Below are positions 1 to 55,273 of a stretch of 55,273 nucleotides of DNA, in pieces (within the stretch, counting starts at the first letter, position 1; each line of letters begins with the position of its first letter). The DNA lies in the NCBI GenBank assembly GCA_949545755.1, contig CATITK010000021.1:1-55273 (forward strand), written 5' to 3'. Source of the stretch: Polaribacter sejongensis. GTDB lineage: Bacteria; Bacteroidota; Bacteroidia; Flavobacteriales; Flavobacteriaceae. A program made the position numbers and the translations under genes. The notes under the pieces were generated by a model. It saw nothing but the letters and a program-made list of their open reading frames with translations, ran no database searches and was not told the DNA's origin.

Positions 1-57
1 AGAAACATTGTTCCCAACCATTGCTTTTTTTCCTGTTAATTCACAAACTCTAGACAT
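1..57 (-). CDS. rpmB: 50S ribosomal protein L28, N-terminal fragment
   Basis: Only the first 19 codons are inside the window; the rest runs off the left edge. The minus-strand translation from the ATG at 57 reads MSRVCELTGKKAMVGNNVS, which is the conserved beginning of bacterial L28, a protein of the large ribosomal subunit. A -7 box lies 41 bases upstream of the ATG. The gene follows cinA on the same strand, 87 bases downstream of it. Identity rests on a short but highly characteristic N-terminus. Confidence 0.88.
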   Translation of the reverse strand, partial: MSRVCELTGKKAMVGNNVS

Positions 58-97
58 CTTTTCGACAGTATTTTTAGTGTTATCTCTAAACGAGGTG

Positions 98-129
98 CAA
101 ATCTACAAATAAATCTTACTCTGAACAAA
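98..129 (-). promoter_or_regulatory. rpmB promoter
   Basis: On the minus strand a TTTG (129-126) is followed after 20 bases by TAGATTTG (105-98), matching the Bacteroidetes -33/-7 pattern TTTG and TAnnTTTG. It would start transcription near position 93 and give rpmB a leader of about 35 bases, independent of cinA. Confidence 0.55.
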
Positions 130-144
130 ACAATTCATGAATTT

Positions 145-1386
145 TTAAAGAATTTCTTTCTGTATAATTTCAAGTGATTTACTCACTGTCTTATTAATCA
201 CTTTTTCCCGTGGTTGTCCAAAATTAAATTCTTGTACGATCTCTTTATCATCTGACACAAAAGCAATGTAAACCAAACCCACGCTTTTATCATTAAAATC
301 TTTGGTTGGGCCAGCGTTTCCTGTTACGGAAATTGCATAATTTGTTTGTAATTTCTCTCTGATTCCTCTTGCCATTTCTAAAGCAACTTCTTTACTAACT
401 AGTGTCTTATTTTTAATTGTTTTAGGAGATACATTTAACAAATTAATTTTTGTTTCTGCTGAATAAGCAACAATACTTCCCTTAAAATAAGCCGAAGCGC
501 CAGCAATTGAAACAATAGTTGCTGCTATCTTACCTCCAGTTAAGCTTTCTGCCGTAGCAATTGTGTGGTTCTTTTTCTTCAACAACGCTCCTACTCTTTT
601 TTCTAATGAGCTATCATCATCTAAACCCGTAATAATTTCTGGTATTCGTTGGTAAATTTCATCAACTTTTTTAGCTAATTTTTTTTCAAGAATCTCTTTG
701 TTTTCTCCTTTGCCCGATAAGCGCAAACGAACTCTACCAAAAGAGGGCAAATAAGCTAGCTTTATATAATGTGGGAGGTTGTTTTCTATATCTTCAATTC
801 TTTCTGCAATTGTACTTTCTCCCTGTCCATAGGTCATTATTGTTCTATGGATGATAAAAGGCAACTTAAATTGCTGTTGAATTCTTGGTAAAACTTGATG
901 GGTAATCAAACCTTTCATTTCATAAGGAACACCTGGAAGTGATACAAATAAGGTCTCATTTTCATAAAACCACATTCCTGGTGCGGTACCAAAATCATTC
1001 ATTAATAAGGTTGCTTTTGAAGGCAACTCCGCCTGAGTTCGTTGAATTTCCCTAAATGGATGATTGATTTTTTTAAATAATTTTTGAATGTGAGCAACCA
1101 CTTCTGGGTATTCAATAGTAGCAGTATCATTAAAAAACTTTGCAATTGTTTTTTTAGTAATATCATCTTTTGTTGGACCTAAACCCCCTGTAATAATAAT
1201 AATATCTACTCTTTCTTGTGCTTCTTTAAAAGCATTAAGAATGTGCTGTTCTTCATCTTGAATCGAAGTTATCTGATACACTGAAACTCCAATTTTATTC
1301 AATTGCTGACCAATCCATTGTGAATTTGTATCTACTATTTGACCTATCAAAATCTCGTCTCCTATCGTTATTATCTCTGCGTTCAT
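145..1386 (-). CDS. cinA: CinA family protein (NMN amidase / damage-inducible protein)
   Basis: 413 residues, the normal length for two-domain CinA. The N-terminal part (about 1-170) is the MoaB/MogA-like fold with GDEILIGQIVDTNS at the start and TGGLGPTKDD near residue 70. The C-terminal part (about 255-410) is the CinA amidase domain with TAESLTGG and SVTGNAGP, which in characterised relatives deamidates nicotinamide mononucleotide in pyridine-nucleotide recycling. The ATG at 1386 follows a clear -7 box (1416-1409), so it heads its own transcript and lies upstream of rpmB. Cytosolic. No defect is seen. Confidence 0.93.
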   Translation of the reverse strand: MNAEIITIGDEILIGQIVDTNSQWIGQQLNKIGVSVYQITSIQDEEQHILNAFKEAQERVDIIIITGGLGPTKDDITKKTIAKFFNDTATIEYPEVVAHIQKLFKKINHPFREIQRTQAELPSKATLLMNDFGTAPGMWFYENETLFVSLPGVPYEMKGLITHQVLPRIQQQFKLPFIIHRTIMTYGQGESTIAERIEDIENNLPHYIKLAYLPSFGRVRLRLSGKGENKEILEKKLAKKVDEIYQRIPEIITGLDDDSSLEKRVGALLKKKNHTIATAESLTGGKIAATIVSIAGASAYFKGSIVAYSAETKINLLNVSPKTIKNKTLVSKEVALEMARGIREKLQTNYAISVTGNAGPTKDFNDKSVGLVYIAFVSDDKEIVQEFNFGQPREKVINKTVSKSLEIIQKEIL

Positions 1387-1408
1387 TCTTTTTTGGTTAC
1401 ACCGTTGC

Positions 1409-1416
1409 CAAATATA
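1409..1416 (-). promoter_or_regulatory. cinA -7 box
   Basis: TATATTTG on the minus strand, an exact TAnnTTTG match, with its last base 23 bases before the cinA ATG. No convincing -33 TTTG is seen at the usual distance. Confidence 0.5.
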
Positions 1417-1631
1417 AAAGCTCTTTTTTGTTTATCTCTTTTATTGACATTCTCTTTAATTATTTACAAAAACTAACAAATGAAACAAACCAAAAACAAC
1501 AACTTATTGACTTCTATTATATTCTTCTACAAACTTGTGAAAATATTTGTCGATAAATCTAAACGACTTCTAACAGATTGTTTTGGTTCGATAGTCGAAA
1601 AAAAATAAAGTATCGCACGCAATTTTATTTC

Positions 1632-2240
1632 TTATTTCACTCTAATATTAAAAGCCTCTTCACCCTCTAAAACACCTTTTAAGATATCGTTTTCTAACAC
1701 TTTTCCAACTCCTGCTGGAGTTCCTGTAAAAATGATATCGCCTTTTTTTAAGGTGAAATATTGAGAAACATATGAGATTAATTCGTCTGTTTTCCACAAC
1801 ATTGCATTTGTGTTTCCATCTTGAACAATTTCATTATTCTTATATAATTGAAATTTTAAATTTCCTAAATCAAATTGCTCTTTTGGGTAAAACTGACCCA
1901 CAACGGCACTTCCGTCAAAAGCTTTAGCTTTTTCCCAAGGCAATCCTTTTTCCTTGCATTTTGCTTGAACATCTCGTGCAGTAAAATCGATTCCTAATCC
2001 GATTTCATCATAATATTTATGCGCAAACTTTGTAGCGATGTGTTTCCCCACTTTATTAATTTTAACCAAAACCTCTACCTCGTAATGGACATCATTAGAA
2101 AATGGTGGAATAAAAAACGGGTTTTTTTTGGGTAAAATAGCGGAGTCTGGCTTCAGAAAAACGACAGGACTACTGGGTCTTTCATTGGCTAACTCTTCAA
2201 TATGCTTTGCGTAATTGCGCCCAATACAGATTATTTTCAT
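1632..2240 (-). CDS. Fumarylacetoacetate hydrolase (FAH) family protein
   Basis: 202 residues, the size of single-domain FAHD1-like proteins. It starts with MKIICIGRNYAKHIEEL and carries the FAH-fold signatures FLKP (about 28), HYEVEVLV with the metal-binding glutamates (about 52), GIDFTARDVQ (about 85) and FTGTPAGVG near the C-terminus. Relatives cleave acylpyruvates or decarboxylate oxaloacetate; which substrate this enzyme uses cannot be read from the sequence. Cytosolic. It stands alone between cinA and purU with 245 and 96 bases of spacer, so operon membership is unclear. Confidence 0.88.
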   Translation of the reverse strand: MKIICIGRNYAKHIEELANERPSSPVVFLKPDSAILPKKNPFFIPPFSNDVHYEVEVLVKINKVGKHIATKFAHKYYDEIGLGIDFTARDVQAKCKEKGLPWEKAKAFDGSAVVGQFYPKEQFDLGNLKFQLYKNNEIVQDGNTNAMLWKTDELISYVSQYFTLKKGDIIFTGTPAGVGKVLENDILKGVLEGEEAFNIRVK

Positions 2241-2336
2241 TTTCCCATCGTAATCTTCCTAAAGGGAAGAAACTCATACTTTTATTTATTACTTTTTTTA
2301 CAACAGTTTTTTCCTTCTAGAGAAATTAAAAAGGGA

Positions 2337-3206
2337 TTACTCCCCAGCTTCCGGAAAAACAATCGCTCTGTTTCCTGAAACGATAATTTGATTATTCAAA
2401 TGATTTTTTACAGCACTAGCTAAGACCAATTTCTCTATGTCTGCTCCAATTCTTTTTAATGTTGTTGGAGTACTTTCATGGGTTACAGGTTTTACATCTT
2501 GTTCAATAATAGGACCTTCATCTAAATCTTCCGTAGCATAGTGAGCTGTTGCTCCGATAAGCTTCACACCTCTTTCATAGGCCTTTTTATAAGGATTAGC
2601 TCCTTGAAAAGCAGGTAAAAAAGAATGATGAATATTGATAATTCTCTCAGGATAATGATTGATAAAATCCGATGATAAAATTTGCATATACCTCGCCATA
2701 ATTATCAAATCTATTTCATTTGAATCTAATAATTGGATCATTTGAGATTCTTGTTCCAACTTCGTTTCTTTTGTAACAGGCAAATAATGATAAGGGATGT
2801 TAAACATTTCTGCAATTGGTCTCAGCTTATCATGATTACTAATAATCATTTTCACATTACAATCTAGGCGTCCCTCTTTGGATCGCTCTAACAAATCGTA
2901 CAAATTATGACTGGTATGGGAAACCATAATAGCAACATTTTGTTTTTTGTTTCCATAATTTACTGACCAGTTAAAACCCAAAGGCGTTGCCAATTCTAAG
3001 AAACTATTTTCTAATGCTGTTTTTGAAATATTGGTTCCTTCTGCATTTAAACGAACACGCATAAAATATGTGTTTTCAATGGAATTTACATATTGCTGAC
3101 AACTTAAAATATTAAATCCTTTGTCATAAAAGAAACTAGTGATTTTTGCAACCAATCCTTTTTGATCTGGACATTTTATTAAAAAAGTAACTATTTGTGA
3201 TTTCAT
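2337..3206 (-). CDS. purU: Formyltetrahydrofolate deformylase
   Basis: 289 residues, the family's usual length. An N-terminal ACT domain (about 5-85, beginning TFLIKCPDQKGLVAKI) is followed by the formyltransferase-like catalytic domain. The catalytic signature NIHHSFLPAF is at about residue 195, with HYATEDLDEGPIIEQDV about 30 residues later supplying the Asp. The enzyme hydrolyses 10-formyl-THF to formate and THF, balancing one-carbon pools and feeding formate to PurT-type reactions. The ATG at 3206 gives a complete ACT domain. It is 67 bases downstream of menB on the same strand. Confidence 0.94.
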   Translation of the reverse strand: MKSQIVTFLIKCPDQKGLVAKITSFFYDKGFNILSCQQYVNSIENTYFMRVRLNAEGTNISKTALENSFLELATPLGFNWSVNYGNKKQNVAIMVSHTSHNLYDLLERSKEGRLDCNVKMIISNHDKLRPIAEMFNIPYHYLPVTKETKLEQESQMIQLLDSNEIDLIIMARYMQILSSDFINHYPERIINIHHSFLPAFQGANPYKKAYERGVKLIGATAHYATEDLDEGPIIEQDVKPVTHESTPTTLKRIGADIEKLVLASAVKNHLNNQIIVSGNRAIVFPEAGE

Positions 3207-3273
3207 TTGATATTATTCAAAAATTAAATAATTTAAAGATTGGAATCTAAGAGAGTTCAAACTAAAAACTAAA

Positions 3274-4113
3274 CTATGGTATCCATTTTTTAGGAAAATT
3301 AGGCTTTCTTTTTTCAAGAAAAGCATCTCTTCCTTCTTTTGCTTCGTCCGTCATATAGGCCAAACGAGTTGCTTCACCAGCAAATACTTGCTGACCAACC
3401 ATACCATCATCAGTTAAATTCATAGCAAACTTTAACATTTTTATAGACGTTGGACTTTTTTCTAAAATTTCTTGTGCCCATTCATAAGCCGTACTTTCTA
3501 ACTCATCATGGGGAATTACTGCATTTACCATTCCCATATCATAAGCCTCTTGCGCAGAGTAATTTCTTCCTAAAAAGAAAATTTCTCTAGCTCTTTTCTG
3601 TCCCACCATTTTTGCAAGATATGCTGATCCATAGCCCCCATCAAAAGAAGTAACATCTGCATCCGTTTGCTTAAAAATAGCATGTTCTTTACTTGCTAAA
3701 GTTAAATCGCAAACTACGTGTAAACTATGACCTCCTCCAACAGCCCAGCCCGGAACTACAGCAATTACTGCTTTTGGCATGAACCGAATCAAACGCTGAA
3801 CTTCTAAAATATTTAATCTATGATAGCCATCCTCACCAACATAACCTTGATGACCACGCGCTTTTTGATCTCCACCTGAACAAAAAGAATATACTCCGTC
3901 TTTGGTACTTGGTCCTTCTGCAGAAAGCAACACAACACCAATATTTACATCTTCGCCAGCATCATAGAAAGCATCATACAATTCTTTGGTTGTTTTTGGT
4001 CTAAAAGCATTTCTAATATTAGGTCTATTAAACGCTATTCTAGCAACTCCATTACATTTTTTGTATGTAATATCTTCAAATTCTTTAACAGTTTTCCACT
4101 CGGGTTGTATCAT
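3274..4113 (-). CDS. menB: 1,4-dihydroxy-2-naphthoyl-CoA synthase
   Basis: Crotonase-fold enzyme of menaquinone synthesis that closes the second ring of O-succinylbenzoyl-CoA. Visible signatures are FNRPNIRNAFRPKT, the oxyanion/active-site segment SFCSGGDQKARG, GWAVGGGHSLHVVCDLT, the TSFDGGYGSAYLA active-site loop and the C-terminal FLEKRKPNFPKKWIP typical of MenB. I place the start at the ATG at 4113 (279 residues); an in-frame ATG at 4149 would add 12 residues but would leave only about 13 bases to the -7 box at 4170-4163 and is not typical. menD lies 1.7 kb away on the same strand, separated by a divergent gene. Confidence 0.94.
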   Translation of the reverse strand: MIQPEWKTVKEFEDITYKKCNGVARIAFNRPNIRNAFRPKTTKELYDAFYDAGEDVNIGVVLLSAEGPSTKDGVYSFCSGGDQKARGHQGYVGEDGYHRLNILEVQRLIRFMPKAVIAVVPGWAVGGGHSLHVVCDLTLASKEHAIFKQTDADVTSFDGGYGSAYLAKMVGQKRAREIFFLGRNYSAQEAYDMGMVNAVIPHDELESTAYEWAQEILEKSPTSIKMLKFAMNLTDDGMVGQQVFAGEATRLAYMTDEAKEGRDAFLEKRKPNFPKKWIP

Positions 4114-4162
4114 AATTTTGTATTTTAGACGTTCTGGTTGGAAGAACAAAATAAATTGGTTA

Positions 4163-4170
4163 CAAAAATA
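4163..4170 (-). promoter_or_regulatory. menB -7 box
   Basis: TATTTTTG on the minus strand, an exact TAnnTTTG match. It predicts a transcript beginning about 45 bases before the ATG at 4113 and so supports that start over the one at 4149. Confidence 0.45.
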
Positions 4171-4184
4171 AAAGATTCAAATTT

Positions 4185-5342
4185 ATGATAAAGAAATCGT
4201 TCTCACTAATATTTCTGCTGTTTTGCCTTTCTGGGTTTTCACAAAAAATCATTGAAAAAAAATTTAAGTCAAAAATATTAGAATCAACTAGAAATCTAAA
4301 AATTTATTTACCACAAGGTTATGAAAAAGATAGTGTTAAAAATTACCCATTAACAGTCGTTTTTGATGCAGAATACTTGTTTGATGTCTATGTTGGTAAT
4401 TCCGTTTTATTTGCTGCAAAAGACAAAGCTCCAAAACAAATTGTTGTTGGTATTTCTATGGAGAAAACGAGAAAAAAAGACACTTACTTCAATTTAGATA
4501 ATGGCAGTTTAACTGCAAATAATACCGCTTTTTATCAATTTATTAGAGATGAAGTACTCTTTTATATGGAAAGTACTTACAGAACTTCTCCTTTTATTTC
4601 TTTGATTGGAGAAGGAACTTCTGCCAATTTAATTAGTCATTATTTGCAAGAATCAACACCTTATATCAATTCATACATATGTATTAATCCTACTTTTTCA
4701 AATTTTGCTGAACAACAGTTTCAATCTTATAATTTTTCTAAATTTAAAAAAGAAGACAATACTTTTTATTTTTACACAAATAATTCCACATCATTTTCAA
4801 CAAAAAAACAAGCCAAAATAGGACAAGTACAAATACGTATGTCATCGCTTAAATTAAAGAATTTTAATGTCGTAAATGACACCATTTTTACAAACAGCAG
4901 TGTCTCTGCAATTAGTGAAGCAATTCCTAGAGCCATCAATAAAGTTTTTGGAATTTATGCAGCAATTTCTAGAGAAGAGTTTGATAAAAATATAAAAGAC
5001 CTCTCTCCTATTGACGCAATTGCTTATTTAGAAAACAAGTATCTAGAAATTGATTTCCTTTTTGGAAGCAGCTTGAAAATCAGAGAACGAGATATTTATG
5101 CTGTAGAAAAATTAATTATTGAAAAAGAAAATGGAGATTATTTGCGCGAGTTTGGTAAAATGATTTTAGAACTATTCCCAACTTCTCATTTGGGTGATTA
5201 TTATATAGGTAGATATTATGAAACTGGAAAACAGATCAAAAAAGCATTAAAGAATTACAGAAATGGATATGGAAAAATGGATCCTACTGACCCAAATGCG
5301 GATGCTTTTTATGAAAATATTTTAAGACTCAATAGCCAGTAA
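4185..5342 (+). CDS. Secreted esterase-like alpha/beta-hydrolase, probably lacking the nucleophile
   Basis: 385 residues. An N-terminal signal peptide (about 1-19, MIKKSFSLIFLLFCLSGFSQ) is followed by a putative esterase fold (about 25-260) with the YLPQGYEKDSVKNYPLTVVFD opening of the esterase D/Fes group split here as LPQGYEKDS and YPLTVVFD. The C-terminal third looks TPR-like (GDYYIGRYYETGKQIKKALK). Related flavobacterial proteins have a G-x-S-x-x-A nucleophile elbow; here the matching segment reads SLIGEGTSANL, so the Ser position appears to be Gly. It is divergent from menB with 71 bases between the ATGs. Probably periplasmic; activity uncertain. Confidence 0.72.
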   Translation: MIKKSFSLIFLLFCLSGFSQKIIEKKFKSKILESTRNLKIYLPQGYEKDSVKNYPLTVVFDAEYLFDVYVGNSVLFAAKDKAPKQIVVGISMEKTRKKDTYFNLDNGSLTANNTAFYQFIRDEVLFYMESTYRTSPFISLIGEGTSANLISHYLQESTPYINSYICINPTFSNFAEQQFQSYNFSKFKKEDNTFYFYTNNSTSFSTKKQAKIGQVQIRMSSLKLKNFNVVNDTIFTNSSVSAISEAIPRAINKVFGIYAAISREEFDKNIKDLSPIDAIAYLENKYLEIDFLFGSSLKIRERDIYAVEKLIIEKENGDYLREFGKMILELFPTSHLGDYYIGRYYETGKQIKKALKNYRNGYGKMDPTDPNADAFYENILRLNSQ

Positions 5343-5396
5343 TTAGTTGTTGATTATTAAAAATATAAAAATCTGAGACTAGAAGAAACTCACATG

Positions 5397-5849
5397 TTAC
5401 TTCAACAATAGAATTCTATCTTGCTTAATATCAATTCTTTTTTGCTTATACAAATTTCCAATTGCTTTTTTAAATGCTTTTTTACTCATCTTCATATGAA
5501 AACGAATAGAATCTGGAGAACTTTTATCTGTGATTAAAATAAACCCTTCTCTACTATCTTTTAATTTAGCAAGCACTTTGTCTACATCAGAATCAATAAC
5601 GTTTCTAAAGCCTTGTGGCCTTAGGGAAACATCTATTTTTCCATCTTCACGAATATTCTTTATATAACCAGTAACTTCCATATTTTCTTCTAATTCCTGA
5701 AAAACCTCACTTCTAAAAAGTAAACCATCAAATTCTTCATTTATTAAAACGGTATACCCCAAACCAGTTTCAGTTTCAATGATTAACCGTACTTTGTCTC
5801 CTTCTTGTAAATCCATCTCTCCTTCCTGTAAATCCTCTTGTAAATCCAT
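5397..5849 (-). CDS. CvfB-like S1/winged-helix RNA-binding protein, short form
   Basis: 150 residues. It matches the C-terminal half of CvfB proteins: one S1-type domain (about 15-75, with GYIKNIREDGKIDVSL) followed by the winged-helix tail (about 85-150, with MSKKAFKKAIGNLYKQKRI). Full CvfB proteins are about 280 residues with two further S1 domains in front, so this one is short. The stop of menD and this ATG overlap as TAATG, indicating translational coupling. The N-terminus repeats the block DLQEG three times (see findings); an internal ATG at 5816 could serve instead. Role presumably RNA or nucleic-acid binding; the exact job is unknown. Confidence 0.75.
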   Translation of the reverse strand: MDLQEDLQEGEMDLQEGDKVRLIIETETGLGYTVLINEEFDGLLFRSEVFQELEENMEVTGYIKNIREDGKIDVSLRPQGFRNVIDSDVDKVLAKLKDSREGFILITDKSSPDSIRFHMKMSKKAFKKAIGNLYKQKRIDIKQDRILLLK

Positions 5850-7519
5850 TATTCTATCTGTTTAAAATATGATGTCAAAATTAAGTCATTTTCACCGCTT
5901 GGCGTAAAAATCTCTAGTATTTTAGGTTTTTCTGATACTTCATAAAAACCCTCTAATTGTTCTTTAAGGCTTGCTGTTGAAAACACTTTTTCATACGAAA
6001 ATTCGTGCATTTTACTTAAATGTTCTGCTGTTAGGCAATGAGGCGTTTCAAAATAACTAGCAACATTTGTTGTTTTGGGTCCAGGAATAATTTTAAAAAT
6101 TCCACCGCCAGAGTTATTGACTAATATAATTCTAAAATTTGCAGGAATGTTCGAATTCCACAATCCATTACTATCATAAAAAAAACTTAAATCTCCTGTA
6201 ATAAAAACAGTCTGATTTTTGGTTGCAAAAGCAGCTCCTATTGCAGTAGAAGTACTTCCATCAATACCACTTGTACCTCTATTACAGAAGACATGTTGTG
6301 TTTTATGAAGAGGAAACAATTGTGCATATCTAATCATTGAACTGTTACTAATTTGTAACTGACAATTGATAGGAATACTTTCTAAAACTTGTTCAAAAAC
6401 TTTAAAATCAGAATGTTTTGTTTTTGATAAATATGCAGCATGCTTTACTCTTTTTTCGTTACGAATTTGCAACCATCTTGGTTGATAATCGCTTTCTAAA
6501 AACACCATAGACTTCTTAAATTTAGAGAAGAAAGCTACTGGTTTTCTTTGAATAAATTCTGACAAGCAAAAAAACGTGTCTGTCGCTTTTTCATTTGCAA
6601 TATTCCAATGATGTTTTGGTGGATACTTTCTTAAAAATTGTTTTATCTTTTTAGAAACAATCATGCCTCCAAAAGTAATGAGAACCTCAGGTTGTAAATC
6701 TTGAAACTGAGTTTGAGTCAATGAAAAAATTAATTGATCAATAGAATTTACGAAATTTCTGTGATGTAAATTAGACGAAGTTTCTGTTAGAATAATAACA
6801 GATTCATCTTCGGCATAAACATCCATTAATTTTTGCAAATCAGCATCAGGATAAAGAACACCTACTAATATCATTTTCTTTTTGGCTGTATTCCAAATTG
6901 AAGTTAGCTTCTTATAATCAACCAATTGTTTTGGTTCATTCGCATAAAGGGCAGTAACATTTAATTTTTCAAAATTAAAATTTTTTAACTCAGCAACTGT
7001 TTCATACAAAGGTTCGTCAAAAGGAACATTAATATGAACAGGTCCTTTTTTTGAAAATGCTATTTGTAAGGCTTCAATTATCAATTTTAAGTTGGGAGTT
7101 TGGAGCTTAGAATTTTCGACTAAATTTGCTGAAAACAAAATATGATTTTCAAATACGTTTTCTTGCCGAATTGTTTGCCCGTCTCCAATGTCAATTAAGT
7201 GTTTTGGTCTGTCAGCAGAAATCACAACTAGCGGGATATTACTATAAAATGCTTCTGCTATTGCAGGGTAGTAATTCAACAAAGCAGAACCTGAAGTGCA
7301 TAAAATTGCAACAGGTTTTTGCGTTTGTTGCGCAATTCCTAAAGCAAAAAAAGCAGCACAGCGTTCATCAACAACACTTAACGTTTCTATTTCTGGATGA
7401 TTACAAAAACCGATGGTAAGTGGTGCACTCCTTGAACCTGGAGAAATAACAACAGTATCAATATTAAATTGATAACATGCTGAAACGACAATTTGTGCGA
7501 GTTCTTTTTTTGGATACAT
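5849..7519 (-). CDS. menD: 2-succinyl-5-enolpyruvyl-6-hydroxy-3-cyclohexene-1-carboxylate synthase
   Basis: 556 residues, standard for MenD. It is a thiamine-diphosphate enzyme joining isochorismate and 2-oxoglutarate in menaquinone synthesis. The N-terminus has the diagnostic VISPGSRSAPLTIGF, then CTSGSALLNYYPAIAEA and DRP; the C-terminal ThDP/Mg2+ domain shows NRGTSGIDGSTSTAIG and GDLSFFYDSNGLW. The ATG at 7519 precedes the family's conserved first helix. It is followed by the CvfB-like gene with a TAATG overlap. Two inverted repeats lie between it and the upstream aldolase gene, one of them 2 bases from the ATG. Confidence 0.94.
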   Translation of the reverse strand: MYPKKELAQIVVSACYQFNIDTVVISPGSRSAPLTIGFCNHPEIETLSVVDERCAAFFALGIAQQTQKPVAILCTSGSALLNYYPAIAEAFYSNIPLVVISADRPKHLIDIGDGQTIRQENVFENHILFSANLVENSKLQTPNLKLIIEALQIAFSKKGPVHINVPFDEPLYETVAELKNFNFEKLNVTALYANEPKQLVDYKKLTSIWNTAKKKMILVGVLYPDADLQKLMDVYAEDESVIILTETSSNLHHRNFVNSIDQLIFSLTQTQFQDLQPEVLITFGGMIVSKKIKQFLRKYPPKHHWNIANEKATDTFFCLSEFIQRKPVAFFSKFKKSMVFLESDYQPRWLQIRNEKRVKHAAYLSKTKHSDFKVFEQVLESIPINCQLQISNSSMIRYAQLFPLHKTQHVFCNRGTSGIDGSTSTAIGAAFATKNQTVFITGDLSFFYDSNGLWNSNIPANFRIILVNNSGGGIFKIIPGPKTTNVASYFETPHCLTAEHLSKMHEFSYEKVFSTASLKEQLEGFYEVSEKPKILEIFTPSGENDLILTSYFKQIE

Positions 7520-7521
7520 TA

Positions 7522-7547
7522 TTTTAAATCTTTTTTAAGATTTAAAA
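7522..7547. repeat. Inverted repeat just before the menD start
   Basis: An 11-bp perfect AT-rich stem (7522-7532 with 7537-7547) around a 4-base TTTT loop, ending 2 bases from the menD ATG. In the mRNA it would lie over the initiation region. It may affect translation or be a simple leftover of intergenic decay. Confidence 0.5.
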
Positions 7548-7551
7548 GTTG

Positions 7552-7607
7552 TTAGTTTTTGGTTCGTAGTTATTAGTAAGCACCATTAACTTACAACCAA
7601 AAACTAA
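7552..7607. repeat. 13-bp inverted repeat between fsa and menD
   Basis: TTAGTTTTTGGTT (7552-7564) is perfectly complementary to 7595-7607, with a 30-base loop that itself contains a short GTAAG/CTTAC pairing. It lies 7 bases past the stop of the upstream minus-strand aldolase gene and could act as a weak terminator for it; there is no long T tract. Confidence 0.4.
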
Positions 7608-7614
7608 AAACGAT

Positions 7615-8268
7615 TTAGTTACCTTTCTGATAATCTGCTAAAAACTTTGCCAATCCACTGTCTGTTAATGGGTGTCTCAACAAGCCTTCAATTGCACTTA
7701 GCGGTCCAGTCATAACATCAGAGCCTAGCTTTGCACAATCAATAATATGCATTGTATGACGGACAGAAGCTGCTAAAATTTGGGTTTCAAAACCGTAATT
7801 ATCATAAATTAAACGAATTTCTGAAATCAAGTTTAAACCATCTGTAGAAATATCATCTAAACGACCAATAAAAGGAGAAACATAGGTTGCTCCTGCTTTT
7901 GCTGCCAACAATGCTTGACCTGCTGAAAACACTAAGGTTACGTTCGTTTTAATTCCTTTTGAAGAAAAATATTTACATGCTTTTACACCATCTTTTATCA
8001 TTGGTAATTTTACCACAATTTGCGGGTTTAATGCGGCCAAAGCCTCACCTTCTTTTACCATTCCTTCATAATCTGTAGCAATAACTTCTGCAGAAACATC
8101 CCCTGCTACCAGCTCACAAATTTCTTTATAGTGGTTGATAATGTTTGCTTCTCCAGTAATTCCTTCTTTTGCCATTAAAGATGGGTTTGTAGTCACACCA
8201 TCTAAAATCCCCAAAGCTTGCGCTTCTTTAATTTGGGCTAAATTTGCAGTATCAATAAAAAATTTCAT
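7615..8268 (-). CDS. fsa: Fructose-6-phosphate aldolase / small transaldolase
   Basis: 217 residues, the compact MipB/TalC class of transaldolases. It begins [20 protein letters not shown] and has [14 protein letters not shown], the Schiff-base lysine in VVKLPM (about residue 86), [28 protein letters not shown] and the C-terminal phosphate loop region. Members act as transaldolase (sedoheptulose-7-P plus glyceraldehyde-3-P) or as fructose-6-phosphate aldolase; the sequence alone does not decide which. Cytosolic pentose-phosphate metabolism. It is 95 bases upstream of menD on the same strand and 237 bases downstream of the SDR gene. Confidence 0.9.
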
Positions 8269-8504
8269 TGTATATAAATATTTAATTGTTTTTTTGGGGC
8301 CTGCCTGCTGCAGACTTTTTCGAACGGAATTTTAGTTGCATTTTTTTTATTATTCTTGATACGAAACACCAAAAGCGTGAAACGCAAACTGATAATAAAA
8401 TGGTTTATCACTACAATCCCTCTCGCAAAGATAGTTACTTGCTTATAATTTTAGTACAGGAATAAAAAGTATTTTTCTGTCATTTACAAAAAACGCCTTT
8501 AAAA

Positions 8505-9308
8505 CTATAATTTATAATGATTCATCAAGAGTTTTTGATAGGTATTATCTGGTAAAATTCGTTTTAGAACAATTGAAAATTTCTCCATAAAACCACCAAT
8601 TTTATAATGAATTTTAGGGTTTTTGGTATTTATAATTTTGTTGACCGCTTTTGCCATTTCCAATGGATTCATCCCACGATCTACATGCCCATCCATCAAA
8701 TCTAAATTTGCTTGATAAGCTTCTTTGTAAGCCGATTTCTCAAACACAGGTGTATGATATCTCCCTGCGGCTATATTTGTAGAAAAATCTCCTGGAGCAA
8801 CATTTACAACGTTAATCCCAAAGTGTTTGACCTCCATACTTGTTGCTTCCGTAATGAGTTCCAAAGCACCTTTTGTTGCTGAATACAAACCTCTAAAAGG
8901 TAAACCCATATAGCCCGCAATAGAAGTTACATTAATAATAATACCCGATTTTTGTTTCCGCATTTGAGGCAAAACAGCTTTCATTACATCAATAGCGCCA
9001 AAAAGATTTGTGTTAAAAACTGCTCTCATCTCATCCGTTGGTGTATCTTCAATTGAACCCGTAATTCCCATTCCAGCATTATTCACCAAAACATCTAACC
9101 TTCCCTCTTCCTTGAGGATAAAATCAATTGCCGTTTGAATCGTTGCTACTTTTAAAACATTTAACGCAATCAGTTCAAAAGAAAAATCCTCAGTATTTTT
9201 AGGATTTCTACTTGTACCGTATACTTTAAAACCTTTTTCAGACAAAAAAGTAGCAATCGACTTCCCAATTCCAGAAGAAGCACCCGTAATTAAAACAACT
9301 TTAGACAT
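8505..9308 (-). CDS. Short-chain dehydrogenase/reductase (SDR)
   Basis: 267 residues, classical SDR. The NAD(P)-binding TGASSGIG is at about 7-14, NNAG at about 86 and the catalytic YSATK at about 152, with the Ser of the triad in NVTSIAGYMG. The C-terminus is a hydrophobic/basic extension (MEKFSIVLKRILPDNTYQKLLMNHYKL contains the final helix) as in oxidoreductases acting on lipids or steroids, but the substrate is not evident. Oxidation or reduction of an alcohol/carbonyl group in the cytosol. It stands alone. Confidence 0.88.
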   Translation of the reverse strand: MSKVVLITGASSGIGKSIATFLSEKGFKVYGTSRNPKNTEDFSFELIALNVLKVATIQTAIDFILKEEGRLDVLVNNAGMGITGSIEDTPTDEMRAVFNTNLFGAIDVMKAVLPQMRKQKSGIIINVTSIAGYMGLPFRGLYSATKGALELITEATSMEVKHFGINVVNVAPGDFSTNIAAGRYHTPVFEKSAYKEAYQANLDLMDGHVDRGMNPLEMAKAVNKIINTKNPKIHYKIGGFMEKFSIVLKRILPDNTYQKLLMNHYKL

Positions 9309-9490
9309 TTGTTATTGAATGATTTAAAAATTAAAAAAATAAATAAAAACAAGATATTTTAAATCTTTAGTATTATGACAAATATCTTAAAAGTAAATGA
9401 AGAAATCTAAATTTTAAAAAAGTAAATAGGAGTAAGTAACTATATAGTGCTAAAAAAAATGAGTGAAGTAACGCATCTAGTTTGAAAAAA

Positions 9491-9587
9491 AATGGCAAGC
9501 TACCTACATCACACCGCTACAACCTAATACCTTTGCTGCGTTCCCGCCCTGGAGGATTCAAAGGGAGCTAGTTGTGTAGGACTTGCC
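9491..9587 (-). ncRNA. ffs: Signal recognition particle RNA, small bacterial type
   Basis: Read on the minus strand, the centre has the SRP RNA domain IV signature CAGGGCGGGAACGCAGCA, with the conserved asymmetric loop and a GGAA-type tetraloop, and the 3' side has GTGTGATGTAGGTAGC, close to the E. coli 4.5S RNA counterpart. The ends pair: GGCAAG (9587-9582) with CTTGCC (9499-9494), and an inner CCTACACAAC / GTGATGTAGG helix adds to the rod. The 3' end runs into eight T's (9492-9485). It binds Ffh for membrane targeting. Length about 97-103 nt. Confidence 0.93.
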
Positions 9588-9591
9588 GCGG

Positions 9592-9621
9592 CAAATTTAC
9601 AATCTATTTTTATTTTAGCAA
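9592..9621 (-). promoter_or_regulatory. Promoter of the SRP RNA gene
   Basis: TTG (9621-9619), 19 bases, then TAAATTTG (9599-9592) on the minus strand: a textbook Bacteroidetes -33/-7 pair. It ends 5 bases before the predicted 5' end of the RNA at 9587, which fixes that end independently of the structure. Confidence 0.7.
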
Positions 9622-9713
9622 TTATAATTCATGAAATTTTCCAACATTTTTATTTGGTCAAAACAAATGATTGTTTTGATAGTTTCAAAAGAAAAATATC
9701 ACAATGAAATGAT

Positions 9714-9721
9714 TATATTTG
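9714..9721 (+). promoter_or_regulatory. -7 box of the DUF4199 gene
   Basis: TATATTTG, an exact TAnnTTTG match, with 24 bases between it and the ATG at 9746. Confidence 0.5.
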
Positions 9722-9745
9722 TAAATTAACTAAAATTCAAAAGAA

Positions 9746-10276
9746 ATGGAAAATCAACTTATCAAATCAAAAGGAATTAATTTCGGAATAGCCTACGGAC
9801 TGTTCTTAATTCTCTTGACGCTTTATGCCTATGCCATTGACTTTAACTTTTTTGCTAGTTTCTGGTTTTTAGGTCTTGTTATGGTGGGTTTTTTTGTAAA
9901 CGGCCTTTGGGTAATTGGCAGCTTAAAAAAAATACAAGAAGGTTTTGTGACTTTTAAAGAAGGTTTTACCGTTTTTTTTATTTCTAATGCTTTGGCTTTA
10001 TTACTCTCTACGATTATAACCATGCTAATTTTTTTAGTTGTTGACCCTGAATTACAAGTCACCGTAAAAGAGTTGACTATTGCAAAAACAACAGTAATGA
10101 TGGAAAATTTTGGCGCGCCAACAGATGCTATTGAAGAAGCAATAGACAAACTTAGAACGCAAGATAATTTTTCACTAGTTGCACAAATAAAAGGCTATTT
10201 TTCAACACTAGCAATCTCTTCAATTATGGGATTGTTATTCGCTTTAATCTTAAAAAGGAAAAAAGAAGAAGAATAG
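9746..10276 (+). CDS. DUF4199 domain-containing membrane protein
   Basis: 176 residues with four hydrophobic segments (about 13-33, 37-58, 70-95 and 148-168) and a charged loop of about 50 residues (VKELTIAKTTVMMENFG...) between the third and fourth. This is the architecture and sequence pattern of DUF4199, a Bacteroidetes inner-membrane family of unknown function. It commonly precedes a GT2 glycosyltransferase of the DPM1/GtrB type, as here (61 bases upstream of one), suggesting a role linked to lipid-linked sugar transfer, but that is inference from position only. Confidence 0.82.
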   Translation: MENQLIKSKGINFGIAYGLFLILLTLYAYAIDFNFFASFWFLGLVMVGFFVNGLWVIGSLKKIQEGFVTFKEGFTVFFISNALALLLSTIITMLIFLVVDPELQVTVKELTIAKTTVMMENFGAPTDAIEEAIDKLRTQDNFSLVAQIKGYFSTLAISSIMGLLFALILKRKKEEE

Positions 10277-10337
10277 TAATGGAGTTTTACTTTTTTTCAA
10301 TATTTCATAAACCTAACAACTTTACAACTCATTTAAC

Positions 10338-11294
10338 ATGAATATTTCGGTAGTAATACCACTTCTTAACGAAGATGAATCTTTACTAGAATTATACGAT
10401 TGGATTGCAAAAGTGATGCAAACCAATCATTATACATATGAAATCATCTTTATTGATGATGGTAGTAGAGACAATTCTTGGAATGTTATTGAAAAATTGT
10501 CCTCAAAAAATAACAGTGTTAAAGGGATTCGCTTTCAAAAAAATTATGGCAAATCTCAAGCGTTAGATGCTGGTTTTGAACTTGCAAAAGGGGACGTAGT
10601 AATTACGATGGATGCAGATTTACAAGACAATCCTGACGAAATTCCTGAATTATATCATTTGATTATCAAAGAGGGTTTTGACCTAATTTCTGGTTGGAAA
10701 AAGAAACGTTATGACAATGTTATTACTAAAAATATTCCTTCAAAATTATTTAATGCTGCTGCTAGAAAAACATCAGGATTAAAATTGCATGACTTTAATT
10801 GTGGGTTAAAAGCCTACAAAAAAGAAGTTATTAAAACCGTAAAGGTGAGTGGAGAGATGCACCGATACATTCCTGTTTTAGCTAAAAACGAAGGGTTTAT
10901 AAAAATTGGTGAAAAAGTAGTACAACATCAAGCAAGGAAATATGGAGAAACTAAATTTGGGATGGATCGCTTTGTAAACGGTTTTCTAGACTTAATTACC
11001 ATTTCTTTTTTATCGAAATTTGGTAAAAGACCAATGCACTTTTTTGGACTCTGGGGAACCGTTATGTTTCTCTTTGGGATCACTTCAGTATTTTATATTG
11101 GAGCCAGCAAACTTTATAAGGTTTTTAATGGCATTAAAACAATATTGATTACAAACAATCCTTGGTTTTATATTGCACTAACCTCAATGGTTTTAGGAAC
11201 TTTATTGTTTTTAGCAGGTTTTATTGGCGAATTAATTATAAAAAATAAAAACAACGAAAAACACTATTCAATAAAAGAAAAACTCAACTTCTAA
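10338..11294 (+). CDS. GT2 polyprenyl-phosphate glycosyltransferase (DPM1/GtrB type)
   Basis: 318 residues. N-terminal GT-A domain (1-230) begins ISVVIPLLNEDESLLELYDW and has IFIDDGSRDNSW, GKSQALDAGFELAKGDVVITMDADLQDNPDEI with the metal-binding DxD, and KYGETKFGMDRF. Two transmembrane helices follow (about 240-262 and 278-300). This is the layout of enzymes that load a sugar from a nucleotide sugar onto undecaprenyl phosphate at the inner membrane. The sugar is not predictable. It is in line with DUF4199 upstream and phosphoglucomutase 42 bases downstream. Confidence 0.88.
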   Translation: MNISVVIPLLNEDESLLELYDWIAKVMQTNHYTYEIIFIDDGSRDNSWNVIEKLSSKNNSVKGIRFQKNYGKSQALDAGFELAKGDVVITMDADLQDNPDEIPELYHLIIKEGFDLISGWKKKRYDNVITKNIPSKLFNAAARKTSGLKLHDFNCGLKAYKKEVIKTVKVSGEMHRYIPVLAKNEGFIKIGEKVVQHQARKYGETKFGMDRFVNGFLDLITISFLSKFGKRPMHFFGLWGTVMFLFGITSVFYIGASKLYKVFNGIKTILITNNPWFYIALTSMVLGTLLFLAGFIGELIIKNKNNEKHYSIKEKLNF

Positions 11295-11298
11295 AATG

Positions 11299-11306
11299 TA
11301 TATTTG
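11299..11306 (+). promoter_or_regulatory. -7 box of the phosphoglucomutase gene
   Basis: TATATTTG, an exact TAnnTTTG match just past the stop of the preceding glycosyltransferase gene. It puts transcription start near 11311 and therefore excludes an in-frame TTG at 11304 as the start of the next gene. Confidence 0.5.
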
Positions 11307-11336
11307 CGAATCGTTTACGTAACACAATTTTATAAA

Positions 11337-13049
11337 ATGAATACTATTTTAAACAAAGCCAAGGAATGGCTATCTTCAACTTTTGATTCTGAAACTCAGA
11401 AAGAAATTCAAGAACTAATTACTTCTAACTCTCCAGACTTAGTAGACAGATTCTATAAGGATATGGAATTTGGTACCGGTGGTATGCGAGGAATAATGGG
11501 AGCTGGAACCAATAGAATTAATAAATACACTTTAGGAAGAGCTACGCAAGGTTTGTCTAATTACTTATTAGAAAATATAAAAAAGGACCAACTAAGTGTC
11601 GTGATTGCATACGATTGTAGACACAACAGTAAGAAGTTTGCAAAAATAGTAGCAGCTGTTTTTTCTGCAAATAATATAAAAGTATTTCTTTTCGAAGATT
11701 TACGTGCAACACCAGAATTATCTTTCGCTGTTCGTCATTTAGGATGTGATGCTGGTATTGTTTTGACCGCTTCTCACAATCCACCAGAATACAACGGATA
11801 CAAAGTCTATTGGGCTGATGGTGGACAAATTGTACCTCCTCATGATAGTGGAATTATAGGAAACGTAAATTCATTAGATTTTTCTGAAATCCAATTTACC
11901 GCCAACAATGATTTAATTGAACTTATTGGTAAAGAAGTGGATGCTGCTTTTATTGAAGCATCTGTAAAGAATGGTTCTTTATCTGACAAATTAGATCGCA
12001 ATAACTTAAAAATTGTGTTTACTTCTCTACATGGAACCTCAATTGTTTCAGTACCAGATGCATTAAAAAAAGCAGGATATTCTGATGTTCATATTGTTGA
12101 AGAGCAAAGAAAACCAGATGGAGACTTCCCTACGGTGAAATCTCCAAATCCAGAAGAGCCAGAAGCCTTAGAAATGGCTACTAACTTAGCAAATAAAATT
12201 GGCGCTGATATTGTTATCGGTACAGATCCTGATTGCGATAGATTAGGTGTTGCGGTTAGAGATACGGATGGAAACATGAAGTTGATGAATGGGAATCAGA
12301 CCATGGTTGTAATGACTGAATTCTTATTAAAAAAATGGAAAGATTCAGGGAAAATTAATGGAAAACAATTTATTGGTTCTACTATTGTTTCTACAGAGTT
12401 GGTTAATGATGTTGCTGCAAAATATAACGTAGAAACCAAAGTTGGTTTAACGGGTTTTAAATGGATTGCTAAAATGGTGCAAGATTTTCCTGAACTAGAC
12501 TTCATTGGCGGTGGGGAAGAAAGTTTTGGGTATATGGTAGGTGATTTCGTGAGAGACAAAGACGCTGTTACGGCAACGCTGTTAGCCTGTGAAGTAGCTG
12601 CATCTGCAAAACAAAACGGAAGTTCCTTCTATGAAGAACTACTAAAAATTTATAGCAATAATAAATACTACAAAGAACATTTAATTTCTATTACTAAAAA
12701 AGGAAAGGATGGTGCTGCAGAAATTCAGAAAATACTAAGTGACATGCGAAACAATCCATTAAAAGAAATTGATGGAGAAAAAATAGCATCGCTTTCTGAC
12801 TACGAAGCTTCTACAAAAAAGAATTTAATTACTGGTGAAGTATCAACGATCGATCTACCAAAGTCTAATGTTTTAATTTATCAAACGACTAACGGAACAA
12901 GAATTGCAGCAAGACCAAGTGGAACAGAACCAAAAATAAAGTTTTACTTTAGTGTGAATTCCAAATTGGATGTCATAAAAAATGCAGCAACAACCGAAGG
13001 AGTATTAGATGCGAAAATTCAACGTATTATTAAAGAATTGAAATTATAA
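11337..13049 (+). CDS. Phospho-sugar mutase (phosphoglucomutase, PGM2/PgcA type)
   Basis: 570 residues. The four mutase domains are visible: the phosphoserine loop TASHNPPEYNGYKVYW (about 140-155), the metal-binding GTDPDCDRLGVAV (about 290), the sugar-recognition GGGEESFGYMVG (about 387) and the C-terminal phosphate-binding RPSGTEPKIKF (about 530). It interconverts glucose-1-phosphate and glucose-6-phosphate (or a related hexose), linking central metabolism to nucleotide sugars for the glycosyltransferases around it. The ATG at 11337 is preferred because the longer TTG reading would overlap the -7 box. Cytosolic. Confidence 0.93.
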   Translation: MNTILNKAKEWLSSTFDSETQKEIQELITSNSPDLVDRFYKDMEFGTGGMRGIMGAGTNRINKYTLGRATQGLSNYLLENIKKDQLSVVIAYDCRHNSKKFAKIVAAVFSANNIKVFLFEDLRATPELSFAVRHLGCDAGIVLTASHNPPEYNGYKVYWADGGQIVPPHDSGIIGNVNSLDFSEIQFTANNDLIELIGKEVDAAFIEASVKNGSLSDKLDRNNLKIVFTSLHGTSIVSVPDALKKAGYSDVHIVEEQRKPDGDFPTVKSPNPEEPEALEMATNLANKIGADIVIGTDPDCDRLGVAVRDTDGNMKLMNGNQTMVVMTEFLLKKWKDSGKINGKQFIGSTIVSTELVNDVAAKYNVETKVGLTGFKWIAKMVQDFPELDFIGGGEESFGYMVGDFVRDKDAVTATLLACEVAASAKQNGSSFYEELLKIYSNNKYYKEHLISITKKGKDGAAEIQKILSDMRNNPLKEIDGEKIASLSDYEASTKKNLITGEVSTIDLPKSNVLIYQTTNGTRIAARPSGTEPKIKFYFSVNSKLDVIKNAATTEGVLDAKIQRIIKELKL

Positions 13050-13219
13050 AAAGTCTATTATAAATATTAATAAAACATATAAATACCTAAACCTTATTAA
13101 ATTACTAAAATAGGGTCTTAAAAAAGGTAAAACTGTAGTATCAAGTAAACACGAAAAGATACTTACTAAAAAAAGAGTGTTTTTAAATTATTTAAAATCC
13201 AGTCTTTAAACTAAACAAT

Positions 13220-14158
13220 ATGGGATTTTTTAATTTTTTTGAAAGAAATAAAGCCATTTATTATATAAAAAATGGTGTCTTAGACATCATTCCAAGATTC
13301 TTTTTTCAAAGAAAATTAAAGCATTGGATCCTTCTTGAAAAGCAATACTCGGAGAAATTACTATCAAAAAGACTAAATTATTACCACAATAATCTTGAGA
13401 AGAAAAGTATTCCTTCTAACTTAACTTCACTAAAAAAAATAACCAGAAAAAATAATATTAGCATGTATTATTATGATTTCATGAAAATTGGACGTTATTT
13501 TAATACTGATTTTAAAGTAAATTATGCTTTTGGTGATATTGATACGAATCAAGAGAATTTAACGATTGTAAAGAGTAGACCAATTCATAACAATGGTAAT
13601 TCGGTACTTTTACCCTTAGACAAATTAAGACATTTTAATTTCATAGAAGACACTATTTCTTTTAAAGATAAAAAAGATGAAATCGTCTGGAGGGGTGTTA
13701 TTCATAAAGAAAACAGAAAACTTCTTGTAAAAAAATTTACAAATAAAAAAAGATTCAATGTCCTAGCAATTCAAAATAAAAACAAAAAAAAGACTGGTTT
13801 TTTAAGCATCAAAGAACAGTTAAAATATAAATTTATACTTTCTATAGAAGGGATTGATGTTGCTACTAATTTGAAATGGATTATGTCTTCAAACTCACTC
13901 TGTTTTATGCCAAAACCTCGGTTTGAAACATGGTATATGGAAGGAGAATTGATTCCTAATTTTCATTATGTTCTTATTGAAGATGATTATTCGGATGTTG
14001 AAGAAAAAATGAACTTTTATTCAGAAAACACAGACAAAGCGGAAGAAATTCTTATCAATGCAAAACGATGGACAGACCAATTTAAAGATAAAAAATTAGA
14101 AAAATTAGTATCTATTTTAGTGATGAATTCTTATTTTAAAAGAACCAAACAACTTTGA
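13220..14158 (+). CDS. GT90/CAP10-like (LpsA-type) glycosyltransferase
   Basis: 312 residues. The C-terminal half carries the pattern of glycosyltransferase family 90 / lipopolysaccharide-modifying enzymes: IVWRGVIHKENRKLL at about 155, then KYKFILSIEGIDVATNLKWI, MSSNSLCFMPKPRFETWYME and PNFHYVLIEDDYSDVEEK. There is no signal peptide. These enzymes transfer glucose or xylose to surface glycans. It sits alone 170 bases after phosphoglucomutase, with no -7 box recognised between. It converges on cca with 32 bases between stops. Substrate unknown. Confidence 0.78.
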   Translation: MGFFNFFERNKAIYYIKNGVLDIIPRFFFQRKLKHWILLEKQYSEKLLSKRLNYYHNNLEKKSIPSNLTSLKKITRKNNISMYYYDFMKIGRYFNTDFKVNYAFGDIDTNQENLTIVKSRPIHNNGNSVLLPLDKLRHFNFIEDTISFKDKKDEIVWRGVIHKENRKLLVKKFTNKKRFNVLAIQNKNKKKTGFLSIKEQLKYKFILSIEGIDVATNLKWIMSSNSLCFMPKPRFETWYMEGELIPNFHYVLIEDDYSDVEEKMNFYSENTDKAEEILINAKRWTDQFKDKKLEKLVSILVMNSYFKRTKQL

Positions 14159-14190
14159 TTATTGTTGTTGTTTTTATAAAACCTCCTCTA

Positions 14191-15603
14191 TTACAATCCT
14201 AGTTCCTTTCCTTTCTCAAGCATAAAATCATAGGAAGCTTTGTGTTCATTTGGTATTTGCCCCTCCAAGATTGCTTCTTTAATGGCTTCTTTTATTTGCC
14301 CAATCTCTCTACAAGGTTTTAAATTGAATGCTTTTATAATTTCTTCACCAGAAATTGGTGGTTGAAAATTTCGTACTCTATCTCGTTCTTCTACTTCTTT
14401 AATTTTACTTCTTACCAGCTCAAAATTACTATGATATCTTTTAAATTTCTTAGGGTTTTTCGTTGTAATATCTGCTTCACATAGCGTCATTAGAGAATTG
14501 ATATCATCTCCTGCGTCAAAAACCAAACGCCTTACGGCTGCATCTGTAACTTCGCTTGCCAAAACGATTGGACGAGAACTTAATAAAACCAATTTCTGAA
14601 CAAATTTCATTTTATTATTCAATGGCATTTTTAACCTTTTAAATAATTTATAAACCATTTTAGAACCCACAAATTCGTGCGCATGGAATGTCCAACCTAT
14701 TTTCTTGTTAAATTTCTTTGTAGGTGCTTTCCCTATATCGTGCAACAAAGCTGCCCAACGCAACCATACATTATCCGTGTTTTTAGAAATATTATCGACC
14801 ACTTCTAATGTGTGATAAAAATTGTCTTTATGCTTTTGCCCTTCAACCTCCTCTACTCCTTTTAAATCAATCAGTTCTGGAAGAAGTATTTTTAATAATC
14901 CCGTTTCTTTTAAGACTAGAAAACCAATGGAAGGTTTTGGTGATTCTAAAATTTTATTCAACTCTACTACAATACGTTCACACGTAATAATATCAATTCG
15001 TGCTGCATTTTTAGTAATCGCGTTCAAGGAAGCTTCTTCAATATCAAAGTTTAATTGACTTGCAAAACGAATCGCTCGTAGCATCCTTAATGGATCATCA
15101 GAATAAGTAATATCAGGATCTAAAGGAGTTCTTATTATTTTATTTTCTAAGTCATAAATTCCATTAAATGGATCTAATAACAGACCAAAATCTTCTTTAT
15201 TTAAACTTAATGCTAATGCATTGATCGTAAAATCCCTTCTATTCTGATCTTCCTCTAAGGTACCCTCAGAAACTTTAGGATTTCTAGTTTCTTTAGAATA
15301 GGACTCTTTTCTTGCTCCTACAAACTCTACTTCAATGTCTTGATAACGTAACATGGCTGTTCCATAGGTCTTAAAAACTTGAACTTTTGGTCTATTAGGT
15401 AATAATTTAGCCACCATTTCTGCTAAATCAATTCCGCTACCTATTGTAACAACATCAATATCTTTTGCAGCTCCTCGTTGTAACATAAAATCACGAACAA
15501 AACCACCAATTACATAGCTTTTTAACTGTAATTCTTCGGTTGCTTTGGATATATATTGAAATATTTCGGCAGCTAATGCCTCTTTATAATGGTATTCTTG
15601 CAT
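14191..15603 (-). CDS. cca: CCA tRNA nucleotidyltransferase with HD domain
   Basis: 470 residues. The class II nucleotidyltransferase head has YVIGGFVRDFMLQRG (about 30), the catalytic KDIDVVTIG, RRDFTINALAL (about 133) and DPLRMLRAIRFA (about 170). A C-terminal HD phosphohydrolase domain shows LLHDIGKAPT and HAHEFVGS (about 290-315). It adds or repairs the 3' CCA of tRNAs. The ATG at 15603 places GGFVRD at the usual distance. It has its own 304-base upstream spacer, shared with a divergent ABC exporter. Confidence 0.93.
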   Translation of the reverse strand: MQEYHYKEALAAEIFQYISKATEELQLKSYVIGGFVRDFMLQRGAAKDIDVVTIGSGIDLAEMVAKLLPNRPKVQVFKTYGTAMLRYQDIEVEFVGARKESYSKETRNPKVSEGTLEEDQNRRDFTINALALSLNKEDFGLLLDPFNGIYDLENKIIRTPLDPDITYSDDPLRMLRAIRFASQLNFDIEEASLNAITKNAARIDIITCERIVVELNKILESPKPSIGFLVLKETGLLKILLPELIDLKGVEEVEGQKHKDNFYHTLEVVDNISKNTDNVWLRWAALLHDIGKAPTKKFNKKIGWTFHAHEFVGSKMVYKLFKRLKMPLNNKMKFVQKLVLLSSRPIVLASEVTDAAVRRLVFDAGDDINSLMTLCEADITTKNPKKFKRYHSNFELVRSKIKEVEERDRVRNFQPPISGEEIIKAFNLKPCREIGQIKEAIKEAILEGQIPNEHKASYDFMLEKGKELGL

Positions 15604-15907
15604 ACGGATCTATTCTTCTCTAATTAAAATAACAAAACCGCTCGGTATTTTTATGATTGCAGCCAATTTTTCTGTTATTTTATCTTACTGCAAATTTACT
15701 ACATAATCTACACTCTATAAAATTGCTTCACTTATTTCTGTAAATGATTTCGTTTTATCCGTTGCATCTCTTTTGACTTTGTAAAAGTCTATTAAACTTT
15801 AAAAATATCCTCTATTTTAGTCCCTTAAAGGCTTAAAATATTATATTTGTACTGATTTATTTAGATCAGTATGTAGTCTTAAAGCTTTAAAAAACAGAAA
15901 ACAGTAA
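15604..15907. other. 304-base divergent intergenic region (cca / ABC exporter)
   Basis: AT-rich with no coding signal. The only element I can support is the -7 box TATATTTG at 15842-15849 for the ABC exporter. No box was recognised for cca. Confidence 0.6.
15842..15849 (+). promoter_or_regulatory. -7 box of the MsbA-like exporter gene
   Basis: TATATTTG, exact TAnnTTTG match, 58 bases before the ATG at 15908; gives a leader of about 50 bases. Confidence 0.45.
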
Positions 15908-17740
15908 ATGAAATATTTTAAACGATTTCTTAAATATGCAATACCCTATAAATGGACAGGTATTATAAGTGTTTTTTTAAATGTGATGTATGCATTATTC
16001 TCTGCCTTGTCTTTTTTGACATTGATCCCCATGTTAAATGTATTATTTGGTGATAGTGAAAAAATACACACAAAACCTTATTTAGAAAGCTATGCTAGTA
16101 TCAGCAAAGAATACTTAGAAAATTATTTGAATTATTTAATTACAATCAATACCGAAAATTTTGGACCTGAAAGTACGTTAACCTATATGGTTTTCAGTGT
16201 CGTTATTGTTTTTTTTCTTAAAAACTTATTCGGGTATTTTGCAGGATTATTTATGGTATTCCTGAAAAACTCGGTACTCAAAGATTTGCGTAATGAGATT
16301 TATCAAAAAATAATAAGTCTTCCTGTATCTTTCTTTTCTACAAAAAGAAAAGGAGATATTATCTCTAGAGCAACTGGCGACATTGGCACAATTAACGAAA
16401 CATTTCTTAATTTATCTATTGTAATTATTAGAGAACCTTTAAACATCATTTTTACATTGATCTTTATGGTCAACCTAAGTTTTGAGTTGTCTTTATTTGT
16501 GTTCACCTTTATTCCAATATCTGGTTGGGTCATTTCAGTAATTGGTAAAAAAATAAAAGGTCAATCTTCCCAACTTTTTAAAGAAGGTGGAGTGATGCTG
16601 AGTATTATTGAGGAAACCATTACAGGTTTGAAAGTAATCAAAGCCTTTAATTCTGAAACTTTCTTCGGTAAAAAATATGATTCTTTCAATCTTAGAGTTA
16701 AAAATTTGAGTAACAAATTAGCACAGAGAGACTCTATGGCATCTCCGATGAGTGAGTTTTTAGGAATTGCTACAATAGCCTCTCTTTTATGGTTTGGAGG
16801 AAGAATGGTATTGATTGATGAGAGTTTAAAAGCAGGGACATTTATTGCCTTTATGGGATTGGCGTATAATATTTTAACTCCTGCAAAAGCTATTTCTAAA
16901 GCAAGTAATGCTGTTAAAATAGGAAACGCTGCCGCAGAGAGGGTGATTGAGATTTTAGATACGGAGAATCATCTAGAGGATAACAACAGTTCTCAAATAC
17001 TGACTTCTTTTGAGAAAGAGGTTCGTTTTGAAAACATCTCCTTTAAATACAAAGACGAATATGTTTTAAAGAATTTTTCGCTAACCATTCCGAAAGGAAA
17101 AAAAATTGCATTGGTTGGTCAATCTGGTAGTGGAAAATCTACCTTGGCGAATTTAATTACTCGTTTTTGGGATGTAAATGAAGGAAAAATAACGATTGAC
17201 GGAATCAACATTAAAGAAGTAACCACCCATTCTCTGCGAAAACAAATGGGAATTGTAACCCAAGATTCTATCTTATTCAATGACAATATCGCCAATAATA
17301 TCTCTTTGGGTATTGAAAACCCAAGCCATGACAAAATTGTAGCAGCTGCTAAAATTGCCAATGCGCATGATTTTATTATGGAAATCCCGAAACAATATGA
17401 AAGTCCTGTAGGAGATAGTGGAGGTATGCTGTCAGGAGGACAAAAACAACGTCTTGCCATTGCGAGAGCCGTTATGAAAAACCCACCTATTATGATTCTA
17501 GATGAAGCAACTTCTGCTTTGGATACCGAGTCTGAAAAATTAGTGCAAGATGCTATTGAAAAAATGATGGAGAACAGAACTTCATTGGTCATTGCACATC
17601 GCCTTTCTACCATTCAGAATGCGGATCTAATTGTAGTAATGAAAAAAGGATTGATTGTAGAACAAGGAACCCATGAAGAATTATTAGCGATGAATGGAAC
17701 TTATACTAATTTGGTGACATTGCAACAGCTAGAGTCTTAA
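15908..17740 (+). CDS. ABC transporter ATP-binding protein/permease, MsbA-like
   Basis: 610 residues, a fused half-transporter that would work as a homodimer. The N-terminal exporter domain (about 10-330) has six transmembrane segments. The nucleotide-binding domain shows Walker A GQSGSGKST, the signature LSGGQKQRLAIARAV, Walker B IMILDEATSALD and the H-loop IAHRLS. The sequence is of the MsbA/lipid-exporter type, and it borders the glycosyltransferase block, which fits export of a lipid-linked glycan or lipid A. The cargo is not proven. A second, different exporter of this class is at 40.1-41.9 kb. Confidence 0.88.
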   Translation: MKYFKRFLKYAIPYKWTGIISVFLNVMYALFSALSFLTLIPMLNVLFGDSEKIHTKPYLESYASISKEYLENYLNYLITINTENFGPESTLTYMVFSVVIVFFLKNLFGYFAGLFMVFLKNSVLKDLRNEIYQKIISLPVSFFSTKRKGDIISRATGDIGTINETFLNLSIVIIREPLNIIFTLIFMVNLSFELSLFVFTFIPISGWVISVIGKKIKGQSSQLFKEGGVMLSIIEETITGLKVIKAFNSETFFGKKYDSFNLRVKNLSNKLAQRDSMASPMSEFLGIATIASLLWFGGRMVLIDESLKAGTFIAFMGLAYNILTPAKAISKASNAVKIGNAAAERVIEILDTENHLEDNNSSQILTSFEKEVRFENISFKYKDEYVLKNFSLTIPKGKKIALVGQSGSGKSTLANLITRFWDVNEGKITIDGINIKEVTTHSLRKQMGIVTQDSILFNDNIANNISLGIENPSHDKIVAAAKIANAHDFIMEIPKQYESPVGDSGGMLSGGQKQRLAIARAVMKNPPIMILDEATSALDTESEKLVQDAIEKMMENRTSLVIAHRLSTIQNADLIVVMKKGLIVEQGTHEELLAMNGTYTNLVTLQQLES

Positions 17741-17802
17741 TAGTTTTTTCAGTAAGCTCTAAATATATTAAACATACTTTATTTATATTATTAAAAAATA
17801 AA

Positions 17803-18825
17803 TCATAATATGATATTGTTATAAATAACAAGACATTTATCTAAATATACTGTAGGTGAAAAATGTTTTTTATAAACGTTTACTAAATCAACTTCATTAG
17901 AACTAACAAGCTCAACTTGATCTACCCATTTATCAACATCAAATGTAGACACATAAAAACTTGGCAACTCATTCTTTATTAATCTAAAAACTTCTCCCGT
18001 TTCAAACCCTACAAAGGGCAATGATTGTGCTAAAAACTCAACTGTTGCCAAAGGACCACATTCTGCTTTAGATGTATGGAGACCAAATTCAAACTCATTT
18101 AATCGTGGTTGGACATTTACTTCATCGTGCACAAAATAAACTTTGTCTTTGATATTCAAATTATCTATTTCTTGTATAAGTAATTGGTAGTAATCTGCAT
18201 CCTGTATTCCCCCAAAAATAGTTAAGGTAGTATTTAATTTAGCCACTAATTGAATTGCAAATATTTGATTCTTATTTGGCTTAATATTACCAATTAGTAC
18301 TGCTCCTTTTTTTATACTCTTACTCATTACAGTCTCTTTAACAACCATATTAGGTAATAAGTAAGGACAAGATCCTTTTATCTCTAAACTGCTTAACCAG
18401 GACAACTGTTCCTCAGCCACACCAATATAGTATTTTGGCTGTAATTCATTATTAAATAAAAATTCTGGAACATTAGTATAATCACTAGAGTGATCATGGA
18501 AAATTAATTGTTTTTTTATACCGTGAACCAATAGCAACCTTGACACATAATCGTACGTGTTACGTCCATGAACATGTATGATATCAGATTCCTTTGCTAA
18601 CTTCAAGAACTTTACTAGCTTTAAATACCTAGTAATTTTGTTTTTTTTTCTATCTAAAATATTGACTTCAATATCCTTTTCAATAAATTTAAAAAGAGGT
18701 CCAATATTATCCAACACACAAATCTTAACTTTATAATTATTAGAATGTAGTAAATTTGTTAAATTTACACATACTCTCTCAGCTCCACCTAAACCTAATT
18801 GATCAATAATTTGTAAAATCTTCAA
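17803..18825 (-). CDS. GT4-family glycosyltransferase, TTG start
   Basis: 340 residues, GT-B fold. It begins KILQIIDQLGLGGAERVCVNL, the acceptor-side loop of GT4 enzymes, and the donor-side domain has AVLIGNIKPNKNQ (about 180) and ECGPLATVEFLAQSLPFVGF (about 275) with the acidic E-x7-E. No ATG is available: the reading frame starts at TTG (18825), directly giving the conserved first strand. A possible -7 box TAGTTTTG is at 18859-18852. Likely transfers a hexose in surface glycan synthesis; sugar unknown. It converges on the ABC exporter. Confidence 0.8.
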   Translation of the reverse strand: MKILQIIDQLGLGGAERVCVNLTNLLHSNNYKVKICVLDNIGPLFKFIEKDIEVNILDRKKNKITRYLKLVKFLKLAKESDIIHVHGRNTYDYVSRLLLVHGIKKQLIFHDHSSDYTNVPEFLFNNELQPKYYIGVAEEQLSWLSSLEIKGSCPYLLPNMVVKETVMSKSIKKGAVLIGNIKPNKNQIFAIQLVAKLNTTLTIFGGIQDADYYQLLIQEIDNLNIKDKVYFVHDEVNVQPRLNEFEFGLHTSKAECGPLATVEFLAQSLPFVGFETGEVFRLIKNELPSFYVSTFDVDKWVDQVELVSSNEVDLVNVYKKHFSPTVYLDKCLVIYNNIIL

Positions 18826-18914
18826 CTTTCTTGTTTTATTTAATCACTATTCAAAACTACACTAAAAACTTTATATTTATTTAAAAAATAAATCTTATTG
18901 GCTTATATTTTTTT

Positions 18915-18922
18915 TATTTTTG
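18915..18922 (+). promoter_or_regulatory. -7 box of the DUF616-like gene
   Basis: TATTTTTG, exact TAnnTTTG match, 14 bases before the ATG at 18937. It lies inside the longer TTG-initiated reading frame and so supports the ATG. Confidence 0.45.
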
Positions 18923-18936
18923 CTCAAACGTTTTTC

Positions 18937-19866
18937 ATGAAAAATAAAATAGTTGTCTATACCGCATTGTTTGGAAATTATAGTGGCATTATTGAACAAC
19001 CTATTTTAGACAATGTAGATTACATCTGTTATACTGATCAAGACATCTTCTCTGATTCTTGGAAAATAACAAAAATTACACCTCCTGTTAAGGATGACAA
19101 CACAAGGTCAAATAGATATTACAAAATTCTTCCTCACAAACACCTAAAAGAATACCAAATAAGCATATACATTGATGCCAATTTTCTTATTTTGAAGGAT
19201 TTTACCTCAATGATTTTACAAAAACTAAAAAACAACTCCATGTTGTGTTTTGACCATAATCAAACTATTCTAGACAAAAGAAACTGCATCTATTTAGAGC
19301 ATGAAGAATTAGAAAAAATAGCTAAAAATCATGGGGTTTATAGAGATTCTATTGAAACCATGCAAAGTCAAATTAATTTTTTAAGAACAGAAAAATATCC
19401 GGAAGATAATGGATTAATTTCTGCAGGTATATTGATAAGAAACCATCATGACAAAGACGTAATTGCATTGATGGAACTTTGGTGGGATTTTGTCAAAAAC
19501 AGAAGTAAAAGAGATCAATTAAGTTTTAACTATGCTGTTTGGAAATTAAAATTTAATAATATTGAGTATTTAAAAGGAGATATTAGATCAGGTAATCCTT
19601 GGTTTTATTGGATGGATCATAAAAAAGATTTTTCTAAAGATATAAAAAAATTAAAGAAACAACAATTACTAAATAAAATTCCAAAATTTATTCTTGATAT
19701 TATTTACTTTATTCAGTACCCAATTCTATTTTTCAAAATTAAAAAATGGTGTCACCGATATACCAATAGTGAAGTTTCAGAAAAGGAAATAAAAAAAATT
19801 AGAAATTTAGCATTAAAAAGAAGATTATATAAAGAAGGAATCATCAAAGAAATTCACTATTTATAA
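18937..19866 (+). CDS. DUF616 / TOD1-MUCI70 type glycosyltransferase
   Basis: 309 residues. It matches the DUF616 pattern: KNKIVVYTALFGNYSGIIEQP at the start, VDYICYTDQ, DNTRSNRYYKILPHKHL and YQISIYIDANFLI, where the acidic pair replaces the usual DxD. There is no signal peptide. A longer reading from TTG at 18898 exists but would include the -7 box, so the ATG at 18937 is chosen. Next to other glycosyltransferases on the same strand, it probably adds a sugar to a surface polysaccharide. Function of the bacterial family is only partly known. Confidence 0.75.
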   Translation: MKNKIVVYTALFGNYSGIIEQPILDNVDYICYTDQDIFSDSWKITKITPPVKDDNTRSNRYYKILPHKHLKEYQISIYIDANFLILKDFTSMILQKLKNNSMLCFDHNQTILDKRNCIYLEHEELEKIAKNHGVYRDSIETMQSQINFLRTEKYPEDNGLISAGILIRNHHDKDVIALMELWWDFVKNRSKRDQLSFNYAVWKLKFNNIEYLKGDIRSGNPWFYWMDHKKDFSKDIKKLKKQQLLNKIPKFILDIIYFIQYPILFFKIKKWCHRYTNSEVSEKEIKKIRNLALKRRLYKEGIIKEIHYL

Positions 19867-19945
19867 ATTTATAAAAAATAATTACAAGTAAACTCAATAA
19901 AGCTGAATTTATTTCAATGATAAAAAATGGTAATCTATAAAAAAA

Positions 19946-21001
19946 ATGAGTGAAATAAATACAACTCCTTTAGTCTCCATTTGCATACCCACTTATAATG
20001 GTGCTAAATATATTGAAGAAACTATTGAATGTGCAATAAATCAGACATATCAAAACATCGAAATTATCATTTCAGATGATCAATCGACAGACAATACACT
20101 AAAAATTTGTAATTCTTTTGCTCTAAAAGATGATAGAATTAAAGTTTTTCAAAACAAACATAATATAGGATTAGTTGGTAATTGGTGTGAAGTTATAAAT
20201 AAAACAAGTAAAGAATCTGAATGGATAAAATTTTTATTTCAAGATGATCTTATGGATGCAGCAACTGTCGAGAAAATGGTAGACTGTGCTATCTCCTCAA
20301 ACGTAGATTTTGTACTCACAAATCGACAATATTTTTTTGAGAAAGATATATCAAATAAAACAAAAGATGATTTTGGTAATGTAAAAAAAACTGGAAAAAT
20401 TTTTACTGAAAGTAGGAAATATTCTCCTGCAGAAGTTTCAAAATTAATAACCCCTTATATTTTCCATAACTGCCTAGGAGAGCCTCCATGTACATTATTT
20501 AAAAAAGACAAATTTACTACTACCGATTTCCCTCTTGACATGCCGCAAATGGTCGATTATGTTTTTAACCTTAATAAAATACTAGAAGGAGATTTTTATT
20601 TTTTAAATGAATTATTAGTGAAATTTAGAGTTCATAACAATTCACAAACAAATAAGAACACCTCCTCTCTAAAAAAATCGACAAAGAATATTCTTCGATT
20701 AGTAGAAATACATTTCTATGAGAAATTAAAAATTTGTCACCTTATATTAAACAACTCTAAATTCAAGCATATCAATGAAATAATGGGTGAAGATAATATT
20801 TCGTGCATAAAACAATATATATTTTATCGATCATATTATAAAAACAAAGGGTTTCATACTAGAATATCAAACCTCTATAGATCCTCAAATCTTAATAGCT
20901 TTATTTTCAATAATTGTAAGCCTTCTTTTATTTTTATAAAATATAAAATTGCAAATTATAATCTTAAAGCAAGAAATTTAAGAATCAAATATGACATTTA
21001 A
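19946..21001 (+). CDS. GT2-family glycosyltransferase
   Basis: 351 residues, GT-A fold. The N-terminus reads VSICIPTYNGAKYIEETIECA, followed by ISDDQSTDNTL and the donor/metal segment FLFQDDLMDAATVEKM, all typical of GT2. The last 110 residues are rich in Lys, Tyr and Asn and match no family I recognise. It is 80 bases after the DUF616 gene and 32 before the DUF5672 gene, so the three probably form one transcript. Likely a capsule/O-antigen type sugar transferase; the sugar is unknown. Confidence 0.84.
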   Translation: MSEINTTPLVSICIPTYNGAKYIEETIECAINQTYQNIEIIISDDQSTDNTLKICNSFALKDDRIKVFQNKHNIGLVGNWCEVINKTSKESEWIKFLFQDDLMDAATVEKMVDCAISSNVDFVLTNRQYFFEKDISNKTKDDFGNVKKTGKIFTESRKYSPAEVSKLITPYIFHNCLGEPPCTLFKKDKFTTTDFPLDMPQMVDYVFNLNKILEGDFYFLNELLVKFRVHNNSQTNKNTSSLKKSTKNILRLVEIHFYEKLKICHLILNNSKFKHINEIMGEDNISCIKQYIFYRSYYKNKGFHTRISNLYRSSNLNSFIFNNCKPSFIFIKYKIANYNLKARNLRIKYDI

Positions 21002-21033
21002 CAGCTAGTTACATAAACTTAAAACATAAATTA

Positions 21034-21951
21034 ATGTTATTATTACCTACAAAGCTTATTTACAAGCTATATTTTTCGAAAAAAATACCAAATTGGTATC
21101 GAAAATTTGTGGGCGATATTCAAATTCCAAATGAAATATTTGATTCATTAAGAGACGAAATTTATAAAAACAGATTAAACAAACAACAGATAAAAGACTT
21201 CTTAATTAAAATTCAAAAAGAAAACGCCTACAAGAACAAAAAGATATGGGACAACTACATGGAAGAAATACTCCCTAAAAAACATGCTGATTTAGATTTG
21301 ATTATTGCAAGAAAATCAGATTTAACTGCTGTTATTGTTGAGACAAGGAAACATCCTCATTTTAAAGTTGTAGTGAAAAATGTAATGCTACATTTACAAC
21401 ACCTTAATGCTTGTTTACATATTTACCATGGAACCGATAATGGAGATTATATTAAAGAGGCATTAAAAGAATACAAAAACATCAACTTTATAAATCTAGA
21501 CGTAAAAAATTTAGATATTGAAGCATATAACAAAATAATGTTATCTAAAGAATTTTGGAAAGGCATTGAAAGTGATAAAATTTTAGTATTTCAAACAGAT
21601 GCAATTACCTTTAAACCTTTAAATAAGAAATTCTTAGAGTATGACTACATAGGAGCTCCATGGAAAAGACACATTTGTAAAAAAAATAAAGTAGCGGTTG
21701 GTAATGGTGGTTTATCTCTAAGGTCTAAACAAATGATGCTCTCAATTATCAAACAAAACATTCCACGCAAGAAAAATACTCCAGAAGATGTTTACTTATG
21801 TCAAATCATAAAAAAACAAAATTACAATTTAGCTCCTTTTGATAAAGCTCTTGAATTTGCAACCGAGAATATATTTAACAACCAAGCATTTGGTTGTCAT
21901 AAAATTTGGGAAGAAACAACATCAGAACAATTAATGAAAATTCTTAAGTAA
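21034..21951 (+). CDS. DUF5672 family protein, probable glycosyltransferase
   Basis: 305 residues. The second half shows the DUF5672 features: VVVKNVMLHLQHLNACLHIYHG, an acidic DKILVFQTDAITFKPL strand in the position of a DxD, YDYIGAPWKR and VGNGGLSLRSKQMM. DUF5672 is found in LPS and capsule loci and is taken to be a sugar transferase. It ends only 4 bases from the stop of the converging glycosyltransferase gene, so transcripts from the two strands must overlap at their 3' ends. Confidence 0.78.
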   Translation: MLLLPTKLIYKLYFSKKIPNWYRKFVGDIQIPNEIFDSLRDEIYKNRLNKQQIKDFLIKIQKENAYKNKKIWDNYMEEILPKKHADLDLIIARKSDLTAVIVETRKHPHFKVVVKNVMLHLQHLNACLHIYHGTDNGDYIKEALKEYKNINFINLDVKNLDIEAYNKIMLSKEFWKGIESDKILVFQTDAITFKPLNKKFLEYDYIGAPWKRHICKKNKVAVGNGGLSLRSKQMMLSIIKQNIPRKKNTPEDVYLCQIIKKQNYNLAPFDKALEFATENIFNNQAFGCHKIWEETTSEQLMKILK

Positions 21952-21955
21952 AGAA

Positions 21956-23038
21956 TTAAATCCTTTCATACAACTCCATATAATTCTTTGCCATTTCCAA
22001 ATAGTTATACCTTTTAGACCAAGTTGTTAATTTTTCTGAATTGACTAATTTATCTAAATTATACTTAGACATCCCTTTTTGATAAACGGAAACCATCTCA
22101 TGTGTTTCGAACGAAGTAAAATAATTTGCTACTTCTCCTCCTATTTCTGGGAGACTTGTTAGATTACTTAAAAACACAGGTTTACCAAAATACATAGCTT
22201 CAATTGGAGGTATTCCAAATCCTTCTGCTAAAGAAGGGTGACACATAGAAACACTATTCTGTATCAATGCCCATTTTTCGTTTTCAGAAACATTACTAAA
22301 AACATGAACTCTATCTTCAACATTCAATCGTTTCATTTCAGCAACTAATTCGGTTTTATATGTATCCTTCTCACCAGAAACCACCAACACCAAATCTTCT
22401 TCAATAAAAGGGAGCATTCTAATAAGGCTTAGCTGATTTTTTTTTGGAAAAAGAACTCCAATGTTTAATATATAATTTTTAGCTTTTAAAAAAAAGAATC
22501 TCTCTAAATCATATGTTTTCATCATAGGAAAATCCATTCCATTATGGATAACAATAATCTCTGGCATTTTTTTAAAGCGAAACAATTTTTTATTCGCCAA
22601 AAAATCTTTCTTTGTAAACTCAGAGATACAAACAATAACATCTGCATTTTCTATATTTACCTTAACCTTACCTAATTCTTTTTTATATTTTTTGTCTGAA
22701 ATTTCTTCATGTAAAAAATTTAAATCATGTAGGGTTACTATTTTCTTTTGATTTGAAAACTTATAGTGAAAGTAAGAAGACAGTTGATGACTTGTATGCA
22801 ATATATTATATTTTAGACTATAGAACGGTAATACCTTGTGCAAAGCCTTCCTTGCTACAAATGCAAACTTTGTTTTAAAATTCTCCAATGTATCTTTAGA
22901 CCCATACAAAGACACTTCTAATGTATTTGTAAGATCCAATTCATTTAATCCAATCGCTAAATTTCTAAAAACATTTGCAATTCCTGAGTTAGGATAACGT
23001 AAACGCTCTAAATCTATCAATATTTTCTTCATCTCCAT
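21956..23038 (-). CDS. GT4-family glycosyltransferase
   Basis: 360 residues, GT-B fold. KKILIDLERLRYPNSGIANVFRNL starts the acceptor domain here split as ILIDLERLRYPNSG and IANVFRNL; TLHDLNFLHEE is at about 115, NIGVLFPKKNQLSLI at about 195 and the donor-binding HPSLAEGFGIPPIEAMYFGKP at about 280. This resembles mannosyltransferases of the RfaB/WbaZ type. ATG at 23038; a second ATG two codons in (23032) is equally possible. It is the last of a minus-strand group dapD, WaaE-like, GT4, GT4, with 39 bases to the gene before it. Confidence 0.84.
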   Translation of the reverse strand: MEMKKILIDLERLRYPNSGIANVFRNLAIGLNELDLTNTLEVSLYGSKDTLENFKTKFAFVARKALHKVLPFYSLKYNILHTSHQLSSYFHYKFSNQKKIVTLHDLNFLHEEISDKKYKKELGKVKVNIENADVIVCISEFTKKDFLANKKLFRFKKMPEIIVIHNGMDFPMMKTYDLERFFFLKAKNYILNIGVLFPKKNQLSLIRMLPFIEEDLVLVVSGEKDTYKTELVAEMKRLNVEDRVHVFSNVSENEKWALIQNSVSMCHPSLAEGFGIPPIEAMYFGKPVFLSNLTSLPEIGGEVANYFTSFETHEMVSVYQKGMSKYNLDKLVNSEKLTTWSKRYNYLEMAKNYMELYERI

Positions 23039-23077
23039 TGTACTTTTCTTATATTTTTAGAAAATAATTTCTACAGT

Positions 23078-24187
23078 CTATAAAGACTTATACACCCGCA
23101 TCACATTCTTAGCTATTTCTTCGTCATTAAACTTCTGAACAAATTCAAAACCTTTTTCAATCATCGTAGAAGATAATTTTGGATCTGATAAAACACGCTT
23201 AATTGCTGTTGTTAATTGCATAATATCATTTGGTTTCACATAAATAGAATCTGGTCCACCAGCTTCAGAAAAGCAACTTCCTGTACTTGTAATTACTGGT
23301 GTTTTGGAATATAATGCTTCAATAATAGGGATTCCAAAACCTTCAAAAATACTTGGATATACAAAAACAGTTGCCAACTGGTAGATTGCAGCCAATTCTG
23401 ACAGGCTTACGCCATTTAAAAAAAGAACTTTATCTTGTAATTGTTCTTTTTTAACATAGGCATCTATTATTTTAAAGTAAGAAGTTTTAGAGCCTACAAC
23501 GACTAAAGGTATGTCTAATTTCTCTATCGATTTAATTAATGATAAGAGATTTTTACGTTCATTTATGGCACCTACATTTAAAACAAATTTTTCTGGTAGC
23601 TTAAATTTCAATGCAATCTGTTCTTTAAAATTAGCAGGTTTTTCTTCTTTAAAGACAGGATGGCAACCTTGGTATATTACCTCAATTTTTGCTTCGTCAA
23701 TTTTTAAGTATTTTACAATATCTCTTTTTGTTTGTTCGCTAATAGCAATAATTTTATCAGCATTTATTGCGGAAAATTTTACTTTTTTAAGATGTATCAC
23801 CCTGTCAAAAAAAGAATATAATTTAGGAAATCTAATGAAAATCAAATCGTGTATTGTAACCACTTTTTTAATGGAAGACCTCTGAATTCCCTTTGGGATC
23901 TCTCCAGTTAAACCATGAAAAACTTCGATAGCATCTTTTTCTAATTGAGAAACGATGGGGCCTTGTCTCCATATTGAAGAAAGGGATTTCCAAATTTTAG
24001 TATTTGGTAAAACTTCTGAAATATTATTTTTCTTTTGAAGTCTATTTACTTTTTTAGGTTTTGGATTGTACAAATTGTAAGTGTTCTCTGGATAGAATTC
24101 TGATAAAATTCTCACCAAATCTCTACCATAATTCCCCAAACCGGTGATGTTATGATAAATACGCTTTGCATCAAACCCTATTTTCAT
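23078..24187 (-). CDS. GT4-family glycosyltransferase
   Basis: 369 residues. Signatures are GFDAKRIYHNITGLGNYGRDL at the N-terminus, TIHDLIFIRFPKLYS (about 113), LNVGAINERKNLLSLIKSI (about 200) and YPSIFEGFGIPIIEALYS (about 290) with the E-x7-E motif. The start ATG overlaps the stop of the WaaE-like gene by 4 bases, so the two are translationally coupled. It is closely similar in architecture to the next gene downstream; the pair could be paralogues or act in successive steps. Surface-glycan or LPS-core synthesis is inferred from neighbours. Confidence 0.86.
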   Translation of the reverse strand: MKIGFDAKRIYHNITGLGNYGRDLVRILSEFYPENTYNLYNPKPKKVNRLQKKNNISEVLPNTKIWKSLSSIWRQGPIVSQLEKDAIEVFHGLTGEIPKGIQRSSIKKVVTIHDLIFIRFPKLYSFFDRVIHLKKVKFSAINADKIIAISEQTKRDIVKYLKIDEAKIEVIYQGCHPVFKEEKPANFKEQIALKFKLPEKFVLNVGAINERKNLLSLIKSIEKLDIPLVVVGSKTSYFKIIDAYVKKEQLQDKVLFLNGVSLSELAAIYQLATVFVYPSIFEGFGIPIIEALYSKTPVITSTGSCFSEAGGPDSIYVKPNDIMQLTTAIKRVLSDPKLSSTMIEKGFEFVQKFNDEEIAKNVMRVYKSL

Positions 24188-24939
24188 TTCGCCTTTTTAT
24201 TTAATAAGAACAATTTAATATATCTAGATAAAACACCATAAGATTGGGTTTTTGCAAAAATAAAACCTGCACAACCATCTAGAAAACCAAGCTTAAGAAA
24301 GTAATGTTTTACAAATCTTGCCAAGGGTTTAATAATAAAATGGAAAAAAGTAACAGAAGCTCTCCCTGTGTTAAATAATTCTTGAGATTTTAATTCAGAG
24401 TAACTATTTAGTTTATTTATGTAATGATTATAATCTCTAAAAGTATAGTGTTCTATTTGTTTTTTTAGAGCGCCAATTTTTCCATTAAAGACTATTTTTT
24501 CATGAACAACAGCACCATCATATTTACAAAATTCTTTTAAAAAAAGTCGAATAACTTTATCATTTTGAACCCCTCCAAATTTAATTTTCTTTCCAGCAAA
24601 GTGAGTTCTTCTTTTGATATCGAACCCAACAAAATCTTTAGGTCTCTTTACAGCTTCTAAAATTTCTTTTTGCAATTCTGGAGTAACTCTTTCATCTGCA
24701 TCTAAAATGTAAATCCAAGAATAGGATGCTTGCTGAATCGCAAAGTTTTTTTGAGAAGAAAAATCATCAAACTTTCGTTTGATGATTTTTACATGAAACT
24801 TCTCAGCTATTTCTATTGTTTTGTCATTACTATAAGAATCAATGACAATAATTTCATCTGCAAAACTCACAGATTTTATAGCATCTTCTATATAAATTTC
24901 TTCATTTAGAGTAGGAATAATCGCAGTAATTTTTGTCAT
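24184..24939 (-). CDS. WaaE/KdtX-like LPS core glycosyltransferase (GT2)
   Basis: 251 residues. Begins ITAIIPTLNEEIYIEDAIKS, then VIDSYSNDKTIEIAEKF, the SSQKNFAIQQA helix, and WIYILDADERV carrying the metal-binding DxDE. This combination is diagnostic of the WaaE/KdtX branch, which adds a glucose to inner-core LPS in other bacteria. It lies 14 bases after dapD and overlaps the next GT4 gene by 4 bases. The core-LPS role is inferred from family. Confidence 0.85.
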   Translation of the reverse strand: MTKITAIIPTLNEEIYIEDAIKSVSFADEIIVIDSYSNDKTIEIAEKFHVKIIKRKFDDFSSQKNFAIQQASYSWIYILDADERVTPELQKEILEAVKRPKDFVGFDIKRRTHFAGKKIKFGGVQNDKVIRLFLKEFCKYDGAVVHEKIVFNGKIGALKKQIEHYTFRDYNHYINKLNSYSELKSQELFNTGRASVTFFHFIIKPLARFVKHYFLKLGFLDGCAGFIFAKTQSYGVLSRYIKLFLLNKKAK

Positions 24940-24953
24940 ACTTTTTTCAAATC

Positions 24954-25769
24954 TTAAACAGCAACATCATACTCACGCAACGCGTCGTTCAATGAAGTTT
25001 TTTTGTTGGTACTTTCTTTTCTTTTTCCAATAATCAATGCACAAGGCACATTGAACTCTCCTGCAGCAAATTTCTTGGTATAGCTTCCTGGAATTACAAC
25101 AGATCTTGCTGGGACTACCCCTTTCATTTCAACAGGTGCATCCCCCGTAACATCTATAATTTTAGTACTCATTGTTAATACAACATTTGCACCTAAAACT
25201 GCTTCCTTTTCTACTCTTACTCCTTCTACAACAATACATCTAGAGCCTATAAAAGCACCGTCTTCGATAATAACAGGAGCTGCTTGTAATGGTTCTAAAA
25301 CACCACCAATACCAACACCTCCAGAAAGGTGAACGTTTTTACCAATCTGTGCACAAGAACCAACTGTAGCCCAAGTATCAACCATCGTTCCTTCGTCTAC
25401 ATAAGCACCAATATTTACATAACTTGGCATTAAAATAGTTCCTGGAGAAAGATAGGATCCTTGACGAGCAGATGCTCCAGGAACAACACGAATTCCTTTT
25501 GCAGCATAATCTGTTTTCAAAGGCATTTTATCATGATATTCGAAAATACCTGCTTCTAAAGTTTCCATTTTTTGAATTGGAAAATACAAAACAACTGCCT
25601 TCTTCACCCATTCATTTACTTGCCAACCACCATCTACTGGCTCTGCAACTCTCAAAGCGCCTTCATCTAATAAATCAATAACTTTTCTAATCGTATTAAT
25701 TGTCTTTTCCTCTTTTAGCAGATCTCGATTATCCCAAGCTGACTCTATAATTTTTCTAATATCTTTCAT
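24954..25769 (-). CDS. dapD: Tetrahydrodipicolinate N-succinyltransferase
   Basis: 271 residues, standard length. A left-handed beta-helix of hexapeptide repeats is visible from about 105 to 230, with VPGASARQGSYLSPGTI, MPSYVNIGAYVDEGTM, GGVGIGGVLEPLQAAPVIIEDG and VLTMSTKIIDVTGD. The enzyme transfers succinyl from succinyl-CoA in the lysine/meso-diaminopimelate pathway; dapA is about 10 kb away. A -7 box sits 19 bases before the ATG. It leads an apparent operon with three glycosyltransferase genes, which is an odd pairing of peptidoglycan precursor and surface-glycan genes. Confidence 0.95.
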   Translation of the reverse strand: MKDIRKIIESAWDNRDLLKEEKTINTIRKVIDLLDEGALRVAEPVDGGWQVNEWVKKAVVLYFPIQKMETLEAGIFEYHDKMPLKTDYAAKGIRVVPGASARQGSYLSPGTILMPSYVNIGAYVDEGTMVDTWATVGSCAQIGKNVHLSGGVGIGGVLEPLQAAPVIIEDGAFIGSRCIVVEGVRVEKEAVLGANVVLTMSTKIIDVTGDAPVEMKGVVPARSVVIPGSYTKKFAAGEFNVPCALIIGKRKESTNKKTSLNDALREYDVAV

Positions 25770-25788
25770 ACTAATAAATTAATTTACG

Positions 25789-25796
25789 CAAATATA
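25789..25796 (-). promoter_or_regulatory. -7 box of the dapD-glycosyltransferase operon
   Basis: TATATTTG on the minus strand, exact TAnnTTTG match, 19 bases before the dapD ATG. It faces the ruvX box at 25868-25875 across a 121-base divergent spacer. Confidence 0.5.
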
Positions 25797-25867
25797 AATC
25801 TATCTACAAAAACAGAAAAGCTAAGATACCTTTTTTTAATAGATATTTCTGATTTGTTTAAAAAACG

Positions 25868-25875
25868 TATTTTTG
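25868..25875 (+). promoter_or_regulatory. -7 box of ruvX
   Basis: TATTTTTG, exact TAnnTTTG match, 15 bases before the ruvX ATG. Confidence 0.45.
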
Positions 25876-25890
25876 TAAAAACAATTGTAG

Positions 25891-26301
25891 ATGGCTAGAA
25901 TTTTAGCAATAGATTTTGGAAAAAAAAGAACGGGAATTGCCGTTACAGATGAGTTGCAAATAATTGCATCCGGTTTAACAACTGTAAATACGGAGGAATT
26001 AATTTCTTTTTTAACAGCGTACATCTCTAAAAACAAGGTCGCACTTTTTTTAGTTGGGAAACCAAAACAAATGAACAACACTGATAGTGAAAGCGAAGCT
26101 TTGATTGCTCCTTTTTTAAAAAAACTTGAAAATAAAATTCCTCAAATCCCTTTTTTAAGAATTGATGAACGCTTTACATCTAAAATGGCATTTCAAACAA
26201 TGATTGACAGTGGAATGAATAAGAAACAACGCAGAAACAAGGCGATGGTTGATGAAATTAGTGCGACCATTATTTTACAATCATATTTATATAATAAATA
26301 G
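25891..26301 (+). CDS. ruvX: Holliday junction resolvase-like protein / pre-16S rRNA nuclease
   Basis: 136 residues of the RNase H-like YqgF/RuvX family. The active-site strand ARILAIDFGKKRTGIAVTD is at the N-terminus, LRIDERFTSKMA near 90 and DEISATIILQSYL at the C-terminus supply the other acidic residues. In E. coli the homologue trims the 5' end of 16S rRNA; resolvase activity has been proposed for others. It leads a plus-strand group with def, a DUF5606 gene and mazG. Confidence 0.92.
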   Translation: MARILAIDFGKKRTGIAVTDELQIIASGLTTVNTEELISFLTAYISKNKVALFLVGKPKQMNNTDSESEALIAPFLKKLENKIPQIPFLRIDERFTSKMAFQTMIDSGMNKKQRRNKAMVDEISATIILQSYLYNK

Positions 26302-26324
26302 TTTTATTGAGCTCTCAATATTTG

Positions 26325-26332
26325 TATTTTTG
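26325..26332 (+). promoter_or_regulatory. -7 box of def
   Basis: TATTTTTG, exact TAnnTTTG match, 20 bases before the def ATG in the 51-base gap after ruvX. It implies def can be transcribed separately from ruvX. Confidence 0.45.
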
Positions 26333-26352
26333 CAAACATTAAAAATAAAGAA

Positions 26353-26943
26353 ATGATTTTACCAATAGTTGCCTACGGAGATCCCGTTTTACGAAAAGTT
26401 GCTGTAGAAATAAATGCGGATTATCCTGAATTAAATACCTTGATTGCAAACATGAAAGAAACCATGTACAATGCTTCTGGTGTTGGCTTAGCAGCACCTC
26501 AAATAGGTAAAGCAATTCGCCTATTCCTAATTGATGCTTCTCCTTTTGCTGAAGACAAAGAATTGTCTAAGAAAGATAGAGATGTTTTGGAAGGTTTCAA
26601 TAGAGTTTTTATAAACGCGAAAATACTGAAAGAAGAAGGAGAAGAATGGGTGTTTAATGAAGGATGTTTGAGTATTCCTGATGTAAGAGAAGATGTCTAT
26701 CGTCAGCCAGAAATCACGATTGAATACCAAGATGAAGATTTTAAGATGCATACAGAAACTTTAAATGGCTTAGCTGCTAGAGTTTTTCAACATGAGTATG
26801 ACCATATCGATGGAATTTTATTTACAGATAAACTTTCTTCCTTAAAGAAAAGATTGATAAAAAAGAAATTAGATAATATTTCTAAAGGGAAAATTAATTC
26901 AGAGTATCGAATGCGCTTCCCAAATGCTAAAAAAGGTAAATAG
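26353..26943 (+). CDS. def: Peptide deformylase
   Basis: 196 residues. All three deformylase motifs are present: GVGLAAPQIG (about 46), EGCLSIP (about 104) and HEYDHIDGIL (about 146), the Cys and two His being the metal ligands. It removes the N-formyl group from nascent proteins. The C-terminus carries a basic extension ending in AKKGK. It is 51 bases after ruvX and 13 before the DUF5606 gene. Confidence 0.95.
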   Translation: MILPIVAYGDPVLRKVAVEINADYPELNTLIANMKETMYNASGVGLAAPQIGKAIRLFLIDASPFAEDKELSKKDRDVLEGFNRVFINAKILKEEGEEWVFNEGCLSIPDVREDVYRQPEITIEYQDEDFKMHTETLNGLAARVFQHEYDHIDGILFTDKLSSLKKRLIKKKLDNISKGKINSEYRMRFPNAKKGK

Positions 26944-26956
26944 TCAAAAAAAAACA

Positions 26957-27376
26957 ATGGAATTTAATACAATTATATCAGTAACGGGTAGACCAGGATT
27001 ATTTCAGATAATCTCTCAATCAAAAAATGCAGTAATTGCAGAGTCTTTGATAGAAAAAAAACGTTTGGCAATTAATGCTACTCAAAACGTAAGTCTTTTA
27101 GAAAATATTGCAATCTACTCCTACGAAGAAGATGTGCCTTTGCTAGATATCTTTACATCTATGTTTGAAAAAACAGCAGGTAAAGAAGCAATTTCTCACA
27201 AAGAAAATAGCAAACAATTAACTGCTTTTTTTACTGAAGTATTACCAAACTATGATGACGAAAGAGTCTACGCATCAAACATTAAAAAAGTAATTCAGTG
27301 GTTTAATATATTAGTAAAGGCGGGAATGGATTTTTCTAAAGTGGAAGAAGTTTCTAAAGAAAGTATAAAAGAGTAA
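26957..27376 (+). CDS. DUF5606 family protein
   Basis: 139 residues. It starts MEFNTIISVTGRPGLFQI, the recognisable DUF5606 N-terminus, followed by an OB/SH3-like stretch and an alpha-helical C-terminus (VLPNYDDERVYASNIKKVIQW). A longer frame beginning at the ATG at 26924 overlaps def by 20 bases and adds 11 residues absent from relatives, so the start at 26957 is chosen. The family is confined to Bacteroidetes and its function is unknown; it regularly lies between def and mazG, suggesting a housekeeping role near translation or nucleotide metabolism. Confidence 0.85.
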   Translation: MEFNTIISVTGRPGLFQIISQSKNAVIAESLIEKKRLAINATQNVSLLENIAIYSYEEDVPLLDIFTSMFEKTAGKEAISHKENSKQLTAFFTEVLPNYDDERVYASNIKKVIQWFNILVKAGMDFSKVEEVSKESIKE

Positions 27377-27464
27377 ATAGATTTTTATAATTAGTAGCAG
27401 TTTATTGTCTTAGCTGGCAGTTTTCAGTGTCACGTTTTAATTTTCACAACTTAGAAACTCATAA

Positions 27465-28244
27465 ATGAATTCTAGAAAAGAGCAATTAAAAGCTTTTAAC
27501 CGTTTGTTAGATATCATGGACGAACTTCGAGAGAAGTGCCCTTGGGATAAAAAACAAACCTTAGAAAGTTTACGTCATCTTACTATTGAAGAAACTTATG
27601 AGCTTGGCGATGCTATTTTAGATAATGATTTACCAGAAATTAAAAAGGAATTGGGAGATGTACTCTTACACATCGTATTTTATGCAAAAATTGGTAGTGA
27701 AAAAGAAGCGTTTGACATTGGTGATGTTGCCACCGCTATTTCTGACAAATTAATACACCGACATCCTCATATTTATGGTGATGTAGTTGTTAAAAATGAA
27801 GAAGAAGTAAAACGTAATTGGGAGCAACTAAAACTAAATGAAGGCAGTACTTCTGTTTTAGAAGGTGTTCCAAAAAGTTTACCTGCAGTTGTAAAAGCAG
27901 CTAGGATTCAAGAAAAAGTTGCTGGAGTTGGTTTTGACTGGGAAAAACCCGAACAAGTGTGGGAAAAAGTACAAGAAGAACTCACAGAGTTAAACGAAGA
28001 AATAAAAGCAGGTAACAAAGAGAATACAGAAAAAGAATTTGGAGACGTATTATTTTCTATGATAAATTACGCACGTTTTATTGGAGTTAACCCTGAAAAT
28101 GCTTTAGAAAAAACAAACAAAAAATTTATCAATCGTTTTCAATATCTAGAAAAAGCGGCTAAAAAAGAAGGCAAAGAACTTTCTGACATGTCTTTGACTG
28201 AAATGGATGTGTATTGGGAGAAATCTAAAGCGTTTTTTAAATAA
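27465..28244 (+). CDS. mazG: Nucleoside triphosphate pyrophosphohydrolase
   Basis: 259 residues with two MazG domains, as in the E. coli enzyme. The N-terminal one has CPWDKKQTLESLRHLTIEET and ELGDVLLHIVFYAKI with the E-x-x-E and E-x-x-D metal ligands; the second has EEELTEL-like QEELTELNEEIKAG and EKEFGDVLFSMINYARFIG. It hydrolyses NTPs to NMP and PPi, controlling (p)ppGpp and non-canonical nucleotides. It is 88 bases after the DUF5606 gene and converges on a GT2 gene. Confidence 0.93.
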   Translation: MNSRKEQLKAFNRLLDIMDELREKCPWDKKQTLESLRHLTIEETYELGDAILDNDLPEIKKELGDVLLHIVFYAKIGSEKEAFDIGDVATAISDKLIHRHPHIYGDVVVKNEEEVKRNWEQLKLNEGSTSVLEGVPKSLPAVVKAARIQEKVAGVGFDWEKPEQVWEKVQEELTELNEEIKAGNKENTEKEFGDVLFSMINYARFIGVNPENALEKTNKKFINRFQYLEKAAKKEGKELSDMSLTEMDVYWEKSKAFFK

Positions 28245-28271
28245 TAAAAAACTTTGTTCCTATAAATTTCA

Positions 28272-28302
28272 GACGTCAGAAGATTTAAAAAACCTGTGAG
28301 GT
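28272..28302. repeat. Degenerate copy of a mini-palindrome
   Basis: GACGTCAGAAG, then an A/T-rich loop, then CCTGTGAGGT. It is the same unit as the perfect hairpin at 41975-42005 with three mismatches in the left arm. It lies in the gap between the converging mazG and GT2 genes. Confidence 0.5.
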
Positions 28303-28315
28303 ATTTGTTATAACC

Positions 28316-29275
28316 CTATTTTTTCTTTGAATACAACTTCGATTCTAAAAACCCCAACCCATATCCTAAAAATTGAGTTAAGGAAGTAAACATACTTAAA
28401 AATGCAACATATAGATTTTTATTTTTAAATAAAGAATCTAAGAAAATTAACAAGAAATAGTATCCGTAGAAATAAAATAACTGATCATAACCAAAAATTA
28501 TTAAAATGATACTGACATCAATTCCCATAATGAACAAAGAAGGAAACCAATAGGTTAGTTTTGCTGTTTGCGGATATTTTTTATTCAAAATTGGTCTTGC
28601 CGTTCCAAAACCGAATGTTTGTTTAAAAAATTGTTGAACAGAACTTCTCCTTTTATGGTAGACAAATGCTTTTTCAATCAATTGCGTTTCAAAATCATTT
28701 TCCCACAAACGAAACGTTAAGTCGATATCTTCTCCGTTTTTCATTTTAGAAAAACCTTTTGTTTTATTAAAAGCTCTCTGCGACATCCCAAAATTGAAAC
28801 TTCTTGGTTGAAACTTCCCCATCGCTTTTTTTATTCCACGAATTCCGCCAGTAGTTAACATGGAAGTCATAGAATAATTAATTGCTTTTTGAAGCGAAGT
28901 AAAACTTTTATGCGCTGCATCAGGTCCTCCAAAAGCGTCTGTAAAATGAGTTACTAAACTTTTTTTCACTTCAGATAAATATTGATTTGGAAGCACAACA
29001 TCTGAATCTAAAATAATAAAATAAGTGCCAGATGCATTTTGCATTCCAAAATTTCGACTTGCTCCTGCACCACTGTTTTCTTGAAAAAAATATTTTAAAG
29101 GAAGCTGACTTTTATATTTTTTAACAATGACATCACTTTTCTCGGTAGAACCGTCTTCAATAATCAGCACCTCAAAATCATCAGAGAAATCTTGTTTTGT
29201 AAGACTTTCTAATAGTTCGTCAATTTCGTTTGGACGATTGTAGACGGGGATTATTAAAGAAAATTTAAGTTTCAA
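28316..29275 (-). CDS. GT2-family glycosyltransferase with C-terminal membrane segments, TTG start
   Basis: 319 residues. N-terminal GT-A domain: FSLIIPVYNRPNEIDELLES, LIIEDGSTEKSD, SRNFGMQNASGTYFIILDSD and the acceptor helix segment GGPDAAH. NGEDIDLTFRLWENDF is at about 180. Two to three hydrophobic helices from about 245 anchor it in the inner membrane. The frame opens with TTG at 29275, 13 bases downstream of a possible -7 box TAATTTTG (29296-29289), and no ATG is nearby. Acts on an unknown surface glycan. Confidence 0.82.
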   Translation of the reverse strand: MKLKFSLIIPVYNRPNEIDELLESLTKQDFSDDFEVLIIEDGSTEKSDVIVKKYKSQLPLKYFFQENSGAGASRNFGMQNASGTYFIILDSDVVLPNQYLSEVKKSLVTHFTDAFGGPDAAHKSFTSLQKAINYSMTSMLTTGGIRGIKKAMGKFQPRSFNFGMSQRAFNKTKGFSKMKNGEDIDLTFRLWENDFETQLIEKAFVYHKRRSSVQQFFKQTFGFGTARPILNKKYPQTAKLTYWFPSLFIMGIDVSIILIIFGYDQLFYFYGYYFLLIFLDSLFKNKNLYVAFLSMFTSLTQFLGYGLGFLESKLYSKKK

Positions 29276-29335
29276 AGTTTGAGCGTTTCAAAATTAAGTA
29301 GTTTTTAAACGATATTGTAAATGTAGAAAAATTAA

Positions 29336-29374
29336 AAAAGTTGAAAGATTTTATTTCTAAAAACTTTCAACTTT
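29336..29374 (-). terminator. Rho-independent terminator after fabI
   Basis: An 11-bp perfect stem AAAGTTGAAAG (29337-29347) with CTTTCAACTTT (29364-29374), and on the minus strand the stem is followed directly by a TTTTTT/TTTTT tract. It lies 130 bases past the fabI stop, beyond the structured repeat. Confidence 0.65.
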
Positions 29375-29422
29375 AAAAATGCTTTTTATTTTTTTGTGTC
29401 CTGAAAGCTGGCAAACAAGTTT

Positions 29423-29494
29423 AGCCCTGATTGAGCGGTCTGTTTGAGCTCTCCCGCTTTTAGGCGGGAAGCGAGTAGCGAAAGCAGGAAAAGC
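29423..29494 (+). repeat. Structured intergenic repeat, type AGCCCTGA...AGCAGGA
   Basis: A GC-richer island in AT-rich spacer. It starts AGCCCTGATTGAGCGG, has the central hairpin TCCCGC/GCGGGA (29452-29457 with 29464-29469) and ends AGCGAAAGCAGGAAAAGCT. The same architecture recurs in many flavobacterial intergenic regions, and it may correspond to the Flavo-1 RNA motif, which I cannot verify. It reads on the plus strand, antisense to fabI, and ends about 11 bases from the fabI stop. A sister element is at 42033-42105. Confidence 0.55.
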
Positions 29495-29505
29495 TTCAAA
29501 AAAAA

Positions 29506-30312
29506 TTATTCGAACCTCTCCATAACGGCATCACTTACCCCCATATTGGAGAATCCGCCATCATGAAATAAATTCTGTAAGGTTACTTTCTTTGTCAAAT
29601 CCGAAAACATAGAAATCGTATAATCTGCACACTCTAGTGCCGTTGCATTTCCTAGTGGACTCATTTTCTCTGAATAGGTGATAAAACCATCGAATCCTTT
29701 TACACCTGTTCCAGCTGTTGTTGGCGTTGGCGATTGGGAAATTGTATTGACTCGTACTTTATGATCTCTACCAAAAAAATAGCCAAAACTTCGAGCAATA
29801 GACTCTAAATAAGCTTTATTATCTGCCATATCATTATAATCGGGGAAAGATCTTTGTGCGGCCATATAAGTCAGGGCAACGATAGATCCCCATGCATTCA
29901 TGGCTTCTTTTTTGTATAAAACATTTAATAATTTATGGAAAGAAACAGCAGAAACATCCCAGCCTTTTGTGGTAAAATCATAGTTTGGATCTGTATAGGA
30001 CTTCCCTTTTCTAACATTTACGGACATGCCTATTGAATGTAAGACAAAGTCAATTTTACCGCCCAAAATCTCCATAGATCTTTCTACTAAGTTTTCTAAA
30101 TCATCGATAGAAGTTGCATCTGCAGCAATAATTTGTGAACCTGTTTTTTTTGCCAAAACATCTAATTCTCCCATTCTCATTGCAGCCGGTGCATTTGTTA
30201 ACACAAATTCCGCGCCTTCTTCATGGGCTCTTTGGGCAGTTTTCCAAGCAATTGAATGTTGGTTTAAAGCGCCAAAAATAATTCCTTTTTTTCCTTTTAA
30301 TAAATTGTACAT
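29506..30312 (-). CDS. fabI: Enoyl-[acyl-carrier-protein] reductase (NADH)
   Basis: 268 residues, usual for FabI. It begins MYNLLKGKKGIIFGALNQHS with the divergent nucleotide-binding loop of this SDR subgroup; the active-site segment TYMAAQRSFPDYNDMADNKA carries the two Tyr and the Lys of the FabI triad, and QSPTPTTAGTGVKGF forms the substrate-loop. It reduces the enoyl-ACP in the last step of fatty-acid elongation. It is 50 bases after recN on the same strand and last in that run of genes, followed by a hairpin terminator. Confidence 0.94.
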   Translation of the reverse strand: MYNLLKGKKGIIFGALNQHSIAWKTAQRAHEEGAEFVLTNAPAAMRMGELDVLAKKTGSQIIAADATSIDDLENLVERSMEILGGKIDFVLHSIGMSVNVRKGKSYTDPNYDFTTKGWDVSAVSFHKLLNVLYKKEAMNAWGSIVALTYMAAQRSFPDYNDMADNKAYLESIARSFGYFFGRDHKVRVNTISQSPTPTTAGTGVKGFDGFITYSEKMSPLGNATALECADYTISMFSDLTKKVTLQNLFHDGGFSNMGVSDAVMERFE

Positions 30313-30362
30313 GGTTGTAGATTGGTTGTTTGGTTGTTGGAACTTACTTCTTGTTTATACAA

Positions 30363-32015
30363 CTAACGCAACAATTCTTTTGCGTGCGTAAGTGCTGTTT
30401 CAGAGATGTCTTTTCCACTTAACATTTCTGCAATTTCAATAATCCTTTCGGCTGTTGATAATTGCTTCAAGTTGGTCGTAGTAACTCCGTTTATTTCTTC
30501 TTTATATACTTTGTAATGATGGCTTCCTTTTGCTGCAATTTGTGGTAAATGTGTAATTGCAATTACTTGCATATCGTTACTCATTTGCTGCATTATAGCA
30601 GCTATCTTATTGGATACTTCTCCAGAAACTCCTGTATCAATTTCATCAAAAATGATGGTGGGCAATTGTGTATTTGCTGATAATACTTTTTTAACAGTCA
30701 GCATAATTCTTGATAATTCTCCACCAGAAGCTACTTTCTTTAACGCACCAAAGTTTCCTCCTTTATTCGCTGAAAACAGGAATTCTAATGCATCTTTCCC
30801 ATTGGAATGATACGTATCTGTTGGGGTTATATTGATAGAGAAACGAGCGTTTTCGATTCCTAAATCCATTAATAAATATTGTAACTCTTTGGTTAATTTT
30901 GGTGTGGCATGATTTCGTGCGCTAGAAATTAAGCCGGCAACTTTATCTAATTTCTCTATAACTAAAACTATTTCGTTTTGTTTTTGTTGGATTACTTCGT
31001 CTGCAGTTGCTACTTGCGCTACTTTGTTTGAGAGTTCTTCAAAAATTTTGACGAGCTCTTGATTAGAATGTACTTGATGTTTTTGCTGCAAATTATACAA
31101 CAATTGCAATCGATCATTAATTTCTGCTACTTCATTCGGGTTGAAATCTACATGTTCATTAGCCGTCTCTAATTCTGCAACAATGTCATCAATTTCAATT
31201 TTTACAGAAGTAATTCTTTCGGAAATTTCTTGATATTCTCTTGAGAAAGAGGCGATTTTAGTGAGTCTATTTTCTAAAGTATTTAGTAAGCTCTGGATTC
31301 CAATTTCCTCCGTATTTGTAATTCCGATGGCCTCAGATAAATTACTTTTTATTTCTTCTATGTTATTTAATATCTCTAATTTTTCTTCTAAAATTTGTTG
31401 TTCATCAACTTGAATACTTGCAGCTTCTAGTTCTTTAAACAAGTGCAAATTATAATCATATTGTTGATTTGCTTCAAGCTGTTTTGCTTCTAATTGTGCA
31501 TGTTCTTTTTTTAAGTTATTTAGCTGAATATACCCCCTTTTATAGGACTCAATTCTTTCTTTATTTTTTGCCAACGCATCAATAATAGAAAACTGAAAAT
31601 TCGTATCAGACAGTTGTATGGTTTGATGTTGCGAATGCACATCAATCAATTTAGATCTCAATTCATTTAAAACAGCGAGTGTAACGGGCGTATCATTTAC
31701 AAAAGCTCTTGATTTACCAGAGGGCAAAATCTCTCTTCTAATAATAGTTTCTACTTCGTAATCTAAATCTAGTTCCTTAAAAAAATCTTGTAGCTGATAG
31801 TTGGAAATTGCCACTTTTGCTTCTACAATACATTTATTGGAAGTGTCTTTTAGTGAAGATAAATCTGCTCTGTTCCCTAAAACCAAACCTAAAGCACCTA
31901 AAAGTATGGACTTTCCTGCTCCTGTTTCTCCAGTAATAATGGACAATCCTGAAGAGAAATCAATAGATAAATGATTGATTAATGCGTAGTTATTGATGGA
32001 AAGTTGTGTTAACAA
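30363..32015 (-). CDS. recN: DNA repair protein RecN, TTG start
   Basis: 550 residues, SMC-like ATPase of double-strand break repair. Walker A ITGETGAGKSILLGAL is at about 29-44; a long helical coiled-coil region spans about 150-380; the C-terminal half of the ATPase shows SGGELSRIMLTVKKVL, Walker B PTIIFDEIDTGVSGEV and AITHLPQIAAKGSHHY. The frame begins at TTG (32015), which gives the conserved N-terminus MLTQLSINNYALI; there is no ATG close by. It follows porD by 55 bases. Confidence 0.94.
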   Translation of the reverse strand: MLTQLSINNYALINHLSIDFSSGLSIITGETGAGKSILLGALGLVLGNRADLSSLKDTSNKCIVEAKVAISNYQLQDFFKELDLDYEVETIIRREILPSGKSRAFVNDTPVTLAVLNELRSKLIDVHSQHQTIQLSDTNFQFSIIDALAKNKERIESYKRGYIQLNNLKKEHAQLEAKQLEANQQYDYNLHLFKELEAASIQVDEQQILEEKLEILNNIEEIKSNLSEAIGITNTEEIGIQSLLNTLENRLTKIASFSREYQEISERITSVKIEIDDIVAELETANEHVDFNPNEVAEINDRLQLLYNLQQKHQVHSNQELVKIFEELSNKVAQVATADEVIQQKQNEIVLVIEKLDKVAGLISSARNHATPKLTKELQYLLMDLGIENARFSINITPTDTYHSNGKDALEFLFSANKGGNFGALKKVASGGELSRIMLTVKKVLSANTQLPTIIFDEIDTGVSGEVSNKIAAIMQQMSNDMQVIAITHLPQIAAKGSHHYKVYKEEINGVTTTNLKQLSTAERIIEIAEMLSGKDISETALTHAKELLR

Positions 32016-32070
32016 ATCGGCTAATTTTTAGAAAAATAAAATTAGTGAAAATTGCATCAAAATTAATGTT

Positions 32071-32961
32071 TTATTTAATATTTCTCCACTTAGAATTATT
32101 GTTTGGAGATATTTTCTTGAGTACTTGCGTAAGTTTATTTTGATTTCTTGTAACAGGACCATCAGAATATATATTTACAATTTCGTCTGCTTTTGCATCA
32201 AAAAACAAACGAATTAAATAGTTACCCACCGTTTTGTTATAGATTTTTTCCAAAGAGATCACAGCATTTTCTATCGTCTGTTTTGCATTTTTTTTGTTGT
32301 TAGAAAAAGTATCAAATCCTTTTCTATGATAGTTATAAGTTGCTGTTCTAAAGGTAGTTAGTTTTGGTGATAAGAAATTATCAATCAATGAAAAACGATT
32401 CTGTTTCCCTACTACATTCTGCCAAGCACCTAAGCCACTTTGCTGTGCTTGCAACATTACGTTCTGAGCTTCTTTTAAATAGGCTTCTCCTCCGTTCTTT
32501 TTAAAAGTATCTGCATCTGCACCAAGAATAACATTCATATAAAAAACGATGGTAGAAATTAGATTACTATCAAATGAGTTTTTATTATAAATTAATGGAT
32601 CGAACTCATTGTACTTAAAGTTAAAATCATTGTCTTTTAAATTCAATATAGGTGTTGCATAAGTAGTACCAAAAACGGGTCTAGTGGATTGAATTTGTAT
32701 TGTTGAAGTAAAAGTATTTGCATCTCTAGAAGTTATAATGATGGTTAGAGCACAGTCTATTCTTTCAGCAGGTTTTACGCTTTCATCCGTCCATTCTGTT
32801 TGATTTACAAACTCCGACAAAGATCTTTGCAGGGTTTTAAAAACCTGTGTATTTGAGCCTTGAACTTGATTATAATTGACCGTAACCAAACAATTTAATT
32901 CTTGTGATTGGGTTAAAGAAACTGAAAATAAGATCAGAAAAAAGAATATAAGTTTATGCAT
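32071..32961 (-). CDS. porD: Type IX secretion system protein PorD (DUF4835)
   Basis: 296 residues. A signal peptide is visible at the N-terminus (about 1-19, MHKLIFFFLILFSVSLTQS), and the mature protein begins QELNCLVTVNYNQVQGSNTQ, the characteristic opening of DUF4835. The family is called PorD and is linked to the type IX secretion pathway of Bacteroidetes. Later segments FNEFD-like FKYNEFDPLIYNKNSF and LGADADTFKKNGG are also typical. Periplasmic or outer-membrane associated. It follows coaBC by 82 bases in the conserved order bamD, rpoZ, coaBC, porD, recN. Confidence 0.86.
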   Translation of the reverse strand: MHKLIFFFLILFSVSLTQSQELNCLVTVNYNQVQGSNTQVFKTLQRSLSEFVNQTEWTDESVKPAERIDCALTIIITSRDANTFTSTIQIQSTRPVFGTTYATPILNLKDNDFNFKYNEFDPLIYNKNSFDSNLISTIVFYMNVILGADADTFKKNGGEAYLKEAQNVMLQAQQSGLGAWQNVVGKQNRFSLIDNFLSPKLTTFRTATYNYHRKGFDTFSNNKKNAKQTIENAVISLEKIYNKTVGNYLIRLFFDAKADEIVNIYSDGPVTRNQNKLTQVLKKISPNNNSKWRNIK

Positions 32962-33043
32962 TTTTTTTAGATTTTATATTTTTGAAACTGGAAATAAAAC
33001 AAAAAAACAAGAACCTTCTATACGCTCTACATTTAAATTCTAT

Positions 33044-34261
33044 TTATTCCTGATCCCTAATGCTAATTACGATTTCGTTCATAATATCTTTCGCAACAGC
33101 CAATTTTGATTTTAATTTAAAAGATTTTTCTTTCAAATTTTTATCAATGATAGTAATTTTATTTGTGTCTGTTGCAAAACCAGCTCCTTCATCTTGTAAA
33201 GAGTTTAATACAATTGCATCTAAATTTTTTCTCTTTAGTTTACTTTTTGCGTTTTCTAACTCGTTATCAGTTTCTAATGCAAAACCAACTAAAAACTGCT
33301 GTTGTTTTATTTCACCCAAAGAAGCTAAAATGTCTTTAGTAGGTATTAACTTAATATTTAACGTAGCATCCTTCTTTTTTATTTTCTGGGTAACTATATT
33401 TTTTGGTTTATAATCTGCAACTGCAGCAGAAAGAATCGCAATATCTACCTGTTTAAAATAGGCATGCGCAGCTTCGTACATTTCTTCAGCAGATACTACA
33501 TCTATTTTTTTTATTAAAGCGTTTTTTGTTTGCTGATGACTTGGACCCGAAATTAAATAGACCTCAGCACCTAAATTAGCAGCTGCTTCTGCAATTGCAA
33601 AACCCATTTTGCCAGAAGAATGATTTCCAATAAAACGAACAGGGTCTATAGCTTCGTATGTTGGACCAGCTGTAAGTAGCAATTTTTTTCCTTTTAAAGG
33701 CAAAGATGATAAAATATCTTTTTCTATAAAGGAAACAATATCAGCAGGTTCCGCCATTCTACCTTCTCCCACTAAACCACTTGCTAACTCTCCAGAAGTT
33801 GCAGGAATAATTGTGTTTCCAAAAGATTTTAAGGTAACTAAATTTTCTTTTGTAGAAGGGTGAATGTACATATCTAAATCCATTGCAGGAGCAAAATAAA
33901 CAGGACATTTCGCTGATAAATAGGTTGCTAATAATAAGTTATCACAAGTACCACTGGCCATTTTTGAGAGTGTATTTGCTGTTGCTGGCGCAACTACAAA
34001 GTAATCTGCCCAAAGCCCTAAATCTACATGATTATTCCATTGTTCATTTTCATCTTCTGTATCATAAAAAGTTGAGTGAACAGGGTTCTTCGAAAGTGTA
34101 GAAAGTGTGAGAGGTGTTATAAAGTCTTTAGACGCAGGAGTCATAATAACTTTGACTTCTGCGCCTGATTTTATAAATAAACGAACTAAACTAGCTGTTT
34201 TGTATGCAGCAATTCCAGCAGTAATTCCTAAAAGAATTTTTTTACCACTTAAAACAAACAT
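33044..34261 (-). CDS. coaBC: Bifunctional phosphopantothenoylcysteine decarboxylase / phosphopantothenate-cysteine ligase
   Basis: 405 residues with both domains. CoaC part (about 1-180): KILLGITAGIAAYK, HSTFYD, PATANTLSKMASGTCDNLL, PAMDLDMYIHP. CoaB part (about 185-405): LLTAGPTYEAIDPVRFIGNHSSGKMG, AAVADYKP and the KKDA segment. It makes 4'-phosphopantetheine from phosphopantothenate and cysteine for coenzyme A. The start codon overlaps the stop of the upstream rpoZ-like gene as TAATG. The CoaC active-site Cys position of E. coli is Ser here (LASGLVGEGRM). Confidence 0.92.
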   Translation of the reverse strand: MFVLSGKKILLGITAGIAAYKTASLVRLFIKSGAEVKVIMTPASKDFITPLTLSTLSKNPVHSTFYDTEDENEQWNNHVDLGLWADYFVVAPATANTLSKMASGTCDNLLLATYLSAKCPVYFAPAMDLDMYIHPSTKENLVTLKSFGNTIIPATSGELASGLVGEGRMAEPADIVSFIEKDILSSLPLKGKKLLLTAGPTYEAIDPVRFIGNHSSGKMGFAIAEAAANLGAEVYLISGPSHQQTKNALIKKIDVVSAEEMYEAAHAYFKQVDIAILSAAVADYKPKNIVTQKIKKKDATLNIKLIPTKDILASLGEIKQQQFLVGFALETDNELENAKSKLKRKNLDAIVLNSLQDEGAGFATDTNKITIIDKNLKEKSFKLKSKLAVAKDIMNEIVISIRDQE

Positions 34262-34581
34262 TATTCAGTGTCTGGGTTTCTAAAATATACTTTATTGTTT
34301 AACCACTCTTCAACTGCAATCGCTGTTGGTTTTGGTAATCTTTCGTAAAATTTAGAAACTTCTATTTGCTCTTTATTTTCAAAAACTTCTTCTAAGCTAT
34401 CATTAAAAGTTGCAAACTCTTCTAATTTATCAACTAATTCTTTCTTTAAGTCACCACTTACTTGATTTGCTCTTTTAGCAATAATAGAAATAGCTTCATA
34501 AATATTTTGTGTAGGAGCTTCTATTTCATTTTTATCATAAGTAATCGTACTCAATACTGCTTTTGTGTCTTTGTAATCCAT
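34261..34581 (-). CDS. rpoZ: RNA polymerase omega-like subunit
   Basis: 106 residues. It starts MDYKDTKAVLSTITYD and has the omega/Rpb6 helix region TQNIYEAISIIAKRANQVSGDLK at about 25-45, given here as NIYEAISIIAKRANQ. An ATG-less longer frame adds 16 residues overlapping bamD; the ATG at 34581, 7 bases after the bamD stop, is used instead. Omega helps assemble the polymerase beta' subunit. It is coupled to coaBC by a TAATG overlap. The C-terminus ENKVYFRNPDTE-like region is specific to Bacteroidetes. Confidence 0.83.
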   Translation of the reverse strand: MDYKDTKAVLSTITYDKNEIEAPTQNIYEAISIIAKRANQVSGDLKKELVDKLEEFATFNDSLEEVFENKEQIEVSKFYERLPKPTAIAVEEWLNNKVYFRNPDTE

Positions 34582-34588
34582 AATTCGT

Positions 34589-35449
34589 TTATTTCTTTTG
34601 TGACCTTTTAAATTCTTTTTGTTTTGCAAATATCGCTGCTACCTCTTTTTCTGTTGCATCTAAAGTCGCTAACATTTCATTAGAAGCTTCCATAAATTTA
34701 GATTCAGGAAAGTTTCTTTTAAGTTTTTCGTATGCTTCAATAGCGTCTTTAATACGTTCCGGTTTTCTTCTTACTGTACTTTTTAAAACAAAATCGTGCG
34801 CCGCTTTTAATCGGTAATAATACGCTTCCTCTTTAAATTCTGAACCTAAATAATCTGACAATAAATTATCAAAAGCCTGAATTGCAGATTTATAATTTCT
34901 TAAATCATAATCAGCTGTTCTATAATAGGTTTTTGCAATTTCGAAAGATTTCTTTTGAAGCTTATATCTTAATTCTTTGTAGTGGGTATTTGCCTCTTCA
35001 GTTCTATCAGAATCTGGATAGGTATCAATAAATGTTTGAAAAGCTTCTAAAGCTTTCTTTGTATCTGTTGCATCTAAACTAAAACGTGGTGATGCTAATT
35101 TATAACTATAAGCAGATAAAAAAGAGGCTTCTTCTTTCTTTGAACTTTTAGGATAATTTTTAGCGAATCGATCAAAATAATAACCAGAAGTGCTATAACT
35201 TTTTTCATTAAAATTTGATTGAGCAACCATAAACTGGATTCGTTCCATTTGAGGTTTCCCTCTGTAGGTTGGTGTAATTTTCTCGAACAAACGCAAAGCT
35301 TTACTGTACTTATTACTTTCGTACATTTTGGTCGCCATTTTATATTGCTCTTCGGCGGTACCTCTGTTTAATACTTTCTGATATTCACCACAGGAGAATA
35401 AGACAAGTGAAAACATCAATAAACACGCTAAATTTTTAATTTTTTGCAT
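34589..35449 (-). CDS. bamD: Outer membrane assembly lipoprotein BamD
   Basis: 286 residues. A lipoprotein signal peptide ends in the lipobox FSCG (Cys at about residue 20), followed by tetratricopeptide-type repeats typical of BamD/YfiO: EEQYKMATKMYESNKYSKAL, YFDRFAKNYPKSSKKEEASF, FQTFIDTYPDSDRTEEAN and FDNLLSDYLGSEFKEEAYY. BamD scaffolds the BAM complex that inserts outer-membrane beta-barrels. The -7 box TAATTTTG (35462-35455) is only 5 bases from the ATG, so the mRNA is predicted to lack a leader. Confidence 0.9.
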   Translation of the reverse strand: MQKIKNLACLLMFSLVLFSCGEYQKVLNRGTAEEQYKMATKMYESNKYSKALRLFEKITPTYRGKPQMERIQFMVAQSNFNEKSYSTSGYYFDRFAKNYPKSSKKEEASFLSAYSYKLASPRFSLDATDTKKALEAFQTFIDTYPDSDRTEEANTHYKELRYKLQKKSFEIAKTYYRTADYDLRNYKSAIQAFDNLLSDYLGSEFKEEAYYYRLKAAHDFVLKSTVRRKPERIKDAIEAYEKLKRNFPESKFMEASNEMLATLDATEKEVAAIFAKQKEFKRSQKK

Positions 35450-35454
35450 CGTGC

Positions 35455-35462
35455 AAAATTAG
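35455..35462 (-). promoter_or_regulatory. bamD -7 box, predicted leaderless start
   Basis: TAATTTTG on the minus strand, exact TAnnTTTG match, with 5 bases between it and the ATG at 35449. Initiation would then occur at or next to the ATG, leaving no room for a ribosome-binding site. Confidence 0.5.
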
Positions 35463-35649
35463 TGATTAAATATGGATTAATAAAACGTTTTTTTACACAG
35501 TAAATTGTGCAGTACAATTATCTACAAAAAACCTTAGTAAAGCGATTAATTGTTACTAAAGATTTGTTAATATTATTTCAATTTTTTGAAGTCGTTTTTT
35601 TAAAAATTGATAAGCGCTTCTTTTTTATGGTTTCAGGCAGGGTCAATCA

Positions 35650-36525
35650 CTAAAAATCTAAAACAAATTTACTGATTTTAGTACTCAACGCGGCACTTGC
35701 TTTTACTAAAGGTAAACGAACTTCATTACTACAAATAGTTAACACTTGTAAAACTTCTTTTATTCCTGCAGGATTATTTTCTTCAAAAATGTAGTCTACA
35801 ATATCCATCATTTTATAATGAAGTGCATAACCTTCTTTATTATTCCCTTGCAATCCATGATTGATCATGGTAGAAAACTGCTTTGGAAATGCTTGTCCAA
35901 TAACAGAAATCACTCCAGCACCACCTGCCAAGGCAACGCCCAATGCTAGATCATCATCTCCAGATATAATTAAAAAATCTGCTGGCTTGTCTTTTAATAA
36001 AGTATAATATTGTTGTTTATTATTTCCTGCTTCTTTAACAGCTACAATATTATCGAAATCTTTTGCCAAACGTAAAGTAGTAGCGGGCTCCATGTTTTTA
36101 GCAGTTCTGCCAGGTACATTGTACAAAATTATAGGTAGATCTGTTGCTTCTGCAATGGTTTTAAAGTGCTGATAAAATCCTTCCTGAGTTGGTTTACTGT
36201 AATAGGGTGCTACAGAAAGAATTCCATCCAAACCTGTAAAGTCTCTTGTTTTTAATTCTGCAACAACCAACCCCGTATTATTACCTCCAACACCTAAAAC
36301 CAAAGGCAATCGACTGTTATTTGTATTGATAATGACCTGTATGATTTCTTGCTTTTCTTCGGCTGTAATTGTACCACTTTCAGCGGTTGTACCATTAATA
36401 ACTAGATAGTCTGTTCCGTTTTCAATATTGTAGTTTACCAACTTTACAAGTGCATCAAAATCTACACTTAAATCTTTTTTAAAAGGGGTAATCAACGCAA
36501 CTCCAGTTCCAATAAATTTCTGCAT
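35650..36525 (-). CDS. dapA: 4-hydroxy-tetrahydrodipicolinate synthase
   Basis: 291 residues. Class I aldolase-type TIM barrel. [21 protein letters not shown] opens it; [41 protein letters not shown] (with the catalytic Tyr in YNVPGR) and [13 protein letters not shown] holding the Schiff-base Lys follow. It condenses pyruvate and aspartate semialdehyde to start the lysine/DAP pathway. It is 200 bases upstream of bamD and 98 downstream of the DUF6913 gene on the same strand. Confidence 0.95.
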
Positions 36526-36623
36526 TTTATAATATTTTAAGGCCGTAAAATTACAATTTTAAGATGGATATTATTACTAAATTGTATCTTCTTACTAAGA
36601 ATACACAACTTTATTCTTAAAGT

Positions 36624-37148
36624 TTAATTTTTTAGTTTCTCAAGAATTTGAAGGTACTTTTTGAGTTCTAAAAGAAATTCGTCTATTTTAATTGCTGCTT
36701 CAGCAATTTCTAATTCATATAATTTTGAATTGACACCTGAAAAACCAGTTTTAAAACTAGCATTGGCTTGTAAAATTGCTTTTTCTAAATATAAATTTTT
36801 CACATCAAAATAACCAATTAATAAATCAAACGGTTGTGCTAAAAAAATTTGAAAATTAGGTTGTACAAAAGTACCCTTCCAATTCATATCTTTTTCTGAA
36901 AAATGTTTGTAGGAAACAGTAGCTGATTTATCAAATTTCTTGAAACTATATATTTTAGAATTTCTAATCCCAAGTATCGATTCAACTTTTGATTGTAACT
37001 CTATTTTTGATGAAATTTCATCCGTAGTTAAAATACCAACGGTTATGATCTCTTTTTTAGAAACAGTGCTGTTTTCTTCTAATCTTGAAAGCATTTTATC
37101 AAACTTCCTTCTTATTCTAGCTTCTTTTAATTTGGATAAATTCATCAA
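36624..37148 (-). CDS. DUF6913 domain-containing protein
   Basis: 174 residues. It is alpha/beta with no signal peptide or membrane segment. Landmarks are EIITVGILTTDEISSKIEL, YSFKKFDKSATVSYKHFSEKD, FLAQPFDLLIGYFDVKNLYLEK and ASFKTGFSGVNSKLYELEI, which fit the DUF6913 family of Bacteroidetes. Function unknown. It begins with MMN; either of the first two ATGs may be used. It precedes dapA on the same strand, an arrangement seen in flavobacteria. Confidence 0.78.
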   Translation of the reverse strand: MMNLSKLKEARIRRKFDKMLSRLEENSTVSKKEIITVGILTTDEISSKIELQSKVESILGIRNSKIYSFKKFDKSATVSYKHFSEKDMNWKGTFVQPNFQIFLAQPFDLLIGYFDVKNLYLEKAILQANASFKTGFSGVNSKLYELEIAEAAIKIDEFLLELKKYLQILEKLKN

Positions 37149-37526
37149 TTAAATTCGATTAACACCGCAAAAATAGGAATTATTTACTCTTAATTTATAA
37201 TAAAATAAAACGATTTTTAGAAATTATACAAATACGATCAACACTGGGCATTCTAGTCAATCAAGATCTATTAAGTAAGTCACTATTAAATTTTCAACAA
37301 CTAACTTTATCGTTTTATTTATCAATCATTGTTAATGAGTAGTATTTTTTTTTACAACTTTTTAAGATTAACTTCCGTAAAAATAAAAAATCGTTTTATT
37401 TTTACGGAAATCAAGTAACAGGGGTATCGATACAACAAGCAAAAAAAAAAGTAAGATTCAAATTATCATTAAAAACTTTTTTTTTAATTTATATACTTTT
37501 AACTTAATAACTTTTTAAACACACAC
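37149..37526. other. 378-base divergent intergenic region with a perfect palindrome
   Basis: Between the DUF6913 gene (minus) and the M42 peptidase gene (plus). It is strongly AT-rich with long A and T runs. The only clear structure is the 16-bp palindrome at 37373-37409. No -7 box matching TAnnTTTG exactly was found; the ATATACTTTTAAC near 37491-37503 is a weak candidate. No coding signal. Confidence 0.6.
37373..37409. repeat. Perfect 16-bp inverted repeat
   Basis: TTCCGTAAAAATAAAA (37373-37388) is exactly complementary to 37394-37409, separated by 5 bases. It has no T tract on either side, so it is not a normal terminator. It lies 117 bases before the ATG of the M42 peptidase gene. It could bind a regulator or form an RNA hairpin. 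Confidence 0.7.
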
Positions 37527-38615
37527 ATGTCAAAAAAATCAATCTTAAATAAAGAATCACTTACCTTTTTAGAGAAATACCTAAACAATGCTGCTCCAAC
37601 GGGCTATGAATGGGAAAGTCAGAAAATTTGGATGAACTATTTAAAACCCTATGTAGATACTTTTATTACGGACACCTATGGTTCTGCTGTTGGAGTTATA
37701 AATCCAGATGCAAAATACAAAGTAGTGATCGAAGGGCATGCAGATGAAATTTCTTGGTATGTAAATTACATTTCAGATAATGGTTTGATTTATGTCATTA
37801 GAAACGGAGGTTCTGACCATCAAATTGCACCTAGTAAAATTGTCAATATTCACACTAAAAAAGGGATTGTAAAAGGCGTTTTTGGCTGGCCAGCAATTCA
37901 CACAAGAGACAAAGCAAATGAAGAAGCACCAAAACCTGACAATATTTTTATTGATACAGGTTGTACAACCTTAAAAGAGGTGGAAGCCTTAGGCGTCCAT
38001 GTTGGTTGTGTAATTACTTATCCAGATGAATTTCATGTTTTAAACGGAGACAAATTTGTATGTCGCGCTTTAGACAATAGAATGGGTGGATTTATGATTG
38101 CAGAAGTAGCTCGTCTACTAAAAGAAAATAAAAAAGAACTGCCTTTTGGATTGTACATTACAAATTCTGTACAAGAAGAAATTGGACTTCGTGGAGCAGA
38201 AATGATTACACAAACAATACAGCCAAATGTTGCTATTGTTACGGATGTTACGCATGACACTACCACACCAATGATAGACAAGAAAAAAGAAGGATTATTA
38301 GAAATGGGAAAAGGGCCAGTGATTGCTTATGCTCCTGCTGTTCAACAAAAATTACGGGATTTAATTACAGAAACCGCAGTAGCTAAAAACATTCCTTTCC
38401 AACGTTCTGCGCTTTCTAGAGCAACAGGTACAGATACTGATGCTTTTGCATATAGCAATGGAGGTGTTGCGTCTGCATTGATTTCTTTACCTTTAAGATA
38501 CATGCACACTACGGTTGAAATGGTGCATAGAGAGGATGTAGAAAATGTAATTAAAATGATTTATGAAACATTATTAAAAATAGAAGAAGGAGAAACCTTT
38601 TCTTATTTCAAATAA
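37527..38615 (+). CDS. M42 family metallopeptidase (glutamyl aminopeptidase-like)
   Basis: 362 residues. Two-metal TET-aminopeptidase fold with VVIEGHADEISWYVNYI (the first metal His-x-Asp at about 70), ALDNRMGGFMIAEV (Asp metal bridge), NSVQEEIGLRGAEM (catalytic Glu pair), VTDVTHDTT and a C-terminal MHTTVEMVHREDV with the last metal His. Releases N-terminal residues from peptides in the cytosol. It appears to form its own transcript, about 77 bases upstream of a NUDIX gene on the same strand. Confidence 0.92.
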   Translation: MSKKSILNKESLTFLEKYLNNAAPTGYEWESQKIWMNYLKPYVDTFITDTYGSAVGVINPDAKYKVVIEGHADEISWYVNYISDNGLIYVIRNGGSDHQIAPSKIVNIHTKKGIVKGVFGWPAIHTRDKANEEAPKPDNIFIDTGCTTLKEVEALGVHVGCVITYPDEFHVLNGDKFVCRALDNRMGGFMIAEVARLLKENKKELPFGLYITNSVQEEIGLRGAEMITQTIQPNVAIVTDVTHDTTTPMIDKKKEGLLEMGKGPVIAYAPAVQQKLRDLITETAVAKNIPFQRSALSRATGTDTDAFAYSNGGVASALISLPLRYMHTTVEMVHREDVENVIKMIYETLLKIEEGETFSYFK

Positions 38616-38656
38616 TTAATTCAATGACACGAATTTCACAAGTTCTCATTCCTTTC

Positions 38657-38664
38657 TATTTTTG
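38657..38664 (+). promoter_or_regulatory. -7 box of the NUDIX gene
   Basis: TATTTTTG, exact TAnnTTTG match, 28 bases before the ATG at 38693 and just before the GTG at 38672. The position fits the ATG start better. Confidence 0.4.
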
Positions 38665-38692
38665 AAGATTTGTGAAAATCTTGTCTTTTGCC

Positions 38693-39244
38693 ATGGACGA
38701 GCTTATTGATATTTTAACCCCTGAAGGAACCCTAACAGGTAGAAGAGCACTGAAATCTGAAGCGCATAAAAACGGTTGGTTTCATGCGACAGTTCATATC
38801 TGGCTATTTACTTCGGATGAAAAAATACTCCTCCAAAAGAGGGCACTGACAAAAAAAGTGTTTCCAGGTTTGTGGGATATTTCTGTCGCTGGTCACATTG
38901 GTGCTGGAGAAGGAGTTTTAGCCTCTGCAAAAAGAGAAATTTTTGAAGAAATTGGTTTAAATATTAAAGAAAAAGACCTCATTAAAATAGGAACAAGAAT
39001 CCACCAAGTTTCTCACGAAAATGGAATTCAAGACAATGAGTTTCATCATGTTTTTATAGGAGAATTGAAAGCTCCTATTTCAGATTTAATCCCTCAGAAA
39101 GAAGAAGTTGCAGGCATTCAATTATTCGATTTAGACATTCTTAGAAACACAAAAAAGAATGAAAACATTTTGCTTTCTAGATTTCATGAGTATTATTGTA
39201 CAGTGTATGATAAAATCAATAAGCATCTAAAAGGAGAGAAATAA
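38693..39244 (+). CDS. NUDIX hydrolase, YfcD/isopentenyl-diphosphate-isomerase-like
   Basis: 183 residues. A complete NUDIX box runs from GHIGAGEGVLASAKREIFEE to the following IGL (about 70-90), with G-x5-E-x7-REUxEExGU fully kept. The N-terminus MDELIDILTPEGTLTGRRAL, with WFHATVHIWLF, is of the YfcD/idi-like subgroup. Substrate unknown: a pyrophosphate-containing compound. ATG at 38693 is chosen; the frame also opens at GTG 38672, giving seven extra residues (MKILSFA) without family support. Confidence 0.85.
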   Translation: MDELIDILTPEGTLTGRRALKSEAHKNGWFHATVHIWLFTSDEKILLQKRALTKKVFPGLWDISVAGHIGAGEGVLASAKREIFEEIGLNIKEKDLIKIGTRIHQVSHENGIQDNEFHHVFIGELKAPISDLIPQKEEVAGIQLFDLDILRNTKKNENILLSRFHEYYCTVYDKINKHLKGEK

Positions 39245-39284
39245 TGGTAAACGGACAAACTTTGAGCTACGGATATATCACGAA

Positions 39285-40049
39285 CTAATTAACGGGTTTT
39301 TCAAAAAATGAAGCAGGTAACTTACCTTGACTAACCAAGGGTAATATAAATTCTGTAATAGGTTTTATAGAGGTCATTAGAACTCCATTTTGGTCTTTTT
39401 TATACCAAGTAATTTCTTTTGGTAATAACAACCCACTTACATCTTCCCATTGGTTATATTTAATAATAGTAACTGTATTAGAAACTTTTTTATCGAAAAA
39501 AGTAACGGTATAACCTAACCACTCCATTTGATAAGTTTCTGGGTGGTAATACACAAAATAATTATCGTCTGGCGAAGTTCCTTTCCCTGGTTTGAATGAA
39601 ATTTTATATCCTGGATACTTTGTGTCTTCAAAAACCAAATCAGCTACTTTTTCATAACTAATTCCATCATCAGCTAACACAAAAGGCATTGCATAAAAAT
39701 AAAAATATAAATTATAGTAAAAAGCAGGGTTCCCTTTAAAAGCTCCTTTTTTAACTTCATCTAACCATACTTCTTTCCCATCAAAACCTAAAGAATATTC
39801 TGGCGTATTAACTACTGTTTTTCTAGAATGTAATGACACTGTATGCACTTCTTCTCCTTTATTAAAAGATAGTATTTGTGCTTTTTTCCAAGTAGTGATG
39901 CCTCCATGTTTTTCGAAAATTTTTCCTAATTCTAGTGGAAAATTCTCTTTTTTTTCTTCAATAATTGCTTCCTTATTTTTGTTCTTTTTTGATTCGTTTT
40001 TACAAGAAATTGCTAATACTATTATAAAGAATAAAAGTATTTTTTTCAT
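39285..40049 (-). CDS. DUF6503 family lipoprotein
   Basis: 254 residues. N-terminal lipoprotein signal with lipobox AISC (Cys at about residue 16), then a low-complexity KNESKKNKNKEAI linker. The body is all-beta with repeated aromatic patterns such as YNLYFYFYAMPFVLADDG, YKISFKPGKGTSPDDNYF and VSGLLLPKEITWYKKDQNG, typical of the DUF6503 family of unknown function, which has a LolA/LolB-like feel. Probably attached to the outer membrane or periplasmic. It converges on the NUDIX gene with 40 bases between stops. Confidence 0.78.
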   Translation of the reverse strand: MKKILLFFIIVLAISCKNESKKNKNKEAIIEEKKENFPLELGKIFEKHGGITTWKKAQILSFNKGEEVHTVSLHSRKTVVNTPEYSLGFDGKEVWLDEVKKGAFKGNPAFYYNLYFYFYAMPFVLADDGISYEKVADLVFEDTKYPGYKISFKPGKGTSPDDNYFVYYHPETYQMEWLGYTVTFFDKKVSNTVTIIKYNQWEDVSGLLLPKEITWYKKDQNGVLMTSIKPITEFILPLVSQGKLPASFFEKPVN

Positions 40050-40121
40050 AAGTTGATTTTCGTTTATTTTAATAGATAGTTATGTCGTTTTTTTGGAGAA
40101 AGTTTACAAAAAACCAAATTT

Positions 40122-41882
40122 TTAAATTTTTGATTGATAGGTAAATAAATCAAAATACCTTCCTTTTGTTGCAATTAACTCATCATGTGTACCTCTTTCA
40201 ACAATACTTCCAGATTCTATAACTAAAATTTGATCAGCTTGTTTTATGGTACTTAGTCGGTGGGCAATGACAATGGTCGTTCTATCTTTTACTAATTCAG
40301 ACAAGCTTTTTTGAATTAAAGATTCACTTTCTGTATCTAAACTCGAGGTTGCTTCGTCTAAAATTATAATTTTAGGGTCTGCCAAAATTGCTCTAGCAAT
40401 TGCCAATCGTTGACGCTGACCTCCTGAGAGTTTTACCCCTCTTTCTCCAATTAAAGTATCTAAACCTTTTTCAAAGCGATCCGTAAATTCATTAACATAA
40501 GCTGCTTTTACAGCATTTTGTAAATCTTCTTCGGAAGCATTAGGTCTTGGAAATAAAATATTTTCTTTAATAGTTCCTTCAAACAAAAATTCATCTTGTA
40601 AAACGACACCTAAATATTTCCTATAACTAGACAATTTTACTTTAGACATGTCTTGATTGTCAATGGTGATTTTACCTGATTTTGGATTTAAAAAGGTAGC
40701 AGACAAGCCCGCTATTGTAGATTTTCCAGAACCAGAACTTCCAACCAAAGCAGTTACAGAACCAGAAGGAACTTGAAAACTGATATTATTTAACACGTCT
40801 TTTCCTGCTTCGTAAGAAAAAGACACATCATCAAAAACAAGGGTTCCTTTCATGTTTTCTATAACAATTGACCTCTGTGGATCGTCTTCTTCGGCAGGCA
40901 TATTCATTAATTCTTCGGTTCTATCCAGACCAGCAAGCGCTTCTGTTAATTGGCTTCCAATATTACTCATTTGAACAATAGGCGCAATCATAAAACCTAA
41001 CAGTAAGGTAAAAGAAAGAAAGTCTCCAACAGTTAATTCGCCTGTCATAATTTTATAACCTCCAATTCCCATAATTCCTGTAGAAGCAATTCCTAATAAA
41101 AAAGTGGCAGAACTTGTCATAAATGCTGTTGCCGTTAAACTCTTTTTTACATTTTGAAACAACTTGTCTACACCTTTTTCAAAAGTTTCATTCTCTTGTG
41201 CTTCTGCATTAAAGGCTTTGATAACTCTCACCCCAGAGAGTGTTTCCGTTAACCTTCCTTTTACATCTGCACTTATAATGCCTCTGTTTCTAAAAATAGG
41301 ACGTATGTATTTGAATGCTTTTAAAGCCACAAGGCCAAAAACTGCGACAGGAACCAACACAAAAAAGGTCATTGACGGACTTATTTGAATCAGTAAAATC
41401 ATAGAAATTACTGCTGTAATTGTTCCCCCAACAAGTTGAACCAAACCGGTTCCTATTAAGTTTCTAACTCCTTCTACATCACTCATAATTCTAGAAACTA
41501 ATGCACCTGATTTTGTGTTATCAAAAAAACTTATGGGTAAAGACACTACTTTTTTTTGAACTTGCGCTCTTAATTCTGAAATTAAAAACTGTGCCTGTAC
41601 ACTTAAAATTCTGGTTAACAAAAAAGAGGTGATGGATTGTACTAAAATTGCCAATCCAACGATAAATAATAAATGATATAATTGGTCATAATCTTTATTC
41701 GGAATTACCTCATCTAACAAAGCCTTACTTTTCCAAGGCAACACCAAGCTAGAGAGTCTACTTAAAACAATAAGAACCAACCCTATGAAAACTAATTTTC
41801 GCTTTGGCCAAATAATTGTTTTAAACGCTTTTAAGATGGAAACTTTGGGTTTATTTTTTTTTGAATCTTTAAGATGCTGCAT
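40122..41882 (-). CDS. ABC transporter ATP-binding protein/permease
   Basis: 586 residues, fused half-exporter. The membrane domain (about 25-320) contains six segments and SLPISFFDNTKSGALVSRIMSDVEGVRN. The ATPase has Walker A GSSGSGKST, signature LSGGQRQRLAIARAI, Walker B IIILDEATSSLD and H-loop IAHRLST. It is a different paralogue from the exporter at 15.9 kb, closer in style to BmrA/MsbA multidrug/lipid exporters. Cargo unknown. It stands alone, 72 bases upstream of the DUF6503 lipoprotein gene. Confidence 0.88.
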   Translation of the reverse strand: MQHLKDSKKNKPKVSILKAFKTIIWPKRKLVFIGLVLIVLSRLSSLVLPWKSKALLDEVIPNKDYDQLYHLLFIVGLAILVQSITSFLLTRILSVQAQFLISELRAQVQKKVVSLPISFFDNTKSGALVSRIMSDVEGVRNLIGTGLVQLVGGTITAVISMILLIQISPSMTFFVLVPVAVFGLVALKAFKYIRPIFRNRGIISADVKGRLTETLSGVRVIKAFNAEAQENETFEKGVDKLFQNVKKSLTATAFMTSSATFLLGIASTGIMGIGGYKIMTGELTVGDFLSFTLLLGFMIAPIVQMSNIGSQLTEALAGLDRTEELMNMPAEEDDPQRSIVIENMKGTLVFDDVSFSYEAGKDVLNNISFQVPSGSVTALVGSSGSGKSTIAGLSATFLNPKSGKITIDNQDMSKVKLSSYRKYLGVVLQDEFLFEGTIKENILFPRPNASEEDLQNAVKAAYVNEFTDRFEKGLDTLIGERGVKLSGGQRQRLAIARAILADPKIIILDEATSSLDTESESLIQKSLSELVKDRTTIVIAHRLSTIKQADQILVIESGSIVERGTHDELIATKGRYFDLFTYQSKI

Positions 41883-41974
41883 AATTTATTTTAAAATATA
41901 GGTAACTAGCAATTGTCAATTTATATGCCATTTAAAAAATACTGACATATTTACAAAGTTACAACATCCTAAAA

Positions 41975-42005
41975 GACCTCACAGGATTTAAAAACCTGTG
42001 AGATC
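41975..42005. repeat. Mini-palindrome, perfect 8-bp core
   Basis: CTCACAGG (41978-41985) pairs with CCTGTGAG (41995-42002) around a 9-base ATTTAAAAA loop; the outer G and A also pair with one mismatch. It is the intact copy of the unit at 28272-28302. It lies between acs and the ABC gene on the minus strand and could weakly terminate acs transcripts. Confidence 0.6.
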
Positions 42006-42032
42006 TAAAAAATGTATCAATTATTTACTAAA

Positions 42033-42105
42033 GCGACTTGCGTGAGCGATAGAAACGACATCCTTTTTGTTTTTTTGAGCAAAAAGATATCGTGAATAGC
42101 GCAGT
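42033..42105 (+). repeat. Structured intergenic repeat, second copy
   Basis: GCGACTTGCGTGAGCGATAG, then ACGA (42055-42058) pairing TCGT (42090-42093), inside it CTTTTTG (42063-42069) pairing CAAAAAG (42080-42086), and then GAATAGCGCAG. The layout (GA-box, AGC/CG segment, hairpin, GCG box) matches the element at 29423-29494 although the sequence differs. It is 43 bases past the acs stop, on the opposite strand. Confidence 0.5.
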
Positions 42106-42147
42106 TTTTATTTTTCGTAAAAACACGCCATAAAAAATTAAATTACT

Positions 42148-44055
42148 TTACAATCTATTTTCTATAATACTTTCTACAACTTCCGGATTTAATAAGGTGG
42201 AAACATCTCCTAAATTATCCATTTCATTACACGCTATTTTACGTAAAATACGTCGCATAATTTTTCCTGAACGTGTTTTTGGTAATCCGTCCGAAAATTG
42301 AATTTTATCTAGTTTTGCTATGGGACCAATTCGATCAGTTATCAACTGATTGATTTCTTTTCTTAAATTGTCCTGATTTCTAGTTTCTCCAGTATCTTTT
42401 AAAGTAATATACCCATACAAAGCACTCCCTTTAATATCATGAGGGAAACCTACAATTGCAGATTCTGCTACTGCAGGATGTTCGTTAATCGCATCTTCTA
42501 TGGGTGCAGTTCCCAAATTATGACCAGAAACAATAATGACATCATCTACCCTACCTGTAATTCGGTAATACCCCACCTCATCTCGTAAAGCGCCATCTCC
42601 TGTAAAATACTTGTTATTATATGCAGAAAAATAAGTTTCTTTATATCGTTGGTGATTTCCCCAAATAGTTCGAGCGATACTTGGCCAAGGAAATTTTATA
42701 CACAACCTTCCTTCTACTTGATTTCCTTTTAATTCTTTTCCATTTTCATCCATTAAACAAGGTTGAATACCAATAAAAGGTAAGGTTGCATAGGTAGGTT
42801 TTGTTGGTGTTACATAAGGAATTGGTGTAATCATGATGCCCCCCGTTTCTGTTTGCCACCAAGTATCAATAATCGGACTTTTCTTCTTTCCAATAGTGTC
42901 ATTATACCAATGCCATGCTTCTTCATTTATCGGTTCTCCTACAGAGCCCAACACTTTTAAAGAAGATAAATCATATTTATCTACCAATTCTGTTCCGTGT
43001 TTTGCTAAAGCTCTAATGGCTGTTGGAGCTGTATAAAATTGATTCACCTTATGCTTTTCTACAATTTCCCAAAAACGCCCAAAATCTGGATAACTTGGCA
43101 CACCTTCAAACATCACTGTGGTTGCTCCGTTGGCTAAAGGACCATAAACGATATAAGAATGACCGGTTATCCAACCAATATCTGCCGTACACCAATACAC
43201 ATCATTTTCCTTATATTGAAACGCATTTTTAAATGTATATGCTGAATAAACCATATATCCTGCTGTGGTATGTACCATTCCTTTCGGCATGCCTGTTGAA
43301 CCTGATGTGTATAAAATAAATAATGGCGCTTCTGCGTCCATAATTTCTGCTTCACATGTTGTAAGTGCCCCGTCCAATAAAGGTTGTAACCATTGATCAC
43401 GACCAGGTTTCATATAGATATCGGTATGGATTCTTTTTGCAACCAAAACAGTTTCAACACCAGCACAATTTTCTAAGGCTTCATCTACAATTCCTTTTAA
43501 ATCGATTGTTTTTGCGCCTCTGTAAGATCCATCTGCAGTAATGACCATTTTACAATCGGAATCATTAATTCTTGTTGCCAATGCCACAGCAGAAAAGCCG
43601 GCAAAAACCACCGAATGAATTGCACCAATTCTTGCACACGCTAAAGTTGCAATAGCCAATTCTGGAATCATAGGAACGTATATACAAACTCTATCTCCTT
43701 TTTTTACCCCTTGCGCTTTTAATACATTTGCAAATTGGTTGACTCTTTCAGAAAGTTGTTTATATGTAATATGCTCTGCAGCTTCCTCCGGATTATTAGG
43801 TTCAAACAAAATAGCTGTTTTATCTCCTCTTGTAGCCAAATGCCTATCTATACAGTTTTCTGTAATATTTAATTTGGCGCCTTGAAACCATTTTATTTCT
43901 GGCTTGGAAAAATCCCATTCTAAAACTTGATCCCATTTTTTTCTCCAAACAAAATGTTCTTCCGCGATTTCTTCCCAAAAATTTTCTGGTTCGCGAATGG
44001 ATTTTCTATAAACTTGATAATATTCTTCTAAATGTTTGATGTGATAATTGCTCAT
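42148..44055 (-). CDS. acs: Acetyl-CoA synthetase (acetate-CoA ligase)
   Basis: 635 residues, the usual length. It has the ANL-superfamily core: YTSGSTGMPKGMVHTT (AMP-binding, about 260), DTWWQTETGGIMITPIP with the substrate-binding TETG, YFTGDGALRDEVGYYRITGR and the C-terminal hinge plus PKTRSGKIMRRILRKIA, whose Lys is the acetylation site that turns Acs off in other bacteria. It makes acetyl-CoA from acetate, ATP and CoA. It is preceded by a divergent spacer shared with a TauE-like gene. Confidence 0.95.
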   Translation of the reverse strand: MSNYHIKHLEEYYQVYRKSIREPENFWEEIAEEHFVWRKKWDQVLEWDFSKPEIKWFQGAKLNITENCIDRHLATRGDKTAILFEPNNPEEAAEHITYKQLSERVNQFANVLKAQGVKKGDRVCIYVPMIPELAIATLACARIGAIHSVVFAGFSAVALATRINDSDCKMVITADGSYRGAKTIDLKGIVDEALENCAGVETVLVAKRIHTDIYMKPGRDQWLQPLLDGALTTCEAEIMDAEAPLFILYTSGSTGMPKGMVHTTAGYMVYSAYTFKNAFQYKENDVYWCTADIGWITGHSYIVYGPLANGATTVMFEGVPSYPDFGRFWEIVEKHKVNQFYTAPTAIRALAKHGTELVDKYDLSSLKVLGSVGEPINEEAWHWYNDTIGKKKSPIIDTWWQTETGGIMITPIPYVTPTKPTYATLPFIGIQPCLMDENGKELKGNQVEGRLCIKFPWPSIARTIWGNHQRYKETYFSAYNNKYFTGDGALRDEVGYYRITGRVDDVIIVSGHNLGTAPIEDAINEHPAVAESAIVGFPHDIKGSALYGYITLKDTGETRNQDNLRKEINQLITDRIGPIAKLDKIQFSDGLPKTRSGKIMRRILRKIACNEMDNLGDVSTLLNPEVVESIIENRL

Positions 44056-44215
44056 TGTTTAGCTAAATTATTTATTGTTTTAAAAATAAAGTTACTAATC
44101 TATATAAAAATATGTAAAAAAATGTAAAAAAATTATTTATTCGACTTACGACACATTTCAGTAGATGAAAAACAAAAAAAGTAATAATTCAACAGCAATT
44201 ACAATAGAAGAATAT

Positions 44216-44223
44216 TATATTTG
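44216..44223 (+). promoter_or_regulatory. tauE-like gene -7 box, predicted leaderless start
   Basis: TATATTTG, exact TAnnTTTG match, with 6 bases between it and the ATG at 44230. It overlaps the first codon of a TTG-initiated longer frame (44221), which is therefore excluded. Confidence 0.5.
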
Positions 44224-44229
44224 TTTTGT

Positions 44230-45012
44230 ATGCATTTTCACATTCTTTTAGAAACCATTTCACAAAATTGGCACATAATTTCACTCTTCTTTATAGTTGC
44301 AATATTATATTCTTCTGTAGGTTTTGGTGGTGGTTCTAGTTATTTAGCCATCCTCGCGTTAACAGGGATTATTTATACGCAAATAAGGGCTACGGCGCTA
44401 CTATGTAACATCGTGGTTGTTTCTGGAAATGTATTCCTATATTATCAACAAAATAAATTAGACTTAAAAAAAATAATTCCATTGGTTTTATTTAGTGTTC
44501 CTTTTGCATATTTGGGTGGTTACTTAAAAATAAGTCAAGAGTTCTTCTTTATACTATTAGGATTTACGCTCTTATTTGCAGCAATTTCAATGTGGATTAC
44601 GAAACGAATTGTTGCTTCAAATAAAAAAAACATCCCTACAAAAAAGGTTAAAAATGCTGCTTTTGGTGGATTTATTGGCTTTATTTCTGGAATGATTGGT
44701 ATCGGAGGAGGTATTTTCTTAGCACCTCTTTTACATTTAACCAATTGGGATACGCCAAAGAGAATTGCTGCAACGGCAAGTCTTTTTATTTTAGTAAATT
44801 CTATCGCTGGTTTGATGGGTCAATATTCTAATCCTGATTTTATAATTAATTGGCCGCTAACATCCGTCTTATTAGTGACCGTTTTTATAGGTGGAAGAAT
44901 TGGAAATACGATTAGTAATCAGCTGTTTTCGCCAATCCAACTAAAAAAAGCTACTGCTATTTTAATCGCTTTTGTAAGTATTCGTGTTTTATGTAAACAC
45001 TTTTTCACATGA
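44230..45012 (+). CDS. Sulfite exporter TauE/SafE family permease
   Basis: 260 residues with about eight transmembrane segments. The family motifs GFGGGSSYLAILALTG in the first repeat and GFIGFISGMIGIGGGIFLAPLL in the second (given here in part) mark the two TauE-type half-repeats. These proteins export small organic sulfur acids or sulfite through the inner membrane; the substrate is not known. The ATG at 44230 is preferred over an in-frame TTG at 44221 that lies in the -7 box. It is followed by the TerC-like gene at 117 bases. Confidence 0.82.
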   Translation: MHFHILLETISQNWHIISLFFIVAILYSSVGFGGGSSYLAILALTGIIYTQIRATALLCNIVVVSGNVFLYYQQNKLDLKKIIPLVLFSVPFAYLGGYLKISQEFFFILLGFTLLFAAISMWITKRIVASNKKNIPTKKVKNAAFGGFIGFISGMIGIGGGIFLAPLLHLTNWDTPKRIAATASLFILVNSIAGLMGQYSNPDFIINWPLTSVLLVTVFIGGRIGNTISNQLFSPIQLKKATAILIAFVSIRVLCKHFFT

Positions 45013-45073
45013 GTCGTTGATGGTTTTTAGTCTTTAGAAAAGTGAGACGTTTCAATCAAAAAAATATTAAAAA

Positions 45074-45101
45074 TTGGCAACTTTAAAACTTTGTAACTTT
45101 G
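45074..45101 (+). promoter_or_regulatory. Promoter of the TerC-like gene
   Basis: TTG (45074-45076), 17 bases, then TAACTTTG (45094-45101). Both elements match the Bacteroidetes consensus and the last base lies 28 bases before the ATG at 45130. Confidence 0.55.
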
Positions 45102-45129
45102 CAAGGTTCAAACTTTAAAAAATAAAAAA

Positions 45130-45924
45130 ATGTTAGAAAGTATTTTTACACTATGCATGCTCATCCTTTTACAAGCTGTTCTTGGTTTTGACAATCTATT
45201 GTATATTTCCTTAGAGTCTAAAAAAGCGCCAGAAGCAACTCAAAAACAAGTTAGAAAAACAGGAATTTTAATAGCAATTGTATTAAGAATTGTATTACTA
45301 TTTGTCTTAGTCTCTATCATTGATTTTTTTCAAGAACCTTTTTCTTTATTAACAGGGGGAATTGAGAATGTTGTGCAGTTTTCATTTAATGGTCACAGTA
45401 TCATTGTTTTAATTGGAGGTGGATTTATTCTTTACACAGCAATAAAAGAAATTTGGCATATGATTGCTACCGAAAATTTAGATAACGATGTTCATAGGGA
45501 TGCTAAAAAAGCGAAATCTTCTAATGCAGTAATTTTTACTATTGTACTGATGAACTTAGTGTTTTCTTTTGATTCAATTTTAGCTGCAATTGGTCTTACT
45601 AGTGAAATAAAAAGTGCTACAAGTGCATTTATAATTATGGCAATAGCCATTGTTATAAGTGGTTTGTTAATGCTATTTTTAGCGGATAGAATAGCTACTT
45701 TCTTAGCAAAAAATAGAATGTATGAAGTGTTGGGATTATTTATTCTTTTTATTGTAGGGATTATGTTGGTTACAGAAGGAGGCCATTTGGCTCATATAAA
45801 ACTTTTTGGAAACAAAATTGTACCAATGAGCAAAACTACATTTTACTTTGTAATTGCTATTTTGGTACTCATCGATGTTGTGCAGGGAAAATACCAAAAG
45901 AAACTTCTCTTGAAAAATAAATAG
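45130..45924 (+). CDS. TerC-family integral membrane protein
   Basis: 264 residues with about seven hydrophobic segments. It has the family's acidic motif in the first helix, VLGFDNLLYISLESKK, and its counterpart SFDSILAAIGLTSE in the fourth, where the paired Asp residues are proposed to bind metal ions. TerC-family proteins are linked to tellurite resistance and to manganese/calcium efflux that supports secreted metalloproteins. Substrate here is unknown. It converges on accA with a strong bidirectional terminator between them. Confidence 0.87.
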   Translation: MLESIFTLCMLILLQAVLGFDNLLYISLESKKAPEATQKQVRKTGILIAIVLRIVLLFVLVSIIDFFQEPFSLLTGGIENVVQFSFNGHSIIVLIGGGFILYTAIKEIWHMIATENLDNDVHRDAKKAKSSNAVIFTIVLMNLVFSFDSILAAIGLTSEIKSATSAFIIMAIAIVISGLLMLFLADRIATFLAKNRMYEVLGLFILFIVGIMLVTEGGHLAHIKLFGNKIVPMSKTTFYFVIAILVLIDVVQGKYQKKLLLKNK

Positions 45925-45974
45925 TGGTCCTGAGACATCATACAGAAACAACAATACCTAAAATAATAGACACT

Positions 45975-46012
45975 AAAAAAGCTGAACAATGTTATCATTG
46001 TTCAGCTTTTTT
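45975..46012. terminator. Bidirectional rho-independent terminator
   Basis: A 17-bp perfect stem (45975-45991 with 45996-46012) and a 4-base TTAT loop, with a run of A's on the left arm and T's on the right arm. The core GCTGAACAATG pairs with CATTGTTCAGC. It can stop the TerC-like gene on the plus strand and accA on the minus strand. Confidence 0.9.
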
Positions 46013-46076
46013 TGTAAATATATTTCTTTAATAATTCCTGTGATCTGTTTATACTTGTAATATGTACAGTGAAAAA

Positions 46077-47030
46077 TTATTCCTGATAAACCCCCATTTG
46101 GGAATATTTATCCATTCTTTTAGAAACTAACTCTGCGTCATTTAAATCTTTTAATTCATCAAAAGCAGCAATAATTTGCTCTTGAACAGCTTTAAAAGCA
46201 CCTGCTCTATCTGTGTGAGCTCCTCCAACAGGTTCTTGAATAATACCATCGATTAACTTTAATCGCTTCATATCTGTACCCGTCAATTTTAAAGCAGCAG
46301 CAGCTTGTTCTTTAAACTCCCAACTTCTCCATAAAATAGACGAACAAGATTCCGGAGAAATAACAGTATACCAAGTATTTTCCATCATATAGACTCTATC
46401 TCCTACTCCAATTCCTACAGCTCCACCAGAAGCTCCTTCTCCAATGACAATCGTAATAATAGGCGTTTTTAAACGCGTCATTTCTAAAATATTTCTAGCA
46501 ATCGCTTCTCCTTGTCCTCGTTCTTCAGCTTCTAAGCCTGGATACGCTCCTGGAGTATCTAACAATGTAACAACAGGAATCTTAAATTTCTCTGCCATCT
46601 TCATTAATCGCAACGCTTTTCTGTAGCCTTCTGGATTTGCCATCCCAAAGTTTCTGTATTGGCGTGTTTTGGTATTGTATCCTTTTTGTTGACCAATAAA
46701 CATAAAAGATTGATCGCCAATTTTACCTAAACCACCAATCATCGCTTTGTCATCTTTTACATTTCTGTCTCCATGAAGCTCCATAAAAGTATTTCCACAA
46801 AGCGCTTTCACGTAATCTAAAGTATAAGGTCTATTGGGGTGTCTAGACAACTGAACTCTTTGCCAAGGCGTTAAATTTTTATAAATATCTTTTTTAGCTG
46901 TTTCTAGTTTTTTTTGAATTTTATTACAAGTAGCACTTACGTCTACATCACTTTCTTTACCAATAATTTGGCACTTATCTAGTTGATCTAAAAGCTCTTT
47001 AATTGGCATTTCAAAATCTAAATACTCCAT
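46077..47030 (-). CDS. accA: Acetyl-CoA carboxylase carboxyltransferase subunit alpha
   Basis: 317 residues. Enoyl-CoA hydratase-like carboxyltransferase fold with [83 protein letters not shown] and [17 protein letters not shown]. With AccBCD it forms malonyl-CoA for fatty acids. Start ATG at 47030 is preceded by the -7 box TATGTTTG (47073-47066). Upstream lies the LptF/G gene on the same strand. Confidence 0.95.
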
Positions 47031-47065
47031 ATAATAATTATTTGATTTTTAGTTCTTTTCAAGAA

Positions 47066-47073
47066 CAAACATA
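47066..47073 (-). promoter_or_regulatory. accA -7 box
   Basis: TATGTTTG on the minus strand, exact TAnnTTTG match, 35 bases before the accA ATG. Confidence 0.45.
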
Positions 47074-47131
47074 CTATAAAATTTGACTATTTGATTAAAA
47101 AGAAGTTACTTTTTTTCTAACAGTTTATAAC

Positions 47132-48223
47132 CTACTTTCTTGCTTTCAAGTATAAATAGATTGCCAAAGAACCAAAAGCAATATTTGGCATCCAGACGTA
47201 TAATAGAGAATTAACCCCTGCAACGGCGCCTAATACTTCCGATATTTTCATCAGGAAAACATAAAAGAACATAATGCCAATACCTATTGTTAAATTGACC
47301 CCTGTACCTCCTCTTCTTTTTCTATAAGCTAAAGCAACTGCAATAATTGTTAATATATAGGAGGCAATTGGTAAACTCGTTCTTTTATGAAACTCTACCA
47401 AATATGCATTTAAATTTTTAACACCTCTTTTTTTAGAAATCTCAATAAATTCATTTAATTCTCCTGAAGGCATTTCTTGTGCCAATGCAGATTTATAAAT
47501 TAAATCTTTGGGTGTAAAGTTGAAAACAGTATCAATTGTTGATCCAGAAGAAATATGATCTCTATCTGAATAAATTTTACGGATTTTCCAATTTGAAAGG
47601 GTAAATGTAGAATCAGTATCATTAAAAACTATTCTGCTTGAAACTAATTTTGACTTCAATTGAATCCCATCGTAAACTTCGGATGTAAAATCGTAACCCG
47701 ATTTTTTTTCTGTATTAAAATTTCGGATAAATATATAGGTACTGTCTGATAGCTGTAAACTAAACTCTTTTACAAATTTAAATTCATTTTTTTGCCGTCT
47801 ACTTTTCAGATATTCTTTTTCGAATTTTTTTCTTTCTTTACTACTATTTGGTACCCCAAAGTGATTCATCCCTAAAGAAATAATAGTTATTAAGGAAGCA
47901 CCTACAAAATAAGGAAACAAAAATCGTGTAAAAGAAACTTTTGCATTTGTAATGGCTATAATTTCTGTATTGTTTGAGAGTTTAGACGTAAAGACGATTA
48001 CAGCAATAAATAATGCCAAAGGCATAAAGGTATTTGCATAATAGATAATGAAATTCTTGTAGTATTCATCTACTATTTGCTGAAACCCTAAATCTGTATG
48101 TTCTAAAAAGTTATCAACCTTTTCTGAGATATCAATCGCAATAGCGATAGGAATCAAGATTAATAAGGTGAACACAAAAGTTACCAAAAATCGTTTTAAT
48201 ATGTACCAGTCTATTATTTTCAA
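47132..48223 (-). CDS. LptF/LptG family permease (YjgP/YjgQ)
   Basis: 363 residues. Three N-terminal hydrophobic segments (about 10-35, 55-80, 95-115), a long periplasmic domain (about 125-265) and three C-terminal membrane segments (about 275-360) is the layout of LptF/LptG, which with LptB2 extract LPS from the inner membrane. Markers include IIDWYILKRFLVTFVFTLLI at the start, FHKRTSLPIASYILTIIAVA and GIGIMFFYVFLMKISEVLG. LptF and LptG cannot be told apart here. It follows tgt by 62 bases on the same strand. Confidence 0.88.
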   Translation of the reverse strand: MKIIDWYILKRFLVTFVFTLLILIPIAIAIDISEKVDNFLEHTDLGFQQIVDEYYKNFIIYYANTFMPLALFIAVIVFTSKLSNNTEIIAITNAKVSFTRFLFPYFVGASLITIISLGMNHFGVPNSSKERKKFEKEYLKSRRQKNEFKFVKEFSLQLSDSTYIFIRNFNTEKKSGYDFTSEVYDGIQLKSKLVSSRIVFNDTDSTFTLSNWKIRKIYSDRDHISSGSTIDTVFNFTPKDLIYKSALAQEMPSGELNEFIEISKKRGVKNLNAYLVEFHKRTSLPIASYILTIIAVALAYRKRRGGTGVNLTIGIGIMFFYVFLMKISEVLGAVAGVNSLLYVWMPNIAFGSLAIYLYLKARK

Positions 48224-48285
48224 ATTATTATTGTTAGTTTTTTGTCGTTGTATTCTAGTTCTTGTCGTTAACTAAAAACGAACCA

Positions 48286-49416
48286 CTACAATCTCTTATC
48301 CATTTGTTTCACCATTTTATCTTTCCATTCTCTAAAATCTCCTGCTAAAATATGTTTTCTTGCCTCACGGGTTAACCATACATAAAACCCTAAATTGTGG
48401 ATGGATGCAATTTGTTTTCCTAACATTTCTTTTGCAGCAAAAAGATGACGTAAATAAGCTTTTGAATATAGGGTATCTACCCAAGTAATTGCCATCTCGT
48501 CTATGGGAGAAAAATCCTCTTCCCACTTTTTGTTTTTAATATTGATGGTTCCATGCGCTGTAAACAACATTCCATTTCTCGCATTTCTTGTTGGCATTAC
48601 ACAATCGAACATATCAATACCCAAAGCGATATTCTCTAAAATATTTATTGGTGTCCCAACGCCCATTAAATATCGTGGTTTATCTTCTGGTAAAATTGCA
48701 GTAACCACTTCTGTCATTGCATACATTTCTTCTGCTGGTTCCCCTACAGAAAGACCTCCAATTGCGTTTGCTTGTGCTCCAGCATTTGCTATGTATTCTG
48801 CAGATTGCGCACGTAAATCTTTATAGGTACTTCCTTGAACTATTGGAAAAAAAGTTTGTTCAAACCCATATTTAAAAGGTAGTTTTTCTAAATGATTCAT
48901 ACATCTATTCAACCACCTATGGGTCATGTGCATCGAACGTTTTGCATAATTATAATCGCAAGGATAGGGAGTACATTCATCAAAAGCCATAATAATATCT
49001 GCTCCAATTATTCGCTGCGTTTCCATTACATTTTCTGGTGTAAAGAAGTGCATAGAACCATCTATATGGCTTTTAAATTTCACGCCTTCTTCATTTATTT
49101 TTCTTCTTCCGGATAAAGAGTATACTTGATAACCTCCTGAATCAGTTAAAATATTACTGTCCCAGTTCATAAACTTGTGCAAACCCCCTGCTTTCTCTAA
49201 AATATCCATACCTGGTCGTAAGTATAAGTGATAGGTGTTTGCTAAAATTATATCCGGCTTTATTTCGTTTTTAAGTTCTGTTTGGTGTACCCCTTTTACG
49301 GTACCAACTGTGCCAACAGGCATAAATATTGGCGTTTCTATAGTTCCATGATCAGTCGTTATTACTCCTGCTCTTGCCTGACTTTTTGGGTCTGTGGTTT
49401 TTAGGTCGAATTTCAT
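48286..49416 (-). CDS. tgt: tRNA-guanine transglycosylase lacking the zinc cysteines
   Basis: 376 residues. TIM-barrel Tgt exchanging guanine-34 for preQ1 in queuosine tRNAs. Kept catalytic segments: NTYHLYLRPGMDIL, LTDSGGYQVYSLSG, IIMAFDECTPYP, GGLSVGEPAEEMY, and MFDCVMPTRNARNG with the nucleophile Asp. The C-terminal zinc loop is altered: the CxCxxC region reads PIDEMAITWVDTLYSKAYL, so the three zinc cysteines are absent while the His in SIHNL remains. The frame also opens at TTG 49425 but the ATG at 49416 fits family starts; a -7 box ends 6 bases before it. Confidence 0.93.
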   Translation of the reverse strand: MKFDLKTTDPKSQARAGVITTDHGTIETPIFMPVGTVGTVKGVHQTELKNEIKPDIILANTYHLYLRPGMDILEKAGGLHKFMNWDSNILTDSGGYQVYSLSGRRKINEEGVKFKSHIDGSMHFFTPENVMETQRIIGADIIMAFDECTPYPCDYNYAKRSMHMTHRWLNRCMNHLEKLPFKYGFEQTFFPIVQGSTYKDLRAQSAEYIANAGAQANAIGGLSVGEPAEEMYAMTEVVTAILPEDKPRYLMGVGTPINILENIALGIDMFDCVMPTRNARNGMLFTAHGTINIKNKKWEEDFSPIDEMAITWVDTLYSKAYLRHLFAAKEMLGKQIASIHNLGFYVWLTREARKHILAGDFREWKDKMVKQMDKRL

Positions 49417-49422
49417 TGATGG

Positions 49423-49430
49423 CAAAGATA
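49423..49430 (-). promoter_or_regulatory. tgt -7 box, predicted leaderless start
   Basis: TATCTTTG on the minus strand, exact TAnnTTTG match, with 6 bases between it and the ATG at 49416. Transcription should begin at or near the ATG. Confidence 0.5.
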
Positions 49431-49578
49431 CTATTATTTAAGAATTGAGAAATAAATGAGGTGTTATAAAAACGAAAAAATAGCCTTATACTTTTACATA
49501 TAAAAAAAGCGGTTAAGGTTTGAAATGAAAATCTTTCTTGTATTGAACTTTTTTTAGTATCACATAGAAACTCAAAAG

Positions 49579-50469
49579 TTATCTCCGTTTTCTTTTTGAT
49601 GAAAACCCCGAATTGGCTCTTTGGCTCTTTGGTGAAGATTTTCTAAAAGAAGCACTTTTTCTATTAAAATCGTTTTTAGAAGGCGCTTGTTTTTTCTTTG
49701 AAACCTGCTGCTTCGGTTTTTCTTTAACTGGAGAGGCTTCTTGAGTTTTTGAAGATGTAGAAATCATAGCGTTAATTTCTTTCATTTCTTCTTCTGTTAA
49801 TTCTCGCCAATCTCCTGCTTGCAAATAACCAAGATCAACATTCATGATTCGGGTTCTTTTTAACTTGGTTACTTCATACTCTAAGTATTCGCACATTCTA
49901 CGAATTTGGCGATTCAAACCCTGTGTTAAAACAATTTTAAATACTTTTGCACTGATTTTTTCTACCAAACATTTTTTGGTTACGGTTCCTAAAATAGGAA
50001 TTCCATTACGCATCTTTTCTATAAATTCATCTGTAATGGGTTTGTCTACAGAAACAAAATACTCCTTCTCATGATTGTTTCCTGCTCGGAGAATCTTATT
50101 CACAATATCTCCATCATTTGTCAAAAAAATTAAACCTTCAGAGGGTTTATCTAAACGTCCAATTGGAAACAATCTTTCTGGATAATTGACATGCTTAATA
50201 ATATTGTTTGGTTCTCTTTCATCAGTTGTAGAAACAATACCAACAGGTTTGTTTAAGGCAATATATAAAATTACGTCCTTTGGTTTTACAAGCCGTCCAT
50301 CAAACTTTACAACATCATTTTTACCGACCCTGTTTCCTAACTGAGTTGACTTACCATTAATTGTAATTCTACCTTCTTTTATATATTTTTCAGCTTCTCT
50401 TCGAGAACAAACACCTGAAGAACTGATATATTTATTAAGGTTTATAGATTGTTGTTTTATGTTTTCCAA
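49579..50469 (-). CDS. rluF: 23S rRNA pseudouridine synthase, RluF/RluB type, with basic tail
   Basis: 296 residues. An N-terminal S4 RNA-binding domain (about 8-70, with [20 protein letters not shown]) is followed by the RsuA-type catalytic domain with [20 protein letters not shown] (catalytic Asp in GRLD) and [19 protein letters not shown]. It is of the RluF/RluB branch that modifies U2604/U2605 of 23S rRNA; which of the two is not decided by sequence. The last 50 residues are an unusual Lys/Ser/Arg-rich tail ending SSKRKRR. Confidence 0.87.
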
Positions 50470-50502
50470 TGAAAAATATTTTCAGCAAAAGTAAGTATAA
50501 GA

Positions 50503-51105
50503 TTATAATTCTATTGTTCTAAAGGTTAAATTAATTCTCGCTGTACTTACTTTTTTCGTTGGTGGTAATCTGTGCAACCAGTTTGTTTGTGTTCCTTTCT
50601 TCATAACCAATAAACTCCCGTTTTCTAAGAGAACATCTACACGTTGTTTGTTCTCTTTATGCTTAAAAGAAAATTTACGTGCCACTCCTAAAGATAGTGA
50701 AGCTATTACGCCATCTTTCTTTAACATTTTTTCCGCATCTGAATGATAGGCCATTCCTTCTGCTCCTGAATGATATAAATTTAACAAACAAGAGTTGTAG
50801 GTTTCTCCACTTGCATTTTCTATTATTTCTTTGAGTGCTAACAATTCTTTGGTAAATATCTTTGCCTTTTTTGTAATCTTAGAATAGGTGTAAGAAAATT
50901 CTGATGTTCCATACCAGGCGACCTTTCTTTTAGTAATTATCTTTTTACCAAATATAATTGCTTCATCATTTTTAAAATGAATCGTATCTCTTAATTTTTG
51001 ATAATAAAAATCACATTGGTTATTATCTAAAATGGGACCATGGTAATTTGAAATTCCATCAAAAGGTAAAATATTTTTTATGATTGCTGTTGAGAATAAA
51101 TCCAT
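50503..51105 (-). CDS. AlkB-like alpha-ketoglutarate-dependent dioxygenase
   Basis: 200 residues, close in size to the AlkB/ALKBH2 family. Fe(II) ligands are in GMAYHSDAEK (H-x-D) and TQTNWLHRLPP (the distal His), and ARINLTFR supplies the 2-oxoglutarate-binding Arg. Relatives repair N-alkylated bases in DNA or RNA by oxidative demethylation. It opens MDLFSTAIIKNILPFDGIS. It lies 33 bases upstream of the pseudouridine synthase gene on the same strand and is divergent from the DUF4956 gene. Confidence 0.88.
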   Translation of the reverse strand: MDLFSTAIIKNILPFDGISNYHGPILDNNQCDFYYQKLRDTIHFKNDEAIIFGKKIITKRKVAWYGTSEFSYTYSKITKKAKIFTKELLALKEIIENASGETYNSCLLNLYHSGAEGMAYHSDAEKMLKKDGVIASLSLGVARKFSFKHKENKQRVDVLLENGSLLVMKKGTQTNWLHRLPPTKKVSTARINLTFRTIEL

Positions 51106-51242
51106 TGAAGTAAATATACATTTTTTAATGCTTCGAAAGAAAAATGTTTTTTGAGTAAAAACAAACTGGATGACAATAACTTAAAAAAAAATACTAAATT
51201 TACATTTTTAATCAAATATACAAACCCCTTACCCCCAATTAT

Positions 51243-51956
51243 ATGTTTGACCTTTCAAACCTGAACAATAACCTAGAAGGAACTTCACTAACCAACATCA
51301 TTGTGATTGCGTTGGTTTCTTTTGCACTTTCCTCTTTAATAGCGATAACCTATCAAAGAACTTCTCGGGAAATTGAGAGTCCTAAATATTTTATTCAATC
51401 TTTAATTTTGATTTCTATTCCGGTAGCAACCGTAATGCAGGCAATAGGTGACAGTCTAGCGCGAGGTCTGGGAATGCTAGGAGCCTTAGCGATTATTCGA
51501 TTTAGAACTACCTTGAGAAATCCAAGAAATATGGTTTTTATGTTTACCTCTATTGCAGTCGGTATTTCTGCAGGTATCTATGGAATTCATATTGCATTAA
51601 TAGGCACAATTGCTTTTTGTTCCATCGTTTTTTTAATTTACTTTTCGCCAATTAGTAAAACAAATCATGTCGTAGGGAATCTCCAATTTGAAATTCCAGA
51701 TAGTGCTTTAGAATCTGAAGATACTTGGCAAAAAATTGAAGAAATTTTAAAAATAAACTGTGTTAAATTCTCACTAACAAAATACAGTGTAGCTGGAAAG
51801 GGCAAAAACAAAGGGAGATCTAAAACAGTACTATTTGCATTTAAGATTAAAGTTGTTGATCAAGAAAAAGCCAAATACATTGTAAATAAACTATCTAAAA
51901 CCGAAGGCGTGTTTAACATAAAAATTAACTTTATAGATGACTATGAAAAAATTTAG
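51243..51956 (+). CDS. DUF4956 domain-containing membrane protein
   Basis: 237 residues. Three to four hydrophobic segments occupy the first 135 residues (about 18-40, 52-70, 85-130), and a cytosolic C-terminal domain follows from about 145 (FEIPDSALESEDTWQKIEEI ... KLSKTEGVFNIKINF), an alpha/beta ferredoxin-like region. The segment GDSLARGLGMLGALAIIRFRTTLRNPRNMVF is the DUF4956 signature (shown here in part as GMLGALAIIRFRTTLRNPRN). In other bacteria the family often accompanies VTC-type or CotH genes; here it leads an operon with an adaptor and a TolC-like gene. Function unknown. Confidence 0.82.
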   Translation: MFDLSNLNNNLEGTSLTNIIVIALVSFALSSLIAITYQRTSREIESPKYFIQSLILISIPVATVMQAIGDSLARGLGMLGALAIIRFRTTLRNPRNMVFMFTSIAVGISAGIYGIHIALIGTIAFCSIVFLIYFSPISKTNHVVGNLQFEIPDSALESEDTWQKIEEILKINCVKFSLTKYSVAGKGKNKGRSKTVLFAFKIKVVDQEKAKYIVNKLSKTEGVFNIKINFIDDYEKI

Positions 51957-52950
51957 TCCTATACATATAGCTGCCCTACTTGCAGGCATCCTTTTAATCG
52001 TTTCTTTTTCATTAAGAATGAATACTTCAGTTACCTTTTATGGTTTTGCTGAAAATAAGGAAACACAAATTAATATGGAAAACCCAATAGAAGTTTCTCG
52101 AATTCATGTGACGACAGGACAAAAAGTAAAAAAAGGAGCTATTTTACTCGATGTGTTTTCTTCCATATTGCCCGTTAAAATTAATAATGCAACCTACAGC
52201 ATCGAAGAATTAACTACCAGATACTCGATTTGGAAAACTGATCTAGACGGTCGCATTGCAGAGACTACGATTTTACTCAACGAAAAAAGAAGTAAATTTA
52301 AGGCGCAAATAGCAGAATATTATGCGCAATTAGAGAACAACAAAAAACTAGCCAATACGCTAAAAAGTATTGATCTAAGTAACACATCTCAACAAGCCAA
52401 TTCCAATCCGATACTTATTAGAATTAACGCCCTAAAAGAAGAATTAAAATTTGCGGTGGATATCCTAACCACACAAATAAACAATTTAAAAACAGAGCGA
52501 TTCGCTTCCAACAACCCATTGCTTTCTAGAATTAAAATACTAGAAAAAGAGTTGAAGTATTACCAGTTAAAAAAAGAAAAAGAAACCATTTTAGCTCCTT
52601 CAAATGGATTGATAGGAACTATTCATTGTAAGGAAGATGAAAAAATAGCCTCTTTTACACCGTTGGTTACTTTCTATGAAGAAAGCCCAACATTAGTTAT
52701 TGGTTATATACATGAAGACCTACTTTTAAAGGTAAAACTTCAAGATATCATTACCGTCTTTTCAACATCAAGACCTGACATACAAAATACTGGTATTATT
52801 AAAACTTTAGGCTCTCGAATTGTTGAAATACCGCCAAGAATTAGAAAGATAAAAGAACTTAAAACTTTTGGTAGAGAAGTAATTATTGAAATACCACCTG
52901 ATAATCCTTTTTTACAAAAAGAAAAAGTAACCTTAACCTTAGCTCAATAA
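51937..52950 (+). CDS. HlyD-like periplasmic adaptor (membrane fusion) protein
   Basis: 337 residues. One N-terminal membrane anchor (about 8-26), then a biotinyl-lipoyl-like half-motif (IEVSRIHVTTGQKVKKGAIL, about 50-70), a long helical coiled-coil (about 85-215) and the second half (ETILAPSNGLIGTIHCKEDE) leading into a beta-barrel. This is the layout of membrane fusion proteins of type I secretion and RND efflux. It overlaps the DUF4956 gene by 20 bases (or 14 from the second ATG at 51943), so translation is coupled. The usual ABC or RND partner is absent here. Confidence 0.84.
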   Translation: MTMKKFSPIHIAALLAGILLIVSFSLRMNTSVTFYGFAENKETQINMENPIEVSRIHVTTGQKVKKGAILLDVFSSILPVKINNATYSIEELTTRYSIWKTDLDGRIAETTILLNEKRSKFKAQIAEYYAQLENNKKLANTLKSIDLSNTSQQANSNPILIRINALKEELKFAVDILTTQINNLKTERFASNNPLLSRIKILEKELKYYQLKKEKETILAPSNGLIGTIHCKEDEKIASFTPLVTFYEESPTLVIGYIHEDLLLKVKLQDIITVFSTSRPDIQNTGIIKTLGSRIVEIPPRIRKIKELKTFGREVIIEIPPDNPFLQKEKVTLTLAQ

Positions 52951-52967
52951 AAATAGCCAAAAATAAA

Positions 52968-54224
52968 ATGTGTTTTTCGTATAGACTTCAACTTTTATTA
53001 TTTTTTTTAGGGATGTCTTTCCTTTCTGGAAATGCACAAAAAGGAATTTCAACGACCCAATTGCTTCTTGGAGCAAATCAAATAGAACAGGTAAAATTTG
53101 ATTCTATTCAATTAGCATTTCTTAAAAATTACAATCATAATTTACAGCTTATAGACAATATAGAGTTTAGAACCGAAACAAGAGATTTACTTCTACCTAG
53201 ACAAGAATATGCCATCAGGGTTAAACCCAATAGCTTGCGAGGGAGGCTTGCTAATAAAAAGGTCTACAGATCAAAAATTAATGAAGTTCAAATTCAAGGA
53301 CGGATCCGACTTATTGAAGAATTAGAAGACCGCTATTATTTCTTAGTTGCTTATGTATTCAATAAGAAACTAATTGGTGCCTATCAGTTTAGAAAAACGC
53401 AATTAAAGGATAAAATATCACTATTAAAGACAGCTATTTACACCGAAGTTTTTAATGTAAATGACCTTATTGACACTGAAGAAGCGCTCTTTGATAATCA
53501 AATTATTTTACAAAACCTACAGCAATCACAAGTATATCATGATGCCATATTACAACTCATGATTGGTAATCGTAAAAACAATCATTATCTAAAAAGCGAT
53601 GATGTTATAACTCCAGCACAAATTATTGCCAATGCTCTTATTGTAAAAACTCCAAAAGACAACTTAGAAATTCAGTTGAAACAATTAAAACTAGAAACTA
53701 TAGAAGGCGAAATGAAATTAGATGTCGCAAAATCTAAAAAAATTATTGATTTTGTTCAAGTAAAATATGGTGGTAAGAATAGTAACTTATTTGAAGAAAA
53801 ATTCGCAATAGGAATGGGTATAAACCTCCCATTCTTTGGAAACGTTAGAGAAAAAAAAGGGGATTATTATTTCAAGAAGCTCCGTACTGAAAGTGAAATA
53901 TTAACACTTCAAAAACAACAAGAAAAAGTAGAAACCACTGCTGAAGAAAACTTTAGAAGAACAGTAACGAACTATCAAGTATACAGGGATCAAGCAGCAA
54001 ATAGCAGTGTGTCTTCGCTTTTAAATACCTACAAAAAAATTGAAGGAATTTCACCGCTCATTCTATTAAAACTCGAGATGAGTGTTCAAAATAAAAATAT
54101 TGAAATTATTAAAATCGAACAGCAACTCTATGAGACATACATAGAAATACTTGCCAGTAAAAATAGATTATTTCAAATACCTTTTAAAAACTTCCTGAGT
54201 ACAAATAAATCGCTAGCGCAATAA
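52968..54224 (+). CDS. TolC-like outer membrane efflux protein
   Basis: 418 residues. A signal peptide (about 1-24, ending SGNAQ) is followed by alternating long alpha-helices as in TolC/OprM: one block about 35-190 and a second about 235-400 with the repeat YYFKKLRTESEILTLQKQQE. FAIGMGINLPFF at about 275 is the beta-strand stretch of the outer-membrane barrel. The coiled-coil content and length fit an outer-membrane channel. It follows the adaptor gene by 17 bases, so the three genes of the operon belong together. Sequence conservation is low and confidence in the TolC call rests on architecture. Confidence 0.8.
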   Translation: MCFSYRLQLLLFFLGMSFLSGNAQKGISTTQLLLGANQIEQVKFDSIQLAFLKNYNHNLQLIDNIEFRTETRDLLLPRQEYAIRVKPNSLRGRLANKKVYRSKINEVQIQGRIRLIEELEDRYYFLVAYVFNKKLIGAYQFRKTQLKDKISLLKTAIYTEVFNVNDLIDTEEALFDNQIILQNLQQSQVYHDAILQLMIGNRKNNHYLKSDDVITPAQIIANALIVKTPKDNLEIQLKQLKLETIEGEMKLDVAKSKKIIDFVQVKYGGKNSNLFEEKFAIGMGINLPFFGNVREKKGDYYFKKLRTESEILTLQKQQEKVETTAEENFRRTVTNYQVYRDQAANSSVSSLLNTYKKIEGISPLILLKLEMSVQNKNIEIIKIEQQLYETYIEILASKNRLFQIPFKNFLSTNKSLAQ

Positions 54225-54239
54225 TGCTATTACTTTTAT

Positions 54240-54264
54240 AACCTCCAAAAATTAGAGGGGTTTT
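54240..54264 (+). terminator. Probable terminator after the TolC-like gene
   Basis: A 6-bp stem AACCTC (54240-54245) with GGGGTT (54257-54262), including one G-T pair, around an 11-base loop and continuing into a short T run. It is 15 bases past the stop. Confidence 0.45.
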
Positions 54265-54402
54265 ATATTCTAAACTCAACCAACCTTCTATCCGAGCTGT
54301 TTGTATTTTAAAACGATTTACTACACGTTGTTTCCAATCTTAAAACATGCTAACTTTAGGTTTCTTATTATCTCCTATTTTTTTGTAAAATTAAGAGATT
54401 AA

Positions 54403-55273
54403 CTATTTCTCTAACTGCATAAAATAATCAAAAATTTCTGGAACATTAGCACTTCCCATATCTGCACTAACAGCAGCCTTAAGATTTGTAGAAGTAGCTT
54501 CAGCAATAAGAGAAGTTGTACCAAGATCATTCATCATTTGCACAAAATATCCTAAATCTTTGTTCGCATTAGCAATAGAGAAACCTAAATCACTTACGTT
54601 GTCAACAGCATAATGTTTGCAAAATTTCATAAATGGAGAGTTTGAAGGCCCAGAAGACATGATGTCAAACAATTGCTGTGTATCTACACCTGCTAATTTT
54701 GCCGCAACGAAGGCTTGTGACATCGCAACAACGGTAGTCATACCTATAAAATTATTGATAAGCTTCGTTGTGTGTCCAGCGCCAAGAGCACCAAGATAGA
54801 ATACATTTTCACCTTGTTCGTCTAAAACTGGCTTTACTTTATCAAAAGTTTCTTTATTACCTGCTGCCATAATGTTTAGCAATCCATCTTTAGCATGAGC
54901 AGGAGTGCGCCCTAATGGAGCATCAATCATGCCAGCACCTTTTTCTGCAAGAGCTTTACCTATTTTTATAGTAGATGCAGGGATCGATGTTCCAAAATCA
55001 ATCAAAACAGCACCTTCTTTAATACCAGCAAGGATACCATTTTCACCATAAACAATCTTTTCAACAACAGCAGAAGTTGTAAGACATAACATAATGATAT
55101 CACTCTTTGCAGCTAATTCTTTTGGAGAACTAGCTTCAGATGCATTACCCCGAGTAATAACTTTTGCAACTTCATCTTTATTAAGATCGATTACTATTAG
55201 CTCAAAACCTCTTTTTTGAAGATTTTCAACCATGTTACCACCCATAAGGCCAAGTCCTATAAATCCGATAGTA
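54403..55273 (-). CDS. NAD(P)-dependent 3-hydroxyisobutyrate dehydrogenase-type enzyme, 5' end cut
   Basis: The right edge cuts the gene; 290 codons are inside. Reading past the first internal ATG at 55245, the upstream codons translate as TIGFIGLGLMGGNM, the GxGxxG Rossmann motif of this family, so the true start lies just outside the window. Later come CLTTSAVVEKIVYGENGIL, FGTSIPASTIKIG, DAPLGRTPAHAKDGLLNIMAAG (substrate-binding), the catalytic Lys in GAGHTTKLINNFIG and a C-terminal helical domain. Such enzymes oxidise 3-hydroxyisobutyrate, tartronate semialdehyde or related beta-hydroxyacids; which one is unclear. Confidence 0.9.
   Translation of the reverse strand, partial: TIGFIGLGLMGGNMVENLQKRGFELIVIDLNKDEVAKVITRGNASEASSPKELAAKSDIIMLCLTTSAVVEKIVYGENGILAGIKEGAVLIDFGTSIPASTIKIGKALAEKGAGMIDAPLGRTPAHAKDGLLNIMAAGNKETFDKVKPVLDEQGENVFYLGALGAGHTTKLINNFIGMTTVVAMSQAFVAAKLAGVDTQQLFDIMSSGPSNSPFMKFCKHYAVDNVSDLGFSIANANKDLGYFVQMMNDLGTTSLIAEATSTNLKAAVSADMGSANVPEIFDYFMQLEK

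Follow-up and report, generated by a model that had tools for sequence, protein, structure and literature searches.

A three-gene operon in the window

The window analysed here, a 55,273-nucleotide stretch of Polaribacter sejongensis DNA, carries three closely packed genes that encode a DUF4956 protein, a HlyD-type periplasmic adaptor and a TolC-type outer-membrane factor (OMF), together referred to as the trio (Table 1). The three open reading frames (ORFs) lie exactly where a preliminary description of this DNA had placed them. As it also stated, the adaptor gene overlaps the DUF4956 gene, by 20 bases from its first ATG or by 14 from its second, 17 bases separate the end of the adaptor gene from the start of the OMF gene, and the operon contains no pump gene. 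A Pfam scan covered part of the window's genes; an LptF/LptG permease gene is also present.

Table 1. Positions of genes, domains and conserved stretches discussed in the text
Feature	Position	Strand	Size or residues	Evidence
DUF4956 (MgtC-like) inner-membrane protein	51243..51956	+	237 aa	PF16316, 53.2 bits (gathering score 30.6); AF2 pLDDT 84; MgtC profile, hhalign 96.1%
Most conserved stretch of DUF4956, GDSLARGLG..GALAIIRFRT	51447..51509	+	residues 69-89	50-row alignment
ACT-like (ferredoxin-fold) C-terminal domain of DUF4956	51666..51938	+	residues 142-232	Foldseek/VIA
HlyD-type periplasmic adaptor	51937..52950	+	337 aa	HlyD_D23 in 29 of 30 family members; profile matches in PDB to MacA (2e-8) and EmrA (7e-8)
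TolC-type outer-membrane factor (OMF)	52968..54224	+	418 aa	AF2 pLDDT 88.4; Foldseek TolC 3e-12; OEP in 13 of 42 members
ABC exporter	15908-17740	+		
ABC exporter	40122-41882	-		
LptF/LptG permease gene	47132-48223			

The window's adaptor itself scores below the cut-off of the HlyD and RND_mfp models in Pfam and NCBIfam, but of 30 relatives aligned from its family, 29 match HlyD_D23 and 27 match HlyD_3 (both at E ≤ 0.01), so that the HlyD-like label given to it earlier holds. Its N-terminus, judged by eye, has one hydrophobic segment. For the OMF, which has no meaningful match in Pfam or NCBIfam, 'TolC-like' had been a guess; it is now borne out by the predicted fold, for which E. coli TolC was the best Foldseek match, and by the OEP matches within its family (E ≤ 0.01). 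All 43 Foldseek rows at E ≤ 0.001 carry the titles of TolC/OprM-type or efflux channels, apart from six titled only 'a membrane protein from Pseudomonas aeruginosa'. The N-terminus of the OMF is signal-peptide-like by eye, and viral contigs yielded no relative of this protein. Single-protein sequence searches of the PDB, and those with the OMF and DUF4956 profiles, returned nothing useful; a fold search was needed.

DUF4956 is an MgtC-like protein

The DUF4956 assignment, made earlier from the letters of the sequence, is confirmed by the Pfam gathering score of PF16316, a model matched by 50 of 50 aligned members of the family at E ≤ 0.01. The AF2 model predicts five helices (residues 16-40, 48-68, 72-88, 94-111 and 115-134) followed by an ACT-like domain, which we infer to be cytoplasmic. 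The charged residues D70, R74, R86 and R88 are conserved in the 50-row alignment and sit at the ends of predicted helix 3 or close to them. Structural neighbours of the ACT-like domain are NikR, ACT and S6 domains (Z 9.6-11.6 among the matches listed by Foldseek/VIA), and Foldseek also aligned it with the C-terminal domain of MgtC (2lqj; E 6e-4).

Aligned end to end, the DUF4956 and MgtC profiles gave an hhalign probability of 96.1% (E 3.3e-9, 195 columns), as against 0.1% for a control profile, and this homology to MgtC/SapB covers both the membrane part and the ACT-like domain. The window's protein misses the gathering score of MgtC/SapB (PF02308; 14.3 versus 31.4 bits), and 11 of the 50 aligned members match that model at E ≤ 0.01 (best 1.2e-4). 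Because the structural alignment (VIA-align) listed the C-terminal domain only (residues 140-237), the evidence for kinship of the membrane part comes from sequence profiles.

Conservation of the trio

The trio is real and conserved. Using an alignment derived from it, we selected the best 80 of 558 related loci, a set biased for that reason toward trio-like loci. All three genes occur in 77 of the 80, and the remaining three are contigs that end too early. The order is the same in 72 of the complete loci, two have one gene inserted, and in three DUF4956 stands behind adaptor-OMF-VTC (counted on same-strand ORFs, with split ORFs merged). DUF4956 identity across the 80 loci is 35-66%, and the order is kept in loci from several phyla. 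Carriers include the cultured Neolewinella persica and N. maritima (L117, L126), and in Chitinispirillaceae (L138, L148) VTC accompanies the three genes.

A census of DUF4956 genes is less biased, although a single family (code f37) accounts for 16 of its 19 trios. It began with 59 DUF4956-matching places in a phylum sample, from which four weak matches and two places without a callable ORF were removed, leaving 53. A HlyD-type adaptor gene lies on the same strand within four genes of DUF4956 in 49 of these: 19 are trios, 20 run adaptor-VTC-DUF4956, 8 run VTC-DUF4956-adaptor and 2 are arranged otherwise. None was found near the other four (L068, L197, L211 and L218). Of 327 ORFs no more than three genes from DUF4956, 50 matched the adaptor profile, compared with 2 of 239 farther off. 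ORFs were called with a simple longest-ORF script that fails in high-GC genomes, two of which (L198, L216) were set aside; L216 nevertheless has an OMF match and a strong adaptor match nearby.

Search for a pump

Operons were defined as same-strand genes with gaps of at most 200 bases. An ABC ATPase profile built from the two ABC domains of the window matched one of 450 ORFs in 91 operons. That operon (L088) encodes an ABC-2 exporter pair, ATPase plus permease, with glycosyltransferase genes upstream (Pfam). Among 79 operon neighbours (80 listed proteins minus one of 1668 aa, from a list that excluded CotH/LTD proteins, ORFs below 120 aa, locus-end ORFs and 11 older loci), 136 Pfam families were matched; no pump family is among the commonest 25. 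A regular-expression test for ABC proteins found none in the operons; this test is insensitive, having missed an ABC ATPase in L123. One neighbour, in L100, has nine helices and looks MFS-like by our own reading.

Outside the operons, the ABC profile had further matches, among them genes one gene upstream in L082 and directly upstream of VTC in L213 and L217, which belong to two genomes of one genus code. The proteins of these three loci combine two ABC domains with ABC_tran_Xtn and have no membrane-domain match in Pfam; from this domain content we read them as probable ABC-F proteins. ABC-F proteins are translation factors, not exporters. The preliminary description had named an ABC or RND gene that reliably accompanies the trio as a finding that would speak against its reading. 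No such gene emerges: none recurs, and L088 contributes a single ABC pair. Its discovery left our weighing of the readings unchanged because no pump recurs.

These data bear on the foremost alternative to the conduit proposed below, namely that the adaptor and the TolC-like channel use a conventional pump encoded elsewhere, such as an ABC exporter. DUF4956 would then be an accessory or regulatory protein that gates the pump in response to phosphate, Mg2+ or membrane potential, sensed by its ACT-like domain. TolC serves several pumps, the window holds two ABC exporters at distances of about 34 and 9 kb on the upstream side of the trio, and the operon of one of the 80 selected loci includes an ABC pair. 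Moreover, where a role is known for MgtC proteins, it is regulation, not transport, by inhibition of the F1Fo ATP synthase or in Mg/phosphate homeostasis. ATP synthase inhibition and PhoR targeting by MgtC relatives are cited in the available part of PMC12345266. The absence of a recurring pump gene beside the trio argues the other way. So does the company that the adaptor keeps: adaptor genes usually accompany their own pump gene, and those examined here are found with DUF4956, in three different orders. We regard a pump encoded elsewhere as somewhat unlikely.

Association with CotH, LTD and VTC genes

Of the sampled genomes, the 49 with a clear DUF4956 match all encode CotH, compared with 58 of the 247 others (107 of 296 phylum genomes carry CotH genes); these figures are uncorrected for shared ancestry, and the cross-table assumes that both searches drew the same 296 genomes (same group, n and handles). 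Four weak DUF4956 matches are left out of this count (G166, where the match is an MgtC gene, G431, G552 and G556), and with them it becomes 51 of 53. Fifty of the 80 loci were chosen and one (L076) left out, giving 49 trio genomes that were searched for CotH and VTC; 48 encode CotH, and one (G705, L137) had no match. Bacteroides ihuae has DUF4956 and VTC and no CotH match. CotH or lamin-tail-domain (LTD) genes stand in the operon itself in 31 of the 80 loci. The CotH profile has no match in the 55-kb window, and the window's genome encodes two CotH-LTD proteins elsewhere.

A VTC gene is part of the locus in 12 of the 14 non-Bacteroidota loci among the 80, the other two being contigs that end, and in none of the 66 Bacteroidota loci; in the census, 31 of 53 loci have VTC no more than four genes from DUF4956. 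Genome-wide, 33 of the 49 trio genomes have VTC. As a requirement of the trio, VTC was rejected on the Bacteroidota part of this count (19 of 35, against a base rate of 36 of 198 in the phylum, whose families differ). The VTC domains are related to Vtc4 (E 7e-19) and conserve basic and acidic residues. DUF4956 had been described earlier as sitting beside VTC or CotH genes in other settings. The neighbours are as described; the settings overlap, and one genome (G442) joins them to the trio in a single run, CotH-DUF4956-adaptor-OMF-VTC-LTD.

Could the trio export polyphosphate in all genomes, with cytoplasmic polymer from VTC or PPK1 passing through DUF4956, adaptor and OMF? The VTC neighbours outside Bacteroidota and in the census, the Vtc4 relation with its conserved charged residues and the conserved arginines of DUF4956 are consistent with this idea, as is PPK1, which was found in 24 of 27 trio genomes without known VTC (a VTC search is on record for 18 of the 27); PPK1 presence says little because PPK1 is common. 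Our confidence in polyphosphate is lowered by the absence of PPK1 from three genomes in which VTC likewise had no match: the window's own (G000; assembly 89% complete) and two with close DUF4956 relatives (G664, which holds L071, and G668, which holds L075). In Streptococcus intermedius, according to the available part of PMC12345266, a mutant of the VTC gene SIR_1593 still aggregated and made Pel. Universal polyphosphate export is thus a doubtful explanation.

A proposed envelope-spanning conduit

The presence of the trio tracks that of a secreted kinase family, and this suggests an undescribed route to the cell surface, perhaps for a phosphate-rich compound. In the reading that we prefer, and to which we give roughly even chances, the MgtC-like DUF4956 would take the inner-membrane place otherwise held by an ABC, RND or MFS pump, and the HlyD-type adaptor would bridge the periplasm between it and the TolC-type channel, the three proteins forming one complex. 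This conduit would serve cells that display secreted CotH-type kinases and LTD proteins. Where VTC is in the operon, the cargo would probably be a phosphate-rich product made in the cytoplasm, and polymer synthesis could drive its passage, as has been suggested for VTC in yeast. Genomes without VTC, the window's among them, would need another drive; membrane potential may supply it, or the ACT-like domain may open a gate. With neither VTC nor PPK1 found in the 89%-complete assembly of the window's genome, polyphosphate seems an improbable cargo there. The preliminary description had proposed DUF4956 as the inner-membrane component of an unrecognised export or signalling apparatus. Its place as the inner-membrane part gains support from the pairing with adaptor genes in 49 of 53 census loci, in three gene orders, and from the lack of a recurring pump; export itself we infer.

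A bolder version of the conduit, which as a whole we hold to be unlikely, is that it exports a phosphate donor for phosphorylation outside the cell. The cytoplasm would make polyphosphate where VTC is present and otherwise a nucleotide or other phosphorylated compound; DUF4956, rather than a classical pump, would let this donor cross the inner membrane, and the adaptor and TolC-type channel would carry it to the surface, where secreted CotH kinases would use it to phosphorylate LTD proteins and type IX-secreted surface proteins. If true, this would explain why every genome with a clear DUF4956 in the phylum sample encodes CotH.

A signalling or regulatory apparatus in place of an exporter, with DUF4956 relaying a signal between cytoplasm and envelope and the adaptor and OMF as structural parts, is in our judgement quite improbable. 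DUF4956 does have an ACT-like domain, and S. intermedius, which has no outer membrane, behaves in keeping with such a role: Pel production rose in the SIR_1592 mutant and fell in the mutant of the CotH gene SIR_1594 (PMC12345266, available part). Under this reading, however, a TolC-type channel has no obvious purpose unless cargo passes, and neither a sensor kinase nor a regulator is among the 25 commonest of the 136 neighbour families. Chance adjacency, which the rarity of the OMF in the window's family might suggest (2 of 149 genomes, the window's own included), is refuted by the 77 of 80 loci that carry all three genes and by an order kept in 72 of 80 across several phyla, so that the idea of a fortuitous trio confined to one genome can be set aside.

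If the envelope-spanning conduit is real, HlyD/TolC-type proteins would have a new class of inner-membrane partner, an MgtC-like protein in the pump's place, and DUF4956 would gain a place in the cell. To our knowledge, the phosphate source of kinases outside the cytoplasm is an open question; the conduit would offer a testable answer. It would also tie a Vtc4-like polymerase domain to an exit through the outer membrane in Fibrobacterota and Desulfobacterota records. The MgtC/ACT architecture of the streptococcal homologue and the CotH-VTC-DUF4956 linkage are already published; among the titles covered by our literature searches, none dealt with the exporter trio.

Comparison with known systems

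AcrAB-TolC, MacAB-TolC, EmrAB-TolC and HlyBD-TolC are tripartite efflux or type I secretion systems. Like them, the trio combines a HlyD-type adaptor, a TolC-fold channel and an inner-membrane protein in one operon; unlike them, it has an MgtC-like protein in the inner membrane, lacks an ATPase and shows no match to RND or MFS pumps. DUF4956 in turn shares with MgtC/SapB (PF02308) a helix region with a GxGxLGA stretch and a C-terminal ACT-like domain, and differs in falling below the Pfam cut-off, in its conserved charged residues and in its adaptor neighbours.

In yeast VTC, synthesis is coupled to passage through a basic channel, as described in the available part of PMC9911596. VTC-bearing loci have the Vtc4-like tunnel domain in common with that complex and would need a separate basic transmembrane path; at about 250-300 aa, the bacterial proteins leave no room for SPX and membrane domains as well. 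The window's genome differs further in having no VTC match.

The closest relatives among described loci are the Gram-positive pel loci, in which CotH, polyphosphate polymerase and DUF4956 occur as accessory genes (PMC7112168, available part). In S. intermedius, SIR_1592 is described as joining an MgtC transmembrane domain to an ACT domain, and mutants of SIR_1592 and SIR_1594 were altered in Pel level and aggregation (PMC12345266, available part); combining the two papers, SIR_1592 would be the DUF4956 gene. CotH and VTC terms also occur in two Clostridium perfringens papers (PMC2879425, PMC11677781); in PMC7356697, 'CotH' is part of an author's name and nothing more. The SIR_1594-1592 genes and the trio loci have the DUF4956, VTC-type and CotH families as neighbours. 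The former are linked to pel in single-membrane cells, and the parts of these sources available to us mention neither adaptor nor OMF, whereas trio loci have both. The authors report in those parts that they found no synteny of the three genes outside the Pel locus (PMC7112168/PMC12345266); in our data, records from Bacteroidota, Fibrobacterota and Desulfobacterota show these families side by side.

Structure and identity of the three-gene operon

The preliminary description, made from the sequence alone, proposed that genes for a DUF4956 membrane protein, a HlyD-type adaptor and a TolC-type outer-membrane factor (OMF) form an operon without a pump. The compact arrangement of three plus-strand ORFs was borne out: the first two overlap by 20 (or 14) bases, and the third follows after a 17-base spacing. 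The contig (C21) belongs to a 2.11 Mb assembly, G000, of 170 contigs and 89% completeness.

Coordinates of the trio, its flanks and related features (window positions unless a locus, L, is named)
Feature	Position	Strand	Remarks
2OG-Fe(II) oxygenase	50503-51105	minus	trio flank, seemingly unrelated
DUF4956	51243-51956	plus	trio
HlyD-type adaptor	51937-52950	plus	trio
OMF	52968-54224	plus	trio
3-hydroxyisobutyrate-dehydrogenase-like gene	54403-55245	minus	trio flank, seemingly unrelated
ABC exporter genes	15908-17740; 40122-41882		ABC_membrane + ABC_tran
Long adaptors	L139:8749-10755; L135:8688-10568		extra C-terminal domain; 626-688 aa in six loci
~355-aa adaptor-like gene	L063:9572-10648
DUF4956 without adaptor	L068:8637-9671
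ABC-F-like genes	L213:1979-4030; L217:1644-3707

The DUF4956 identity of the first gene is certain from its sequence. As single sequences, the window's adaptor had a weak Pfam match and the third gene had no meaningful match in Pfam or NCBIfam; these identities became firmer once relatives were brought in. HlyD_D23 was found in 29 of 30 adaptor family members, a family whose best solved-structure matches were MacA and EmrA and whose conserved C-terminal signature approximates SRIVEIPxRLRK...GREVxIxIPxDNxFLQKEKV. OEP matched 13 of 42 members of the third-gene family. The predicted structure of the third protein (mean pLDDT 88.4) has a TolC-like helix-strand order and retrieved TolC as its best Foldseek match (3e-12); 43 rows had E ≤ 0.001, and all bore TolC/OprM-type or efflux-channel titles except six, titled merely as Pseudomonas aeruginosa membrane protein.

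DUF4956 aligned with MgtC over both of its predicted parts. Its model (pLDDT 84) comprises five helices and a C-terminal beta-alpha-beta-beta-alpha-beta domain that, by structure search, resembles ACT, NikR and S6 domains and the C-domain of MgtC. A DUF4956 profile of 50 rows and an MgtC profile of 19 rows aligned over 195 columns spanning both parts (probability 96.1%, E 3.3e-9), versus 0.1% for an unrelated membrane family. Below its cut-off, the Pfam MgtC model matched 11 of the 50 aligned members and picked up DUF4956 genes in G150, G442, G457, G404 and G392; in reverse, an MgtC gene of G166 was matched by the window's DUF4956. Should the C-terminal domain be cytoplasmic, the model would have R86, R88 and R92 facing inward and D70/R74 outward. 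Shorter, divergent DUF4956-like genes (189-217 aa; L220-L222, in G556, G431 and G552), one of them immediately 3' of a polyphosphate-polymerase-type (VTC) gene, are possibly relatives without a complete ACT-like domain.

Conservation of the trio and its variants

Named genomes were scanned with a trio-derived DUF4956 alignment. Among the best 80 of 558 relatives, adaptor and OMF were the next same-strand genes after DUF4956 in 72 loci, with gaps of ≤10 bases or overlaps at 51/75 DUF4956-adaptor and 57/75 adaptor-OMF junctions. L138 and L148 have one extra gene ahead of the OMF, DUF4956 lies downstream of adaptor-OMF-VTC in L140, L144 and L146, and the contig ends too soon in L078, L123 and L136. 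None of the 66 Bacteroidota loci in this set contained VTC. The other 14 came from records labeled Chitinivibrionales, Chitinispirillaceae, Fibrobacter, Deltaproteobacteria, Desulfobacteraceae, Desulfatirhabdium, Delongbacteria, Planctomycetota or Gammaproteobacteria, labels that may be wrong since all are metagenome bins; VTC was present in every one of these genomes and in 12 of the loci, the remaining two being at contig ends. Few genomes of the window's own family have the OMF (2/149); the second of them, G090, carries the same trio. Seven loci of family f37 (L051-L053, L055-L058) hold the trio in a constant neighborhood of YceI, DUF6580 and a short-chain dehydrogenase gene.

In a phylum-wide sample of 296 genomes, 53 had a match to the window's DUF4956. 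This census covered 59 places, including the window, and excluded four weak matches and two without a callable ORF. A HlyD-type gene lay ≤4 genes away on the same strand in 49 of the 53 retained, a less biased figure than that from the best 80. Gene orders were DUF4956-adaptor-OMF (19), adaptor-VTC-DUF4956 (20), VTC-DUF4956-adaptor (8) and others (2); G442, unlike the 66 Bacteroidota loci above, has VTC in a trio locus, CotH-DUF4956-adaptor-OMF-VTC-LTD (CotH, secreted kinases; LTD, lamin-tail-domain proteins). Adaptor-profile matches numbered 50/327 ORFs ≤3 genes from DUF4956 versus 2/239 beyond. In a quick tree built from 102 DUF4956 proteins, with several long branches and support given as SH-aLRT without bootstrap, the adaptor-VTC and trio types separated (99) and the VTC-bearing trios clustered together (87).

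Of eight scanned adaptors from the adaptor-VTC-DUF4956 order, seven had no Pfam name and one passed HlyD_3. Their profile matched trio adaptors (96.3%, E 1.8e-9), which, given general features common to HlyD-type proteins, indicates superfamily rather than orthology. In many Bacteroidota, ~355-aa adaptor-like genes, mostly Pfam-nameless (L063; similar in L059-L062 and L064-L067), immediately precede VTC and DUF4956; the OMF profile had no match within four genes of them. At L068, DUF4956 is followed by a Porin_O_P-like gene, possibly an alternative outer-membrane exit, and CotH.

Six adaptors (L123, L135, L139, L140, L144, L146) are fused to an L139-type C-terminal domain; that of L139 matched SdiA-regulated weakly, below cut-off only. 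Phytase-like or SdiA-regulated propellers are also encoded separately: L148 and, below cut-off, L138 have such a gene between the adaptor and the OMF, and in L063 and L064 one lies 3' of DUF4956.

Pumps are not a recurring component

No ABC signature turned up when the operons of 91 loci were searched by pattern, an insensitive method. A profile built from the window's ABC domains matched one of 450 operon ORFs, in L088; upstream genes there encode an ABC-2 permease and an ATPase, alongside glycosyltransferases. Nearby proteins in L082, L213 and L217 combine ABC domains with ABC_tran_Xtn, lack a membrane-domain match and read as putative ABC-F proteins; in L213 and L217 (two genomes, one genus code) the gene is immediately upstream of VTC-DUF4956-adaptor. 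L100 has a multi-helix neighbor resembling an MFS protein. Pfam matches of 79 operon neighbors fell into 136 families, and the 25 most frequent include no transporter pump. Pumps are thus sometimes nearby, yet do not recur.

Association with CotH and VTC

CotH or LTD genes occur in 31 of the 80 operons, including the close relatives L071-L075, and 48 of the 49 trio genomes searched encode CotH, the exception being G705 (L137). In the phylum sample, CotH was present in 49/49 genomes with clear DUF4956 versus 58/247 others (Fisher 3e-26, ancestry ignored), and in all 36 VTC genomes; as CotH is common without DUF4956, the dependence is one-directional. On contigs other than the window, G000 encodes two proteins that combine CotH and LTD domains, one resembling the trio-adjoining 988-992-aa proteins of L071-L073 (28-30% over ~900 aa). 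D, N and WD positions, which we take to be catalytic, are kept across 43 CotH domains.

VTC domains relate to yeast Vtc4 (E 7e-19). Their conserved columns probably correspond to R264, R266 and E426, numbers from the excerpted text of PMC9911596, our alignment being numbered otherwise. Among 27 trio genomes with no known VTC (18 VTC-searched, nine without a VTC search on record), 24 encode PPK1, another polyphosphate synthase, which had no match in G000, G664 and G668; on present evidence, polyphosphate is therefore not the general answer.

A possible mechanism and related systems

The observation of the trio is confirmed, and its interpretation is partly supported: the adaptor partnering and the lack of a recurring pump agree with DUF4956 as the inner-membrane part of what may be an exporter. 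Read most simply, DUF4956, the adaptor's inner-membrane companion, would stand in for the pump. A bolder reading, with CotH as the common denominator, is that a phosphate donor would be exported to serve kinases outside the cell.

No published description of the adaptor/OMF trio was found in a search of a literature collection with few subscription papers and no bioRxiv preprints. In the portions of the sources consulted, DUF4956 appears together with CotH and polyphosphate polymerase next to pel (PMC7112168) and in expression lists (PMC10434189, PMC6848847), the former including BT3498-99, DUF4956 with DUF2490. MgtC and ACT domains are assigned to SIR_1592, and mutant phenotypes described, in the excerpt of PMC12345266. 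For yeast VTC, synthesis-driven chain passage is proposed in the part of PMC9911596 consulted; by analogy, polymer synthesis in VTC-bearing loci could push the chain through DUF4956.
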